In this document: positions 1 to 41,973 of the stretch, piece by piece
Position numbering within the stretch: the first letter of the stretch is position 1
How the letters are laid out: each line of letters begins with the position of its first letter
Origin: a virus
IMG/VR virus record: IMGVR_UViG_3300020220_003380
Coordinates: 1-41,973 of that record
Length of the DNA stretch: 41,973 nt
Strand: one strand, 5' to 3'
Translations under genes and position numbers: made by a program
The notes under the pieces: model-generated
What the model saw: only the letters and a program-made list of their open reading frames with translations
Told to the model about the DNA's origin: nothing
The model's database searches: none

Positions 1-1
1 T

Positions 2-163
2 ACTCCCGAGAAACTGGAAAAGTTCGCCGAGTTGATTGTCAGAGAATGTGTCAAAGTAATGTATGATGATGCCATTGAACGACGAGTTCCGCCGGACATC
101 AATCAAACGCCTACGCATTATGCCATTTCCGTACTAGAACATTTCGGAGTTGTTGAACAATGA
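2..163 (+). CDS. C-terminal part of a small phage protein of unknown function (5' end outside window)
   Basis: An open frame enters from the left edge and ends at the TGA at 161-163, giving 53 residues that start TPEKLEKFAELIVRECVKVM and end FGVVEQ. The FAELIVREC segment followed by a downstream EHFGV-type ending is a pattern I associate with short conserved proteins of T4-like aquatic phages; no function is known to me. The next gene starts in an ATGA overlap, which supports real coding and translational coupling. The start codon is not in the window, so total length is unknown. Confidence 0.7.
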   Translation, partial: TPEKLEKFAELIVRECVKVMYDDAIERRVPPDINQTPTHYAISVLEHFGVVEQ

Positions 164-330
164 ACGAACGAAAAGTGCATTATATCGATGTCAGCAAGAT
201 GACAGAACAGGAAATCTGTCAAGTGTTAAATATCAAGTATGTTCCTTGGTATCGTAGCAGTATGTTTTGGGCCTTGGCCTTGTGTTTTACATTACCAAGT
301 TTTATACTAATTTTGGAGATCTTAAAATGA
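160..330 (+). CDS. Small single-pass membrane protein, unknown function
   Basis: A 56-residue protein starting at an ATG that overlaps the upstream stop (ATGA) and ending in an ATGA overlap with the next gene. Residues 1-30 are hydrophilic with an acidic stretch (MTEQEI); residues about 35-53 (MFWALALCFTLPSFILILE) form one hydrophobic segment, so the protein is probably anchored in the host inner membrane with a very short tail. Overlapping stops and starts on both sides make translation of this frame likely. No family recognised. Confidence 0.6.
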   Translation: MNERKVHYIDVSKMTEQEICQVLNIKYVPWYRSSMFWALALCFTLPSFILILEILK

Positions 331-542
331 GAGAACAGTTATTATCAGCAGCTAGAGCACATTTTGCTAGCCAAATTGAAAAGCATCGTATGAATGTGGA
401 GATCATGTTGAACAATCCAATTGCCATACATGATCACACAGATTGGATGGCGGCCATGGAAGCAGAAATTGGCCATATAGCCGAATACGAAGACAAATTG
501 TCAGCACTGGATTATTTCGGCGATGAAATCATTGAAACCTGA
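327..542 (+). CDS. Conserved small phage protein, helical, unknown function
   Basis: A 71-residue protein from the ATG in the ATGA overlap with the preceding gene; GGAG at 315-318 serves as a ribosome binding site. An in-frame TTG further upstream (267) is less likely because it would run far into the previous gene. The sequence (RAHFASQIEKHRMNVEIMLNN, then an acidic helix) is predicted to be mainly helical and resembles short proteins widespread in T4-like aquatic phages that begin with a helix and carry an EKHxMNVE-like core. Function unknown. Confidence 0.65.
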   Translation: MREQLLSAARAHFASQIEKHRMNVEIMLNNPIAIHDHTDWMAAMEAEIGHIAEYEDKLSALDYFGDEIIET

Positions 543-879
543 ACAACCAGCCGAAGGCATAATGCGGATCAGCGATTGGGGCGACTCAAAAGTGTATAGG
601 ATCGCTTGTGATTGTGGATCAAACGAACACAACCATGATGTTTGGGTTGAAGCCGATGATGTGAACATCACTGTGTCTACTTTTACAACTGTAAAGTCAA
701 AATGGTGGAGCATGAACCGTTGGCAAAAAATTTGGACATTGCTAACTCAAGGGTACGTTGAATACGAAGCAAGTATTATTATGTCCAGACAACAGGCATT
801 GAACTATGCAAAAACTCTCGAACATGCTATAATAGATGTAGAAACTTTTAGAAACGAACGAAAGAAAAAAGATGCGTAA
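523..879 (+). CDS. Conserved phage protein with Cys/His-containing beta segment, unknown
   Basis: 118 residues; starts at an ATG 20 nt inside the previous gene and ends 8 nt inside the next, in line with the tight packing here. The N-terminal half reads like a small beta domain (SDWGDSKVYRIACDCGSNEH) with CDCGSNEHNH, which could bind a metal but may only be structural. The C-terminal half is amphipathic helix ending in a charged tail RNERKKKDA. I recognise no family. Confidence 0.65.
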   Translation: MKSLKPEQPAEGIMRISDWGDSKVYRIACDCGSNEHNHDVWVEADDVNITVSTFTTVKSKWWSMNRWQKIWTLLTQGYVEYEASIIMSRQQALNYAKTLEHAIIDVETFRNERKKKDA

Positions 880-1699
880 CCACTATTGGACAATTGGACC
901 ATTTGCAGATTGGCTTAGAGGTACACCGAGCCCTAAAGCCGAAACCAGTCGCGGCTGGCGAGAATGGCGTGAGCAAGCCGAAGCTGCTCATCCTGTTCGC
1001 TACTGGCTGGCTGAAGAAGGCTTAGACTATCTACAACGATTCTTTTACTACATACCGGACAAAATCTATGGTCTCAAATACTATATCAACAATCGTTGGG
1101 TCACTTGTACCCACGCTCTTACTGCTCATCCAAGCGACATTGCTCGCGGCGAGTGGCGTGATGTTGGCAACCGTTTTCTGCCATGTCTTTTTAATGAACT
1201 TAGAGACTTTGTTGAAGTTGAGTTGGCCTGGTGGCATATAGCTTGGGAAGGGTCGGAAGTGAGAAAGAAATACCGTCCCCCGTTCTGGGCAACTGGCTGG
1301 TGGCGTTGGCGCACCTGGCGTTGTCCACAAGCCGGACTGGACAATCTTGAGTGGCAAATGAATCTCAAGCGTGACTATTTGGACGACGTTCATCCAGAGC
1401 GTAACTTGCCCAGTCCGCAAGCAGAAACTGCCAGAGAAATACTTGAACTGTATCGGTGGTGGACTGAAGTGTATCCCAATCGCCCAGATCCACATGATGC
1501 AGGTGGATGGTCAGACTACTGTGCTAAATTTAGAGACAAAGGTCGTGACTTTTTGGATTTTGAAGATCGCACCGACGAAGAGCGCGAAGCCAGTAGGCAG
1601 GCACTGGATGCTACTCAGGCCATAGAGGATAAGTATAAAAAGGAAGACGAAGAAATGATGATTCGTCTTATTCGAATCAGAGAATCACTTTGGACTTAA
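872..1699 (+). CDS. Tryptophan-rich conserved phage protein, unknown function
   Basis: 275 residues, unusually rich in Trp and Arg (for example WWRWRTWR near residue 146). The last 60 residues are a highly charged helix (DRTDEEREASRQALDATQAI, then KYKKEDEEMM). No signal peptide or clear membrane span. It starts 8 nt inside the upstream frame and is followed after one base by the next gene. Trp-rich proteins of this size occur in large T4-like phages without an assigned role; substrate and location cannot be inferred from sequence alone. Confidence 0.65.
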   Translation: MRNHYWTIGPFADWLRGTPSPKAETSRGWREWREQAEAAHPVRYWLAEEGLDYLQRFFYYIPDKIYGLKYYINNRWVTCTHALTAHPSDIARGEWRDVGNRFLPCLFNELRDFVEVELAWWHIAWEGSEVRKKYRPPFWATGWWRWRTWRCPQAGLDNLEWQMNLKRDYLDDVHPERNLPSPQAETAREILELYRWWTEVYPNRPDPHDAGGWSDYCAKFRDKGRDFLDFEDRTDEEREASRQALDATQAIEDKYKKEDEEMMIRLIRIRESLWT

Positions 1700-1700
1700 T

Positions 1701-2051
1701 ATGGAAATTTTAGGCTGGATCGTTTTCATTTATCTTGCTTGGCAGTTGATAAAATCGTGGCTTTTTGTTCAAACACTCAAGCACAAAATAAATGATGCAG
1801 TGGCCGAAGCTGAAATGGTAGAAGCAGTTGAAAAATCAGTGATAGCTCTGAGATTCGAGCATATTGAAGAAAATGGCTACAAAGTGGTACTGGCTTATGG
1901 TAAAAACAACAAGTTTTTGGGTCAAGGTTTAACCGAAGACGAAGCAGCCAAAAATATTCAACTCTATTACCCGCGACACAAAATAGTAATAGTTAACGAA
2001 AAAGCAACCATTACCAAGATTCTTGAACCCATTGACGCAAAATCCATTTAG
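1701..2051 (+). CDS. Membrane-anchored small protein, unknown function
   Basis: 116 residues. Residues 3-23 (ILGWIVFIYLAWQLIKSWLF) form an N-terminal membrane segment, followed by an acidic helix and a small alpha/beta domain (FEHIEENGYKVVLAYGKNNK) with a repeated lysine/valine pattern. It probably sits in the inner membrane with the C-terminal domain in the cytoplasm. Its 3' end contains the -35 box of the promoter for the next gene, so this gene ends the upstream transcription unit while the next unit starts inside it. Confidence 0.6.
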   Translation: MEILGWIVFIYLAWQLIKSWLFVQTLKHKINDAVAEAEMVEAVEKSVIALRFEHIEENGYKVVLAYGKNNKFLGQGLTEDEAAKNIQLYYPRHKIVIVNEKATITKILEPIDAKSI

Positions 2052-2060
2052 TGTTATAAT
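2032..2060 (+). promoter_or_regulatory. Sigma70-like promoter with extended -10
   Basis: TTGACG (2032-2037), a 17-nt spacer and TATAAT (2055-2060), with TG at 2052-2053 giving an extended -10. Five of six -35 bases and all -10 bases match consensus at the optimal spacing. The predicted transcription start is near 2067, about 23 nt before the ATG at 2090. The -35 lies within the 3' end of the upstream gene. It is one of four such promoters in the window and would be read by unmodified host RNA polymerase, hence probably early. Confidence 0.8.
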
Positions 2061-2089
2061 ACAATTCTGTCAACTTGCATGAGGTTGTT

Positions 2090-2467
2090 ATGAGTATGCA
2101 CATGGAAGGTCCCTGGCTTAGTTTAACAGGCAAGCGCAAGGGCAAGAAAAAATTTGCGTCGGCTGAACAAAAGCGACAGGCTGAGATTCTTGAGGCCGAG
2201 TGGCAAGCTATCAAAAGCAAGTACGAACCCAAGACCAAGATCAAGCTGGGTCGCAGCTCTTATGTGCCAGCCAAGCCGCTACGTCGTGATGCCGATCTGC
2301 CGCGTATTCCCAGTTTGGATACCGGTGTCAAAGGTGCAGTCAATGTTCGTATGCCGCAAAAGTATACCGGCGACAACATTGTAGGTATTGGTACCATGCA
2401 CAAAAGTAATGCAGTTCCTATCTTTAGCGATCAAGAAGCCAAAGACATTTCATCTATGCGGAGATAA
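2090..2467 (+). CDS. Conserved basic phage protein (KSNAVPIFSDQEAKDISSMRR ending), unknown
   Basis: 125 residues. The start at ATG 2090 is preferred over the in-frame TTG at 2075 because GAGG at 2081-2084 lies 5 nt upstream and because TTG would sit only about 8 nt from the predicted transcript start. The N-terminal third is Lys-rich (TGKRKGKKKF), the middle is linker-like, and the C-terminus has the block GIGTMHKSNAVPIFSDQEAK, which I recognise as a widespread conserved ending in uncharacterised phage proteins. It is the first gene after a strong sigma70-like promoter, so probably expressed early. Function unknown. Confidence 0.75.
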   Translation: MSMHMEGPWLSLTGKRKGKKKFASAEQKRQAEILEAEWQAIKSKYEPKTKIKLGRSSYVPAKPLRRDADLPRIPSLDTGVKGAVNVRMPQKYTGDNIVGIGTMHKSNAVPIFSDQEAKDISSMRR

Positions 2468-2469
2468 TT

Positions 2470-2958
2470 ATGAATCAACAACTGGTCAATATGGCATATC
2501 CTCTTAGTTTTAGAAAAGAACTCTTTTCATTGCAAGAAGCAATTCAATTTCTCTGGCAAGATGGTATTATAAATGTAGGCGAGCTTGCAGAAAAAGCTAT
2601 TGTTAGAAAAAGCAAAAAAAAATTAAAACAGAATAAAAGAGGTAAAAAAGGTAGCGATTTTGACGATAATTCTGAAAGCAAATATGTGACTGTGACCTAT
2701 TACGGAAAATCTGCTTACGCTTGTATCGGCGGACTTCAACACAAAATTGGTATGCTGCGTGTTATGGTACATGAACCAAAAACTAACAAAAATTACTTTT
2801 TTAGAATTCCTTACAAAGTTTATGCTCCGTACAAAAATGCTAATGACAGTATTAAAATTTATTTTGACCAGCAAGGAAAGCCGCGTAATCCTACGAAAGA
2901 AAACATTAGATATAATTTATGGGATCATCAATGCCATGCCGAGCAATGGGCCAAATAA
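2470..2958 (+). CDS. Basic protein of unknown function
   Basis: 162 residues, ATG start with GGAG at 2460-2463. A helical N-terminus (LFSLQEAIQFLWQDGIINVG) is followed by a very basic linker (RKSKKKLKQNKRGKKG) and a beta-rich C-terminal half (KYVTVTYYGKSAYACIGG). The basic linker suggests nucleic-acid contact, but that is inference. Its TAA stop lies inside a late-type AATAAATAC motif that precedes the IF-1 gene. No family recognised. Confidence 0.6.
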   Translation: MNQQLVNMAYPLSFRKELFSLQEAIQFLWQDGIINVGELAEKAIVRKSKKKLKQNKRGKKGSDFDDNSESKYVTVTYYGKSAYACIGGLQHKIGMLRVMVHEPKTNKNYFFRIPYKVYAPYKNANDSIKIYFDQQGKPRNPTKENIRYNLWDHQCHAEQWAK

Positions 2959-2962
2959 ATAC
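2954..2962 (+). promoter_or_regulatory. Late-type promoter motif AATAAATAC before IF-1
   Basis: AATAAATAC overlaps the stop codon of the upstream gene and lies 20 nt before the GTG start of the IF-1 gene. T4 late promoters consist of a single TATAAATA box at -10, read by the phage late sigma factor. The same A/T-rich word recurs at many gene junctions here (4809, 15035, 21351, 29567, 31291, 37238), which is the main support. Confidence 0.55.
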
Positions 2963-2982
2963 GTACTTTATAAAGAGGTTTT

Positions 2983-3201
2983 GTGAGTAAAGAAGATTTG
3001 ATTAGGCTGTCAGGCGTGGTAGAAGAACTGCTGCCAAGCGCCATGTTTCGTGTCACATTAGAAAACAATCATCAAATTATAGCTACCATTGCAGGCAAGC
3101 TACGTCAAAATAATATACGCATATCAGTAGGCGACTCAGTTGAAATAGAAATGAGCCCATACGATTTACATCGTGGTCGTATAGTTTATCGAAACAAATG
3201 A
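2983..3201 (+). CDS. infA: Translation initiation factor IF-1
   Basis: 72 residues, the exact length of bacterial IF-1, beginning with GTG after an AAGAGG ribosome binding site. The whole OB-fold pattern of IF-1 is present: [40 protein letters not shown], then [20 protein letters not shown] and a GRIVYRNK ending. IF-1 occupies the ribosomal A site of the 30S subunit during initiation with IF-2 and IF-3. Its gene overlaps the next by ATGA. A functional phage copy could support translation when host IF-1 falls or bias initiation toward phage mRNA; the role is inferred, the family is not in doubt. Confidence 0.95.
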
Positions 3202-3896
3202 AAAAAGACTTAATTTTAGTTGGTAGTAGAACAAACCTTACTGATATTACCTATACTGCCCAAGAGTTAGGGTATAATGTTTTAGGAATTCTTGACAAAC
3301 ATTATTTTAAAAATACCGAGTCAATAGATAATGTACCAGTAATAGGTAGCGAAGAAGAATTACTAGATCCCCATAATCGATGGAAGAACTGTTCTTTTTT
3401 CTTGGCTGATTGGTGGGATGGGAAACAGGACCTTAGTGGTAACAAATTAGATGGCGGTGTTTTAAGAAAGGAAAGAATCAAAGTCTTAGAACAGGCACAG
3501 GTAGATGTTCCCAATCTAATACATCCTACCGCAAAATTTTTCCATAAATTTGATACAGTTGTATTGGGAAAAGGAATTCTAATTTTAGGACATGCAAAAT
3601 TTACTAGTCATATACAAATAGGAGATTACAGTGTAATTGATTGGGATTGTAATATTGGTACTAGAACCACAATTGGCAACAACACTATTGTTGGTGCAAC
3701 CACAACTACTGCCAATGCAATAATTGGTAACAATGTAAGACTAGGCGTTGGTTGTATAGTGTTGCCCAGGAAATCAGTATACACCATCATTGGCGATAAT
3801 GCCATTGTTTATGTGAACAGTTGTGTATTAAGCGATGTGCCGGCTAACTCGGTACATACCATGCATGGAAAAACTTTAAAAAGATTGGGCTACTAA
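3198..3896 (+). CDS. NeuD-like sugar O-acyltransferase (left-handed beta-helix)
   Basis: 232 residues, overlapping the IF-1 stop by ATGA. The N-terminus ([12 protein letters not shown], then [11 protein letters not shown]) matches the small nucleotide-fold domain of PglD/NeuD proteins. From about residue 108 onward, hexapeptide repeats build a left-handed beta-helix ([33 protein letters not shown]). Family members transfer acetyl groups from acetyl-CoA to amino or hydroxyl groups of sugars on glycans. The typical catalytic His of PglD is not certain here. A role in modifying a virion or host surface sugar is inference, in line with the glycosyltransferase and aminotransferase further on. Confidence 0.75.
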
Positions 3897-3904
3897 ATAT
3901 AATA

Positions 3905-4456
3905 ATGAGAGACCTTATTTCCTTAACTGAAGAAAAGAAAAAACTAGAGTTAAAAAAACTTCCTTACTCAATGACTGCATTGAGTCCGGTTAAGAGTAAA
4001 GCAACTATAGAAAATCACTACGGAAAATTAGCACGTGGATATGTTGATAGATACAACAAAGGCGAAGGTGATGCCAGCTTTAACGAGGCTGGCGCATATT
4101 TGCACAATATATACTTTCCGCAATTACGGCCACCGCGAAATGGCAACAGCCCAACCGGTGCTAGTTTGGCATTGATCAACAGACACTTTGGAAACTTTAC
4201 TGACTTCAAAAAAGATTTTGAAGCGGAAGCAATGAAACTGCAGGGCTCAAACTGGATTTACCTTAGCCGCAGCGGTCAAATCAAAACAATTCGAAATCAT
4301 GCCATACGCACAGATATAGCACTGCTGGTTGATTGGTGGGAACATGCATGGGTACTTGACTATGGTACGGATAAGAAACGTTATTTGAAAAACATATGGC
4401 GTATTATCAATTGGGAATATGTCAATAGACGAATTTATGCAGGAGACCGTGCATGA
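3905..4456 (+). CDS. Iron/manganese superoxide dismutase
   Basis: 183 residues, slightly shorter than the usual 190-210. All four metal ligands of the Fe/Mn-SOD family can be placed: H38 (TIENHYGK), H67 (AYLHNIYF), D143 and H147 (VDWWEHAW), plus Y46 as the gateway tyrosine and the [20 protein letters not shown] core. The second helix His pair of bacterial SODs (KHHQTY) is replaced by KLARGY, and H132 occupies the region of the outer-sphere Gln, as in some archaeal-type enzymes. It would dismutate superoxide in the cytoplasm. It is coupled by ATGA to the Fe-S carrier gene. Confidence 0.85.
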
Positions 4457-4779
4457 TTGATTTACAAGAAAGTGCAGTAATTAAACTTCGAGAACTCATT
4501 GCCGAAGAAGGCAATCCGGATCTTAAACTGCGTATATTTGTACAGGGTGGTGGCTGCTCAGGCATGCAGTATGGATTTACTTTTGATGAAATACAAAACG
4601 AAGATGATTTTGATCTTGAATTTGGTGGTGTAGGTCTGCTTGTGGATTCTATAAGCGCACAATATTTGCAGGGTGCCCGAATCAAATATACCGAAGATGC
4701 CATGGGTGCTAGCTTTAACATAGAAAATCCTCAAGCTCAGACCACTTGCGGTTGCGGCAGTAGTTTTTCACCCTACTAA
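4453..4779 (+). CDS. A-type iron-sulfur cluster carrier (ErpA/IscA family)
   Basis: 108 residues, the normal length. The three conserved cysteines are present: C35 in [11 protein letters not shown] and C99/C101 in the C-terminal TCGCGSSF. The [19 protein letters not shown] segment and [10 protein letters not shown] ending are closest to ErpA. Such proteins accept Fe-S clusters from the scaffold and deliver them to apo-proteins. The ATG overlaps the SOD stop codon, so the two are translationally coupled, linking Fe-S delivery with superoxide removal. Host IscU or Suf machinery would have to supply clusters; none is encoded here. Confidence 0.92.
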
Positions 4780-4808
4780 ATTACCAAAACCCCATTCCAG
4801 ACAAAAGC

Positions 4809-4817
4809 CATAAATAC
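4809..4817 (+). promoter_or_regulatory. Late-type promoter motif CATAAATAC before the tail-fibre operon
   Basis: CATAAATAC lies 19 nt before the ATG of the first large structural gene, in a 57-nt intergenic stretch that also holds AGGA at 4827-4830 as ribosome binding site. Structural genes in T4-like phages are expressed late from TATAAATA-type boxes, so both sequence and position fit. Confidence 0.65.
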
Positions 4818-4836
4818 CTAGTATATAGGATGATTT

Positions 4837-7233
4837 ATGGTACAACAAGTTATTGATGTTGGCGCTGCTGCTAGTGATGGCACAGGTGATCCGTTACGCG
4901 ATGCATTCACCAAAATTAATGAAAATTTTGATGAGCTTTACAGCACTGTAGATAACGAAGGTTTGACCTACGGTAACGTTGCTTGCAATGTCAGCGGAAT
5001 CACCTTTAATGTTAGCCGTTACACAGAAAGTTATGCAGCAGCACCTGTGCTACGGGGCACCGGGCAAACGGTTGGCAATGTGTATGTTATCCAAGGCAAT
5101 GTTCTGGGAGGTACAACGCCATTAAATGATGTTTTACTAACAGTGACTACTCTAGCAAATGTCACTGTGGGCAATATTGCTACAGTGTCGGTTGTGGGTG
5201 TGCCTGTGGCTCCTGTACTTAGAGTAAATGGTTTAACAGGCAATGTTACACTCACTGTCAACAATATCACTGAGGCTGCCAGCAAAGCCTATGTCAATGC
5301 TGCCATATCTGCTAATCTTGCAAATGTTACAGGATCAATAACCGATTCATTACGTGCTAATATTACTGCTGCCAATGCGGCTATTGCAACTAATACCAAC
5401 AGAGTGGCAGCTGCCAACGTAGAAATAAATGCACTAAGAGCGAACATTACAGCGGCAAATTTGGTGATAGCTGCGATAAACACTTCAAATGTTGATGCTA
5501 TAAATGCCAACGTTATGGCCGCAAACGCTCGCATTGTGGTAATTGATGCCAATCTTGGTACAAAATCTACACTGATAACCAATTTACAAAGTAACACTGG
5601 TATATTAGCTGCTTACATAGACACAACCAACAGCAACGTTTCTGCAGCAAACACCGCTATTGTAACTAATACCAACAGAGTGGCTGCTGCCAACGTAGAA
5701 ATAAATGCATTGAGAGCAAATATAACTGCTGCCAACGCTGTAATTGCTTCCATTAGTGTGGCAGCTATCAATGCCAATGTGTCTGCTGCAAATGCAGCCA
5801 TAATTACACTTCAATCTAATGCAGCATCTCAAGCATTGGATTTGGACAGTCTCTTAGGCAACGCTGCCACTCAAGGCGCATCTATTAATGATCTTGTTGC
5901 TAATTCAGCCACACAGGCTGTGGCTATCAATACCATTAACGCAAATATTGGTGCGTACCAAATTTATGCTAATGCCAATGCTGCAACTCAATCCACAACA
6001 ATTACGTCTATTAATGCCAATGTAACAGCAGCTAATGTAAACATAACTTCATTACTAGCTAATGCTTCTATCCAAGCTTTAGAATTAGATAATTTACAAA
6101 GTAATGCTCAGGCACAACAAGGAAATATAATTTCTTTACAATCAAATGCTACCACACAAGCATCACAGATTGACGTAATAAATGCAAATGTTTTGGCGGC
6201 AAACACCAACATCACAACCTTGACAGCTGACAGTGCCGGTCAGGCTGTACAGCTAGATTTGTTAAATGCAAATTTAACAGCGGCCAACTTGAATATCACA
6301 ACATTGACATCAAATGCAGCAGTTCAGGCATTAGATATACAAAATTTATATGCAAATATAAATTTGTATCTCAGCAATGTTGCTTCATCAGACGCAAATA
6401 TTTCTGCGGCTAATGCTAGAATAATCTTGATTGATGCCAACTTGGGCAGTACAAATACTAATGTCTCCTCGTTACAAAGCAATGCTGCCAGTCAGGCAGT
6501 TCAGATTAATTTGTTAAACGCTAATTTAATTGCCGCTAATACCAATATCAACAATAGTGCCAACCTTAGTGGTGCTGTGTTTAACGGCAATGTTCAAGCG
6601 GCGTTTTTGTTAGCCAATGCCAACGTCAAAATAGGATCCACACTTGAAGTAGGTAATGTCAATCCTATCAACTACCCAGGTCTGGGCGGTGTGTTTGTAG
6701 GAAATGTTGATAGTATTTATCAGGTGGTCATACAAAACATTAATACTGGATCAAGCGCCTCAGGAGACTTTGTAATCACTGCCGATGATGGCAACGACAG
6801 TGACAAATATCTCAACATAGGTATAAACTCAAGTAATTTTAGTGGAAATTTTGCGCCACCAACTGGAGATACTGGTTTAAATGAAGCTCCTTACGATGGA
6901 TATTTCAATGTGATTGGTGGTAACGCCATAGTGAGAACAAACAGTAATGTGTTCTTGGTAGCTAATACTTCGTTGGTTGGTATCAATAAAGACGGAAATT
7001 TTGAACTTTTTAATTGTAATCTAACATTTATAGATGGCTCAACACAAAGCACTGCAATTGCTGATGTTCCGGATTTATTCGCCAATATTGGCGCACTTGC
7101 ATTGTTCCAATCAAATATTCTGGGTAATGCAAGTTATACACCAAACAATGCAGCAAATTACAACGGCACAATTACTAACATTCAACAGGCTTTGGACCAA
7201 TTGGCGGCTAGATTACAAGCCTTAGGTGGCTAA
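4837..7233 (+). CDS. Tail-fibre-like structural protein with coiled-coil repeats
   Basis: 798 residues. The N-terminus VIDVGAAASDGTGDPLRDAF and then FTKINENFDELY is a motif shared with the next gene and with tail-fibre-like proteins of T4-type aquatic phages. Residues about 150-590 are a long series of degenerate repeats (INANV, ANAAI, TLQSNA, SQALDLD) with a heptad-like pattern, predicted to form a trimeric coiled-coil shaft; two copies of a TNRVAAANVEINALRANITA unit are 92 codons apart. The C-terminal 200 residues are globular and beta-rich. It probably forms a virion fibre; receptor unknown. Confidence 0.75.
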   Translation: MVQQVIDVGAAASDGTGDPLRDAFTKINENFDELYSTVDNEGLTYGNVACNVSGITFNVSRYTESYAAAPVLRGTGQTVGNVYVIQGNVLGGTTPLNDVLLTVTTLANVTVGNIATVSVVGVPVAPVLRVNGLTGNVTLTVNNITEAASKAYVNAAISANLANVTGSITDSLRANITAANAAIATNTNRVAAANVEINALRANITAANLVIAAINTSNVDAINANVMAANARIVVIDANLGTKSTLITNLQSNTGILAAYIDTTNSNVSAANTAIVTNTNRVAAANVEINALRANITAANAVIASISVAAINANVSAANAAIITLQSNAASQALDLDSLLGNAATQGASINDLVANSATQAVAINTINANIGAYQIYANANAATQSTTITSINANVTAANVNITSLLANASIQALELDNLQSNAQAQQGNIISLQSNATTQASQIDVINANVLAANTNITTLTADSAGQAVQLDLLNANLTAANLNITTLTSNAAVQALDIQNLYANINLYLSNVASSDANISAANARIILIDANLGSTNTNVSSLQSNAASQAVQINLLNANLIAANTNINNSANLSGAVFNGNVQAAFLLANANVKIGSTLEVGNVNPINYPGLGGVFVGNVDSIYQVVIQNINTGSSASGDFVITADDGNDSDKYLNIGINSSNFSGNFAPPTGDTGLNEAPYDGYFNVIGGNAIVRTNSNVFLVANTSLVGINKDGNFELFNCNLTFIDGSTQSTAIADVPDLFANIGALALFQSNILGNASYTPNNAANYNGTITNIQQALDQLAARLQALGG
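5388..5709 (+). repeat. 46-bp near-perfect direct repeat inside the fibre gene
   Basis: Copies at 5388-5433 and 5664-5709 differ at one base out of 46 and are 276 bp (92 codons) apart, so the frame is kept. Flanking protein repeats are far more degenerate than this pair, which suggests a recent duplication or gene conversion within the shaft. Such repeats can lengthen or shorten the fibre by recombination. Confidence 0.8.
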
Positions 7234-7250
7234 TTACAAGTGGAATAAAA

Positions 7251-9275
7251 ATGGCAATTAATACAATCAATATTGGAGCAGTAGCAAATGATGGAACAGG
7301 CAATCCAATTAGGACCGCGTTTGACACTGTTAACAAAAATTTTCAATTCGTACAAGGCGGATTGTTTGCAGGCACCGAATCATCAATTATAAGTGCTGTA
7401 AGTGTAACTGGTGGATATTTGTACTCTAACAGTTATGTTTATGCCACAACATATGTAAATGCCGGCAGCATAGTTTCTAACACTGTGACCAGTAACGGTA
7501 ATCTTTTCGTAAGTCAAAATGGTGCCTACATTGTAGGTAATGTGAATATTGTTGGTAATTTAAATGTAACCGGGTCACAGCAGGCATCGCAGTCAAGTAA
7601 TTCTACTGCACCGATCATCTTGATTCACTCCAATGCAGCACCGTATACTACCAATGACGGTAAAGACATTGGTTTAGAATGGCAATACTTTAAAACCTCA
7701 GATAGATATGCCTTTTTGGGTTGGCAAAACAGTTCGGCGAGTTTGGTCTATATGGACAATATCACCGATACTGCCAATGTAATCACAGACGGTACGTTTG
7801 GTAATGTACAATTTGGGCAACTGCTTTTGAGTAATACTACTGCCGCCACAAGTAATGTCACTGGTGCTCTGCAAGTAAAAGGCGGTGTTGGTATTCTTGG
7901 AAATTTGCACGCTACCCGTGCCAACGTTGGTAACCTATCAGTTACTGGTTATCACGTAGGTAATATGAATTTTGCCGGTGGCGACACCATTTATATAAAT
8001 GGCAGTCCGGTGGTGACCAGTGCAACTTCATTCAACGGTGGCACAGTTGGGCTGACCACTACTTTTGCTTGTACCACTCCTTCTACCAGCACAATTACTG
8101 GAGCAGTGATTGTTACAGGAGGGCTAGGTATAAGCGGCAATCTGTATGCTGCCAACATCTATGTGCCTGCCGGTGGTGGTGTTCAAGGTAACATTTTTGG
8201 TAACGTTACCATGCCAGCACAACCATTAATAACCAGTTTAGGCACTTTGACCACTCTAACATTATCTGGACAGTTGAATACCAACGATATAAGTCCCAAT
8301 ACCAATAACACCTATTCTTTAGGCACAGCTACCAATGATAGATTTGTAAAATTATGGGTATTCGACATAGACATGAGTGGCACCATGACTGGTGGTACAG
8401 TGAATAGTACCGGCGGCACTCATACTGGCAACATTGCTATCAACACCTCTGGTGCAGCAGCAATAACAACCAATACGGCAGTGGCTGAATTGTTTAACAC
8501 TAATGCAACTACGATAAGAATTGGCGCAGATGGCACAACAGAATTCGACAGTAACACGCAATCGACCAGTACCACAACAGGTGCGGTAGTAATACAAGGC
8601 GGCCTAGGTGTAGCTACCGGTCAAGTCCAAATTGGAGGAGCCGGTGGTAGAAGTATTACTACTACAACCGGCAATGTGGTATTTGATGGTAATACGCCAT
8701 CAACGTCGACCACTACTGGGCAATTGGTTGTACAAGGCGGTGTGGCAATTTCAACTGGTAATCTATGGATAGCAGGATCTGGTGGATATGCTATTGTTGC
8801 CACTGGTAATATTGTTCCAAGTTCAAACATTGCTGTAACAAACAACCTAGGATCCGACACAGCGTGGTGGAATAATTTTTATGGTGTGGCGGTACAGGCT
8901 TTATATGCCGACCTTGCAGAAAAATACATTGCTGATTCCAACTATGCACCCGGGACTGTTGTGGTATTTGGTGGCGATCAGGAAATCACTGTTACTGAAA
9001 CATTTGCTGATGTACGTGTAGCAGGTGTAATTTCCAGTAACCCGGCCTATCTCATGAATGCAGCAGCGTCAGGTTTACCCGTGGCATTGCGAGGACGAGT
9101 TCCAGTACAAGTGTTAGGTGCGGTGTCAAAAGGTGATCTATTAGTAACATCTAAACAAGCAGGATTTGCTCAAAGCATAGGACAAAATAACAGCTATGGT
9201 GCAGCAGTGTTTGCAAAAAGTCTTACTACCAATGGCAGCAATGGCAGTAAAATAATTGAAGCGGTAATAATATAA
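7251..9275 (+). CDS. Tail-fibre-like structural protein with conserved C-terminal domain
   Basis: 674 residues. It starts with the same module as the preceding gene (INIGAVANDGTGNPIRTAFD, then NKNFQFV). The middle has repeated blocks of the type STSTTTGAVVIQGGLGVATG (residues about 195, 275, 430, 480), each probably a beta-structured fibre repeat. The last 140 residues (YADLAEKYIADSNYAPGTVV ... GVISSNPAYLMN ... GRVPVQVLGAVSKGDLLVTS) form a conserved terminal domain common in fibres of aquatic phages. GTGGA at 7240-7244 serves as a weak ribosome binding site. A distal fibre or adhesin role is inferred. Confidence 0.75.
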   Translation: MAINTINIGAVANDGTGNPIRTAFDTVNKNFQFVQGGLFAGTESSIISAVSVTGGYLYSNSYVYATTYVNAGSIVSNTVTSNGNLFVSQNGAYIVGNVNIVGNLNVTGSQQASQSSNSTAPIILIHSNAAPYTTNDGKDIGLEWQYFKTSDRYAFLGWQNSSASLVYMDNITDTANVITDGTFGNVQFGQLLLSNTTAATSNVTGALQVKGGVGILGNLHATRANVGNLSVTGYHVGNMNFAGGDTIYINGSPVVTSATSFNGGTVGLTTTFACTTPSTSTITGAVIVTGGLGISGNLYAANIYVPAGGGVQGNIFGNVTMPAQPLITSLGTLTTLTLSGQLNTNDISPNTNNTYSLGTATNDRFVKLWVFDIDMSGTMTGGTVNSTGGTHTGNIAINTSGAAAITTNTAVAELFNTNATTIRIGADGTTEFDSNTQSTSTTTGAVVIQGGLGVATGQVQIGGAGGRSITTTTGNVVFDGNTPSTSTTTGQLVVQGGVAISTGNLWIAGSGGYAIVATGNIVPSSNIAVTNNLGSDTAWWNNFYGVAVQALYADLAEKYIADSNYAPGTVVVFGGDQEITVTETFADVRVAGVISSNPAYLMNAAASGLPVALRGRVPVQVLGAVSKGDLLVTSKQAGFAQSIGQNNSYGAAVFAKSLTTNGSNGSKIIEAVII

Positions 9276-9276
9276 T

Positions 9277-12200
9277 ATGAGCGTGGTTTCGTGGGTAACA
9301 CCAAGAGGTGATTTAGGCACTGTTCCAGAAAATTTATATTATAGTTTTCAATTGGAAGCAGTAGACAGCGATGAGCAACAGTTATTTTACAGTTTTATTA
9401 GTGGCCAGTTGCCCGGAGGAATGTATGTTACTCGTACAGGAGAATTACGCGGAATTCCCACAGTACTGAGTTCGGTAAATCAAACTTCTGTTAATACATT
9501 TACAGTAAGAGCAACCAATCCAAACGGGAATGTAGCAGATAGATCTTTTAGCATGGCTGTAAGTAACATAAACGGTCCGCAAATTACGCCACGACCTGAT
9601 CTAATTGGAGCATGGTTTGATGGTAACTTTTTAGATTACAGTTTCAACAGTGTTAACGATAATCGCAATGCGACACAAACATGGAGTATTATCGAAGGTG
9701 ATATTCCTCCAGGAACCACCTTTACATCAGAAGGTAGATTGTATGGTTACGTTGATATAGTTGCTGAAAATATCGATGAACTGGGTTTTGAAGCAGCACC
9801 TGTTGAAGCAGTTATTTTTGATGCTTTGCCATTAAGCACTGACAAATATTACAATTTTACTATTCAGGTTACTGATGACTTTAAAGTAGACACTTTGAAT
9901 GTAAGATTATTGATTTTAAGTAAAGGCAATTACACTGCCGACAACGATTTGACAGTAATAAACAATACATTTATTACTGTAGATGCTGATAACAAATATA
10001 GACCGATTATACTCAATAATCCAGATTCATTACCAGTCTTGGTCTCCGGTAGTACCTTTGCCTATAGATTTGTGGCATATGATCCTGAGGACGAAGATGT
10101 GTCATGGAAAATTGACGAATTGGCATTCAGTGGCATAGACGAACTTGATGCCGCGGACAGTCAGACCATTACTGGCAATGGAACAGTAGGACCTTACACC
10201 CTTGATTTTGCTCCCGCAAATGCAGCCAGAATTGTGGTACAGGTAAATGGAGTATTATATACTGCCTACACTGATTACAATACCGCCTCATTGCAATTGA
10301 CATTTACGTCTTTGGCACCGTCAAGTGCTGATACAATTTTTGTTCAGTTTATCAGCACAACAACTGGATATGACAGTATCTTGTTTGACCAAGGAGCAAG
10401 TGGTTTTCCTTCAGGTATAGAGATTAACGCGGACACCGGTTGGGCGATTGGAACGCTTCCTAGCCAAACCGATGATTTTACCACATACAGTTTTACAGTA
10501 TATGCCTATAGAACAGCTTTCCCCGACGCAGAAAGTGATGGAGTAACATTTTCACTAACTGTCAAACGAACTCTCAATGAGGAAATTGTTTGGATCACAC
10601 CATTTGATCTAGGTATTATAGATAACGGTGCAGTAAGTGAAATAGCAATTGAAGCCTATAACACATTAGATAAAGAATTACAATACAGTTTGATTTATGC
10701 TCCATTCAGAAAAATTCCGCAAGGATTGAAGTTTTTACGAAGTGGTAGAATGATCGGGCGTACTACTTTTAGGTACTTTAGTTTGGATGGACAAGTTGCT
10801 CAGTTGAATGTAACTTCAACTGAGGATTTGGTGGTAGGCATGACAGTGCAAGGAGTAGGTGTTGCTGCAGGTTGTAAAATTACTGCAATAGTTGACTCAA
10901 ACACCATTGAAGTGAGTCCAGCAATCTATATGACACAAGGTACTATATTAGTATTTTCGAATGACACTATTCAAAAAGCAATAAGCACTACCAGTAATGC
11001 TATTAGTACCGCAATAGATAGTGGTACTACTACGTTTGATCAACAGTGCGGATTTACCGTACGAGCCACTGCTGTAGATGGTTCAATCACATCAACGCAA
11101 TCATTTACAATACTGGTTCGGCCACGAAATTTATCTCCATACGAAAATGTATATTTAAAAGCGTTGCCTAGTTATACACAAAGATTAAGCTGGGACAACA
11201 CGATCAAAGATCAAACCATCTTTCCTCCTGAATTGATATACCGACCCGATGACAGTTATTTTGGGGTCCAAGGCACGTTAAAATCTTTATTTTTGTCAGG
11301 GCTCAACCCTGTAACAGCAGAAACTTTTGTCAGTGCGATAGCAAGAAATCACTATTTCAAAACTATAAATTTTGGAGAAATAAAAACAGCCAGGGCAGTA
11401 AATTCAGATGGTACTGTGGGATACGAAATAGTATATGTTGATTTGATAGATACTCAATCCTTTGACACCAGTGGTCCACCGTTAGAAATTGTACTTGACT
11501 TGGCCAATAACTTTTTATTTCAAAATCAATTTTACAATATTATCTATCCTAACAGTTTCGGTAATATGCAAAAACGTTTGGAAAATGGAATTGGTTACAC
11601 GAATAGAAGCACGTTGCCAAGATGGATGACTAGCGTTCAAGAGGACGGGAATGTACTAGGCTTAATAAGATGTGTGGTATTGGCATATACTAAGCCCGGT
11701 GCATCAAAACTTATTTCTTATAGATTACAAAATAGCGAATTTGAAATCAATCAAATTCCATTCGTTGCAGATAGATATCAATGGGATAATTATTTGTCAA
11801 GATTTTACAACATAGACACAAACAGTTTTGAACCTAGTGTACCTACTACATTCGACAAATATCCAAACTTAGCATCTGGTTCGGCACTTGTTGACACAAT
11901 TATAGTAACGTCAGTAACCAATGCAAATGTAGTAACAATACCAAATGATATCAACGTAGGATATGGTTGGAGATTTAGCAGTATAGATGACAGTTCAACT
12001 ATACCCGATTCAACTTTTATAGCTAACTTGAATCTTGCCGGAAATGTATTGACATTATCAAGCGAAATCACTGCAACAGCAGGTTCTGCAATAAGAATAA
12101 ATGGCGAGGCATTTGTGGACTACGCAGTGAGCACCAGTTTTGATAGCATAGATGGGGAAAATTTACAAACAGTGAGGTCCTCACTAATTGTCGACGGAAT

Positions 12201-12807
12201 TGGCAATTTCTTAGAGGGAGAAAAAATAATTTTTGCAAAACAAAGCGGTTATGGCGGAATCAATGACGGATGGATAACTGCATTAGGTAATACCATTCCA
12301 GGTTACTTGGACAAAGTGGGAAATTATAGTACCATAAATCAACAAGGCGGGGTTTGGCAAATAACTTGGGAAGAGTTCCCTGATGTGGGACTTGATGACG
12401 ATTTAGTAGGATTTGACGAAGCAAGCGAAGTTTTAACTTTTAGTCATTTTGATCAGGGTGACGATGCTGAAGTAACTCTAATTTTTGATCAGGAAATAAT
12501 TTTAGATCAACTTGTAAAAGTACGCACAGGTGATACCTATACTATAACCACTTTACAGTATAGAGTGGATCCAGGAACAGCCACTCCAAGTTATTATGTG
12601 GCTACTTTTGCGACTGGATTAGAGCGTACTGCAGAAACCACTTTTGATGGTGGAACATGTATCATGCGCGAAAGGTTTGAGGCCGGACATGAGGCCGGAC
12701 AATCAGTGGCTGCAGGGACCACATTTAGTAGCAATCAAGATATCTGGATCATTCCTGAAACACTAGATAAATATATTAAATTCCCACAAACTGGAGTATT
12801 TGTATAA
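9277..12807 (+). CDS. Very large Ig-like-domain virion protein (baseplate or fibre adhesin)
   Basis: 1176 residues. It contains several putative Ig-fold (He_PIG or cadherin-like) units: residues 1-110 (FQLEAVDSDEQQLFYSFISG, then LPGGMYVTRTGELRGIPT), about 115-215, 245-430 and 440-590. A phage beta-sandwich unit (GNGTVGPYTLDFAPANAARI, VNGVLYTAYTDY) is inserted near residue 300. The C-terminal half has no family I can name. No signal peptide. It sits between two fibre-like genes, one nucleotide after the former and directly joined to the next, so a late structural operon is likely. It may link fibres to the baseplate or bind cells. Confidence 0.7.
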   Translation: MSVVSWVTPRGDLGTVPENLYYSFQLEAVDSDEQQLFYSFISGQLPGGMYVTRTGELRGIPTVLSSVNQTSVNTFTVRATNPNGNVADRSFSMAVSNINGPQITPRPDLIGAWFDGNFLDYSFNSVNDNRNATQTWSIIEGDIPPGTTFTSEGRLYGYVDIVAENIDELGFEAAPVEAVIFDALPLSTDKYYNFTIQVTDDFKVDTLNVRLLILSKGNYTADNDLTVINNTFITVDADNKYRPIILNNPDSLPVLVSGSTFAYRFVAYDPEDEDVSWKIDELAFSGIDELDAADSQTITGNGTVGPYTLDFAPANAARIVVQVNGVLYTAYTDYNTASLQLTFTSLAPSSADTIFVQFISTTTGYDSILFDQGASGFPSGIEINADTGWAIGTLPSQTDDFTTYSFTVYAYRTAFPDAESDGVTFSLTVKRTLNEEIVWITPFDLGIIDNGAVSEIAIEAYNTLDKELQYSLIYAPFRKIPQGLKFLRSGRMIGRTTFRYFSLDGQVAQLNVTSTEDLVVGMTVQGVGVAAGCKITAIVDSNTIEVSPAIYMTQGTILVFSNDTIQKAISTTSNAISTAIDSGTTTFDQQCGFTVRATAVDGSITSTQSFTILVRPRNLSPYENVYLKALPSYTQRLSWDNTIKDQTIFPPELIYRPDDSYFGVQGTLKSLFLSGLNPVTAETFVSAIARNHYFKTINFGEIKTARAVNSDGTVGYEIVYVDLIDTQSFDTSGPPLEIVLDLANNFLFQNQFYNIIYPNSFGNMQKRLENGIGYTNRSTLPRWMTSVQEDGNVLGLIRCVVLAYTKPGASKLISYRLQNSEFEINQIPFVADRYQWDNYLSRFYNIDTNSFEPSVPTTFDKYPNLASGSALVDTIIVTSVTNANVVTIPNDINVGYGWRFSSIDDSSTIPDSTFIANLNLAGNVLTLSSEITATAGSAIRINGEAFVDYAVSTSFDSIDGENLQTVRSSLIVDGIGNFLEGEKIIFAKQSGYGGINDGWITALGNTIPGYLDKVGNYSTINQQGGVWQITWEEFPDVGLDDDLVGFDEASEVLTFSHFDQGDDAEVTLIFDQEIILDQLVKVRTGDTYTITTLQYRVDPGTATPSYYVATFATGLERTAETTFDGGTCIMRERFEAGHEAGQSVAAGTTFSSNQDIWIIPETLDKYIKFPQTGVFV

Positions 12808-13785
12808 ATGACAAGCCAAGTTAATCCAAACAATATTGACGGTACATTTCCTGTAGCCGGCCAAGACAATGACAGTCAAGGTTTTCGCGACAATTTCACT
12901 AATATTCGCAATAATTTTACCTTTTCTAAAGCCGAAATAGAAGATTTACAAAACAAAGTTGTGCTCAAAAGTGCTTTGTTAAATACAACGCTAAGTAACG
13001 ATTTTGCAGGTAATGCAATGGTTAATCCTGCACTAACTAGCTGGCGTGAAACCTACAATAATATAGGTAGCGTAAGTGGAAGTGTTACAATTAATTTCGT
13101 TAATGGTAATTTTCAAAAAATTACCATGTCTGGCACTACAACACTCACTTTTAGTTTTCCGGCCAACACTGGCAATCAGTATGCCAGGATTAAACTATGG
13201 GTAAGTAATCCAAGTGCCAGTTATACATTGAGTTTTCCTAACTCAATGACACTGGGCGATACTGACACTATTGCTGGATTTAGTGGTAATACTGTGTCAT
13301 TCAGTTCAGCCGAAATTAGTAACTCTACAGATTATTTCTTTGAAATCTTTACTGTAGATGGTGGCACAACATTAGGCATACGTGATTTAGGCAGAAACAG
13401 AACCAAAGCATTAAGTGGACTGCAAGTGAATGGCAATTTAACAGCAAGTGCCAACTTGATTACCAGTGCCGGAACTATCAACACAAATTACGCCTATGTA
13501 ACGCTAACCAACGATCAAAACTTTTTTGCCAACACAGGATATAATACAGTATATTTTGATACTGCAAGTAGTGACACTATCGCTAATGCACGTATTGCAT
13601 TGCCCGATACAGACGTAGATGGTAGAGAAATTACGCTTAGTTTCCTAGCACCAATTACTGCGGTTTGGGTCAACAAAGGCAATACTGCCTTGGTTAAATG
13701 GTTCCCCAATACCACTGTGAGTTCAGGTAATGTGGTAGCAAAGTTTACCTATAGTGTAACAAATTCAAATTGGTTACGTAGTTAA
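12808..13785 (+). CDS. Fibre-like structural protein
   Basis: 325 residues; the ATG follows the upstream stop without a gap. The N-terminus (PNNIDGTFPVAGQDNDSQGF, then RDNFTNIRNNF) is a variant of the same short module that opens the two earlier fibre genes, with the conserved F.NIxxNF ending. A beta-rich region follows (GSVTINFVNGNFQKITMSGT, then TLTFSFPANTGNQYARIKLW), which resembles short beta-sandwich domains in phage fibres. The C-terminus ends FTYSVTNSNWLRS. It is the last gene before the hairpin and promoter at 13801-13850, so it closes the structural operon. Confidence 0.7.
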   Translation: MTSQVNPNNIDGTFPVAGQDNDSQGFRDNFTNIRNNFTFSKAEIEDLQNKVVLKSALLNTTLSNDFAGNAMVNPALTSWRETYNNIGSVSGSVTINFVNGNFQKITMSGTTTLTFSFPANTGNQYARIKLWVSNPSASYTLSFPNSMTLGDTDTIAGFSGNTVSFSSAEISNSTDYFFEIFTVDGGTTLGIRDLGRNRTKALSGLQVNGNLTASANLITSAGTINTNYAYVTLTNDQNFFANTGYNTVYFDTASSDTIANARIALPDTDVDGREITLSFLAPITAVWVNKGNTALVKWFPNTTVSSGNVVAKFTYSVTNSNWLRS

Positions 13786-13800
13786 AATAACCAAACATTA

Positions 13801-13829
13801 TTGACTCCTGGCGTTGCATAGTTTATAAT
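13801..13829 (+). promoter_or_regulatory. Sigma70-like promoter for mazG
   Basis: TTGACT (13801-13806), 17-nt spacer, TATAAT (13824-13829). Predicted start is near 13836, which leaves a leader of about 15 nt that keeps CAGGAG (13839-13844) but lacks the 5' arm of the hairpin described in the next entry. Five of six -35 and all -10 bases match consensus. Confidence 0.82.
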
Positions 13830-13850
13830 TATGCTATCCAGGAGTTTTTT
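13804..13850 (+). terminator. Intrinsic-terminator-like hairpin overlapping the mazG promoter and ribosome binding site
   Basis: ACTCCTGG (13804-13811) pairs with CCAGGAGT (13838-13845); an inner GCATA/TATGC pairing (13816-13820 with 13830-13834) extends the structure, and T13845-13850 is a run of six T. It can end transcripts of the structural operon. In any read-through RNA the GGAG of the mazG ribosome binding site is buried in the stem, whereas RNA started at the internal promoter cannot form it. Confidence 0.7.
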
Positions 13851-14285
13851 ATGACAGTTGACTTAAACAAGTATAAAGATTTTGTTGAAGCAGTGACCAG
13901 CCAACCATCAAACGATCTTACCAGTTTTATGAACCGTTTGGACTATTTAGACGGCAACTTTGATTACAACACAGATACACATGGTCCTGATATCAACGTG
14001 CCACTACTGCTAACTGCAGCTCTAGGACTTGCAGCCGAAACAGGTGAATTTTGTGAGATTCCCAAAAAGATTTATTTTCAAGGCAAGCCATTGACTGAGG
14101 AAAATGTATTTCACATGAAACGGGAACTGGGTGATATCATGTGGTATTGGATAAATGCATGCCGCGCACTTGGTCTAGATCCAAATGACGTCATTGCGGA
14201 AAACGTAAATAAATTAAAAGCCCGATATCCAGGTGGTGCGTTTGATGTTCACTATTCTGAAAATAGGCAGGCTGGAGATTTGTAG
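13851..14285 (+). CDS. mazG: MazG-like nucleotide pyrophosphohydrolase
   Basis: 144 residues. The metal-binding EXXE...EXXD signature of the MazG/all-alpha NTP pyrophosphatase superfamily is visible: E63/E66 in AAETGEFCEI and E92/D95 in KRELGDIMWYW, followed by the helix ALGLDPNDVIAENVNKLKAR and the phage-typical tail YSENRQAGDL. Family members hydrolyse (d)NTPs or alarmone-type nucleotides to monophosphate and pyrophosphate; phage copies have been proposed to affect host nucleotide or ppGpp pools. The start is fixed by CAGGAG 6 nt upstream. Its expression is probably governed by the overlapping promoter and hairpin. Confidence 0.88.
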   Translation: MTVDLNKYKDFVEAVTSQPSNDLTSFMNRLDYLDGNFDYNTDTHGPDINVPLLLTAALGLAAETGEFCEIPKKIYFQGKPLTEENVFHMKRELGDIMWYWINACRALGLDPNDVIAENVNKLKARYPGGAFDVHYSENRQAGDL

Positions 14286-14293
14286 GAGGTAAT

Positions 14294-14530
14294 ATGCATC
14301 CATTGGTACTAGATTTATCTAATCTGTCAACTGAAGATTTGCACAAAAAATACAACGAATTGGTTCAAAAATTAAATCAGGCCTATCGATTTGGCCCAGT
14401 GAGTATTATTCCACAAATGCAAATGATTATTGAAAACTACAAATACGAAATGGATGCACGTAATAGAAAAATTATGCAAGAAATGGAAGAAAAAAACGAC
14501 AAGTTCAAAGGAATCATTGATATACAATGA
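14294..14530 (+). CDS. Small conserved helical phage protein, unknown
   Basis: 78 residues with a very good ribosome binding site (AGGAGG overlapping the mazG stop). It is mostly helical: DLSNLSTEDLHKKYNELVQK, then a Gln/Met-rich middle (IIPQMQMIIENYKYEMDAR) and a charged tail. This type of short protein with a DLS.L..EdL opening and a QMQM..E.Y..E core is common in T4-like aquatic phages; no function is known. It overlaps the next gene by ATGA. Confidence 0.65.
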   Translation: MHPLVLDLSNLSTEDLHKKYNELVQKLNQAYRFGPVSIIPQMQMIIENYKYEMDARNRKIMQEMEEKNDKFKGIIDIQ

Positions 14531-15039
14531 AGTATGATACATTGGGTAGAGCTTACGCAAATACAGATGACTTGTGCAACTTGTTATACGGCAATCCTGA
14601 TCTTGATATATCAAAAATATTAGTTACAGATCCACAGCAGTATAACGATGCAATCAAAGCCTTTTATGCAGATTTTGCTGCACTAAAATTTTATGGTGCA
14701 GATGAATTAGATATTAAAAAATTTGATTCTGCTAATCAAAGCGTGTGGCACATGCCAGAAGAATATATCAATATGGACATTGCCAATTGGTTATTAGATC
14801 AATGCAAAACACAGGAGGAGTTACAACGTGTGGGGCAAGAACTTTTGTTATTTCAAGAACGCGATCTTTTTCCATTGCTGAAACAATTGAAATATGTTGT
14901 AGACACATGGCGAAAAAATAATGTCGTGTGGGGGGTCGGTCGCGGGTCCAGTGTTGCCAGTTATGTGTTATACTTAATAGGTGTACATAGAATTAACAGC
15001 ATGTATTATGATTTAGATATTACCGAATTCTTGCGATAA
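14527..15039 (+). CDS. DnaE (family C polymerase) palm-like fragment, no catalytic aspartates
   Basis: 170 residues. The last 60 align with the palm of bacterial replicative polymerase DnaE: LKQLKYVVDTWRKNNVVWGV, then GRGSSVASYVLYLIGVHRIN and YDLDITEFLR, matching the GPGRGSGAGS...LdPl.fdLLFERFL region. The protein stops just where DnaE continues to its PDFDVDF catalytic motif, so it cannot be a polymerase by itself. The N-terminal 100 residues are not recognised. It may be a nucleotide-binding or decoy module acting on replication; that is inference. Its stop is part of a GATAAATATC late-type motif. Confidence 0.6.
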   Translation: MKYDTLGRAYANTDDLCNLLYGNPDLDISKILVTDPQQYNDAIKAFYADFAALKFYGADELDIKKFDSANQSVWHMPEEYINMDIANWLLDQCKTQEELQRVGQELLLFQERDLFPLLKQLKYVVDTWRKNNVVWGVGRGSSVASYVLYLIGVHRINSMYYDLDITEFLR

Positions 15040-15044
15040 ATATC
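15035..15044 (+). promoter_or_regulatory. Late-type promoter motif GATAAATATC
   Basis: GATAAATATC overlaps the preceding TAA stop and lies 17 nt before the GTG at 15062, with AAGGAG at 15050-15055 between them. Same A/T word and same position relative to a stop codon as at 2954 and 37238. Confidence 0.5.
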
Positions 15045-15061
15045 GGCACAAGGAGAAACTA

Positions 15062-15466
15062 GTGAGTAAAAGAGTATATAAAACAGCAAATGGTAAAAGA
15101 ATTAACATTGATGCAATTGTGTCACAAAATGAAGAATCGATTGCAGTTGGTAACATGCGAGTAAATGCTAGGGGCGATGAATTAGGTCCCGGTGGTAGAA
15201 TCGAACGCACCAGAGAACGTGTTATGGCAGACTACTACAAATTAAATACTCCTGTTGCAACCGATAATGTGCCAGTTCCTAGAGAAGAAAACAAACGCGA
15301 TTTGGTAGATGATTGGGTAGAACCAGTAGTGCCGCAGCAAACTGTTTCGCACAATCAAGAACCCGTTGCGCCTAAGCCTCTTAGAGGCAGTCTTGCTAGC
15401 TCAGTAGCAAAAACACAACTACCACAACAAGAAGAATCTAAAAAAACAGGTCCAACTAGAATTTAA
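15062..15466 (+). CDS. Conserved phage protein with disordered C-terminal half
   Basis: 134 residues from a GTG with AAGGAG 6 nt upstream. The N-terminal part (RVYKTANGKRINIDAIVSQN, then VGNMRVNARGDELGPGGRIE) is a block I associate with a family found in many T4-like aquatic phages, of unknown role. From residue 70 on it is rich in Pro, Gln and Ser and probably disordered. The gene follows a late-type motif, so a structural or assembly role is possible but unproven. It precedes the co-chaperonin gene by 12 nt. Confidence 0.65.
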   Translation: MSKRVYKTANGKRINIDAIVSQNEESIAVGNMRVNARGDELGPGGRIERTRERVMADYYKLNTPVATDNVPVPREENKRDLVDDWVEPVVPQQTVSHNQEPVAPKPLRGSLASSVAKTQLPQQEESKKTGPTRI

Positions 15467-15478
15467 CAAGAGGAATAT

Positions 15479-15901
15479 ATGAAATTAGAAAATCCGTTTG
15501 ATCAAAAACGAGGGTATCAATTTGGCGTCAAAATAGATGGAGAAATCAAACCCTTACGAAACAGCATTATTGTTACCGAAATGGATTTCAGTGGTAGACA
15601 ATTAGCCAGCGGTATAGTATTATTAGGAGACGATGGTAAGACAGAGGGTATTCGTCCAAGATGGGCGCGAGTATATGCTATTGGACCTGAACAACAAGAT
15701 GTTCGTGTGGGTCAGTGGGTACTTGTCGAACACGGACGTTGGAGCAGAGGTCTCAAAATAATTCAAAATGGCAAGGAAACAACTATACGTAGAGCAGATC
15801 CTGAAGCTGTTATTTTTGTAAGTGATCAAGAACCAGAAAACATAGACACTCTTTCCACAGCAGTACATGCAGAAAGAAAAACCAGAGAACAATACGAATG
15901 A
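15479..15901 (+). CDS. GroES-like co-chaperonin (gp31-type role)
   Basis: 140 residues. Residues 22-105 follow the GroES fold: PLRNSIIVTEMDFSGRQLAS, GIVLLGDDGKTEGIRPRWAR, VYAIGPEQQDVRVGQWVLVE and HGRWSRGLKI. The region between residues 38 and 56 corresponds to the mobile loop that would contact GroEL. T4 encodes gp31, a GroES substitute needed to fold the capsid protein; this is a likely counterpart, though from a different sequence branch also found in cyanophages. The C-terminal 35 residues are an acidic extension. The ATGA overlap couples it to the methyltransferase. Confidence 0.75.
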   Translation: MKLENPFDQKRGYQFGVKIDGEIKPLRNSIIVTEMDFSGRQLASGIVLLGDDGKTEGIRPRWARVYAIGPEQQDVRVGQWVLVEHGRWSRGLKIIQNGKETTIRRADPEAVIFVSDQEPENIDTLSTAVHAERKTREQYE

Positions 15902-16695
15902 ACACAGATTATCGATTAAAAGATCCAGTTGAACTTGATCTTGCACAATTCGGTGTAGAAGAGAATTGCACCTGGTATGACTTTGAGCACCCGTTACATA
16001 GGATGCCTCCTTTTGAACAAGTTTTTTCATCGTACTGGAACGATTATCATTACGGTAAATGGATCAAACCTGACATGACCTGTGTTGATATAGGTGCCCA
16101 TATAGGGGACACGGCCTTGCCAATGATGGCAGCTTGTAGAGCCACTGTGTTGGCCGTGGAACCAAATATACATATGCTTCCATTTTTACGAAAAAATTGT
16201 GATGCCAACAGTCATCTGGGAAAATTTGTTATAGCAACAGAAGCAGTAACAAATGGAGAGGCAAGAGATTTGGTGTTTGCAGATCATAACAACGCCATGA
16301 TCAATGGCGGCATCTTGGACGAAAATTGGGATGCAGGCACTGCGGCCACAGTGAAAGGTATGACTGGTAACACAATTACCATAGCAGGTTTAACTTTTGT
16401 TGAACTTTGCAAAAAATATTTGACCGATGAAGAGATATCAAAAATTGGCTTTGTGAAAATTGATACCGAAGGACATGATATTGAAATTATTCGCGGCATG
16501 CAAGATTTTTTATACGAGCACAAACCTGTGTTACTGACTGAATGGTTTTTTGGCTATAGTGCTGTTGACAGTCAAAAACTTTTTGATGCAATTAATGATG
16601 CTGGTTATGTTGCACATTATCCTGACACAATGGAGCCAGCCGATTTCAATCGCAAAAGCGAAGATTTGGTATGTATTCACAAGGACAATCTATGA
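15898..16695 (+). CDS. FkbM-family SAM-dependent methyltransferase
   Basis: 265 residues. The Rossmann SAM-binding motif is VDIGAHIGDTA (63-73) with the acidic VEPN (87-90), and the FkbM signature appears as IGFVKIDTEGHDIEIIRGMQ followed by KPVLLTEWFF. FkbM enzymes methylate hydroxyl groups of sugars or polyketides; phage copies probably modify glycans on virion or host, or occasionally nucleic acid, but no substrate can be assigned. Operon position between a co-chaperonin and a clamp loader gives no hint. It is coupled to both neighbours by overlapping codons. Confidence 0.85.
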   Translation: MNTDYRLKDPVELDLAQFGVEENCTWYDFEHPLHRMPPFEQVFSSYWNDYHYGKWIKPDMTCVDIGAHIGDTALPMMAACRATVLAVEPNIHMLPFLRKNCDANSHLGKFVIATEAVTNGEARDLVFADHNNAMINGGILDENWDAGTAATVKGMTGNTITIAGLTFVELCKKYLTDEEISKIGFVKIDTEGHDIEIIRGMQDFLYEHKPVLLTEWFFGYSAVDSQKLFDAINDAGYVAHYPDTMEPADFNRKSEDLVCIHKDNL

Positions 16696-16889
16696 AAATT
16701 GAATTAAGCAATGTCAATGGTTACCATATGTATGCCAGTTTGACACCTGCCAATCATCCCGAAGGATATCAATCATTAAAGATAACCACTCAGTGTGAAA
16801 CTGCTAGGAATTGCACTGAAGAACAAGTAAAATACACGTTGTTATTGTCACCCAGCGCACTCAACAACTTACGCCAATTGATTAAATGA
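16692..16889 (+). CDS. Small protein of unknown function
   Basis: 65 residues. The start at ATG 16692 is chosen because AAGGA (16681-16685) lies 6 nt upstream and it overlaps the preceding stop as ATGA; an in-frame ATG at 16671 has no such site. The sequence (MKIELSNVNGYHMYASLTPA, then KITTQCETARNCTEEQVKYT) predicts a small beta-sheet domain with two cysteines. The next gene begins in another ATGA overlap. No family recognised. Confidence 0.6.
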   Translation: MKIELSNVNGYHMYASLTPANHPEGYQSLKITTQCETARNCTEEQVKYTLLLSPSALNNLRQLIK

Positions 16890-17809
16890 AAGAACTTTGG
16901 ACTGAGAAATATCGCCCGCAGACATTAGACGGGTATGTGTTCACTGACCCCGCACAACGTGAGCAGATTGAATACTTTGTACAAGAAAAATCCATTCCTC
17001 ATTTGTTATTCACTGGATCTGCAGGCACAGGTAAAACAACCTTGGCCAAAATTCTAGTGAACAGTTTAAACATTGATCCATATGATTTCTTGCAAGTAAA
17101 TGCGTCGCGAGACAATGGTGTTGATTTCTTGAAAAGCAAAATTGAAGGCTTTGTTAGTACCATGCCGTTTGGTGACTTAAAGATTGTGTTACTTGACGAA
17201 GCTGATTACTTGAGTCACAACGCACAGGCCATCCTACGTGGCCTAATGGAAACTTATCAAAGTCAGGCTAGATTCATATTGACTGCCAATCTAGCACACA
17301 AAATTATTGCTCCATTAAAATCAAGATGTCAACAAATCATTATTGATAAGTCTGATCAAACAGAATTTACCAGTAGAGCAGCAACCATATTGCTCAACGA
17401 AGGCGTTGAGTTCGAACTTGATACGTTAGATAGCTTTGTGAAAGCCACTTATCCTGATCTCAGAAGCTGCTTGAAACTGTTACAAACAAACAGTCTGTCT
17501 GGCACACTCAACTTGTCAAAAACTTCAAGTGGTTTGGGATCGGCAGATCACAAACTGGAAGTGATTGAACTGTTCAAACAGGGACGAGTTAGAGAAGCAA
17601 GAACACTACTTTGTACACACACTGCTCCTGAAGAAATGGAAGAATTATTTCGTTGGATGTATGACAACTTGGATCTTTGGGGATCTACTCCTGAGCAACA
17701 TGATCAAGCCATTCTAGCCATTAGAAAAGGTATTGTGAATCATCCCATAGTTGCAGACCCTGAAATAAATCTCAGCGCCACACTGGTAGAATTGAGTCAA
17801 ATACAATGA
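16886..17809 (+). CDS. Sliding-clamp loader large subunit (gp44-like AAA+ ATPase)
   Basis: 307 residues, near T4 gp44 (319). AAA+ motifs are complete: Walker A GSAGTGKTT (44-52), Walker B VLLDEADYL (101-109), sensor 1 ILTAN (131-135) and the SRC arginine-finger motif KSRCQQ (145-150). The opening WTEKYRPQTLDGYVF is typical of clamp loaders. Four copies with one gp62 load the gp45 clamp at primer ends. In T4 the gene is followed by 62, regA and 43; here the next gene is not recognisably gp62 and the polymerase gene is 23 kb away, so the replication block is split. Confidence 0.93.
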   Translation: MKELWTEKYRPQTLDGYVFTDPAQREQIEYFVQEKSIPHLLFTGSAGTGKTTLAKILVNSLNIDPYDFLQVNASRDNGVDFLKSKIEGFVSTMPFGDLKIVLLDEADYLSHNAQAILRGLMETYQSQARFILTANLAHKIIAPLKSRCQQIIIDKSDQTEFTSRAATILLNEGVEFELDTLDSFVKATYPDLRSCLKLLQTNSLSGTLNLSKTSSGLGSADHKLEVIELFKQGRVREARTLLCTHTAPEEMEELFRWMYDNLDLWGSTPEQHDQAILAIRKGIVNHPIVADPEINLSATLVELSQIQ

Positions 17810-18168
17810 AAAACATTTATCTAGTAGCACAATATGTAACACGACCTAGAGATCCACGCAAGACTCATATTGCAGGTTATATGAAGGATCCTAAAAATTT
17901 TCAGTACGATGAACGTGTGCAGATTTCAACTCGATTGCGAAATCAAGACTTGTACACAGCCAAGATTATTCTCAACTTATCAAATAAAACAGTTGATAAA
18001 AATTCATTCAATAATGTCAAGAACTTTGATGAACTGTTCAAATACTTTTTCAAAGGCTACCACAAATACATTACAGAAGTAATGGCCAAACTTGATGCCG
18101 AGTACTTCAACACTATGTTGGATGAAATGCAGACTGAACTGGACAATGAAAAAGTACAAGCTGAGTGA
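17806..18168 (+). CDS. Conserved phage protein of unknown function after gp44
   Basis: 120 residues, starting in an ATGA overlap with the clamp loader gene. The opening (MKNIYLVAQYVTRPRDPRKT, then HIAGYMKDPKNFQYDERVQI) and the C-terminal block (LFKYFFKGYHKYITEVMAKL, then DAEYFNTMLDEMQTEL) belong to a family I have seen in many uncultured aquatic phages without a role. It occupies the place of gp62 in T4 but shows no clear similarity to it and is shorter (T4 gp62 is 187 residues). A replication role is possible but only by position. Confidence 0.65.
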   Translation: MKNIYLVAQYVTRPRDPRKTHIAGYMKDPKNFQYDERVQISTRLRNQDLYTAKIILNLSNKTVDKNSFNNVKNFDELFKYFFKGYHKYITEVMAKLDAEYFNTMLDEMQTELDNEKVQAE

Positions 18169-18475
18169 TGCTGGGGAAAGGGGATGGTTTATTGGCAATT
18201 TTCCCAAAGCAATAGTAAAAACCAAAAACTTTGAGATTTGCTGGCAAACCAATAAAGCTGGAAACAGAGATAAACCGCACCTGCACAAAATAGTCACTGA
18301 AGTACAGTTAATAACAGAAGGTCGTATGGTAATCAACGGTGAGGAATTTGGACCAGGAGATATTTACGTAAATGAACCCGGTGAAGAATATCGGGCACAT
18401 TACTTGGAAGATACCAAGGTAGTGGCGATTAAATTTCCCAGTGTGCCCAGCGATAAATATTACTTAGATGAGTAA
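18146..18475 (+). CDS. Cupin-fold protein
   Basis: 109 residues from ATG 18146, 23 nt inside the previous gene. Two cupin motifs are visible: KPHLHKIVTEVQLITEGRMV (HxH metal pair followed by a glutamate-containing strand) and FGPGDIYVNEPGEEYRAHYL. A single small cupin domain can bind a metal and may be an isomerase, epimerase or dioxygenase; many phage copies have no known substrate. It sits between replication proteins and a HAD nucleotidase, which does not narrow the role. Confidence 0.7.
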   Translation: MKKYKLSDAGERGWFIGNFPKAIVKTKNFEICWQTNKAGNRDKPHLHKIVTEVQLITEGRMVINGEEFGPGDIYVNEPGEEYRAHYLEDTKVVAIKFPSVPSDKYYLDE

Positions 18476-18704
18476 TATATTCCGAGCAATGAAGGCCAAA
18501 AAGAAACGGACTGTTGATCCCAATGCTCCGCCTCGACCTAATTTAATGACTCATGACGTAAAAATTAGAGATCAGCAAAGCGTAATATCCAGCATGCAAC
18601 AAGAAATATTCACCCTCAAAGACACTGTGAGAAGTTTGCAAAACAAATTGAACAATCAAACCGTTTATTTACAAGCAGTGCATTCAAAACTTAAAAACAA
18701 ATGA
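18468..18704 (+). CDS. Small coiled-coil protein, unknown
   Basis: 78 residues. A basic N-terminus (RAMKAKKKRTVDPNAPPRPN) precedes a heptad pattern from residue 35 (QSVISSMQQEIFTLKDTVRS, LQNKLNNQTVYLQ) that predicts a coiled coil. It starts 8 nt inside the cupin gene and ends in an ATGA overlap with the next gene. The DPNAPPRPN linker followed by a coiled coil is reminiscent of short phage proteins with a positively charged head; function unknown. Confidence 0.6.
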   Translation: MSNIFRAMKAKKKRTVDPNAPPRPNLMTHDVKIRDQQSVISSMQQEIFTLKDTVRSLQNKLNNQTVYLQAVHSKLKNK

Positions 18705-19186
18705 CAACACTATACCTAGACATGGACGGAGTCATAGCCGACTTCGATGAATTTGCTGAGGGTATTCTCGGATTGTTGCCTGGAAATAATGGCATATATC
18801 CAGATGAACATTGGAATAAAATAGCAGCGAATCCTAGGCTATACAGAGATCTAAAAAAGACTTCCTATGCAGATGAATTAGTGGCCGAGTGCAAGGATTT
18901 CGCACTTACTAAGGGATATAATTTGTATTTTTTAACAGCCGTTCCCAAAGGGAACGATGTAAAATGGTCTTTTTATGATAAAGTTGTTTGGGCTCAACAG
19001 CACTTTCCTAACATAGCAGTTATGTTTGGTCCGTACAGCAAAGACAAATGGCAACATTGTCAACCAGGTGATATCTTGATTGATGATAGGCAAAGTAACA
19101 TCGATGAATGGCGAGCTGCTGGAGGTATCGCCATTCATCATGTTAGTTTGAATAGTACTTTGTACTCGTTGTCTCAGCTATATTAA
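18701..19186 (+). CDS. HAD-superfamily 5'-nucleotidase-like phosphatase
   Basis: 161 residues. HAD motif I is LDMDGVIADFDE (nucleophile D7, acid D9), motif II the Thr of YFLTAVPKG, motif III the Lys of GPYSKDKW and motif IV the acidic ILIDDRQSN. The small helical cap between motifs I and II fits 5'(3')-deoxyribonucleotidases (NT5C type), which dephosphorylate dNMPs. In a phage this can salvage or balance nucleotides, next to MazG. Its last 4 nt overlap the end of phoH on the other strand, a convergent arrangement without a terminator. Confidence 0.82.
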   Translation: MTTLYLDMDGVIADFDEFAEGILGLLPGNNGIYPDEHWNKIAANPRLYRDLKKTSYADELVAECKDFALTKGYNLYFLTAVPKGNDVKWSFYDKVVWAQQHFPNIAVMFGPYSKDKWQHCQPGDILIDDRQSNIDEWRAAGGIAIHHVSLNSTLYSLSQLY

Positions 19187-19935
19187 TCCTCCCTGTATAA
19201 TTTAAGAACTTCAGCCACAGCCGGATGTCTACGAACATCCTTGACTGCAAACTCCACGCCAGCAATATATTGGCTATCAAAGTCCTTAATAAGTATTTGA
19301 AAGTCCAATAATCCGTTGTCCTGGGCCCTACGGTCGGCCTGCTGCGTGTCACCTGTTACAACCATCTTAGAGTTTTCGCCTAGTCGAGTAAGCAGCATCT
19401 TCATCTGACTTGGTGTCGCGTTTTGCATCTCATCTGCAATAATCCACGAATTTTTAAATGTCCGCCCTCGCATGTATGCTAGTGGAGCAATCTCTATATA
19501 TTTTTCTTCTAGCAGACGCTGTACCTCTTGTGGTCGATAATACTCCTCTATAATATCAAAGATGGGTCTAGTCCACGGTTCCATCTTTTGATTTAGTGTA
19601 CCCGGCAAAAATCCATGTTGCTCGTCATCAACACCTACTGCGGGTCTGGTAATAACAATTCGAGAGCATTCTCCGGATCTAAATGCTTGTAACGCGGCCA
19701 ACACAGCCAGCATAGTTTTGCCTGTTCCTGCCGGGCCTGCGGCAAATACTATTAAGCGTTGGGGATTTTCTAATAAATCTATATAAGTTTCTTGGTTAAG
19801 ACTTTTGGGAATAAGTTGGATAGTACGGCGTTGTTTTTGATATGAATCGATGTTACTCACTACAGACAATTGTGTTACTTCGCTTCTACGGCGTTTGCTC
19901 AAGACTACCTCCTTTAGAATGGGTGGATCTGCCAT
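19183..19935 (-). CDS. phoH: PhoH-like P-loop ATPase, only minus-strand gene of the window
   Basis: 250 residues starting at ATG 19935. This start is chosen because AAGGAG lies 6 nt upstream on the minus strand; an in-frame TTG at 19998 would add 21 residues but has no such site. Walker A is GPAGTGKT (67-74), Walker B ADEMQN (167-172), followed by VTGDTQQAD. PhoH is common in aquatic phages and is a putative RNA helicase/ATPase, in bacteria often linked to phosphate stress or RNA turnover; its role in phages is unresolved. It is convergent with the HAD gene and divergent from the gene at 20252. Confidence 0.92.
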   Translation of the reverse strand: MADPPILKEVVLSKRRRSEVTQLSVVSNIDSYQKQRRTIQLIPKSLNQETYIDLLENPQRLIVFAAGPAGTGKTMLAVLAALQAFRSGECSRIVITRPAVGVDDEQHGFLPGTLNQKMEPWTRPIFDIIEEYYRPQEVQRLLEEKYIEIAPLAYMRGRTFKNSWIIADEMQNATPSQMKMLLTRLGENSKMVVTGDTQQADRRAQDNGLLDFQILIKDFDSQYIAGVEFAVKDVRRHPAVAEVLKLYRED

Positions 19936-20251
19936 AGCCTGCTCCTTAGTGGGCTTGGCATCTTCTTTATCAAGTCCACGTAGATATTTAAGAAGCAAAA
20001 TTTATACCTAAAACTGCGTGTTTATTTGCTATTTTTTGTGCTAAGTATTAGACCGTTCTCTATCTATTCCGTACATTGTTGTTCATTAAATGAAATACAA
20101 AAAACTTATCATTGAATATGGTCACGACAGCATATAAAATCAGTTACATTGTACTCATAAATTATTAGATTATTATGTACCAATACCAATATTATAAAAT
20201 TAAGAAAAATGGATTGTAATACGCTAAATAGTGTATATTGGACCAAATAAT
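19936..20251. promoter_or_regulatory. Divergent intergenic region between phoH and the gene at 20252
   Basis: About 316 AT-rich bases with no convincing gene. On the minus strand the box TATAAATT (20005-19998) just upstream of phoH resembles the late T4 box, and TATAAT (20196-20191) has a poor TTACAA -35 17 nt away. On the plus strand GCTAAATAG (20223-20231) lies before the next gene and TTGTAC-16-TATTAT (20149-20176) is a weak sigma70-like pair. Since it must drive genes on both strands, promoters are expected, but none is as clear as the four strong ones elsewhere. Confidence 0.45.
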
Positions 20252-20803
20252 ATGGCTACAAACATAAATGACGTATTAGAAAATATTAAATCTATTTCGC
20301 TTACAGACAGTGCTGTTAACTCTTTGTTAGATTTTGAAAGAGTAATTAACGAGCTTGATATATACACGTTTAAAAACTGGAAACGTGGTGAATTAGTGCA
20401 AGGACCCAAATACGAAAAGTACTTTATTACTTGTACATTTATGTGGCCATATAAAAAAATGCCGGATCCTAGAGGTGGCGAGCGTTTATTGGATTATGGT
20501 TGTGAAATAAAATATAAAAAAGATCATTTAGAATACCCAATTAAGGTTAAAAGTCCAAATGATTTTAAGCCTGGCACAAAGTTTCCAAAAATGGCCAGAA
20601 CACCTATATGGTTAGTAGAAATAGTAATACCCAAAAAGCTTATGCAAGAAATCAATCAAGGAAGCTTGGAATTAGAATCTGGTACAATTGATGCCGAAGA
20701 TATTGAACAGGCATACGAACAAGGTGTTGACAAGAAAATGTATCAGACAGATTCAGCAGCTCCAATGGGAGCAGTACAAGGAGCCCAAAATGTCCCACAA
20801 TAA
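20252..20803 (+). CDS. Conserved phage protein of unknown function
   Basis: 183 residues from ATG 20252; an in-frame GTG at 20231 is less likely as it falls in the late-type motif. The protein has an N-terminal helix (DVLENIKSISLTDSAVNSLL), a central beta-rich portion (GPKYEKYFITCTFMWPYKKM, then LLDYGCEIKYKKDHLEYPIK), IVIPKKLMQEINQGSLELE, and an acidic, Gln-rich tail. It overlaps the following gene by 14 nt. A late-expressed structural or accessory role is possible since a late-type motif precedes it; no family is recognised. Confidence 0.6.
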   Translation: MATNINDVLENIKSISLTDSAVNSLLDFERVINELDIYTFKNWKRGELVQGPKYEKYFITCTFMWPYKKMPDPRGGERLLDYGCEIKYKKDHLEYPIKVKSPNDFKPGTKFPKMARTPIWLVEIVIPKKLMQEINQGSLELESGTIDAEDIEQAYEQGVDKKMYQTDSAAPMGAVQGAQNVPQ

Positions 20804-21341
20804 TATCAATGAAGGTCTAGAACAAAATGATCTTGCTAGATTGGTAAATCCAGAACTGCATATCGATGAATACAAAAGCAAAATGGGAAAAGATGAAGAT
20901 ATTGTGGTGCTTAGTTTTAAGGTATCCGGACGAGAACCAGCTGAGGATTTGGTTAACTTCATTGAAAAGGGATACGATTGGGTCCTTGATGCGGACGTTA
21001 GTTCTGGTGAACTTGATGACGGCGACTATTTGGTTTTCGTAGAATCTGATAGAGAACCAGAGCTTGCAGATAATGTTATCAGCATGTTACAAGATATAAT
21101 GAATCTTACTGATCAGAAACTGTCTGATTGGAGCATGCAAGTAAGATCGAATCCAACCAAAATTGAAATTAACGCAGACAATATTAGAAATTATGTGCCT
21201 TTGACCACAAGTGCTTATCAAGCCAAATTTGGCAAAAAAGAATTGGACGAAATGCGTAATGCAGCAGGCATTCCAGTAAAAACTCAAGCACCAAAAAACG
21301 ATCACACTCAAACTTTACGCAGTTTAGCTGGCATTTTATAA
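20790..21341 (+). CDS. Conserved phage protein, acidic alpha/beta domain, unknown
   Basis: 183 residues from ATG 20790, preceded by AAGGAG 6 nt away inside the previous gene; upstream in-frame starts are less likely. The core VLSFKVSGREPAEDLVNFIE, then GYDWVLDADVSSGELDDGDY and LVFVESDREPELADNVISML suggests a compact acidic alpha/beta domain (ferredoxin-like in pattern). The C-terminal third is a linker (IPVKTQAPKNDHTQTLRSLA) that could anchor to a partner. Always paired here with the gene before it; function unknown. Confidence 0.6.
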   Translation: MSHNNINEGLEQNDLARLVNPELHIDEYKSKMGKDEDIVVLSFKVSGREPAEDLVNFIEKGYDWVLDADVSSGELDDGDYLVFVESDREPELADNVISMLQDIMNLTDQKLSDWSMQVRSNPTKIEINADNIRNYVPLTTSAYQAKFGKKELDEMRNAAGIPVKTQAPKNDHTQTLRSLAGIL

Positions 21342-21350
21342 CCAAAACTG

Positions 21351-21359
21351 CATAAATAC
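21351..21359 (+). promoter_or_regulatory. Late-type promoter motif CATAAATAC before the lysis cassette
   Basis: The exact word CATAAATAC, identical to the one at 4809 before the fibre operon, lies 23 nt upstream of the first lysis gene (21383). Lysis genes are expected to be late. No sigma70-like promoter is seen here. Confidence 0.65.
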
Positions 21360-21382
21360 TTTGATTCGATTAACAGTATATT

Positions 21383-21898
21383 ATGTGGATTTTACATTTA
21401 TTACCTGACAGTTTAATACTCTTCTTTACCTATTGTTTAATGGGTGCTGGACTAGTTGGCTTAGGTGCCAGCTGGTTCATTACATTCGTTCCTTTCCTAA
21501 ATATCTATAGAAAATGGATTCAGATAGGTAGTGTTCTATTGCTTATCGCTGGTATCTACTGGTATGGTGGCTACAGTAACGAAATGTTATGGAGAGCCCG
21601 TGTAGCAGAAATGGAAGAAAAAGTGCGCCTGGCTGAACAAAAATCACAGCAGGCAAACACAGAAATAGAAACTCGTGTAGTTGAAAAAACCCGGGTAATC
21701 AGAGAAAAAGGCAAGATTCAAATTGAATATGTCAATCGCCTGGTTAAAGGAGATACTGTTGAAATAGTAAAAGACATGAGCGAAGAAGAGCGCAAGGTTT
21801 TTAAGGCTAAACAACAAGAATTACAGGATGCACTTAAAAACTGCCCTGTTCCACGAATTATAGTTGAAGAACACAATAAAGCAGCGGAGAAAAAATGA
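21383..21898 (+). CDS. Inner-membrane spanin-like protein (i-spanin) with two membrane segments
   Basis: 171 residues. Two hydrophobic segments (residues about 10-40, LILFFTYCLMGAGLVGLGAS, and 44-62, IQIGSVLLLIAGIYWYGGY) are followed by a long coiled-coil-prone periplasmic part (RVAEMEEKVRLAEQKSQQAN, ETRVVEKTRVIREKGKIQIE), the standard layout of i-spanins apart from the extra membrane segment. The next gene encodes a lipoprotein, starting 4 nt before this gene ends, as in Rz/Rz1 pairs. Together they would join the inner and outer membranes in the final lysis step. A fused holin-like function of the first segments is possible. Confidence 0.7.
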   Translation: MWILHLLPDSLILFFTYCLMGAGLVGLGASWFITFVPFLNIYRKWIQIGSVLLLIAGIYWYGGYSNEMLWRARVAEMEEKVRLAEQKSQQANTEIETRVVEKTRVIREKGKIQIEYVNRLVKGDTVEIVKDMSEEERKVFKAKQQELQDALKNCPVPRIIVEEHNKAAEKK

Positions 21899-22161
21899 AA
21901 ATTATTTACGCGATTGTATTAGCTTTATTAGTAGGTTGTTCGACTACTGTACCAGTTACAGCAAAGTTCCCTCAGGCTCCAAAATCTCTTACGGAAAAAT
22001 GTGAAGAATTAAAAATACTCAGCGGGGACCAAATATCAATAATTGAATTACATACCACAGTTGTTGAAAATTACACACTCTATTATGAGTGTGCGTTAAA
22101 AGTAGAAGAATGGAATACATGGTATGTAAAACAGAAAAAAATATTTGAAGAGGTAAAGTAG
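21895..22161 (+). CDS. Outer-membrane spanin-like lipoprotein (o-spanin, Rz1-like)
   Basis: 88 residues with a lipoprotein signal: MKIIYAIVLALLVGCSTT, lipobox LVGC with C15 as the lipidated residue. The mature part is short and polar (KFPQAPKSLTEKCEELKILS), with two further cysteines, as in Rz1-type proteins that contain Pro-rich stretches. The position right after the i-spanin, overlapping by ATGA, and before the endolysin gene supports the assignment. It implies a host with an outer membrane. Confidence 0.75.
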   Translation: MKIIYAIVLALLVGCSTTVPVTAKFPQAPKSLTEKCEELKILSGDQISIIELHTTVVENYTLYYECALKVEEWNTWYVKQKKIFEEVK

Positions 22162-22211
22162 TGCAGCAAGAGGAAGCCTGCCCTATATGTGGCGGAAAAC
22201 ATAAAAAATAA
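22161..22211 (+). CDS. Possible 16-residue peptide with CPICGGKH motif
   Basis: A GTG that shares its first base with the last base of the TAG stop of the o-spanin gene, with AAGAGG 8 nt upstream, opens a frame of 16 codons: MQQEEACPICGGKHKK. The CPxCGGxH pattern looks like half of a zinc knuckle. It fills most of the 64-nt gap before the endolysin gene. It could be a leader peptide, a real micro-protein or chance. Confidence 0.3.
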   Translation: MQQEEACPICGGKHKK

Positions 22212-22225
22212 AGGATCAACAATTT

Positions 22226-22843
22226 ATGGAACTTACAAAAGAGCAACTAAAACAACTACTGCCGAAGAATCAATACATCGACCATTGGCACAAGGCATTG
22301 AGTCAACTGTTACCAGATTATGAAATCAATACACCTCAGCGTATTGCATCATTTATTGCTCAGTGTGCTCACGAATCTGGTAGTTTTGTTTTCTTAACTG
22401 AAAATTTAAACTACAAAGCAGAAAGCTTGATGAAGATATTTCCAAAATATTTTACAGAAATGAGTCTTGCTAAAGCATACGAAAAGAAGCCAGAAAAAAT
22501 TGCTAACAGAATCTATGCTAATAGAATGGGCAATGGCGACGAAGCAAGTGGTGACGGTTACAAATATCGTGGTCGTGGATTAATTCAATTGACTGGCAAG
22601 ACTAACTATACCTGGTTTGCAGCCTCATTGGAAATCTCGGCTGAAGAGGCAGCAGAATATACGCAAACCTTCGAAGGTGCAGCTCAATCAGCATGCTGGT
22701 TCTGGGAAACTAATAAACTTAATAACGAAGCTGACAAAGGCGACATTAAAACAATGACTCGTAAAATTAACGGTGGATTCATTGGTTTAGATGATCGCAT
22801 TAAACACTATAACCATGCATTACATGTGTTAGGAGTGCATTAA
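22226..22843 (+). CDS. Endolysin, GH19 chitinase-like muramidase or glucosaminidase
   Basis: 205 residues. Typical GH19 motifs are present: FIAQCAHESGSFVFLTENLN with catalytic E50 and second acid E59, NYKAESLMKIFPKYF, and YKYRGRGLIQLTGKTNY. Phage members of this family cut peptidoglycan glycan strands. There is no signal peptide, so release needs a holin, and two small membrane proteins follow nearby. The ribosome binding site AAGGA is at 22211-22215. The ATG of the following lipoprotein shares a base with this stop. Confidence 0.9.
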   Translation: MELTKEQLKQLLPKNQYIDHWHKALSQLLPDYEINTPQRIASFIAQCAHESGSFVFLTENLNYKAESLMKIFPKYFTEMSLAKAYEKKPEKIANRIYANRMGNGDEASGDGYKYRGRGLIQLTGKTNYTWFAASLEISAEEAAEYTQTFEGAAQSACWFWETNKLNNEADKGDIKTMTRKINGGFIGLDDRIKHYNHALHVLGVH

Positions 22844-23085
22844 TGAAATACGTGTCACTACTAATACTATTACAATTATTAGTGGCTTGCTCGGAAAACT
22901 ATCGGTATCCTTGCCAAGACCCGGATAATTGGGAAAAGAAAGAATGTACAAAACCCTATTGTAGCGCCAATGGCACCTGCCCAGAAGATCTAACTCCTTA
23001 TGAAAAAGATAAGGTAGGAGGCGCATTAGGAAACCCAAACTTACAGCCTGCACCACAGGCACCACGAAAAGGAGATTGTAAATGA
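22843..23085 (+). CDS. Small Cys-rich lipoprotein in the lysis cassette
   Basis: 80 residues with signal MKYVSLLILLQLLVACSE, lipobox LVAC (C16). The mature sequence has five further cysteines (YPCQDPDNWEKKECTKPYCS, then NGTCPEDLTPYEKD) and probably forms disulfides in the periplasm; the remainder is Pro- and Gln-rich linker. Similar short lipoproteins with a PCQDPxNWE block are found next to endolysins in other phages. It may act in envelope disruption or superinfection exclusion; neither is proven. Overlaps both neighbours. Confidence 0.65.
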   Translation: MKYVSLLILLQLLVACSENYRYPCQDPDNWEKKECTKPYCSANGTCPEDLTPYEKDKVGGALGNPNLQPAPQAPRKGDCK

Positions 23086-23555
23086 TTAATGAGTTATTCA
23101 GCCAAGAGAGATATACCACAGAAGAACTAAATGCTAGACTCAAATTCTTTATTGGTATTGTTTTAGGATGTACGCTATTTGGTATTGTGTTTGTTGTACT
23201 ATACAGTCTGATTTTTGTTACGCAACCAATGAACGGAATGAGCCCAGTAGATAACAAGTTTTTTGAACTTATTATTCCTATTGCTACATTCTTAACAGGC
23301 ACACTGAGTGGTATTATGTTAGCCGGTGACGATAAGGATCTTAGAGCCAAGGCACTAGATGCTGCTAATAAGCCATATACTCCACCACCACCTCCACCTC
23401 CACCACCAGTGGCAACGGCACCAAGTGGATTTGGCGCAACAATAGCAGCAGCATCGGCAGCACCGTTTGGCGATGTTCCAAGTTTTGTAGCATCAGTAAC
23501 TCCCGGCTTTGGCGGCAAGGAGGCACCATTTCAACCTGAACATCCAGAAAAATGA
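23082..23555 (+). CDS. Membrane protein with two spans and proline-rich tail, holin-like candidate
   Basis: 157 residues. Two hydrophobic segments (about 22-47, FFIGIVLGCTLFGIVFVVLY, and 65-82, LIIPIATFLTGTLSGIMLA) are followed by a run of nine prolines and a Gly/Ala-rich tail to the C-terminus. Two spans, small size and position beside an endolysin suggest a holin or holin partner, but the C-terminal Pro-rich tail is not usual. The following gene also has two spans, so either may be the holin. Starts by ATGA overlap with the lipoprotein gene. Confidence 0.6.
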   Translation: MINELFSQERYTTEELNARLKFFIGIVLGCTLFGIVFVVLYSLIFVTQPMNGMSPVDNKFFELIIPIATFLTGTLSGIMLAGDDKDLRAKALDAANKPYTPPPPPPPPPVATAPSGFGATIAAASAAPFGDVPSFVASVTPGFGGKEAPFQPEHPEK

Positions 23556-23782
23556 TGCAATTTGTTGTTAAAATGCTTTCGGGAGAAAGCGAGAGTAATC
23601 CTAGTAGCAAAAGAACCATTACATTTTTGGCTTTTTTGCTACTAGCAACTGCTTTCTTTTCAGAATTGTTTTTTGAAAAGAAAGTTAGTCCACAGACATT
23701 CGATGCGATCACATATATTGTATTGGGTGGATTAGGATTTACAGCATCAGAAAAATTTACTAAAAAGGATAATCCAAAATGA
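23552..23782 (+). CDS. Holin-like small membrane protein
   Basis: 76 residues. Two hydrophobic segments (24-42, TITFLAFLLLATAFFSELF, and 53-68, AITYIVLGGLGFTASEKF) separated by a short charged loop and a Lys-rich C-terminus, a common holin plan. SSKRTITFLAFLL with a GLGFTASEKF ending resembles a class of small holin-like proteins in aquatic phages. Coupled by ATGA to both the gene before and the next. Candidate for the pore that releases the endolysin at 22226. Confidence 0.65.
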   Translation: MMQFVVKMLSGESESNPSSKRTITFLAFLLLATAFFSELFFEKKVSPQTFDAITYIVLGGLGFTASEKFTKKDNPK

Positions 23783-23973
23783 ATTATTTTATAGCATTAA
23801 TGATCGGCGTACTTGCACTATCCAGTGTTTATGCAGCCGAAGAAAAACGAGTTTGTGTTAAAGAATTTGATAACAAAACTAAGAAAGAAAAAGAAGTTTG
23901 CAAAACAATCAAGGTTCACAAGAAACTAGAAGGAACCAAGATTGAAGATGCAAAAAAAGACTCAAAAAAATAA
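23779..23973 (+). CDS. Small secreted basic protein, unknown
   Basis: 64 residues with a cleavable signal peptide (MNYFIALMIGVLALSSVYAA, predicted cut after AYA-type VYA) and a mature part of about 44 residues that is very rich in lysine (KEFDNKTKKEKEVCKTIKVH) with two cysteines. It would be exported to the periplasm and could bind the anionic cell wall or membranes in lysis, but this is inference. It ends the lysis cassette; its stop lies immediately before two hairpins that look like transcription stops. Confidence 0.55.
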   Translation: MNYFIALMIGVLALSSVYAAEEKRVCVKEFDNKTKKEKEVCKTIKVHKKLEGTKIEDAKKDSKK

Positions 23974-24015
23974 AATTGTTAAACACAATTTAATACTAGA
24001 GCCCTTTATGGGCTC
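23973..24015 (+). terminator. Two hairpins after the lysis cassette
   Basis: AAATTGT (23973-23979) pairs with ACAATTT (23985-23991) across a 5-nt loop. GAGCCC (23999-24004) pairs with GGGCTC (24010-24015) across TTTAT and is followed by ATTTCATTTAT, a broken T-rich tail. The GC-rich second hairpin is the stronger candidate terminator and separates the lysis operon from the dnaJ promoter directly downstream. Confidence 0.6.
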
Positions 24016-24027
24016 ATTTCATTTATA

Positions 24028-24056
24028 TTGACTACTTACTTGGGAGGCTATATAAT
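24028..24056 (+). promoter_or_regulatory. Sigma70-like promoter giving a leaderless dnaJ mRNA
   Basis: TTGACT (24028-24033), 17-nt spacer, TATAAT (24051-24056). The predicted start falls at 24063 plus or minus one, which is the A of the dnaJ ATG, so the transcript would have no leader. The nearest Shine-Dalgarno-like sequence, GGGAGG (24042-24047), lies inside the promoter spacer, 15 nt before the ATG, and would not be present in this RNA. Confidence 0.78.
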
Positions 24057-24062
24057 AGTATT

Positions 24063-24929
24063 ATGAGTCATTATGCAACTTTAGGGGTCACTGAAAATGC
24101 CGGCCCAGATGAAATCAAAAAGGCCTATCGTAAACTTGCCAATCAACATCATCCCGACAAAGGTGGAGACACCGATATATTTCAAAAAATTCAGGCAGCA
24201 TATGATATATTAGGTGATCATGACCGTAGAGCACAATACGATGCTGAACGTAGTGGTATGGGTGGTTTTAGATTTACTGTCAATGGACAAGATGTCAACG
24301 GTGGCATACCTCCAGGAATGGAAGAAATGCTCCGTAATTTTGGATTTGCATTTGGTTCAGGATTTGCAAACCACAGAGACCCTTTGGCACATTTTAGGCA
24401 ACCAAGAAAAAACAAAGATTTACAAATCGAACTGCTAATAAGTTTGGCAAGCACCCTTGAAGAGCAAACCAAGATAATCAATGTTAAAACAACAAATGGT
24501 GACACCTATCCGATTGAAGTTAAAATTCCTCGAGGAGTTAAACCAAGTAGCACAATAAAATATCCAAACTTGGGCGACAACTTTTTTTCTTCCTTGCCAC
24601 GAGGAGATTTGTATGTGCGTATTCAAATCGAAGCAAATACTGTGTTTGGCATTGACAATTTAGATTTAATTACAGAAGCACAAATTGATTGTGTAAGAGC
24701 TATGGTAGGAGACACCTTGATTGTTCATGGCCTAGATGGCAAAAGATTTGAATTATCTTTACCTGCCGGAACTCAACCAAACACACGATTCAGAATAGCT
24801 AATCAAGGTCTTTATGCAATGAATCAAAATGTTAGGGGATCTTTAATAGTTAATGTTAAAATAAACGTTCCAATAAATTTGTCACAACAACAAATAGATT
24901 CGCTTAAAGAATTATTCTACATTCAATAA
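24063..24929 (+). CDS. DnaJ-type co-chaperone (class B, no zinc fingers)
   Basis: 288 residues. The J domain is complete: YATLGVTENAGPDEIKKAYR, HPD at 30-32, then DIFQKIQAAYDILGD. A short Gly/Phe-rich linker (GMGGFRFTVNGQDVNGGIPP) follows and then two beta-barrel substrate-binding domains (KIINVKTTNGDTYPIEVKIP, LDGKRFELSLPAGTQPNTRF). The CXXCXGXG zinc region is missing, as in CbpA/type II proteins. It would stimulate host DnaK ATPase and direct it to selected substrates. The next gene, a ClpA unfoldase, follows 8 nt later, so they probably act together. Confidence 0.9.
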   Translation: MSHYATLGVTENAGPDEIKKAYRKLANQHHPDKGGDTDIFQKIQAAYDILGDHDRRAQYDAERSGMGGFRFTVNGQDVNGGIPPGMEEMLRNFGFAFGSGFANHRDPLAHFRQPRKNKDLQIELLISLASTLEEQTKIINVKTTNGDTYPIEVKIPRGVKPSSTIKYPNLGDNFFSSLPRGDLYVRIQIEANTVFGIDNLDLITEAQIDCVRAMVGDTLIVHGLDGKRFELSLPAGTQPNTRFRIANQGLYAMNQNVRGSLIVNVKINVPINLSQQQIDSLKELFYIQ

Positions 24930-24937
24930 ATATTTTT

Positions 24938-27232
24938 ATGCTACAAACCAACCCAGAAATTGATTATATAGTGGCTGAAGCAACACAATTGGCCAAAGAT
25001 TTAAGTCATGAATATGTAACTCTGGAGCATGTATTTTTATCAATGATAAGGTTTAATCCTTTCAAAGAATTGTTAACAGAGTTTGGTGCCGATACTGATG
25101 GATTAGATGCAGAGCTAGAATCTTATTTGCTCCAAGCTACAAATTTGATTGTTAGTGACTTTGAGCCAAAAAAAACACACACTCTCGAACGTGTCTTTAA
25201 TCGTGCGTTTACTCAGGTTTTGTTTAGTGCAAGAAAGCATATAGAGTTAATGGATTTGTTTCTCAGCATCCATGCTGAAAACAATAGCTATGCACACTAT
25301 TTTATGGTCAAGTATGGCCTCGATCGCGCGAAATTGGTTGAGGTGTATAATAAAACTTATAAATCTGAATCAAGTAAATCCCTGGCCAGCTCAGACCGTG
25401 CAGACAAGATTTTAGAACACTACTGTGACAATCTAAACACAGCAGCCAAAGAAGGTAAAATTGATCCAGTCATTGGTCGGGCGCAAGAAACCGCAGACAT
25501 AGTAGAAATACTGGCACGTAGGAACAAAAGCAATGTACTCATGGTAGGTGATCCCGGTGTAGGTAAAACAGCAATTGCAGAAGGTCTAGCATTGTCTATT
25601 ATTTCCAAAACAGTGCCGTTATATCTACAAGGCTACACTGTGTACAATTTAGATATTGGAAGCTTGTTAGCAGGCAGCAAGTATCGTGGTGATTTTGAAG
25701 AAAAAATACAAGAAATTATCTCGGCATTGAACACAAAAGGTAATGCAATTCTCTTTATAGACGAAGCACATCAAATGCGAGGTGCCGGAGCAGGAAGTCA
25801 AAGCAGTGTAGACTTCAGTAACATGATAAAGCCTGCATTAAGCAAAGGCAAGATAAAAGTAATTGCAAGTACAACATGGGAGGAGTACACGCAAAGTTTT
25901 GAAAAAGATCGCGCACTTATGCGTAGATTTCAACGTGTGACCATCGACGAACCCAGTGCAGAAACAACAAAAGAAATTCTACTTGGTTTAAGATTTAACT
26001 TTGAAAAGTTTCATGGCGGCACAATACTAGATGAAGCCATAGACGCCGCTGTGGAATTGAGTGTTAGATATCAGACTGACAAAAAACTACCAGACAAAGC
26101 TATTGATTTGATTGATGCATGTTGCGCTAAACATCGAATCAAAAATAACACATGGACTGTAACAAGAACTGATGTTGTTACAGCTATTAGTAGAATAACA
26201 AAAATACCAATTGATCAAATTGGAGACACTGCATCAAAAAGTGTAAAGGGCATTAGCAGTTTAGAAATGCTTATAAAAGATAAATTGTATGGTCAAGATA
26301 CTGCTGTAGAAAATGTTTTAGAAAAAATTTATGTAAGTAAAGCGGGTTTAAAGTCAATCAATAAACCAATTGGTAATTTTTTATTTTTAGGACCAACTGG
26401 CACAGGAAAAACTGAACTAGCAAAATTACTATCAGAGCACCTTGGTATGAAACTGCTTAGATATGACATGAGTGAGTATCAGGAACGACACACAGTGGCC
26501 AAATTGATAGGTGCACCTCCAGGATATGTAGGGTACGACGACGGTAATCTTGGTGGAGGATTATTGATTTCTGATATTGAAAAAAATCCAAACTGTATAA
26601 TTTTAATGGATGAGATAGAAAAAGCACACCCGGATGTAAGCAATATTTTATTGCAAATGATGGACGAGGGTTCAGTCACAAGCAGCAATGGTAAAAAAGC
26701 AGATTGCAAAAATGCAATTATTATACTAACATCTAATCTTGGTGCAGCAGATAACGAAAAAAACACTATTGGATTTACCACTGCATTAGAAAAGTCAGGC
26801 GAAGATGATCGTGCGGTCAAGGACTTTTTCAAACCTGAATTTAGAAATAGACTAGATGGCATAGTAAAATTTGTCAAACTAGATCAACTCAGCATGCGTA
26901 AAATTGTTAACAAGTGTATCAATGAACTCAATGATTTACTTCTTGACAAGCAATTGCGTGTTAGATTAACCGAACAGGCTGTAGATGAACTAATCACAAC
27001 TGGCTTTGATAGCAAAATGGGCGCAAGACCGTTGCAAAGAAAAATCAATGATTTGATCAAAGTGCCTTTAAGTAAAAAAATCTTGTTTGAAAACATCATG
27101 GCAGGTAATACGGTTATAGTTGATTATTGCCAGGACAAGTTTGTATTTCAAACTGCAGACACATTAACCTTTCAACATAGAATAGACGAAAATGGATACA
27201 TCGTTCTGGAAGAACCTATCACCCAGTATTGA
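24938..27232 (+). CDS. ClpA-like AAA+ unfoldase with ClpP-docking loop
   Basis: 764 residues, near E. coli ClpA (758). An N-terminal Clp repeat region (1-140) precedes two AAA+ domains: Walker A GDPGVGKT (204-211) and GPTGTGKT (485-492), Walker B ILFIDEAH and IILMDEIE, pore loops KYRG (248-251) and GYVG (529-532), arginine-finger region FRNRLD. There is no ClpB middle domain, so it is not a disaggregase of that type. The loop IGF (611-613) matches the IGL/IGF ClpP-docking motif, so it could feed substrates to host ClpP. AATAAATATT precedes it and may be a late-type box. Confidence 0.93.
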   Translation: MLQTNPEIDYIVAEATQLAKDLSHEYVTLEHVFLSMIRFNPFKELLTEFGADTDGLDAELESYLLQATNLIVSDFEPKKTHTLERVFNRAFTQVLFSARKHIELMDLFLSIHAENNSYAHYFMVKYGLDRAKLVEVYNKTYKSESSKSLASSDRADKILEHYCDNLNTAAKEGKIDPVIGRAQETADIVEILARRNKSNVLMVGDPGVGKTAIAEGLALSIISKTVPLYLQGYTVYNLDIGSLLAGSKYRGDFEEKIQEIISALNTKGNAILFIDEAHQMRGAGAGSQSSVDFSNMIKPALSKGKIKVIASTTWEEYTQSFEKDRALMRRFQRVTIDEPSAETTKEILLGLRFNFEKFHGGTILDEAIDAAVELSVRYQTDKKLPDKAIDLIDACCAKHRIKNNTWTVTRTDVVTAISRITKIPIDQIGDTASKSVKGISSLEMLIKDKLYGQDTAVENVLEKIYVSKAGLKSINKPIGNFLFLGPTGTGKTELAKLLSEHLGMKLLRYDMSEYQERHTVAKLIGAPPGYVGYDDGNLGGGLLISDIEKNPNCIILMDEIEKAHPDVSNILLQMMDEGSVTSSNGKKADCKNAIIILTSNLGAADNEKNTIGFTTALEKSGEDDRAVKDFFKPEFRNRLDGIVKFVKLDQLSMRKIVNKCINELNDLLLDKQLRVRLTEQAVDELITTGFDSKMGARPLQRKINDLIKVPLSKKILFENIMAGNTVIVDYCQDKFVFQTADTLTFQHRIDENGYIVLEEPITQY

Positions 27233-27914
27233 AATACAAGCATCAACAAAACAATTTTATAATCAATATTACTATAGATTAGACATCTATGCTCCTGGTT
27301 GTAAAAGTATAAGATGTGCAGATATTGCACTGGACATTAGTAAAAGGCGTGACTGGGTGCGAGATTATCGACGCCAAGGTTCTTGGCACAACAAACAATT
27401 GTTTAAGTATCTCAAAGAGGCGAATGTGGGGTTTTTGCATAGTCTAAGTAATCTTTATTATGAATATCCTGACGTAAAAATACGTACAGAGGAACCTAAA
27501 ATTTCTGTTTATGCTACAGATGAAACCATGATCAAATCTGTTGCAAAATCAATAGATCCCGATAACAGAGATAAAATAACATCAATAACTGGACCAGCCA
27601 ATGAAGAAATCAAGGCTAGATTAGAAAAACATATGGTACTGGTCAAAAAGCCTCCTAAATATCAATATAGAATTTGGTTTAAGGAAAAGCAATTTAGTTA
27701 TGAATCTCGGATTCAAATATTAAATTATCTTCAAAGTTTAGGGGATCTGGTAAGATTGACTGATCACACTCGTGAAAGTTTAACCAGACCACACGATTGG
27801 ATTTGGGGTGCATATTTTTACACTAACGATAAAAAAGTGGCCACGTTCATAACACTTATTAACCCAGATATTATTAGAGAAGTTTCTGAGTTCGTTTACT
27901 TGGATAATAAATAA
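27192..27914 (+). CDS. Conserved phage protein of unknown function
   Basis: 240 residues, beginning 41 nt inside the ClpA gene, so translation is probably coupled. The sequence (QFYNQYYYRLDIYAPGCKSI, then RDYRRQGSWHNKQLFKYLKE, YRIWFKEKQFSYESRIQILN) alternates beta strands and basic helices. The second half repeats a pattern of the first (residues 30-60 compared with 165-215), hinting at two related domains. FYNQY-type proteins are seen in other large aquatic phages without function. No motif for catalysis is visible. Confidence 0.6.
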   Translation: MDTSFWKNLSPSIEIQASTKQFYNQYYYRLDIYAPGCKSIRCADIALDISKRRDWVRDYRRQGSWHNKQLFKYLKEANVGFLHSLSNLYYEYPDVKIRTEEPKISVYATDETMIKSVAKSIDPDNRDKITSITGPANEEIKARLEKHMVLVKKPPKYQYRIWFKEKQFSYESRIQILNYLQSLGDLVRLTDHTRESLTRPHDWIWGAYFYTNDKKVATFITLINPDIIREVSEFVYLDNK

Positions 27915-27937
27915 CTTTATTATTCAAGGAAGCCCAA

Positions 27938-28102
27938 ATGGCCAAAGTACATGAAGAAGTGGTAATTATATCTGTAAGCAAACTTGTCAAAGACCACGAA
28001 ACCCCTGGTGTGTTTATTACTGAAGAAATTAGAGCAGCACTTGAACAAGTGGCACAAGAACTGCTAGGCAACAGCGTGGTAGTAGAAGCAAACAAAGCCT
28101 AA
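27938..28102 (+). CDS. Small conserved phage protein (54 aa), unknown
   Basis: 54 residues from ATG 27938 with AAGGA at 27926-27930. The sequence MAKVHEEVVIISVSKLVKDH, then ITEEIRAALEQVAQELLGNS VVVEANKA is a compact beta-alpha-beta pattern and is typical of a tiny conserved protein found in many phages of this type, usually in the same frame as structural genes. AATAAATAAC (27906-27915) upstream may be a weak late-type box. No role known. Confidence 0.65.
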   Translation: MAKVHEEVVIISVSKLVKDHETPGVFITEEIRAALEQVAQELLGNSVVVEANKA

Positions 28103-28125
28103 TCAATTAACTAAGAGAGAAATCA

Positions 28126-29076
28126 ATGACCAAAAAAGTAATTGGAGAATCTGCATCTACACAGGCAGATGCAGTGGCAGCAATCAAGGCAGCAGTAGCA
28201 GCCAAGCAATCAGCAGCACCTGACCCGAAAGATGCAGTAGCGATGATTAAAGCTGCTGCTGCACAACAGGCTCAGCAACGTGAACAACAGCAACAAGGTG
28301 TTCCGTTTGACTTTACTAAATGCCATTTGCATATTGGCATGCCCTGTTATGGTGGGAATGTCAGCGAACCTACAATGACTAGTCTGTTGCGTTTTATTCT
28401 TATGGCGCAACAAGTTGGATTAAATTGGAGTCTTGACACCATGGTCAATGAAAGCTTGGTCACTAGAGCAAGAAACAACTTGATGGCTAAGATGATGACT
28501 AATGCGTCTGCTACACATTTTATGTTTATTGATGCTGACATTCGTTTCCAACCAGAAAGTATCTTGCAAATGATGGCTTGTGATAAAGATGTTATTGGCG
28601 GCCTATATCCTAAGAAAGCATTGCCAGTAAATTATGTTATCAATCTCAAGCGCGAAACAAAAGTACAAGGTGATATTTTCACTGTTGATACAATGGGCAC
28701 AGGTTTCTTGTTGTTTAAACGGCATGTATATGAAACACTGTGCAAAGCACACCCAGAAACCAAATATGTAGATGACGTTGGTCTTGGTAAACAATTTGAA
28801 CCCACAATGTACAGCATCTTTGATGTGGCCATTGATGAAAAAGGACACTATCTATCTGAAGATTGGCAGTTCTGCCGTAGATGGAGTGCATTAGGCGGCG
28901 AGATCTGGGCGCATGGCAAAGTGTTATTAAACCACATCGGACATTACGAATTTGTTGGAGATCTCAGCAAGATGCCACAATTTGCACAACCTGAAGGTGC
29001 AGCACCAGAACTGGATGCATCTGCGCCGGCTGCACTAGCTGATGCAATTAAAATGGCGCAAAAGGCACCAGCATAA
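28126..29076 (+). CDS. GT-A-fold glycosyltransferase
   Basis: 316 residues. An Ala/Gln-rich linker (1-60) precedes the catalytic domain: HIGMPCYGGNVSEPTMTSLL, RARNNLMAKMMTN, then the DxD motif FMFIDADIRF (D136-D138) and the acceptor-side SEDWQFCRRW with a conserved ED pair. This is a GT-A family member (GT2-like) of a type frequent in large aquatic phages. It would transfer a sugar from a nucleotide sugar to DNA, a virion protein or a host glycan; the substrate is unknown. The N-terminal linker with repeats of DAVAxIKAA suggests attachment to another component. Confidence 0.85.
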   Translation: MTKKVIGESASTQADAVAAIKAAVAAKQSAAPDPKDAVAMIKAAAAQQAQQREQQQQGVPFDFTKCHLHIGMPCYGGNVSEPTMTSLLRFILMAQQVGLNWSLDTMVNESLVTRARNNLMAKMMTNASATHFMFIDADIRFQPESILQMMACDKDVIGGLYPKKALPVNYVINLKRETKVQGDIFTVDTMGTGFLLFKRHVYETLCKAHPETKYVDDVGLGKQFEPTMYSIFDVAIDEKGHYLSEDWQFCRRWSALGGEIWAHGKVLLNHIGHYEFVGDLSKMPQFAQPEGAAPELDASAPAALADAIKMAQKAPA

Positions 29077-29086
29077 AGGACAGGCA

Positions 29087-29566
29087 ATGGAACATGAAAA
29101 TTTACATTTTAAAATAGGATTGAGTGGCTCGTCGTCAAAAAAACAACCTAAAATTAAAATTTTGCTGAATGGTCAAGAACAGTTATCTACACAATTGACA
29201 GTTGCCCCATTTGTTACTCAATACTTTGAATTTGATGCTACAGTACATGATGGCGATTGTGTACTAAGCATCGAGTTATTAAACAAAACAATATACGATA
29301 CTGTATTAGATAAAGATGGTAGCATAACCGAAGACATGTTATTAAACATAGAATCAGTTGAAATAGACGCAATTGATCTAGGATCTTTACTTTGGACAGC
29401 TAGTGATTATGAGCCGGATTATCCTGAAATATATCGGCAAGAAACCATCAAGCAAGGCCAAGATTTGGCTGTATCAATTAAAAATTGTGTAAACTTGGGC
29501 TGGAACGGACGTTGGACTTTACCTTTTACAAGTCCGTTTTACATTTGGTTGCTAGAGACCATTTAA
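29087..29566 (+). CDS. Beta-sandwich protein of a phage family, possible carbohydrate binding
   Basis: 159 residues from ATG 29087, with AAAGGA ending 4 nt upstream of GCA; the in-frame start at 29042 lies inside the glycosyltransferase gene. The pattern of short strands (KIKILLNGQEQLSTQLTVAP, YFEFDATVHDGDCVLSIELL, DTVLDKDGSITEDMLLNIES) ends with WNGRWTLPFTSPFYIWLLET. It resembles the CBM-like jelly-roll proteins that occur beside structural genes in aquatic phages. The gene at 30816 has a related plan. It may decorate the virion; unproven. Confidence 0.55.
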   Translation: MEHENLHFKIGLSGSSSKKQPKIKILLNGQEQLSTQLTVAPFVTQYFEFDATVHDGDCVLSIELLNKTIYDTVLDKDGSITEDMLLNIESVEIDAIDLGSLLWTASDYEPDYPEIYRQETIKQGQDLAVSIKNCVNLGWNGRWTLPFTSPFYIWLLETI

Positions 29567-29575
29567 GCTAAATAC
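29567..29575 (+). promoter_or_regulatory. Late-type promoter motif GCTAAATAC
   Basis: GCTAAATAC begins one base after the TAA stop of the upstream gene and lies 20 nt before the ATG at 29596. It matches the TAAATAC core of the other sites (first two bases differ). It would drive the block of putatively packaged proteins that starts here. Confidence 0.5.
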
Positions 29576-29595
29576 AGCAATATAATGGATGTTTC

Positions 29596-30816
29596 ATGCA
29601 TATTGCTGATCTTTTTGAATCGTATGTAGCTGAAGCTGGCCCGCAATTGGTTGTACTATACCCGGGCCGATTTCAACCTTTTCACCTCGGGCACAGAGAA
29701 GTATTTCAAAGCCTACAAAACAAGTTCGGGCGCGACAGCGTCTATATTGCAACTAGCAATAAAACAGAACTTCCTAAAAGCCCTTTTAATTTTTCAGACA
29801 AAACAGTATTCATGAACGCAGCTGGAGTACCCAGTGATCGTATTGTGGAAGTAACCAATCCTTACAAATTACCAGAACAGCAATTCAATCCTGCTAATAC
29901 AATTTTTATAGCAGCAGTCGGTACTCCGGATCGAGACCGCCTGCGCCCAGACAGCGTAAAGAAAGATGGCAATCCGGGTTATTTTAAAACGTTCAAAAGC
30001 TTGGACGAATGTACAACTGCTGACAAGCACGGGTATGTAATAATTGCAGACGAGCGTCAAAAAGTTATCTCCATAAACGGACAACAGGTAGATGTCAGTC
30101 ATGGCACAGCTGCACGAGCAGCATGGAATGCAGTTAGAGACACACCTAAATTACGTAGTGAATATTTGTTACAAATGTACGGTAGAGATGATGCTGAACT
30201 TGGTAGAATACTGGATAAAATACCACAAACTGTTACTGAGGATCAGGAAGCAGAACTTACTCCGCTTCAAAAACAAACCGGCAAATTAACTTACCAATTG
30301 TACAAACAAGACAAATACAATACTGGCAAATACCCACCTGGTCAAGACAATGTGATTGGTAATCAGGCGCCTTGGGATAAACCAACAGAGAAGATGCCCG
30401 GTGACTTTAAAGGTCATGTACATGACACTGAATTAGGCAAAAGAATCAAAAGCGATCCTGCTACAGCCAGAATGGACGATCCTATGCTGAAGTGGGGCGG
30501 TGAAAATTATGGTCTGGAGTCGGAAGTTAAAAAACGCAGTCGCGATCGTTACTATGAAACTGCTGGTGTAGGTGTTATTGCAAATAAAAAACAGGCCCGC
30601 GATCCAAGATATAGTCACAGTCTGACCAATGATATAAGTCCCGGTGAAGTAAACAGACAACTTAAAAAAATGCATTTAGTCGACAGTGTAGAACAATTGA
30701 AAGAACAAATAGCCACATTGAAAGAAAAATGGAGCGCCAAATACAAACGCAGCATCAACTGCAATCGTCCTCGAGGCTTTAGCCAGCGAGCTCATTGCCA
30801 AGGTAGAAAAAAATAA
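29596..30816 (+). CDS. Nucleotidyltransferase-domain protein with capsid-targeting-like N-terminus
   Basis: 406 residues. Residues 1-13 (MHIADLFESYVAE) end in a (V/I/L)xE site like T4 capsid-targeting peptides. The catalytic domain starts at about 18 with VVLYPGRFQPFHLGHREV; HLGH (30-33) is the signature of the HIGH-type cytidylyl/adenylyltransferase superfamily (NadM, NMNAT). The usual ISGTxIR is replaced by SHGTAARAAW. The C-terminal half is linker with conserved modules and ends KWSAKYKRSINCNRPRGFSQ RAHCQGRKK. If packaged, the enzyme would enter the cell with the DNA. Its exact substrate is not known. Confidence 0.75.
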   Translation: MHIADLFESYVAEAGPQLVVLYPGRFQPFHLGHREVFQSLQNKFGRDSVYIATSNKTELPKSPFNFSDKTVFMNAAGVPSDRIVEVTNPYKLPEQQFNPANTIFIAAVGTPDRDRLRPDSVKKDGNPGYFKTFKSLDECTTADKHGYVIIADERQKVISINGQQVDVSHGTAARAAWNAVRDTPKLRSEYLLQMYGRDDAELGRILDKIPQTVTEDQEAELTPLQKQTGKLTYQLYKQDKYNTGKYPPGQDNVIGNQAPWDKPTEKMPGDFKGHVHDTELGKRIKSDPATARMDDPMLKWGGENYGLESEVKKRSRDRYYETAGVGVIANKKQARDPRYSHSLTNDISPGEVNRQLKKMHLVDSVEQLKEQIATLKEKWSAKYKRSINCNRPRGFSQRAHCQGRKK

Positions 30817-31295
30817 TGCATACTAAATTGGAGGTTGATGTTTACAGCCACTGGAGCGACAATCCCCCAATTTACAGAATTTATGTTGACAACGAAATGC
30901 TGGTCGAACGTACATTTGGATGGCCTAGCTATCAGAACTATATCACCGAACACATGTATTGTGACCTAGACACTGGTGTACATACTTTTTGTTTAGAAAA
31001 TTTAGATAATCGCAGTCGTTTTGAACTCGAACACTTTAAGGTTGACCAACAACCAGTTAACAAAAATTTGTTAAAAACAAATGGCGCACGTATTGAATGG
31101 AGATTTGTTGTAGATCATTTGTTGAATCGTCGCGAAACACACACACATAATTTGTTAATTGATCTAGCAAAGGTTTCGCGACCAACTCCGTTGGCACCAC
31201 CCGCTGAACGTCCTAGGAAGGTTGTACAAGTTAAAAATTATGATACCTATATTCCATTGGTACAAAGAGCCAGGCAGTTGAACGCCAAAAAATAA
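30816..31295 (+). CDS. Beta-rich phage protein, possible sugar-binding fold
   Basis: 159 residues. The sequence YSHWSDNPPIYRIYVDNEML, then CDLDTGVHTFCLENLDNRSR FELEHFKVDQ and ARIEWRFVVDHLLNRRE is a run of beta strands, with an overall plan similar to the protein at 29087. The C-terminus is a Pro/Lys linker (RPTPLAPPAERPRKVVQVKN). ATG overlaps the upstream stop. It lies within the block of putatively packaged proteins but has no capsid-targeting-like start itself. No function assigned. Confidence 0.55.
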   Translation: MHTKLEVDVYSHWSDNPPIYRIYVDNEMLVERTFGWPSYQNYITEHMYCDLDTGVHTFCLENLDNRSRFELEHFKVDQQPVNKNLLKTNGARIEWRFVVDHLLNRRETHTHNLLIDLAKVSRPTPLAPPAERPRKVVQVKNYDTYIPLVQRARQLNAKK

Positions 31296-31299
31296 ATAC
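31291..31299 (+). promoter_or_regulatory. Late-type promoter motif AATAAATAC
   Basis: AATAAATAC overlaps the TAA stop of the preceding gene and lies 20 nt before the ATG at 31320, with AGGA (31309-31312) between them. Same word and layout as at 2954. Confidence 0.6.
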
Positions 31300-31319
31300 T
31301 ACATTATCAGGAAACACAC

Positions 31320-32021
31320 ATGAAACCAACAGAATTTATAGTAGAAAACAGCATAATCGCTCAAGAAGCCGATGATATGCATAGAGATCACGAAGTGCAA
31401 ATGGCTAGAAGTCAGATGTATTCAGCAGCACAGGCAGCAATTGAAATACATCGTTTGCTTAGAGATGTAAGCGAAATGGAAGGCCTAGAAGGTTGGGTAC
31501 AAAGCAAACTGACTCTTGCAAGCCAGTATCTAGAAAGTGTAAGAGATTACATGAAGTACGAAGCAGTAAGTCAAGAGCCAGAAATGATGGCATTCGCTGA
31601 ATCAGCTGCTGATTACGCTCTAGACCAACTGCTGGTTGAAGATGACTACGACGATGCTGTCAAGGATTTTTTGGCCAAGGGCGGCCAAGTGCAAAAAGGT
31701 AAAACACACAAGCCAAGAAAATCAGAACGTTTAGGCGGAAGTAGACACATTGGTGGCGGTGGCGAAAAGATGAAGTCAAGCCGTACTGGCATCAGTTCTA
31801 AGCCAACAGGTAGAGCTGTGGCAGGACAAGCCAGCCTGGGTGAACAAGGCATGGCAGAAGGCCAACAACTGTCAGAGATGGCCACAGGTGGTGCCAGCAG
31901 TGCAGGTGCAGTGGCAACATCCATGTCTGGTCCTGGTCACAAACCTTCAAGTGGAGTGCCAAAGAAAATGGGCAACAGTTACAAATCTAAAAAAGTCACA
32001 GTGGGCAAAGGCATCTATTGA
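31320..32021 (+). CDS. Putative internal capsid protein with CTS-like N-terminus
   Basis: 233 residues. MKPTEFIVE at the start resembles the T4 internal-protein leader MKTYQEFIAE and ends in a (L/I)xE prohead-protease-type site. A helical module follows (SAAQAAIEIHRLLRDVSEME, then EGWVQSKLTLASQYLESVRD YMKYE), one I recognise from many phage proteins near head genes. The C-terminal half is Gly/Ser/Lys-rich (GGSRHIGGGGEKMKSSRTGI) and probably disordered and positively charged, suited to DNA contact. Packaging inside the head is inferred from the start peptide and the neighbours. Confidence 0.6.
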   Translation: MKPTEFIVENSIIAQEADDMHRDHEVQMARSQMYSAAQAAIEIHRLLRDVSEMEGLEGWVQSKLTLASQYLESVRDYMKYEAVSQEPEMMAFAESAADYALDQLLVEDDYDDAVKDFLAKGGQVQKGKTHKPRKSERLGGSRHIGGGGEKMKSSRTGISSKPTGRAVAGQASLGEQGMAEGQQLSEMATGGASSAGAVATSMSGPGHKPSSGVPKKMGNSYKSKKVTVGKGIY

Positions 32022-33322
32022 TGAGTGATTTACGAAACCTGTTGGAAAAAATGGATGCCATGACAGCAGCCGAAAAGAAACCAACAGGTCCACGATGGCC
32101 CGGATACCTAAAAGGCACAGATAATGCCAAAAAAATTCGTAACAAGATGGTAGGTGACGGTGCGGCTGAAAGTGTAGAAGAGTCAGAAAGTTTTTTAAAA
32201 GAGCTGGGTCAATTGATCAACAGCAATCCTGTCAAAAGAGATTTATTTCAAGAATGGCAAGAATACAAACTGGCAGAACAAGACTACGAAAAGCATTCTC
32301 TGGATCGAGACCCCGATGATCCAGAAAATCCACACAAATGGATTATAACCGTTCCGGGGACAAATGGTCCAGTAGTACTTGACAGGTACAGCGGTCCATG
32401 GCAAGATTGGATTGAAGACTTTACAGGCCGACCTGCACCACGAGATCCCATGGTTGATCAAATGTACGATCAACTGAAACAAAACTTTGAAAACCCTGGG
32501 CCAGCACCGAAATCCCCCCCAATACCGGTACCTGATGTTCCTACCGATCGAGATACTATTATACCTGGGCAAGATAACACTGACTATTTTAGGGGAAGAC
32601 CGGTAAAAAAAAGTTTGCCTCCTCAATATTTTCGAGGAAGAGGAGATCCTCGTATCAGCGAAAATGTGCAAGAAGACAACGATTCCGAAGAAGGCGAAAA
32701 AGTTACTGTTAGAATGAAAAGACCGGTTGGCAGTGATGCCTACGATAAAGTAAGGTTTATTCATATATACCCAGATGGCAGGGAAGAGCTAGTACCAATT
32801 GGTTCGTATTACCATGACAAATGGTATAGAACCTTCACAGGCAAAGAAACACCAATTACTCAAGAGCTAATCAAAGGTATTCAATCTCCTGTTAAACGTG
32901 GTAAAGAATTTATGCCTAAAGAACCAGACACCATACAAGACATCAAAGTACCTGGTCAAGACAAAGGTCGATATCATGCTCCATTGCCCAACTGGAAGGA
33001 AACTCCTCCTATTACAGAATATGGTGCTCCTGGATCTGGCATTGGCAACGACACAGCTAGAAATCCCGCAGAAGAATTTGCAAAAGGGCAAGAACGCAAA
33101 GCAGCCAAACAACAGATTCAAGGCCAGATAGCTCAACTGGTTGCACAACTGCAAGCAGCTCGAGCACAGTTGGCAGACCTAAATCAACAATTTCCCCAAG
33201 GTGCCAATCCTGTTGAAAAAACCATGGCCATGCAACAAATGTCAGCACAAAAAACACAAATCAAAAAGCAGATTGAAGATTTAACTGCACAAATTGCAGC
33301 ACTAAGACAACAGGCGGTTTAA
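32021..33322 (+). CDS. Putative internal capsid protein, linker-rich, with coiled-coil end
   Basis: 433 residues from ATG 32021 (TGATG overlap with the upstream stop; the in-frame TTG at 32018 is not favoured). The leader MSDLRNLLE ends in a LxE site. Modules: KKPTGPRWPGYLKGTDNAKK, a repeat of PGQDnT/PGQDKGRYHAPLP type linkers, a small domain near residue 230-280 (VTVRMKRPVGSDAYDKVRFI), and a C-terminal coiled coil (IQGQIAQLVAQLQAARAQLA, then AQKTQIKKQIEDLTAQIAAL). Most of the chain looks disordered. Role unknown, probably virion-associated. Confidence 0.55.
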   Translation: MSDLRNLLEKMDAMTAAEKKPTGPRWPGYLKGTDNAKKIRNKMVGDGAAESVEESESFLKELGQLINSNPVKRDLFQEWQEYKLAEQDYEKHSLDRDPDDPENPHKWIITVPGTNGPVVLDRYSGPWQDWIEDFTGRPAPRDPMVDQMYDQLKQNFENPGPAPKSPPIPVPDVPTDRDTIIPGQDNTDYFRGRPVKKSLPPQYFRGRGDPRISENVQEDNDSEEGEKVTVRMKRPVGSDAYDKVRFIHIYPDGREELVPIGSYYHDKWYRTFTGKETPITQELIKGIQSPVKRGKEFMPKEPDTIQDIKVPGQDKGRYHAPLPNWKETPPITEYGAPGSGIGNDTARNPAEEFAKGQERKAAKQQIQGQIAQLVAQLQAARAQLADLNQQFPQGANPVEKTMAMQQMSAQKTQIKKQIEDLTAQIAALRQQAV

Positions 33323-33326
33323 AATT

Positions 33327-34616
33327 ATGTTCGTAAACGATATATTTAGTAAAAAATTAAATGAAGGCAGTGAACCACGCTTTCTAGATGATGACTTTTA
33401 TGCCTATGATCCAGACACAAAAGAAATCAAAGATACTTGGAGCCACAAAAGTTCAGGCCGACGATTTGCTGAAAATCGTGCTAGAGAAATGGGCTGGTCT
33501 GTGGTCAGCGGTATGCGAGCTCGAAGCTTAGATCTACACTATCCAACTAAAAAGGTGGATGATCCATTAGATGAAGACTGGAAAAAGGTCAATCGTAGAG
33601 ACAAAACCCCGGGCATGAGTCGCAAGGCAGTGAAGGCCTATCGCAGAGAAAACCCCGGTAGTAAATTGCAAACAGCAGTGACCACCAAGCCCAGCAAACT
33701 AAAGAAAGGTTCCAAGAGTGCCAAGCGTCGTAAGAGTTTCTGTGCCAGAATGAGTGGTATGAAAAAATCTCGTGCCAGTGCCAAAACCAAACGCAATCCA
33801 GATAGCCCAATCAACAAGGCCTTACGCAGATGGAACTGCGAAAGCATAGAAGAAATGCGCGACTTGATCATGATTGCCGAACAGCGTATCTCTGCCATGC
33901 GTGAAGGTGGATTTGCCATTCCTGAAATTCCAAGAGCACCGCAACCAAGGCCAGAACCCAAGAACAAAACAGTAGATGAAGGATCCGTGCAAGACAAGTT
34001 ATACAAGCGTCATCAAGAACTACGCAAAAAGCGTGGGGCACCAGATCCTGAATATTTTAAAGAACTAGGTCAGTCATATGACATTGAAGACGACCAAGAG
34101 AGACATGCACGGCAGGCAGAAATTAAAAAGAAATACAAGGTAAAAGAAAGCGCAGACGGTTCGGTGAAATATAAAATTGAGCTCGATAAAGGAAAAAAAG
34201 ATTATCTCTTTGCCAAACCTGACAAGCCAGGAGAAAAAGTAACGCCTGATCCTGCGACCACAGCAGCTTTTAATAAAAACCTACATCCCTACCGTAAGGT
34301 AAAATCAGTTAAAGTTTTTGACAAGCCCAAGGAAGAAAAAACACAAATGAAGGCTGTGGTAGCTAACGAGGATTGTGAACGTTATGTTGAAGAACTAGGT
34401 CGAGCTGGATATGATATTGTCACAGAAACTGCCACACTATGTCCTGAATGTGGCCGCGTTGCTTATGCGGATCGCATGCTAGCAGAAAAACAGGATGCCT
34501 GTTATCACAAAGTAAAAAGTCGTTATAAAGTATGGCCGTCGGCATATGCGTCAGGTGCCTTGGTACGCTGCCGCAAAAAAGGTGCTGCTAATTGGGGCAA
34601 CAAAAGCAAGAAATAA
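33327..34616 (+). CDS. Putative internal capsid protein with basic and Cys-pair modules
   Basis: 429 residues. The leader MFVNDIFSKKLNE ends in a LxE site. It contains two short Cys-pair modules that also occur in other phages: KLKKGSKSAKRRKSFCARMS, then PDSPINKALRRWNC, and at the C-terminus LCPECGRVAYADRM and DACYHKVKSRYKVWPSAYAS GALVRCRKKGAANWGNKSKK. Modules are joined by charged linkers. High Lys/Arg content and Cys pairs suggest DNA binding or a metal-stabilised fold. Packaging in the head fits the leader and charge, but is inferred. AATAAATC overlaps its stop. Confidence 0.6.
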   Translation: MFVNDIFSKKLNEGSEPRFLDDDFYAYDPDTKEIKDTWSHKSSGRRFAENRAREMGWSVVSGMRARSLDLHYPTKKVDDPLDEDWKKVNRRDKTPGMSRKAVKAYRRENPGSKLQTAVTTKPSKLKKGSKSAKRRKSFCARMSGMKKSRASAKTKRNPDSPINKALRRWNCESIEEMRDLIMIAEQRISAMREGGFAIPEIPRAPQPRPEPKNKTVDEGSVQDKLYKRHQELRKKRGAPDPEYFKELGQSYDIEDDQERHARQAEIKKKYKVKESADGSVKYKIELDKGKKDYLFAKPDKPGEKVTPDPATTAAFNKNLHPYRKVKSVKVFDKPKEEKTQMKAVVANEDCERYVEELGRAGYDIVTETATLCPECGRVAYADRMLAEKQDACYHKVKSRYKVWPSAYASGALVRCRKKGAANWGNKSKK

Positions 34617-34633
34617 ATCTAAAGGAAAGTTAA

Positions 34634-35416
34634 ATGGATCCAAGATTTTTTAGACAGTATTTAGACATTCTCAGTGAGCAGTCCCAACCACCGTTGGATA
34701 TTGCTGGCACTGAGTACCGTCAAGGTGGAGTGCCACAACTGGGTATTCAACCCAATCAACAAGACATACAGAGTAGAGAGAAATTAGCAGGTACCTTGCA
34801 AACTGATAAAAGTTTAACAACAGGTGGACCGAACCAAATAACTTATACTGATCCTAGAGTAAACAGCATAGTTGGCGACATGCAACAAGATCTGAACACC
34901 GTAGAGAAAAGATTAGCACTAGCTGGTGTGGGAAGAGCACCAGAAACACAACCTACGCAAAAACCTGATTTTAGTCAGTATAAAGATGATGATGTTGCTG
35001 CATCACCAGCTCAACCAACAGCAGCACCAGCTCAACCGGCTCAACCAAAAGCAGCTGATGCTATAAATCGTGTATTAGATACACAACCAGCTCAACCAGC
35101 AGCACCTACAGCCGCAGCTAAACCAGCTCAACCAGCAACAGCACCTCAACCAGCAGCACCTACAGCCGCAGCCAAACCTCAACCACCAGCTCAACCAGCA
35201 GCACAAACAAAAACTAATAGCGGCGGAAATGTACAAGAAGACACTGTAAGAAACCAAAATAACCAACAAATGGATCCAAGATTTTTTAGACGATATTTAG
35301 ATATTTTAAGCGAACGAGTTGTAATGGGGCCAGATGGCAAACCACAGCCACGTGTGCAAGTCACAGGACCCGAGCCTACTGATGGCCAAATGGGCCAAGA
35401 TGGAGATGCCAAATGA
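34634..35416 (+). CDS. Low-complexity protein with a duplicated CTS-like peptide
   Basis: 260 residues. The leader MDPRFFRQYLDILSE (LxE site) recurs at residues 213-227 as MDPRFFRRYLDILSE, including its own methionine. Between them lies a long low-complexity stretch of Ala, Pro and Gln (PAQPTAAPAQPAQPKAADAI, then TQPAQPAAPTAAAKPAQPAT). The pattern suggests two genes or two copies of one gene fused in frame. The second leader carries no ribosome binding site of its own. AAAGGAAAG lies before ATG 34634. Probably a packaged or scaffold-like protein. Confidence 0.6.
   Translation: MDPRFFRQYLDILSEQSQPPLDIAGTEYRQGGVPQLGIQPNQQDIQSREKLAGTLQTDKSLTTGGPNQITYTDPRVNSIVGDMQQDLNTVEKRLALAGVGRAPETQPTQKPDFSQYKDDDVAASPAQPTAAPAQPAQPKAADAINRVLDTQPAQPAAPTAAAKPAQPATAPQPAAPTAAAKPQPPAQPAAQTKTNSGGNVQEDTVRNQNNQQMDPRFFRRYLDILSERVVMGPDGKPQPRVQVTGPEPTDGQMGQDGDAK
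35270..35317 (+). repeat. Second copy of the 48-bp leader sequence of the gene at 34634
   Basis: The bases 35270-35317 repeat 34634-34681, the first 21 identical and the rest with a few differences, most of them synonymous. The copies are 636 bp apart (212 codons), so the frame is preserved. The high conservation of the encoded 15 residues relative to the linker indicates selection on the peptide. Confidence 0.75.
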
Positions 35417-36381
35417 AATACAGAGAACTCCTAGAAGCCTGTTGGAAAGGCTACCACAAAGAAGGCATGAAGACCATGTTTGGTAAACGATATCCTAATT
35501 GCGTCAAAAATAAAAAAACAAACGAAGAACAAAGAATACCTAGAAAGCCAGGACAACCTGCTAATAGTAAAAAACACAGTGACTTATATACAGATGAAAA
35601 TCCAAAAGGTACCATTCAAGGATTAAAATTTGCCACTGCAGAGGATGCAAAAGCAAGTGTAAGTAAAATTCGTAATAGTGGCAAAAGTCATGCACATAAA
35701 ATACAAGCAGCGGTAGCAATGGAACAAAGAGCAAAAGCTGCAGGAAAAACTGAAGCTGCAAGTGTTTATAGAAAATTTATTAATAGTATTAAGAAAACAA
35801 ATGAAGAACAACTAGACGAAAAATGCTGGGATGGTTATCAACAACAGGGTATGAAGAAAAAAGGTTCCCGCCAGGTTCCAAACTGTGTAAAAATGTCAGA
35901 GTCCGAACTAGAAGAAGATCTCAAAAAGTGGTTTCGTGAAAAATGGGTACGGTTCGGTCCTGATGGTAAAATTAGAGGTGAGTGTGGTGGCAGAGACGGC
36001 GGCGAAGGTAAACCCAAATGCTTGCCTGCTAGCAAAGCACACAGTCTTGGTAAAAAAGGTCGTGCTAGCTCAGCAGCTAAAAAACGCAGAGAAGATCCCA
36101 ATCCAGAGCGTAGAGGGCCAGCCAAGAATGTAGCAACCAAGACTAGAGGTATGAAAGAACAAGGTATTCCGGAATTACAGCCACCACAGGATCAACAGCA
36201 AGAACCTAGTGCATTACGAAAGGGACTAGATGCGTTAGGTACGATTTTTACAGCAGGCAAATTGTTACAAGATCCCAAGGCTTTGGTACATCAAGAATTG
36301 GGCAATGTAATTGATCCCAACAGGCAAAATCAAAGCTTAATTCGCAGAATATTCCCCGGAGACAAAAATCAACAACCATAA
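35413..36381 (+). CDS. Putative internal capsid protein with repeated Cys modules
   Basis: 322 residues. The leader MKYRELLE ends in a LxE site. Two copies of a short module CWxGYxxxGMKxx...PNCVK (residues about 11-33 and 137-160) flank a small helical domain (FATAEDAKASVSKIRNSGKS HAHKIQAAVAM). Then WFREKWVRFGPDGKIRGECG and KPKCLPASKAHSLGKKGRAS, a basic module known from other phage proteins. The C-terminus is an amphipathic tail. The number of short Cys-containing modules in one chain is unusual. It overlaps the preceding stop (ATGA). Confidence 0.6.
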   Translation: MKYRELLEACWKGYHKEGMKTMFGKRYPNCVKNKKTNEEQRIPRKPGQPANSKKHSDLYTDENPKGTIQGLKFATAEDAKASVSKIRNSGKSHAHKIQAAVAMEQRAKAAGKTEAASVYRKFINSIKKTNEEQLDEKCWDGYQQQGMKKKGSRQVPNCVKMSESELEEDLKKWFREKWVRFGPDGKIRGECGGRDGGEGKPKCLPASKAHSLGKKGRASSAAKKRREDPNPERRGPAKNVATKTRGMKEQGIPELQPPQDQQQEPSALRKGLDALGTIFTAGKLLQDPKALVHQELGNVIDPNRQNQSLIRRIFPGDKNQQP

Positions 36382-36390
36382 GTCAAATCT

Positions 36391-37080
36391 ATGTCATTTC
36401 TAGTAGCTAACACACCACCTGTACACTGTTATATCAGACGAGAATTTCTCTATGATTTTGAAAAGGGACACGGCGAATATGAGCCGTGTATATGGGTATC
36501 TATCAAAAGCATAAGAGGACAAGCTTTTAGAATTGAAGCCTACTTGCCCAACTACGGAGCACTGTACGATAAATTACCACTGCATGCGTTTGTATCACGC
36601 ACAAACCTTCTTGATACTGCAAGTTTTTTAAATCTAGATACCTTGCAAATCTGGGATTGCTTTGATTATGATATGACTGTGATACAAAAAGCATTTTTAA
36701 GAAATTTAAGTTGTAAATTTTATGCCAAAGATAAAAACATGTACTCAGGCAATTACATGTTTACTGTGGATCATGCTCATCCTAATCACAACATCATAGA
36801 CACTGGATACAGTGAATGGCCAGAAGACCATAAGAGTTTTAATTTCATAGAACTAGACAGCGGTCAATATGCAGCACAACCAAACAATAGATGCTTGTTT
36901 TTTGATGCTGCCAGCAACCCACGCGACATGAAGTTTCCAGATTTTAAAGTATGCACTAAAAAATATGTAGTAGAACAAAATCCCAAATGGCGTTTGGGCG
37001 ACACAGACACCGTAATGTATGAAAAAAGTTCCGATACGGTTAACGACGAACATTACGGTAAAAGCAAACTGTTTAAATAA
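36391..37080 (+). CDS. Conserved phage protein of unknown function
   Basis: 229 residues. The sequence (VANTPPVHCYIRREFLYDFE, then HGEYEPCIWVSIKSIRGQAF, LQIWDCFDYDMTVIQKAFLR, NIIDTGYSEWPEDHKSFNFI ELDSGQYAAQPNNR) is a large conserved family in uncultured T4-like phages, with no characterised member I know. Beta-rich with no catalytic motif. It is not led by a capsid-targeting-like peptide, so it may be an accessory or virion surface protein. Confidence 0.7.
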   Translation: MSFLVANTPPVHCYIRREFLYDFEKGHGEYEPCIWVSIKSIRGQAFRIEAYLPNYGALYDKLPLHAFVSRTNLLDTASFLNLDTLQIWDCFDYDMTVIQKAFLRNLSCKFYAKDKNMYSGNYMFTVDHAHPNHNIIDTGYSEWPEDHKSFNFIELDSGQYAAQPNNRCLFFDAASNPRDMKFPDFKVCTKKYVVEQNPKWRLGDTDTVMYEKSSDTVNDEHYGKSKLFK

Positions 37081-37095
37081 TTCAAGGAGAACGCA

Positions 37096-37242
37096 ATGGC
37101 TAAACCAGGACAACAAACAAACAAAAAAAGTATAGCTCACGTGGTCAAATCCACCAGCCAAGGCGGACGCAGACCCAAGACTAGTGCTATGAACAAAAGT
37201 AAGCGTAGAAGTCATAAAGCCTATCAAGGGCAAGGCAGATAA
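37096..37242 (+). CDS. Very basic 48-residue protein
   Basis: ATG 37096 with AAGGAGAA at 37084-37091. The sequence MAKPGQQTNKKSIAHVVKST, then QGGRRPKTSAMNKSKRRSHK AYQGQG has a strong positive charge (13 Lys/Arg of 48) and no acidic residues. A short conserved basic protein with an RRPKTSxMNKxKRRS core is known from T4-like aquatic phages. Its stop lies inside the next late-type motif. DNA binding or packaging with the genome is plausible but not shown. Confidence 0.65.
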   Translation: MAKPGQQTNKKSIAHVVKSTSQGGRRPKTSAMNKSKRRSHKAYQGQGR

Positions 37243-37246
37243 ATAC
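37238..37246 (+). promoter_or_regulatory. Late-type promoter motif GATAAATAC before dps
   Basis: GATAAATAC overlaps the TAA stop of the preceding gene and lies 18 nt before the dps ATG, with AGGATAGG (37254-37261) as ribosome binding site. One of the best matches in the window. Confidence 0.62.
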
Positions 37247-37264
37247 GCTTTATTAGGATAGGCA

Positions 37265-37699
37265 ATGGACGCATTAAAACAAGCTCTTAAAATAGCATTT
37301 GCCAGTGAGTATGCTTTTTACCTCAAAGCACACTATTTTCATTGGAATGTGGAAGGGCCTAATTTTCCACAATATCACGAATTGTTTGCGAAAATTTATG
37401 AAGAAGTGTACAGCAGCATTGACAAATTTGCTGAAGAAATAAGAGCGACTGGTTCATATACTCCAGGTTCTTTTGAGCGTTTTAGTGTACTCAGTTTGGT
37501 TGATGACGAAACTAATATTCTGCCTGCGGAGTCCATGCTACTAGAATTATTACAAGACAGCGACAAGATGCAAGAAATGTTTCGAATCGTGTTTCAAGCT
37601 GCTGAAGAATTAGGACAACATGGCCTAAGTGATTTTCTAGCAAGCAGACAAGATGCCCATGCAAAACATTCATGGATGTTGAGATCTACTCTTAAATAA
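37265..37699 (+). CDS. Dps-family mini-ferritin
   Basis: 144 residues. The ferroxidase residues of Dps are present at the correct spacings: H26 (HYFHWNVEGPNF), H38, D53 and E57 (SSIDKFAEEIRATG), corresponding to H51, H63, D78 and E82 of E. coli Dps. The Lys-rich N-terminal tail that E. coli Dps uses to bind DNA is absent. The dodecamer would oxidise Fe(II) with peroxide and store iron. With the SOD and the Fe-S carrier it makes a set of iron and oxidative stress functions. A GATAAATAC motif lies just upstream, suggesting late expression. Confidence 0.85.
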   Translation: MDALKQALKIAFASEYAFYLKAHYFHWNVEGPNFPQYHELFAKIYEEVYSSIDKFAEEIRATGSYTPGSFERFSVLSLVDDETNILPAESMLLELLQDSDKMQEMFRIVFQAAEELGQHGLSDFLASRQDAHAKHSWMLRSTLK

Positions 37700-37706
37700 G
37701 CGCACA

Positions 37707-38315
37707 ATGCTTCTAGTCTATATTCACGGTGCCAGTGCAACTAGTGAAAGTTTCAACTACATTCGACAACAAATTAAAGGCAAAGAACTGCTCATAAATT
37801 ATGACAGCAGGAACGGCTTCGAAGTCAACTTAGAAAACATGAAAAATTTGTTATCGGCACAAAAAAACATGTTTTTTATTTGTCATAGTCTTGGCGGAAT
37901 CTACGCATTACATCTAGCAGCCGCATTTGAAAATCAGGTGTTGGGTGCAGTAACACTAAGTACACCATACGGTGGCGCGGAAGTGGCGGATGTTGCCAAG
38001 TACTTTTTACCTTACAGTCGATTACTGAAAGATATAGGTCCCACGTCGTGGGCTATGAAACTTTCTAGATCAATACGTATTAACAAACCGTGGACAAATA
38101 TAGTAACTATTCAAGGATCAGCACCTTGGATTCCTGCTCCTAACGACGGAGTAGTCACTATATCGAGTCAGCGTAAACGCGAAGACATTATGAATTTGGT
38201 TGAACTAGAATGTAACCATTACGAAGTTGTTTTAAATAATACAGCAGTAGGAATTATCAAAGATTGTATTAATCAACCCTCAAAATATTTTTATGGAAAT
38301 AGTCGAACACTGTAA
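37707..38315 (+). CDS. Alpha/beta hydrolase (lipase/esterase-like)
   Basis: 202 residues. The oxyanion-loop motif HGAS (7-10) and nucleophile elbow CHSLGG (S61) are present, together with plausible acid D147 (APNDGVV) and H171 (ECNHYEV). The short length, no signal peptide and a TPYGGAEVADV segment fit a cytoplasmic serine esterase, lipase or depolymerase-like protein. It overlaps the aminotransferase gene by 23 nt, so the two probably act together. Substrate unknown; a role in surface-glycan or lipid metabolism is a guess. Confidence 0.75.
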   Translation: MLLVYIHGASATSESFNYIRQQIKGKELLINYDSRNGFEVNLENMKNLLSAQKNMFFICHSLGGIYALHLAAAFENQVLGAVTLSTPYGGAEVADVAKYFLPYSRLLKDIGPTSWAMKLSRSIRINKPWTNIVTIQGSAPWIPAPNDGVVTISSQRKREDIMNLVELECNHYEVVLNNTAVGIIKDCINQPSKYFYGNSRTL

Positions 38316-39447
38316 CGAAGAAGCGACCCGCTTTGTTACTAAAACCTATGATTATTGGATCGAAACAGAATCAAAAAAATACTTAGACCTAATGTGCGGA
38401 CACAGTGCATACATTTGGGGCTACAGCGATTCCAATTTAATTGCTGCTGTTGAATCTCAATTGCGCGATGTTCAGTTTTTACGCGGTAGATCAAGTGAAA
38501 AAAATCATCTAGTAGAAAAAGTTAACAAACGACTTTTGCAAACAAGTGGCATGAATGCAGTTTTGTATGCTGTCAGTGGCAGTGATGGTGTTGAAGCTGG
38601 ACTAGAAATTGCAGACCAATATTGGAAAAATGTTGATCCAAGAAAAAATAAGACAATAAGCTTCTATCCTGGTTATCATGGTACAACTTACCGTGCAAGA
38701 ATGCTACGCGGAGAAAAGTCGTCAGACTACAATATAATTTTACCAGCGCCTGCAAATGATCAAGTTCAAGATGAAATTAATTTACTTGGTGTAATTGAAA
38801 AGATTACCAATACAGATATTTCTATAGGAACTATTGTCATGGAATCTATTCCGTGGATAAACGGTTTACGACCATGGACTAATAATTGGTGGCAAAAAAT
38901 TAGGACGTTGTGTGACCAAAAAGATATATTATTGATAGTAGATGATGTGTGGGGCGGATTTGGCAAAGTAGGACCTGCGTTTAGTTATCAAAAATACAAC
39001 GTAAAACCTGATATCAACATAATGGGAAAAAGTATCACAGGCGGCATGGTTCCACTTAGTTGTGCTTTGATGAATGACAGAGTTTATTCAAATGTAAAAA
39101 ATTCAATCATGTACGGTCATACCTGGCAACCGCAAATGCTTGGTATAGCTTTAGCCAATTGTGTGTTAGAACAATTTAATTCTGAATTGGTCGAAAATAT
39201 TAATATTCAACATGAAATTTTATTTGATAAATTAAAAGATTACGGTGTAACTGGTTTTCGAGGAACCGGGTTGGCTAAAGAGCTTTTAGTAAACAAATCA
39301 TTGGCAAAACAAGATTACGAATATGCTGGATTGTGTACTCCGTATTTTCTTCCAAGTTCAATTATATTGGTCACTCCAATAACAGCAGATTTGGTATATT
39401 GGGAAGAGCTAGAACAAAGACTTAAATTATTATTACAAACTAAATGA
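38293..39447 (+). CDS. Class III PLP-dependent aminotransferase
   Basis: 384 residues, shorter than usual (420-450). PLP-binding features: SGSDGVEAG (95-103), YPGYHGTTYRARM (125-137), cofactor Asp D217 in IVDDVWGGFGKVG and the catalytic Lys K246 in NIMGKSITGGMVPL. The family includes glutamate-1-semialdehyde aminomutase, BioA and omega-aminotransferases; the present branch is not assigned. In a phage, it may make an amino sugar or modified lipid precursor, which would fit NeuD-like, FkbM and glycosyltransferase genes elsewhere in the window. Inferred only. Confidence 0.85.
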   Translation: MEIVEHCNEEATRFVTKTYDYWIETESKKYLDLMCGHSAYIWGYSDSNLIAAVESQLRDVQFLRGRSSEKNHLVEKVNKRLLQTSGMNAVLYAVSGSDGVEAGLEIADQYWKNVDPRKNKTISFYPGYHGTTYRARMLRGEKSSDYNIILPAPANDQVQDEINLLGVIEKITNTDISIGTIVMESIPWINGLRPWTNNWWQKIRTLCDQKDILLIVDDVWGGFGKVGPAFSYQKYNVKPDINIMGKSITGGMVPLSCALMNDRVYSNVKNSIMYGHTWQPQMLGIALANCVLEQFNSELVENINIQHEILFDKLKDYGVTGFRGTGLAKELLVNKSLAKQDYEYAGLCTPYFLPSSIILVTPITADLVYWEELEQRLKLLLQTK

Positions 39448-39623
39448 TGGCAGAAATACTAGTATGGGGATTTTTTAGTGCAATGGGCTGGATGGCAGCC
39501 AACTGGACTGTGGACAAAGTGTTACCAGAACGAACAGAAACTCAAGTATGCACAGAATGGCGTGAAGAACGCAAAGCGGATGGTACAATCCAACGCACTC
39601 GCACATGCGAACCAAAAAAATAA
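39444..39623 (+). CDS. Small membrane protein (59 aa)
   Basis: 59 residues; ATG ATG at the start overlaps the aminotransferase stop codon. Residues 4-20 (EILVWGFFSAMGWMAANW) form one membrane segment; the remainder is polar with two cysteines (QVCTEWREERKADGTIQRTR TCEP). WGFFSAMGW-type starts occur in small phage proteins of unknown role. Too short to assign function; the overlap with the upstream gene makes translation likely. Confidence 0.6.
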   Translation: MMAEILVWGFFSAMGWMAANWTVDKVLPERTETQVCTEWREERKADGTIQRTRTCEPKK

Positions 39624-39625
39624 GA

Positions 39626-39687
39626 ACACCCTTAGGACCGGTGTGCGCGGCTGCTGCGCCAACCACGGGAGTCGTGCCCCAAGGTTG
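39626..39687 (+). ncRNA. GC-rich structured intergenic element, possible small RNA or leader
   Basis: Three back-to-back hairpins can form: ACACC/GGTGT (39626-39630 with 39640-39644), GCGC/GCGC (39645-39648 with 39656-39659) and CAACC/GGTTG (39660-39664 with 39683-39687) around ACG/CGT (39665-39667 with 39673-39675). The stretch is much richer in G and C than the surroundings and contains no open frame with a ribosome binding site. No tRNA pattern. It lies just upstream of a sigma70-like promoter, so it would be part of the preceding transcript, as a stop, stabiliser or small RNA. Confidence 0.4.
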
Positions 39688-39705
39688 AAAGTGAGCAAAT
39701 ATCGC

Positions 39706-39734
39706 TTGCAATTTTTGACGTATAAGTTTATAAT
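39706..39734 (+). promoter_or_regulatory. Sigma70-like promoter before the replication genes
   Basis: TTGCAA (39706-39711), 17-nt spacer, TATAAT (39729-39734); predicted start near 39741, about 20 nt before ATG 39761, leaving AGGAG (39751-39755) in the leader. A TTGACG at 39715-39720 is only 8 nt from the -10, too close to serve. It probably drives the genes from 39761 through the DNA polymerase. Confidence 0.72.
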
Positions 39735-39760
39735 TTATTTAACTCAACACAGGAGATATT

Positions 39761-40021
39761 ATGAGTTCAAGAATGTTCAGTTCAGAACAAAAAGCCAAAC
39801 TTACACAATTGATAAATGAAGGCATGACTATCATGCAAGAAGTTGAGGATCTCACAGAGGGACTCAACGACACCGTTAAAGCCATTGCCGAAGAATTGGA
39901 AGTTAAACCTGGTGTGCTAAAGAAAGCGATTCGCATTGCACACAAAAGCAAGCTGGGCGAAACAAACGCAGAAAATGAACAACTCAACACCATTCTGCAA
40001 ACTGTAGGTAAAACACTATGA
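39761..40021 (+). CDS. DsbA-like double-strand DNA-binding protein
   Basis: 86 residues with AGGAG 5 nt upstream. Helical throughout: KAKLTQLINEGMTIMQEVED, LTEGLNDTVKAIAEELEVKP, GVLKKAIRIAHKSKLGE. It matches a family annotated in cyanophages as double-strand DNA-binding protein (counterpart of T4 DsbA, which modulates late transcription). The KPGVLKKAIRIAHK helix is the conserved part. The name rests on pattern recognition, not on a search. It is the first gene after a sigma70-like promoter. Confidence 0.55.
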   Translation: MSSRMFSSEQKAKLTQLINEGMTIMQEVEDLTEGLNDTVKAIAEELEVKPGVLKKAIRIAHKSKLGETNAENEQLNTILQTVGKTL

Positions 40022-40374
40022 CTTACTTTGGGTATCATTTGATGCTTGATTGTTCTGGCTGCAACGATGGTATAAAAAGTCGTGCAAATATACACGCATT
40101 TGTTACCAATTTAGTCAAGAGCATTGATATGACAGCACACGGAGATCCGGTGATAGAGTATCTTTTACCCGGTGATCCCAAACAAGGCTACAGTTTGATG
40201 CAACTTATTACCACAAGTACCATCACTGGTCATTTTATTGAAACAAACCATTCTGCATACTTTGACGTCTTTAGTTGTAAAGAATTTGATTCTGATATTG
40301 TCGTTCGCTGTGTGAAAGAATATTTTGGAGCAAAAAATATTAGAATCAATTACTTAACCAGGCATGCAGACTAA
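40018..40374 (+). CDS. S-adenosylmethionine decarboxylase (SpeD)-like protein without processing serine
   Basis: 118 residues. The core resembles prokaryotic SpeD: FGYHLMLDCSGC at the start, then MQLITTSTITGHFIETNHSA and YFDVFSCKEFD, where the C87 of VFSC corresponds to the catalytic Cys and H72 to the active-site His. The Ser that becomes the pyruvoyl group in SpeD (in ESHLSIHTW) is replaced by G71 (TITGHF), and the segment after it is about 4 residues shorter. The protein therefore cannot self-process as SpeD does. Alternative or regulatory role possible. It is coupled to both neighbours. Confidence 0.7.
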   Translation: MTYFGYHLMLDCSGCNDGIKSRANIHAFVTNLVKSIDMTAHGDPVIEYLLPGDPKQGYSLMQLITTSTITGHFIETNHSAYFDVFSCKEFDSDIVVRCVKEYFGAKNIRINYLTRHAD

Positions 40375-40664
40375 TGAATCACATATTATATGAAATCTCA
40401 CAATGGATCCGGCAGGATTATGCGAGTCATAGATTGCGTTTTTGTCTTGAGGTCCTGGCTTGGGCTCTATCTATTGGTTGTGCTATCGCTATGGCCCTCA
40501 CCGTGCCTAATCCACCCCTTCTTGTCCTGTATCCAGTCTGGATTACAGGTTGTGCTATATACGCTGGGTGTGCTTATAGTCGTGGTTCCTTTGGTATGTT
40601 GGCCAATTATCTACTACTGGTCACAATTGACACAGTAGGACTAGCAAGAATGCTTGCACAATAA
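40374..40664 (+). CDS. Small membrane protein conserved in T4-like phages
   Basis: 96 residues. Three hydrophobic segments (about 26-44, LEVLAWALSIGCAIAMALTV; 48-66, PLLVLYPVWITGCAIYAGCA; 72-88, MLANYLLLVTIDTVGLA). The ALTVPNPPLLVLYPVW block is shared by many uncultured phages. A transporter or small channel role cannot be assigned. The start shares a base with the upstream stop codon (TAATG). Its stop overlaps AATAAATATC, a late-type word. A second frame over the same region has no ribosome binding site and is a shadow. Confidence 0.7.
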   Translation: MNHILYEISQWIRQDYASHRLRFCLEVLAWALSIGCAIAMALTVPNPPLLVLYPVWITGCAIYAGCAYSRGSFGMLANYLLLVTIDTVGLARMLAQ

Positions 40665-40704
40665 ATATCATGGTCTCGCTGGACCAAAAACGGCATGTAG
40701 AGTA

Positions 40705-40724
40705 GTGTGAGCTAGAAGTCACAC
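40705..40724 (+). promoter_or_regulatory. RNA hairpin next to the ribosome binding site of the DNA polymerase gene
   Basis: GTGTGA (40705-40710) pairs with TCACAC (40719-40724) around the 8-nt loop GCTAGAAG. The hairpin is followed at once by AAGGAG (40725-40730) and, 5 nt later, ATG 40736. In T4 the gp43 polymerase represses its own translation by binding a hairpin with a 5-bp stem and an 8-nt loop next to the gene 43 ribosome binding site. Size, loop length and position match; the loop sequence is different from T4. Confidence 0.65.
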
Positions 40725-40735
40725 AAGGAGAATAG

Positions 40736-41973
40736 ATGAGTTATATAGATGCTCTGTTTGACAGAGACAAAGATCGCATTCGTGTGGTAGAACGTGTGAA
40801 TGGCGAACGACAGTACCGTGAATATCCCGCTGAATATGTGTTCTACTATGATGATCCCAAGGGCAAGTATCGTACCATATATCACACTGCGGTGTCAAGA
40901 TTCAGCACTCGCAACAGCAAAGAATATCATAAAGAACTTAAAATCAACTCAGGAAAAATTTTGTGGGAAAGTGACATCAATCCCATATTTCGCTGTTTAG
41001 AGACAAACTATCTTGGCGCCAATTCGCCTAAATTACAAACGGTTTTTTTCGACATTGAGGTAGACTTTGACCCGGCGAGAGGTTTCTCAAAACCTGAAGA
41101 TCCGTTCAATCCAATTACAGCAATTAGCGTGTATCTAGACTGGATGGACAAACTAGTTACGTTGGTTGTGCCGCCCAAGAGTTATTCGTGGGCTACGGCA
41201 CAAGAAATATGCAACCAATACGACAACTGTTTTTTATTTGAACGAGAAGAAGATTTACTTAATACATTTCTTGATATCATCGAAGATGCAGACATCTTGA
41301 GTGGGTGGAACTCAGAGGGCTTCGATATTCCTTACATGGTCATGCGTACAACCAAGGTGTTGGCCAAGGACGATACCCGCAGATTCTGCCTATGGAATCA
41401 ACTACCCAAACAACGAACATTTGAACGTTTTGGTGCAGAGAATCTCACATTTGATTTAATTGGCCGAGTGCATATGGACTATATGCAACTGTATCGCAAA
41501 TACACATATGAAGAGCGACACAGTTATAGCTTGGATGCCATTGGTGAATACGAACTAGATGAGCGTAAGACACAATACGAAGGCACACTGGATCAGCTAT
41601 ACAACAAAGACTTTCCCAAGTTCATTGACTACAACCGACAAGATACCATGCTTGTGGCCAATCTAGATCGCAAATTGCGATTCCTAGATCTAGCCAATGA
41701 ACTTGCACATGATAACACCGTGCTGTTACAAACTACCATGGGTGCTGTGGCAGTGACTGAGCAGGCAATTATCAACGAAGCACATCAACGAGGTATGGTT
41801 GTACCTGATAGGAAAGGAAGAGATGACCAAGGAGATACGCAAGCAGCAGGTGCCTATGTTGCTTTCCCCAAAAAAGGCATGCACGACTGGATCGGAGCGA
41901 TCGACATCAACAGTCTCTACCCGTCAGCAATCCGCGCTCTTAACATGGCACAAGAGTCGATCGTCGGTCAGCT
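40736..41973 (+). CDS. Family B replicative DNA polymerase (gp43-like), 3' end outside window
   Basis: The open frame continues to the right edge (412 codons). Exonuclease motifs: Exo I FFDIEVDF (D106, E108), Exo II GWNSEGFDIPY (N192, D197) and Exo III YNRQDTMLV (Y299, D303). Motif A of the polymerase, DINSLYPS (D390), lies just before the edge. The opening MSYIDALFDRDKDRIRVVER is typical of gp43 in T4-like aquatic phages. Proofreading residues are intact. It would work with the clamp, clamp loader (gp44 in this window) and helicase. Translation is probably autoregulated through the upstream hairpin. Confidence 0.95.
   Translation, partial: MSYIDALFDRDKDRIRVVERVNGERQYREYPAEYVFYYDDPKGKYRTIYHTAVSRFSTRNSKEYHKELKINSGKILWESDINPIFRCLETNYLGANSPKLQTVFFDIEVDFDPARGFSKPEDPFNPITAISVYLDWMDKLVTLVVPPKSYSWATAQEICNQYDNCFLFEREEDLLNTFLDIIEDADILSGWNSEGFDIPYMVMRTTKVLAKDDTRRFCLWNQLPKQRTFERFGAENLTFDLIGRVHMDYMQLYRKYTYEERHSYSLDAIGEYELDERKTQYEGTLDQLYNKDFPKFIDYNRQDTMLVANLDRKLRFLDLANELAHDNTVLLQTTMGAVAVTEQAIINEAHQRGMVVPDRKGRDDQGDTQAAGAYVAFPKKGMHDWIGAIDINSLYPSAIRALNMAQESIVGQ

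Follow-up and report, generated by a model that had tools for sequence, protein, structure and literature searches.

The stretch of DNA analysed here (the window) is one virus record of 41,973 bases. At 13801–13850 a promoter, a hairpin and the ribosome-binding site of a mazG gene share 50 bases downstream of a run of tail genes, and the question raised by this locus is whether the origin of a transcript decides if mazG is translated from it. The gene order in the window is tail-fibre genes, the 50-base element, mazG, phrog_15348, a polymerase III NTPase domain, further genes and the clamp loader (phrog_168, a T4-like replication gene). The window is distantly similar to the jumbo phages PA5oct, Phosso and Atu_ph07; PA5oct is the cultured phage closest by clamp-loader match.

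Anatomy of the 50-base element

The following features were assigned.

4810–4816, + strand: ATAAATA, similar to a late promoter, in front of the tail block
4837–13785, + strand: tail-fibre/baseplate-like genes running into the element (partly weak matches)
12767–12773, + strand: ATAAATA, similar to a late promoter, some 1 kb ahead of the element
13801–13806, + strand: −35 box TTGACT, of which 13803–13806 lie within the 5′ arm (sequence and fold)
13803–13814, + strand: 5′ arm of the outer stem, missing from the promoter-initiated RNA (fold)
13816–13834, + strand: inner AT-rich stem-loop GCATAGTT-TAT-AATTATGC, 13816–13823 pairing with 13827–13834 (fold)
13824–13829, + strand: −10 box TATAAT, partly in the apical loop and partly in the 3′ strand of the inner AT-rich stem
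~13836, + strand: predicted transcription start, 7 nt past the −10 box
13836–13846, + strand: 3′ arm of the outer stem (fold)
13841–13844, + strand: Shine–Dalgarno sequence GGAG of mazG, in the 3′ arm, predicted to be buried in the stem in read-through RNA
13845–13850, + strand: T6 tract, the spacer to the start codon and a possible intrinsic terminator tail
13851–14285, + strand: mazG (144 aa, ATG at 13851), first gene past the element
14294–15039, + strand: second and third genes of the mazG block: a phrog_15348-like gene, then one with a DNA polymerase III alpha NTPase domain

The near-consensus promoter and the hairpin with six T before mazG, as described in the initial annotation, were all confirmed by direct reading of the sequence. 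The promoter (TTGACT-17-TATAAT) is of the sigma70 type, with 11 of 12 consensus matches and a 17-nt spacer. The outer stem joins G13803–G13811 to C13838–T13846, ACTCCTGG (13804–13811) pairing with CCAGGAGT (13838–13845),; its 5′ side includes bases 13803–13806 of the −35 box, and its 3′ side GGAG. Both boxes had been placed inside the hairpin; they overlap it, but the −35 box straddles its foot and the −10 box lies in the apical loop and inner stem. The open reading frame at 13851 was identified as MazG by matches to Pfam PF03819 (E 5e-9) and phrog_229 (E 2e-48). The upstream stop codon is located 18 nt 5′ of the 5′ arm, so that ribosomes terminating on the tail gene would not be expected to hold the stem open.

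The hairpin–promoter arrangement is not a product of chance. The fold energy is −25.2 kcal/mol compared with −12.9 ± 2.8 kcal/mol for shuffled sequences (z −4.4; 0 of 200 shuffles as good), and the pattern CTCCTGG...CCAGGAG, present once in the window, did not appear in any of 100 shuffles. The curated covariance models of Rfam gave no match in the window. Another hairpin, GAGCCC/GGGCTC (z −4.5), was observed at 23995–24065, followed by a near-consensus promoter, TTGACT-17-TATAAT; the ATG at 24063 lies 6 nt after the end of this −10 box, and the mRNA may be leaderless.

Predicted states of the two RNAs

The promoter-initiated RNA was modelled with its start 7 nt past the −10 box. The predicted accessibility of GGAG in the window is 0.0002 in the read-through RNA versus 0.38 in the RNA from 13836, in the minimum-energy fold of which GGAG lies in the unpaired 5′ end. 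Among 21 gene starts scored in the window, the mazG Shine–Dalgarno sequence is predicted to be the least accessible (0.0001), the next value being 0.08.

The supposed late transcripts were traced by the motif ATAAATA, which matches the central part of the T4 late promoter, TATAAATA; the exact TATAAATA does not occur in the window. The + strand carries 11 copies of ATAAATA and the − strand one. Nine of the 11 + strand copies are followed within 60 nt by a gene start, at a distance of 20–25 nt in several cases; those at 2955, 4810, 12767, 15036, 21352, 31292 and 37239 precede gene starts by 20–35 nt, and the copy at 15036 follows mazG and its two follower genes. In four relatives the motif is strongly enriched 12–45 nt before genes, and it is present on the same strand upstream of all 12 mazG elements having 3 kb of upstream sequence, the nearest copy being 850–1676 nt away. 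ATAAATA is likely to be the T4-like late promoter of this phage group, and with such motifs upstream a late RNA would be expected to run into the element.

The element in related phages

Viral contigs, many of them fragments, were scanned for TTGACTCCT...AGGAGTTTT and for TTGACTCCT...TATAAT...AGGAG. The latter pattern, with no folding filter, gave at least 93 distinct matches; 57 of the 93 listed pair at six or more of the eight inner positions left free by the pattern, versus about three expected at an estimated pairing chance of 0.375. The base-swapped pattern TTGACACCT...AGGTG matched 51 stretches; in most of its distinct matches the interior is poorly paired, which ties the core to the GGAG motif. 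Thirteen large contigs, the longest of 357 kb, had exactly one strict match apiece; a fourteenth, G001, which has a different stem, contained no strict match. When four relatives were scanned piecewise, the element was the lowest-energy candidate in three and the second in the fourth. Bacterial genomes gave only four strict-pattern matches. A promoter–hairpin–ribosome-site arrangement was also seen before a transposase gene in one contig (L134, 10472–11738); IS elements are known to place such an arrangement before their transposase.

After a folding filter, at least 108 distinct elements were obtained. Their first genes encode a 3′–5′ exonuclease (PF16473; 32 elements), a small protein (24), MazG (22), a phrog_15348-like protein assigned by its N-terminus (7) or other products (23), and a co-directional open reading frame precedes 102 of the 108 listed elements. 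In the element classes the predicted GGAG accessibility rises from about 0 in read-through RNA to 0.31–0.47 in promoter-initiated RNA, values that, like part of the covariation described below, lean towards the switch model through the folding filter applied to the 108-element set. The mean for 51 other promoter–gene pairs from four relatives, two of which are themselves elements, goes from 0.43 to 0.58. The small protein, which follows the element in 24 listed cases (for example L118, 1837–1995), belongs to a glycine-rich family of about 53 aa, hydrophobic by eye and with no Pfam or PHROG match, and is a putative membrane protein. Pieces of 45 aa from the exonuclease and the small protein found no match in the phage collection; the full-length exonuclease had a distant match there.

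The genes on either side of the element were also compared. In the exonuclease group, baseplate/tail genes, a head-morphogenesis-like gene and a MazG-like gene lie upstream, and the exonuclease, a clamp loader and dihydrofolate reductase lie downstream. The first gene thus varies while the boundary is kept, from which it follows that the element belongs to the position and not to MazG. A control specific to MazG was rejected on two counts, the change of first gene and the MazG-like gene upstream of the element in the exonuclease group. The earlier proposal that the element restricts MazG to early infection was conjectural and is too narrow, since the same element precedes the exonuclease, the small protein and phrog_15348; moreover, if the sigma70 promoter were to remain active late in infection, as it may, the switch would place no temporal limit on MazG. 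The phages bearing the element are a group of large bacterial viruses, and many related phages keep it at the same spot. The 170-aa gene at 14527–15039 in the window, the sole match of which is a DNA polymerase III alpha NTPase-domain stretch, adjoins mazG in relatives too.

mazG homologues were gathered by protein similarity only, and distinct leaders were tallied with no folding filter, a promoter being counted if it was sigma70-like and 3–30 nt before the ribosome site. Close homologues have two kinds of leader: among 47 distinct leaders, GGAG is occluded in 12 of 12 with a promoter versus 0 of 35 without one (Fisher 2e-11). Upstream of position 3918 in contig L040, mazG is preceded by a classical hairpin–T terminator and then by a TTGACC promoter distinct from it; the insulation is the same, reached by another route with the parts unfused. 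In the cultured jumbo phage Phosso, an unrelated-looking stem hides the GGAG and AUG of mazG (z −5.3), with a promoter less clear by eye, and in Atu_ph07 a weaker stem covers the AUG (z −2.8), with a TATATT box, assigned by eye, in its 5′ arm. Both phages have their mazG at the corresponding position: large genes, which in Atu_ph07 are tail-like, run up to it, and polymerase and clamp-loader genes follow. No such element was found in PA5oct by the pattern used. Cyanophages have no such leader, their mazG lying within or overlapping the replication operon.

Alternative readings, proposed switch and known systems

The T tract bears on the most serious alternative, namely that the element serves mainly to end transcription of the structural operon, as a compact intrinsic terminator that also accommodates a promoter, with burial of the Shine–Dalgarno sequence as a by-product; we regard this as unlikely. 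A terminator would shield the whole downstream block, T6 follows the stem in the window, and six or more T in eight positions are found in 12 of 12 mazG and 24 of 24 exonuclease elements, but a T-rich tail is present in just six of 20 small-protein and five of 14 other elements, the stem over GGAG being retained. The loop is also long for a terminator, and a terminator scan did not list the hairpin. Loss of the T tract in part of the family thus makes hiding of the ribosome site the constant function and termination an auxiliary one. The coupled termination suggested by the initial annotation is plausible in the window, with its T6 tract, but is not a conserved part of the family. In the window it is likely to be an extra, one that would extend protection to the second and third genes, unlike sequestration alone.

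Less probable still is a role at the 3′ end of the structural mRNA, as a stabiliser or as a site of processing by RNase III: the hairpin does stand at the end of the tail block, and long stems are common at the ends of such gene blocks, but this leaves unexplained the strict register of promoter, hairpin and ribosome site before several unrelated genes.

Covariation was analysed in the aligned exonuclease and small-protein elements. There, 92.7% of the cells are paired, 134 cells are doubly changed versus 44 in shuffles, and the covariation score is 0.414 versus 0.116 for shuffles and 0.023–0.084 for slid partners. In the mazG set the outer stem is 96.4% paired and follows the same trend; the inner stem is less clear and the alignment poorer. 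The CTCC/GGAG core hardly varies, as would be expected if the ribosome fixes GGAG and since the search pattern demanded this core, and by itself gives no evidence of covariation. Judging from these alignments, the base pairing is under selection, stem sequences differing between elements and compensatory changes keeping them paired. Least credible of all is a DNA operator for a phage or host repressor: an inverted repeat spans both promoter boxes, but conserved half-site sequences were not found and covariation was seen instead, the stem sequence varying widely with compensation while keeping a pairing that a protein site would not need.

The reading we prefer, to which we give a probability of roughly four in five, is that of a cis-acting switch governed by transcript origin, located where late structural transcription meets an early-type replication block. 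Late RNAs would start at upstream ATAAATA promoters and run through the tail genes into the element, where the 5′ arm, encoded by the DNA of the −35 region, would fold onto the Shine–Dalgarno sequence of the first gene and leave mazG untranslated. The hairpin with T6 may also stop part of the late transcripts, and the untranslated read-through RNA may add Rho polarity. An RNA made from the embedded sigma70-type promoter would begin at about 13836 and lack the 5′ arm; its leader would be some 15 nt long and its GGAG free. Sequestration would silence only the first gene; later genes would need termination or polarity. The observed basis is the anatomy, the covariation, the co-occurrence of promoter and hairpin, the genome position and the upstream late motifs; what we infer is where transcription starts, that read-through occurs in vivo, how strongly translation is silenced and when. 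That read-through would hide GGAG and an RNA from the inner promoter would free it had been put forward in the initial annotation, and is strongly supported by the anatomy, the covariation and the promoter co-occurrence, with 13836 as the predicted start.

With less confidence, though on balance in favour, we propose that a sigma70-type promoter, an anti-Shine–Dalgarno hairpin and often a terminator form a widespread, position-conserved element. It would insulate the early/replication block from late read-through by the logic of the T4 lysozyme gene e reversed in time, would be tied to the boundary and not to a gene, and would have been rebuilt with a different sequence in Phosso and perhaps in Atu_ph07. 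Where late and early blocks are dense and co-directional, a phage must prevent its late transcripts from yielding early proteins; the T4 cases described so far deal with the reverse situation. One 50-base cassette would, if the proposal is true, meet this need by using the same DNA as −35 region and anti-Shine–Dalgarno sequence, and finding it could serve to locate the border between early and late genes in uncultured phages.

No description of the element was found in open-licence papers. Related logic is known from IS10 and IS50, in which an inverted repeat in transcripts from outside forms a stem that covers the ribosome site of the transposase gene, and RNA from the internal start leaves out the 5′ arm. 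These guard a mobile element against host transcription, whereas the phage element would separate the late and early blocks of one genome.

In the T4 genes e, soc, 49 and I-TevI, a stem in the long transcript hides the ribosome site, and RNA from an inner promoter cannot form it (PMC3014915). The Shine–Dalgarno sequence is likewise predicted to be paired in the long transcript here, as in T4 e and I-TevI, and the element would share with e, soc and 49 the hidden ribosome site and the promoter in the 5′ strand of the stem (PMC3014915). With the homing-endonuclease hairpins of T4 I-TevI and segB and of Aeh1 mobE it would share the principle that translation depends on where the promoter lies with respect to the hairpin (PMC2988022). 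The T4 genes so controlled are all late and are carried on early or middle transcripts (PMC2988022), as are I-TevI, segB and mobE, whereas the genes following the phage element are the first of a replication block. The likeness to T4 e drawn in the initial annotation therefore holds for the logic, with the polarity reversed. A late gene, an inner T4 late promoter and silent early or middle transcripts were not found here: T4 e is a late gene on early transcripts with a T4 late promoter inside, whereas the phage element would place an early-type gene on late transcripts, silent there, with a sigma70-type promoter inside and, in many members, a T tract.

Follow-up and report, generated by a model that had tools for sequence, protein, structure and literature searches.

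Which peptidase, if any, is served by an Hsp100 unfoldase that a phage encodes directly behind a J-protein is the question raised by the locus described here. ClpA genes are common in jumbo phages, and the literature, in the parts available, yielded no experimental test of the partner or the use of their products. An earlier note on this DNA had proposed a phage unfoldase that recruits host ClpP. Comparison with related viral contigs leads us to favour another partner: dnaJ–clpA is probably, though by no means certainly, a two-gene jumbo-phage operon whose ClpA would dock most likely on a phage-encoded ClpP, giving a phage ClpAP to which DnaJ feeds substrates. What appears to be new, judging from sequence comparison, is better evidence for the docking partner of ClpA and a promoter feature. 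The data name a candidate partner (phage ClpP), a candidate adaptor (phage ClpS), a conserved operon mate (DnaJ) and a predicted transcription start site.

The locus and its products

The window, by which we mean the whole stretch of DNA analysed, is a 41,973-base IMG/VR virus record. It encodes a DNA polymerase, a clamp loader of the T4 type and an endolysin, and shows a weak match to an Rz-like spanin. On this evidence it probably covers one part of the genome of a jumbo phage that infects a Gram-negative host; both the host and the environment of this phage are presumptive. The coordinates of dnaJ and clpA were exact as first reported, the two genes being separated by 8 nt, and no Shine-Dalgarno sequence is visible in this gap. 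The features of the locus are as follows.

23999..24015, plus strand: terminator-like stem-loop 5′ of dnaJ
24028..24056, plus strand: sigma70-type promoter, TTGACT-17-TATAAT, with the end of the −10 box 6 nt 5′ of the dnaJ ATG; leaderless transcript predicted
24063..24929, plus strand: dnaJ, 288 aa; J domain with HPD at residues 30–32, C-terminal domains, no zinc finger
24938..27232, plus strand: clpA, 764 aa; Hsp100 unfoldase with N-domain, D1 and D2
25547..25570, plus strand: D1 Walker A, ClpA residues 204–211
26390..26413, plus strand: D2 Walker A, ClpA residues 485–492
26768..26776, plus strand: IGF docking tripeptide, ClpA residues 611–613; loop 605–619 disordered in the model
27192..27914, plus strand: 240-aa gene overlapping the 3′ end of clpA by 41 nt; syntenic neighbour

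Further downstream, the window holds a glycosyltransferase-like gene (28126–29076) and a cytidylyltransferase-like gene (29596–30816), each present in 78 of the 80 loci analysed (the best 80 of 478 relatives), and a ferredoxin-family gene (phrog_3704; 36391–37080).

DnaJ is matched by the Pfam models for the J domain (E 1.5e-20) and DnaJ_C (E 5.6e-29). CxxC motifs are absent from all 80 homologues among the best 80 of 478 relatives, and hence there is no zinc-finger domain; with its HPD-bearing J domain and C-terminal domains the protein falls into class B (type II) of the J-proteins. The HPD motif is present in 78/80 aligned rows (window included; best 80 of 478 relatives), and the remaining two (L063, L079) are gaps that are explained by DnaJ frames far shorter than the others and near a contig end.

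The best PHROG for the unfoldase is phrog_4871, ‘ATP-dependent protease’ (E 2.1e-241, residues 5–739), and profiles identify Clp_N, AAA, AAA_lid_9, AAA_2 and ClpB_D2-small domains. The closest PDB chain is E. coli ClpA (1ksf; E 4.5e-177), which aligns end to end over residues 5–734. As first described, both ATPase sites are intact, with Walker B motifs at 271–276 and 554–559 completing the Walker A motifs listed above, and the pore loops are present (YRG 249–251, GYVG 529–532). The best NCBIfam model, TIGR02639, scores 821.8 bits, under its equivalog cut-off of 993.15, and the protein is therefore ‘ClpA-like’ rather than a certified ClpA. In a structure model (pLDDT 78, pTM 0.52) the D1–D2 portion superposes on E. 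coli ClpA of the ClpAP complex (7uiy chain D) with Z 31.2 and rmsd 4.0 over 574 aligned residues at 45% identity. There is no M-domain, nor any long D1–D2 insertion relative to 1ksf, which lowers a ClpB/Hsp104-type disaggregase as the main role.

The phage protein thus shares with E. coli ClpA its domain order, ATPase motifs, loop position and D1–D2 fold, and differs in that IGF replaces IGL, in the pairing of its gene with dnaJ (E. coli clpA presumably sits beside clpS), and in its N-domain, where 35/139 residues are identical as against 103/190 in D1 and 103/198 in D2. The claim that the N-domain differs from that of host ClpA accordingly stands against E. coli ClpA only (25% identical). Seven E. 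coli N-domain residues (H22, E23, E28, T81, R86, R90, R131), several of which we take to be ClpS contacts, are kept in 89–100% of phage ClpAs; a literature search found nothing to confirm them as such contacts. Given that the divergent N-domain keeps this conserved patch and that ClpS co-occurs with ClpA, a usual adaptor-type input and a new choice of substrates are equally likely.

The reading of residues 611–613 as a ClpP-docking motif is borne out by alignment with IGL 617–619 of E. coli ClpA. In ClpAP and ClpXP, the IGL/IGF tripeptide docks in clefts of ClpP (PMC7707817, PMC9663308). The IGF is exact in 76/81 proteins (the window and the best 80 of 478 relatives), the variants being IGM (2), MGF, IGI and IGL, and in 63/68 after clustering of that set at 95%. 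Column entropies are 0.10, 0 and 0.36 bits for the three residues, whereas the other positions of the loop (603–624) average 1.02 bits, the flanks drifting freely; a chance occurrence is ruled out by this conservation of the tripeptide while its flanks vary. Residues 605–619 have pLDDT <50 in the model, which fits a flexible docking loop.

Conservation of the pair and a predicted promoter at the dnaJ start

Among 478 confirmed ClpA relatives in viral contigs, the best 80 were analysed. A DnaJ homologue lies directly 5′ of clpA in 79 of these 80 loci, the lone exception (L027) being a contig that ends 88 nt before clpA; the gap ranges from −14 to 82 nt and is 8 nt in 25/79. The gene at 27192–27914, whose product was considered as an adaptor, has a homologue in 74/80 of the same loci. 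Its product has a confident predicted fold (pLDDT 93) and falls into no Pfam or PHROG family, single homologues matching three PHROGs at E 0.0065–0.0091 only. A fold search returned PDB rows at TM of about 0.2, the good matches being uncharacterised phage proteins only; the fold matches include, weakly, one protein of phage Atu_ph07. An anti-defence annotation of the locus was rejected: PADLOC gave no match for DnaJ or for the downstream product, and partial AAA+ matches only for ClpA.

A scan of bacterial genome contigs for ClpA, whose patterns seem biased to ClpC-like proteins and most of whose rows are Firmicutes-type, gave best rows 50–54% identical on MAG contigs that are possibly phage, and no origin was drawn from it. 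Two loci of this kind, L213 (PBPT01000016.1) and L212, in Neomarinimicrobiota and Pacearchaeota MAGs, encode ClpAs 50–52% identical to that of the window and may be misbinned phage.

To score promoters, dnaJ starts were re-called from the distance to HPD, blind to promoters, with two loci skipped that lacked an HPD; the set comprised 78 loci, window included (from the best 80 of 478 relatives). A sigma70-type match of at least 10/12 was found within 75 nt 5′ of dnaJ in 63/78 loci, as compared with 31 of 1058 starts of other ORFs from these loci, the loci being related to one another, as are the control starts. The −10 box lies 5–8 nt from the dnaJ start in 53/78 loci (exactly 6 nt in 40 of the 63 with a match), a spacing shared by 4/1058 controls. 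Terminators with perfect arms occur up to 100 nt 5′ of dnaJ in 41/78 loci versus 40/1057 other ORF starts, and in 24 loci the −35 box sits inside the hairpin loop of the terminator. The clpP starts in the relatives examined differ in having purine-rich leaders. This placement of the promoter at the dnaJ ATG predicts that a leaderless dnaJ–clpA mRNA would be made by a housekeeping-type polymerase, presumably that of the host acting on a near-consensus sequence. The feature was not found described in the jumbo-phage Clp literature, in the parts available and with searches in which leaderless architecture was not itself a term.

Phage ClpP and the partner of ClpA

ClpP was sought with PF00574 in 27 larger ClpA records drawn from the best 80 of 478 relatives. 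It was found in 13 of them, with ClpS in 14/27 and DnaK in 3/27; in records of at least 280 kb selected through ClpA, both ClpP and ClpS are present in 6/6, and some also carry ClpX and DnaK. (G001 and G007 seem to represent the same phage.) When 50 more records were searched (the window and 49 of the 53 remaining loci among the best 80 of 478), they yielded a single ClpP, in a 69.6-kb record of the window’s own subclade (G032, which is locus L007); its ClpA is 79% identical to that of the window, and its clpP lies 45.8 kb upstream of clpA. With selection through ClpP instead, ClpA is present in 13/32 contigs of at least 50 kb and in 7/7 of those of at least 119 kb.

In 13 records with a linear distance, clpP and clpA share a strand and clpP is placed 39–88 kb upstream; a fourteenth ClpP record (G003) appears circularly permuted and is outside this count. 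Because of this distance, most of the records scored as misses do not contain the relevant stretch. Upstream of the pair the window extends for only 25 kb, and neither ClpP nor ClpS was seen in its 42 kb; a ClpP of the window phage itself is one that we infer. Four misses speak against it: there is no ClpP in 143 kb upstream of clpA in G012, where ClpS is present, in 88 kb upstream in G022 and G023, or within 62 kb in G017, a 79% relative.

The phage ClpPs are 54–65% identical to PDB 8r05 in 13 records and keep the catalytic serine, histidine and aspartate. In 8/13 ClpP records of the larger-record set, ClpA is the sole AAA_2 protein at E of at most 1e-10; ClpX-like proteins occur in 5/20 records examined, each with an IGF motif. 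Hsp20 adjoins ClpS in the four of four loci tested. The type of ClpP varies independently of ClpA, given that G002 and G006 have ClpAs 95% identical and ClpPs whose C-terminal halves differ. The clpP products of these two records (L082 and L091) are 98% identical over residues 1–103 and 47% beyond, and the C-terminal half, which includes the handle region and, in the MIHRV type, 10 extra residues after the catalytic His, looks like a swapped cassette. The RV motif was seen in all 80 ClpP loci retrieved, the query being first the MIHRV type. In three other loci (L102, L103, L104) a hairpin-like inverted repeat, clear in the first two, precedes the dnaK ribosome-binding site and is possibly regulatory.

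This conservation gives good support to the pairing of a J-protein with an unfoldase that docks on ClpP, and to that extent the first proposal survives; host ClpP, however, is no longer the preferred partner, relatives encoding bacterial-type ClpPs with intact catalytic residues. Docking mainly on host ClpP, with host proteolysis redirected, would be compatible with an IGF that fits the canonical ClpP cleft and with the misses in the window, G012, G022 and G023, and the identity of phage ClpP to 8r05 makes cross-docking or mixed rings plausible. The presence of phage ClpP in every ClpA-selected record of at least 280 kb and in one near relative of the window means that recruitment is not needed, however, and we regard this reading as unlikely; that host regulators or defence proteins are the targets is conjectural.

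In the phage ClpAP reading, ClpA would form a two-ring AAA+ hexamer whose IGF loops dock on a ClpP that is most likely the product of another locus of that phage. The resulting protease could accept substrates delivered by ClpS, while DnaJ together with host, or occasionally phage, DnaK would prepare or deliver unfolded substrates; the time of action and the identity of those substrates are equally presumptive. Against it stand the ClpA score below the NCBIfam cut-off, the four records with no ClpP in the available upstream sequence, the untied ClpP types, and the drift of the tripeptide in RaK2-like phages that do have an S14-family protein. A bolder scheme, which we consider speculative and unlikely to hold as a whole, is that the phages supply a Clp protease of their own, complete in itself and insulated in part (ClpA, ClpP, ClpS and sometimes ClpX, with DnaJ, Hsp20 and sometimes DnaK). 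Host polymerase would transcribe dnaJ–clpA immediately into a leaderless mRNA, the extended-handle type of ClpP would stop ring mixing with host ClpP, and N-degron and chaperone-linked proteolysis would be rewritten.

Isolate phages and published systems

Twelve isolate jumbo phages with ClpA, which are related and do not count as independent events, all carry an S14-family protein. DnaJ is found in only three (Phosso, Atu_ph07, PA5oct), directly 5′ of clpA in Atu_ph07 and PA5oct and one gene away in Phosso. The same three are those with an exact IGF, and their ClpPs are 53–66% identical to 8r05, as against 33–47% in the other nine: SCTP-2 combines an IGY loop with a 47% ClpP, and the remaining eight have ClpPs at 33–40% and loops VGF, IGV (2), MNM, MGM (2), LGM and VGM. 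The RaK2-like phages, with drifted loops (MGM, VGM, MNM, IGV), have no DnaJ and a divergent ClpP, which could have co-evolved with the divergent ClpA loops. This series, from IGF, DnaJ and canonical ClpP to drifted loops without DnaJ, offers a comparison for asking under which circumstances an unfoldase retains or gives up its peptidase.

The isolates also bear on a ClpP-independent role, in which ClpA would act with DnaJ and DnaK in the manner of ClpB to refold or remodel phage proteins, for example in virion assembly. The pairing with DnaJ recalls the ClpB–DnaK system, in PA5oct, XaC1, Munch and Kaldavass the neighbours of clpA, adjacent or close by, include genes with structural or tail annotations, and two papers propose assembly or aggregate removal (PMC7824862, PMC6102473). 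The lack of an M-domain, the strong conservation of IGF, the co-occurrence of ClpP and ClpS, and a housekeeping-type promoter of the pair’s own, rather than merely a transcript shared with upstream genes, all argue against this role, which we think quite improbable. A general stress buffer without a particular target, whose sole effect is that the infected cell stays alive, as proposed for Atu_ph07 (PMC6102473), would suit relatives that also carry Hsp20 and sometimes DnaK, but it is very unlikely to be the whole role, strict operon and loop conservation suggesting a defined task, albeit one compatible with buffering.

The window pair is a further case of a known kind, since ClpA, ClpP, ClpS and DnaJ have been published before for a jumbo phage, Atu_ph07. 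That phage encodes ClpA, ClpP, ClpS, ClpX, ClpB and DnaJ, which were suggested to help in assembly, in replication or in clearing aggregates, and as in the window its ClpA (gp292) adjoins DnaJ (gp293) and keeps IGF (PMC6102473). Its ClpA is only about 40% identical, however, its dnaJ–clpA gap is 73 nt, and it has a ClpB, whereas the window’s relatives have no second Hsp100 of ClpB size at E of at most 1e-10. The Pseudomonas phage PA5oct group (Wroclawvirus) resembles the window in its IGF and in a dnaJ 9 nt before clpA, carries its own ClpP and ClpS, and differs in a ClpA 41% identical; a literature search found no paper on the PA5oct Clp set, and a phrase search for phage ClpP/ClpA gave 0 matches. 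In a jumbo-phage survey, ClpA is proposed as a translocase or assembly aid and phage ClpP and ClpS as anti-host tools (PMC7824862). The Moraphages, aquatic jumbo phages with genomes up to 307 kb and predicted hosts mostly among the Bacteroidota, have ClpA in shared groups (occurrence 24, Table 2) and in some cases DnaJ, DnaK and Hsp20, the available text making no mention of ClpP (PMC12619734). Rki of phage RB43 is, like the window DnaJ, a phage J-protein; it acts on host DnaK and stabilises sigma32, and no ClpA partner is mentioned in the part of the paper available (PMC3486835).

Some records filed as phage (Acinetobacter phage MD-2021a, Listeria phage LM and a human fecal Bacteriophage sp.) gave ClpA, ClpP or DnaJ matches that resemble bacterial chromosome contigs; in MD-2021a, clpS lies beside clpA.

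Follow-up and report, generated by a model that had tools for sequence, protein, structure and literature searches.

Six of the seven proteins encoded at 29596-36381 of the window (the whole 41,973-nucleotide stretch analysed) open with a leader of 8-15 residues that ends in hydrophobic-x-Glu (hxE). These are probably T4-type capsid-targeting leaders on head cargo, polyprotein cargo included, which gp21 would cut and whose mature products would enter the host with the DNA. According to the proposed mechanism, the leader would carry the protein into the prohead core as a capsid-targeting sequence, after which the prohead protease gp21 would cut behind the Glu of hxE. Since the same type of site stands before each module, gp21 would also free the small, mostly basic two-Cys modules from a single precursor, and the mature NMNAT-like nucleotidyltransferase and modules would remain with the packaged DNA and reach the host cell at infection. 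Homology supports packaging. We infer cleavage (internal cleavage included), injection and function, injection by analogy with T4. The leaders, the delimiters and the gp21 gene of a relative are read directly from sequence, and mass spectrometry by others shows leader-bearing enzymes and module proteins in the virions of relatives.

Leaders and predicted cargo of the block

The T4 leader consensus ends in (L/I)xE (PMC9026906); with this ending widened to hydrophobic-x-E, the short N-terminal leader of T4-type internal proteins is found on the six block proteins. The initial annotation had described six such genes and one neighbour, at 30816, without a leader; all six frames and N-termini were re-derived as described, and the N-terminus at 30816 has none. 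The features are listed below, a slash marking each predicted cut.

29596..30816, +: NMNAT/cytidylyltransferase-like enzyme with a GRFQPFHLGH motif and a C-terminal two-Cys module
29596..29634, +: its leader MHIADLFESYVAE, predicted cut E13/A14, just ahead of the predicted first beta strand of the enzyme domain
30730-30798, +: its two-Cys module WSAKYKRSINC...C, with LKE/K just before
30816..31295, +: leaderless neighbour, N-terminus MHTKLEVDVYSHW
31320..32021, +: leader MKPTEFIVE/N and cargo; relatives keep MKTTEFIVE, MKTKDFINE, MKPTDFITE
32021..33322, +: leader MSDLRNLLE/K and cargo with a variable middle (from the N-terminus and comparison with relatives)
33327..34616, +: leader MFVNDIFSKKLNE/G and candidate polyprotein (PF19846, E 1.4e-10; phrog_727, E 9e-50)
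33575, 33905, 33980, +: its candidate internal sites LDE/DWKKVNR, MRE/GGFAIPEIPR, VDE/GSVQDKL
34148, 34487, +: further candidate internal sites VKE/SADGSVKY, LAE/KQDACYHKVKSRY
34634..35416, +: leader MDPRFFRQYLDILSE/Q and proline/alanine-rich cargo
35270..35314, + (residues 213-227 of that protein): second, internal leader copy MDPRFFRRYLDILSE/R, near-identical to the N-terminal leader
35413..36381, +: leader MKYRELLE/A directly before a CWKGY module
35820, +: second CWDGY module of that protein, behind LDE/K
35916, +: its LKKWFxxKWVR module, behind LEE/D

The protein at 29596 is classed as NMNAT/cytidylyltransferase-like by its HxGH motif and its match to PF01467 (E 8.7e-6, 26.4 bits against a curated cut-off of 21). 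It also matches phrog_395 and, in a PDB profile search, NMN adenylyltransferase (E 0.001). The full-length model was too poor to use (pLDDT 55) and was discarded; the excised domain was modelled better (pLDDT 74), its best fold matches, both weak (E 0.008, TM 0.4), being to nicotinate-nucleotide adenylyltransferase and FAD synthetase, with the first strand predicted at residues 5-10 of that domain. M1, L6, F7, E8, Y10 and E13 of the leader are invariant across 17 relatives. As for the internal leader copy at 35270, the relative L025 has MDPRFFRRYLDILSE in a separate frame, close to its N-terminus. Earlier, the set as a whole had been characterised as basic and Cys-modular, which holds for 29596, 33327 and 35413 (mature pI 9.4-9.9, with Cys modules) and fails for 31320, 32021 and 34634, which are neutral or acidic (pI 5.1-6.7) and Cys-free. 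Neither embedded peptidases nor other polyvalent-protein domains were found in the Pfam and PHROGs scans.

A leader was counted when hydrophobic-x-E ended at residue 8-17. One leader-like start means little, because about 21% of background genes (182/866) have one; within the window, 6/7 block genes carry a leader against 8/48 others. Among non-redundant relatives of the Cys-module proteins the leader occurs in 74/109 against 182/866 (Fisher p 2e-22), which led us to reject chance as the only cause, and a stricter pattern occurs in 31/109 against 10/866 (p 2e-23); both p values are optimistic, because relatives share ancestry.

Head protease and module boundaries

The window is a partial, 42-kb T4-like contig without head genes. 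No gp21 match was obtained in it or in contigs G001, G003 and G006, which says nothing, because the whole head cluster is absent there, gp20, gp22 and gp23 included. The lack of a gp21-type protease, which the initial annotation had named as evidence against its reading, is not what is observed where the head genes are present: a 221-kb relative that also has the block encodes a gp21 (PF03420, E 3e-27) in which both catalytic motifs are conserved (His, GE[LV]xHP; Ser, GVSSRG). It encodes gp20, gp22 and gp23 as well, the last bearing a T4-like candidate site, SLQE/TATAG.

The recurrence of hxE inside proteins as a module delimiter was missed in the initial annotation. For 10 of the 13 recurring modules tested, hxE lies 0-4 residues upstream in 88-100% of distinct contexts; the other three have no such trend (0/7, 1/3 and 1/3). 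At module-shuffling breakpoints hxE is found in 496 of 1120, versus 243 at random (z 17.6, 2.04-fold), and hxD (0.80), hxK (0.79), hxQ (0.77) and hxS (0.73) are depleted. Leader and internal site are exchanged at the same module start, as in KITE/GSVQDKL versus TVDE/GSVQDKL, KLNE/GGFDIPEIPR versus AMRE/GGFAIPEIPR, and ELLE/ACWDGY versus QLDE/KCWDGY. A blind ranking of the proteins of the 221-kb relative by excess of [LIV]xE[GAS] placed gp22 (11 versus 2.1 expected) and gp21 (5 versus 1.0) first; both are known T4-type substrates. In G003 (6 versus 2.0) and G006 (7 versus 1.7) the same ranking was headed by the 33327-family protein. In the window alone, a per-protein shuffle of the 33327 protein gave 3 versus 0.9 (p 0.08, not significant), so that the internal-site claim rests on the relatives. 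It should be noted that not every hxE can be cut, because several sit in folded regions. By sequence, the Cys-module proteins look like polyproteins in which the leader site would be the first of many. With about equal confidence for and against, T4-like aquatic phages may carry head-cargo polyproteins in which one leader precedes a string of small, interchangeable two-Cys basic modules, each behind a gp21 site; these would be cut apart in the prohead and delivered as a mixture, and would evolve by swaps located precisely at the protease sites.

Virion proteins of cultured cyanophages

Cytidylyltransferase/NMNAT (T4-GC190) and other enzymes were detected in virions of S-SM1, S-CREM2, S-SZBM1 and S-SCSM1, and the available parts of these four reports make no mention of the leader (PMC3037559, PMC10665884, PMC9146016, PMC9602691). 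All three virion-detected cytidylyltransferases checked, S-SCSM1 being left out, carry it (e.g., MKNFSSFLTE/A, for comparison with MKTYQEFIAE/A of T4 IPIII), as do all eight cyanophage cytidylyltransferases checked; that of the jumbo phage RaK2 does not. The leader is also present on a virion-detected SAM hydrolase and on a kinase; the authors doubted the presence of both in virions. In the S-CREM2 and S-SCSM1 studies, the possibility of carry-over after purification on CsCl was left open.

In S-CREM2, a T4-style leader pattern drawn after seeing the leaders concerned is found genome-wide only in gp6, gp13, gp14, gp136 and gp154, all five virion-detected. Because of this order, a separate ranking was made on T4 IPIII alone, which put all five among the first 8 of 219 proteins (p 7e-4). 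When all virion-detected non-structural S-CREM2 proteins were compared with undetected ones for similarity to the T4 leader, the difference was not significant (Mann-Whitney p 0.35), because most detected non-structural proteins lack a leader and many are encoded among the tail genes; the ranking is informative at its top only. The virion-detected gp160 and gp137 of this phage contain the same Cys modules as the block proteins. The predicted cuts fall at FLTE/ADEKQQQ in gp154 and at EISE/GKKDACYHK in gp160. The 30 virion proteins listed for S-SZBM1 include neither S-SZBM1_194, at the gp16-gp17 position where other cyanophages have the module protein, nor the leader-bearing S-SZBM1_191 and _192. 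Virion proteomics, proposed initially as a check, was consulted for relatives only, in which leader-bearing cytidylyltransferases, the SAM hydrolase, the kinase and two Cys-module proteins are detected; together with gp21 of the 221-kb relative, this supports the original reading of T4-like packaging leaders. In the literature searched, no description of capsid-targeting leaders in cyanophages and no published neo-N-termini of these proteins were found.

Alternative readings and known systems

It is possible, if rather unlikely, that the leaders direct cargo to the head and gp21 takes them off, while internal hxE stays uncut as a linker motif, the multi-module proteins being packaged whole. 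The linkers are Glu-rich (at breakpoints any E is enriched 1.35-fold, and polar-x-E 1.19), recombination at conserved linkers would shuffle modules there too, and known cuts in T4 cargo lie near its ends. The excess, however, is specific to hydrophobic P3 with Glu P1, the other hx residues being depleted, and leader and internal site are interchangeable in the three pairs above. Degradation and loss from the head of core or scaffold components like gp67, gp68 and gp22, with no delivery, would agree with the equally dense hxE sites of gp22, and small basic fragments could stay DNA-bound as structural fillers; this is improbable, since the predicted cut leaves the 29596 enzyme domain intact, the 221-kb relative has separate gp22, gp67-like and gp68-like genes, and the cyanophage relatives persist in mature virions. 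Chance and inheritance in a few families, with no targeting role, could draw on the frequency of hydrophobic-x-E near the start (21% of genes) and on the non-independence of relatives, but are very improbable: the same leader stands on proteins with unrelated bodies, from the enzyme and the Cys modules to other cargo, and is kept while these change, and it marks unrelated virion proteins in S-CREM2.

Like the block, T4 IPI, IPII, IPIII and Alt are diverse proteins with an (L/I)xE-ended N-terminal leader (10-19 residues in T4), and T4 MKTYQEFIAE closely resembles MKPTEFIVE (31320) and cyanophage MKKFSAFLSE. Unlike these, the block is contiguous, its cargo comprises an NMNAT-like enzyme and two-Cys modules, and further candidate sites stand between the modules, whereas T4 cargo is cut at the termini. 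In T4, processing of IPIII is blocked by Asp at position 10 (PMC9026906). T4-GC190 belongs to a related nucleotidyltransferase superfamily, with a leader where checked; the 29596 enzyme is only distantly similar and has an added two-Cys module. In phiKZ and SPN3US a large head-protein set is likewise cut after x-x-E by the prohead protease and ejected, although the propeptides are mostly far longer (over 100 residues) and the specificity is A/S-x-E (PMC5694885). Phages and conjugative elements also encode polyvalent proteins, multidomain effectors for which packaging and proteolytic release have likewise been proposed, but these depend on peptidase domains of their own and are said to be scarce among cyanobacteria (PMC5512222). 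In the block, gp21 acting in trans would be the releasing protease, and the module families differ.

If the internal sites are cut, many products would travel on one leader, of which no T4 description was found in the literature. For cyanophage proteomics, the leader bears on how to read the NMNAT-like enzyme, the SAM hydrolase, the kinase and the Cas9-like nuclease detected in virions, as cargo or as carry-over. By sequence rule, it would point out those "hypothetical" proteins that T4-like aquatic phages carry in the head, and it gives a likely location to widespread families, namely phrog_727, DUF6321 and the CWxGY and CYxKVKSRY modules.

Leaders and genome context of the block

The six leaders named in the initial annotation, short N-terminal peptides ending in hydrophobic-x-Glu (hxE), were confirmed exactly as written. 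Because an hxE ending at residue 8-17 occurs in 21% of background genes, single cases are weak and counts are needed. A leader is carried by 6/7 genes of the block (29596-36381) versus 8/48 other window genes. In a non-redundant set of 109 relatives of the module proteins, 74 have one (Fisher p 2e-22), and it is kept though the bodies differ. In the 33327 family, different first modules stand behind MFINDLFKITE/, MFVNDLFENKKITE/, MFINDIFKKKLNE/ and MFLEDFYNKKNTPE/ (the slash marks the predicted cut after Glu). One leader type abuts different modules (MRASEIITE/KCWKGY, MRASEFITE/KWSTKYK, MRAEEFMNE/NLRKWFKEKW, MIVNDLFE/SSQQCPECGG), and the 51 residues of gp122 from cyanophage Bellamy comprise a single leader and a single module, MKSFKQFQE/SWSNKYKKSIDC. 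At L017 15594-16007 the N-terminus, MKTHEFASISKKNRGIKE, is similar to the longer T4 IPI leader, MKTFKEFTSTTTPVSTITE.

The window, an entire IMG/VR contig of 41,973 bases, is a piece of a T4-like phage genome, carrying tail genes, a clamp loader and a family-B DNA polymerase truncated where the contig stops; the head cluster is absent from these 41,973 bases. Related viral loci (n=34) were fetched for comparison. The largest record (G007, 221 kb) contains the same block together with the full head cluster of the T4 type (gp20, gp67-like, gp68-like, gp21, gp22, gp23), in which the prohead protease gp21 keeps both its His (GEVDHP) and Ser (GVSSRG) motifs. In L018, near-identical to G007, the 29596-type enzyme is 73% identical over the domain. 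The following window genes lie outside the block.

3905-4456, superoxide dismutase of the Fe/Mn type (PF02777, PF00081) whose N-terminus is extended by 10 residues; MRELIDLTE/D and MRELIELTE/D in relatives G001 and G006
4453-4779, Fe-S biosynthesis (IscA/ErpA-type) protein, adjoining the superoxide dismutase
24938-27232, 764-residue protein whose sequence suggests a ClpA-type AAA+ unfoldase; relatives also have it ahead of the block
36391-37080, immediately behind the block, strongly matching phrog_3704 (E 5e-89), which is annotated as a ferredoxin
37265-37699, ferritin/Dps-like protein, downstream of the block

The superoxide dismutase, IscA/ErpA-type and ferritin/Dps-like genes form an iron and oxidative-stress gene set, and the dismutase is possibly a seventh leader-bearing cargo.

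Leader-bearing proteins in cyanophage virions

Published mass spectrometry of S-SM1 virions (PMC3037559) detected gp21 and the cytidyltransferase T4-GC190, whose N-terminus is MKKFSAFLNE/A. Proteins detected in S-CREM2 virions (PMC10665884) include the five tabulated.

Table. Leaders of virion-detected S-CREM2 proteins
gp154, cytidylyltransferase, MKNFSSFLTE/A
gp6, SAM hydrolase, MKDFDSFLE/E
gp14, kinase, MKRFDAFLTE/E
gp13, MKDLHSFLTE/Q
gp136, MQTFSMFFSE/D

A T4-style pattern, drawn after seeing these proteins, recovered exactly the same five in a six-frame scan of the S-CREM2 genome, and similarity to the T4 IPIII leader alone placed all five within the top 8 of its 219 proteins (p 7e-4). Virion-detected gp160 and gp137 have modules in common with the window 33327 and 35413 proteins. 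The virion-detected Cas9-like nuclease gp12 (L199 7704-10313, minus strand) contains LRFASFMAE/A at residues 17-25; this stretch opens with a CTG codon, which leaves two options, an internal leader or a misannotated start.

The virion-detected cytidylyltransferase of S-SZBM1 begins MRFRQFIIE/A; the small, leader-bearing S-SZBM1_191 and _192, and _194, are not among the virion proteins listed for this phage. S-SZBM1_194 (L204 28253-30376, minus strand), a 707-residue hypothetical protein, has an internal TYREFIAE/G, a near-exact T4 IPIII leader core. Leaders occur in 5/5 further cyanophage cytidylyltransferases (MKKFSAFLKE/A, MKKFSAFLSE/A, MKSFSQFLTE/T, MKKFSDFLSE/A, MKGFSNFLIE/A); that of jumbo phage RaK2 has no leader, its N-terminus being the enzyme itself. 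The S-CREM2 and S-SCSM1 authors did not decide between packaging and carry-over for such enzymes; the leader favours packaging. The product of the 29596 gene belongs to the NMNAT/cytidylyltransferase-like nucleotidyltransferases, with weak structural support; its fold would stay intact, since the predicted cut falls just ahead of the first strand. It is tempting to imagine that, once injected, it might sustain NAD levels early in infection.

hxE sites between modules

Reading of the relatives revealed hxE between modules too, as in an 816-residue protein of L002 (GVAE/GSS, GVAE/GSE, GVAE/GIS, PLDE/AGP, DVSE/GKE, GVSE/ASV). Across all fetched sequences, each module anchor was scored by how many of its distinct contexts had an hxE whose end lay 0-4 residues before it (shuffled expectation in brackets): CWxGY 49/56 (13.8), CYxKVKSRY 47/52 (8.2), LKKWFxxKWV 50/53 (17.4), WSxKYK 26/27 (9.3), VQDKL 15/16 (2.3) and GPFSYG 15/16 (2.9). 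Four smaller anchors combined gave 17/17, and three anchors lacked an upstream hxE in the same test and sequences. Part of this signal is inheritance, because the contexts have common ancestry. Of 1120 breakpoints at which local alignments of shuffled proteins end on the N side, 496 had hxE, against 243 for randomly chosen positions (z 17.6). Depletion was seen for hxD, hxK, hxQ and hxS, and polar-x-E was enriched only 1.19-fold. When every protein per genome was ranked blindly by excess [LIV]xE[GAS], the highest places in G007 went to gp22 and gp21, the substrates to be expected in a T4-type phage. The 33327-type protein came first in G003 and G006; it was outside the top in G001, and the excess was not significant in the window itself. 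Both the leaders and the delimiters are thus seen directly in the sequences.

Relation to the T4 capsid-targeting system

In T4 it is through such leaders that proteins reach the core; gp21 clips these proteins behind (L/I)xE, and what remains of them is ejected along with the DNA (PMC9026906). By analogy, the leaders would draw the block proteins into the prohead core, gp21 would then cut them after (L/I)xE, and the mature cargo would leave the head together with the DNA. Others have demonstrated relatives in virions; cleavage at the leader and delimiter sites, injection and a function in the host are inferred. Leader enrichment, gp21 in G007 and the virion-detected relatives support the initial reading of a T4-like set of capsid-targeted cargo. 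In its working the block resembles the known capsid-targeting system of T4, of which it is most likely a member; the new feature relative to that system is a possible polyprotein organisation.

Follow-up and report, generated by a model that had tools for sequence, protein, structure and literature searches.

A predicted pseudoknotted leader RNA conserved before the gp43-like DNA polymerase gene of large uncultured phages

Does a large uncultured phage control its replicative polymerase through an RNA structure at the start of the polymerase message, and is that structure the hairpin operator of T4 gene 43? The question arises at the end of a viral sequence of 41,973 nucleotides (IMG/VR record IMGVR_UViG_3300020220_003380; hereafter the window, meaning the whole stretch of DNA analysed), where a gp43-like family-B DNA polymerase gene, identified by homology, starts at 40736 on the plus strand and is open at the window end (40736-41971). 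Its N-terminal 412 amino acids match phrog_262 (E = 4e-103), RB69 gp43 (1clq; E = 6e-34) and the Pfam domains DNA_pol_B_exo1 and DNA_pol_B, and within this N-terminal portion the homology to RB69 gp43 spans the exonuclease and the start of the palm. Upstream genes in the window encode an S-adenosylmethionine decarboxylase (40018-40374), a class-III aminotransferase (38293-39447) and a ferritin-like, Dps-type protein (37265-37699). A sequence-only reading of the window had placed a T4-like autoregulatory hairpin, of T4 geometry but with a new loop, directly before the polymerase gene.

Results

Hairpin and leader layout in the window

The 6-bp stem and 8-nt loop described by the sequence-only reading are present as GUGUGA-GCUAGAAG-UCACAC at 40705-40724 (5′ arm 40705-40710, loop 40711-40718, 3′ arm 40719-40724), with AAGGAG and then the gp43 ATG directly 3′. 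Taken singly, this hairpin is not beyond chance. The plus strand of the window holds 20 perfect hairpins with a 6-bp stem and 8-nt loop, 4 of which have a Shine-Dalgarno-like string within 6 nt after them, and folding is unremarkable, with z-scores of +0.40 (40690-40760) and −1.59 (40671-40735, the whole leader). The significance of the hairpin comes solely from comparison with relatives, which yielded 115 distinct homologous elements with covarying stems and by which it is predicted to be the second stem (P2) of a compound leader RNA of about 55 nt.

This leader consists, in order, of a P1 stem, a linker AUGUAGA, P2 with an 8-nt loop GCYNNAAR, and the ribosome site. All its parts in the window are on the plus strand. 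The covarying P1 stem is formed by the arms GCUG (40678-40681) and CGGC (40691-40694); the conserved, single-stranded linker AUGUAG follows at 40695-40700, and among 64 sequences its positions A25, G27 and A29 are invariant and G30 nearly so. The two P2 arms are likewise supported by stem covariation, and the Shine-Dalgarno sequence AAGGAG (40725-40730), assigned from its sequence and from the spacing between P2 and the start codon, abuts P2.

Conservation and covariation of the stems

Relatives were fetched as 80 viral contigs with polymerases 75-100% identical to that of the window, about 45 of which carry the same layout within 75 nt 5′ of the polymerase; pattern scans independent of the polymerase enlarged the set to 115 distinct elements. 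In 64 diverse copies, P1 and P2 are paired in 95.6% of cells and show 161 double-sided changes, compared with 51 in shuffles and at most 19 in slid controls, and in 22 copies of the window subclass the 17 pairs of four helices are paired in 99.5% of cells. These paired percentages are partly built in because the element finder demanded P1, at least three P2 pairs and the loop motif, and the stems were therefore retested on copies chosen by linker and loop alone. Both stems were present in 49 of 55 such distinct matches and P2 only in one; the remaining five, without either stem, are chance matches outside the polymerase locus. Covariation of the stem in homologous upstream regions, which the sequence-only reading had named as the check on its hairpin, was found, and the lack of stem conservation that it had named as the opposing outcome was not.

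Two predicted pseudoknots

The first three nucleotides of the P2 loop are complementary to an RGY just upstream of P2 in all 115 copies. The pairing is RGY:GCY in 114 copies and AGU:ACU in one: AG(Y) goes with GCU (once ACU) in 86 copies, GG(Y) goes with GCC in 29, and no copy mixes the two; along the polymerase tree this pair (A-U/G-C) switches on both sides at least seven times. The same complementarity recurs among held-out, more distant relatives found later with another polymerase as bait, in 29/29 parsed copies (three more sequences were unparseable), and other P2 loop positions are complementary in 4-7 of the 29. Covariation thus makes P2 part of an H-type pseudoknot whose first loop mostly measures 1-4 nt, which lacks a second loop and whose third loop is NNAAR. 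In the window, this second pseudoknot would join AGU (40701-40703) to the loop nucleotides GCU (40711-40713) through the pairs A40701-U40713, G40702-C40712 and U40703-G40711, and its third loop would be AGAAG (40714-40718), in line with the loop conservation of the family.

In the subclass that includes the window, P1 appears to repeat this design. Here the P1 loop has nine bases, the first four of which (GACN) pair with NGUC just 5′ of P1; the pairing is perfect in 27 of 30 copies gathered without forcing it, and three variants of the outer pair are present, namely UGUC/GACA (U-A), AGUC/GACU (A-U) and GGUC/GACC (G-C). The third loop ends in AAR in 30/30 of these unforced copies. In the window, the putative strands are GGUC (40672-40675) and GACC (40682-40685, inside the P1 loop), followed by a third loop AAAAA (40686-40690; NNAAR in the family). 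A plain fold of the window sequence favours the NGUC:GACN helix, and the two helices of this first pseudoknot may coexist or alternate. The simplest reading of the window leader is a tandem of two pseudoknots of one design with a common 5-nt third loop, NNAAR. Elsewhere, in P1 loops of the type seen in L004, L009, L109, L125 and L173, which are part of a class with seven-nucleotide loops, P1 is lengthened to five pairs and closes a pentaloop of the YNUAA type.

Link to the polymerase gene

In the genomes scanned, many large uncultured phages carry one copy each of the leader, and it stands solely before the polymerase gene. A polymerase lies within about 870 nt downstream, mostly immediately 3′, in 193 of 201 matches of scans blind to the polymerase, a total in which some loci are counted twice through matching two patterns. 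The other eight comprise two cut by a contig end and six without a full element. Each contig of 320-374 kb has a single strong match, adjoining its sole matching polymerase gene, and all other model matches in these contigs score below 19 bits; a multi-gene regulon was rejected on this single strong copy per genome. A narrow range of 9-13 nt separates the end of P2 from the start codon in 103 of 114 scored copies, with 6-15 nt overall, and the ribosome site lies inside P2 in four copies.

An open reading frame intervenes between element and polymerase in about 28 matches, and it is mostly small and Cys-rich. Such frames, seen in L012, L016, L087, L118, L122, L130, L160 and others, encode 47-57 amino acids (MSNR.WFEEPGEPIAPC.DC... 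or MSNRNYFEDED...CxxC), and some are coupled to the polymerase by an ATGA overlap. In L187, L191, L193, L200, L205 and L222, a frame of about 200 codons seems to lie between the element and a polymerase of about 60% identity.

Distribution and loss

The element is missing from 27 of 140 polymerases in a tree of their N-terminal parts, with at least 11 state changes, and because losses are this frequent it must be dispensable. For several element-less polymerases, the upstream frame runs up to or into the polymerase start, which leaves no room for a leader, and in L050 P1 and the linker are kept and P2 is lost. A model of the element gave no match at the polymerase of Phosso, Vibrio 2.275.O, PA5oct, Atu_ph07, SCTP-2, PHA46, XacN1 or T4, and the element was also absent from the polymerase upstream regions of seven cultured phages read by eye. 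Distant blastn searches for conservation in cultured relatives returned nothing useful, and three contigs from metagenome-assembled genomes gave no model match.

With Rfam 15 covariance models, neither the window leader nor the element in ten relatives drew a relevant match at E values up to 10, and a known riboswitch or other Rfam motif was rejected accordingly. An early likeness of CGUUCA...GUAGAG to the glutamine-II/downstream-peptide RNA failed to hold. No described element of this kind was found in the openly accessible literature. We note a sub-threshold Rfam match in L004 (2073-2181, minus strand) to the Rhizobiales sRNA Atu_At1, at 43 bits against a cut-off of 60.

A promoter-like motif before the leader

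A survey of upstream boxes in the 115 elements found TAAATA, TATAAT or TAAGTA 5-25 nt upstream of P1 in 100, compared with a mean of 12 in shuffles; the commonest placement of TAAATA ends 9 nt before the first C. In the window, the corresponding motif, resembling a T4 late promoter, is ATAAATA at 40661-40667 on the plus strand. ATAAATA occurs 12 times in the window (for example at 4810, 12767, 15036, 31292, 37239 and 40661), a number close to chance expectation, with a strongly one-sided distribution of 11 sites on the plus strand. Seven sites lie 26-41 nt before a start codon and the polymerase site lies at 75 nt, the extra distance being the RNA element. These placements suggest that this region, with the polymerase gene, is transcribed late in the manner of T4, and by analogy with T4 late promoters the RNA probably starts at or near the first pseudoknot strand, expected at 40672-40675. 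Members of the GCC subtype (L048, L203, L210, L214 and relatives) have an extra inverted repeat, for example CUGUU...AACAG, between the promoter-like box and P1.

Comparison with the T4 operators

The element and the T4/RB69 gene 43 operator have in common a hairpin with an 8-nt loop and a position where translation of a homologous family-B polymerase starts. The resemblance claimed by the sequence-only reading goes no further. The operator in the T4 record, AGCCU-AAUAACUC-GGGCU-AUAAACUAAGGA, has a 5-bp stem and a ribosome site several nucleotides away rather than adjoining, so 'same geometry' does not hold; the loop does differ as claimed (GCUAGAAG in the window, AAUAACUC in T4). In the present family most stems have 3-7 bp, the GCYNNAAR loop forms a predicted pseudoknot with upstream nucleotides, a second structured domain lies 5′ and the ribosome site abuts. 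The T4 operator is a hairpin with no evidence for a pseudoknot, recognised through the loop bases -UAAC- (PMC3014915). A simple hairpin loop with -UAAC- (T4, RB69) or -UAAA- (RB49) was not found here; UAAA is present by sequence in some family copies, with no sign of being the RB49-type motif. We therefore rejected homology to the T4 operator on stem, loop and spacing, with topology differing too. What stands of the T4-like reading is a conserved RNA structure at the gp43 ribosome-binding site, tied to gp43 alone; it is not the T4 hairpin with a new loop. The further suggestion that loop specificity had co-evolved with the polymerase is unsupported: GCYNNAAR is near-constant in the family, and the L232 and L013 elements precede polymerases of another clade, a disagreement between element and polymerase clades that weakens the case for strict protein-RNA co-evolution.

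The nearest architectural precedent is the leader pseudoknot of T4/RB69 gene 32, with which the element shares an H-type pseudoknot, pointed to here by covariation, that lies 5′ of the ribosome site in a replication gene's leader. Gene 32, unlike the gene studied here, encodes a single-stranded DNA-binding protein (SSB), and in its leader the knot must be followed by a long single-stranded tract rich in UUAAA (PMC535899), a tract that the present leader lacks. The present leader belongs to a polymerase gene, not to an SSB gene with a UUAAA-repeat tract before its start codon; its knot abuts the ribosome site, and one subclass has two predicted tandem knots. The leader may work like the gene 43 or gene 32 operators, and membership in either family is not indicated.

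Discussion

These comparisons suggest that the phage uses its own mRNA to control the amount of polymerase, by means other than the T4 hairpin. The structure covaries, its place relative to the ribosome site is fixed, its link to the polymerase gene is exclusive and single-copy, and a promoter-like motif places it at the probable 5′ end of the message. Leaders exclusive to one gene and located at its ribosome site are typical of autogenous control. We consider it slightly better than an even bet that gp43 binds its own leader and blocks initiation. In such autogenous repression the leader would act on translation: the 5′ leader of the polymerase transcript would fold compactly, in the window as two tandem H-type pseudoknots, with its last stem abutting the Shine-Dalgarno sequence; gp43 in excess over primer-template DNA would be the ligand that binds the folded leader and stabilises the fold; and the bound leader would block 30S loading, such that gp43 limits its own synthesis. 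The gp43 proteins of T4 and RB69 and the gp32 of T4 repress their own mRNAs via leader structures, gp32 via a pseudoknot (PMC3014915, PMC535899), and autoregulation is lacking in some of the T4-related gp43 proteins (PMC3014915).

Other roles can be weighed on the same evidence. A constitutive 5′ element, shielding the message from decay or setting basal ribosome loading with no ligand, would suit the probable transcript 5′ end just after the promoter-like motif, stems that vary freely while the shape is kept, and frequent loss where the upstream frame reaches or overlaps the polymerase start. However, sequence conservation in the linker AUGUAGA and the NNAAR loops exceeds the needs of a plain stabiliser, and a generic stabiliser would be expected on other genes too, not confined to one; we regard this role as unlikely. 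Confinement to one strong copy per genome also speaks against binding by another phage or host protein (SSB, RegA-like or late-switch) that would time polymerase synthesis, since one would expect a general regulator to serve further genes as well. T4 gp32 does recognise a leader pseudoknot (PMC535899), and RegA represses T4 replication genes, but seven large relatives gave no RegA family homologue and the gp32 search in large relatives one match alone, sub-threshold. A RegA- or gp32-type regulator was rejected for want of a clear homologue in the large relatives, and the wider reading of another bound protein also seems unlikely.

Riboswitches of the preQ1-I and SAM-II types are compact H-type pseudoknots whose third loop is A-rich and which lie beside the ribosome site, a design that the leader resembles and that, with its conserved linker and loop bases, would fit a metabolite riboswitch, for example for a nucleotide. 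Unlike those riboswitches, the leader has no Rfam match and no metabolic gene association, never having been found before a metabolic gene or outside the polymerase locus, and we judge a riboswitch improbable. As for a functionless chance hairpin, the weak single-sequence statistics would allow it, but covariation in 115 distinct copies and in the held-out relatives rules it out for practical purposes.

Beyond autogenous repression by gp43, we tentatively raise, at rather less than even odds, a broader proposal: the leader might represent a new class of RNA regulator, widespread in large phages, in which tandem H-type pseudoknots with common NNAAR loops would be the recognition units and the replicative polymerase or a nucleotide ligand would sense supply and set polymerase translation.

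To our knowledge, only T4 and its close relatives provide a detailed picture of how a replicative polymerase controls its own synthesis. A structurally unrelated pseudoknotted leader on the same gene suggests either several origins of polymerase autocontrol or its rebuilding around a new RNA. More than 100 natural variants with compensatory changes make the question of autocontrol testable in vitro, and the element, being single-copy, can mark polymerase loci in contigs of jumbo phages.
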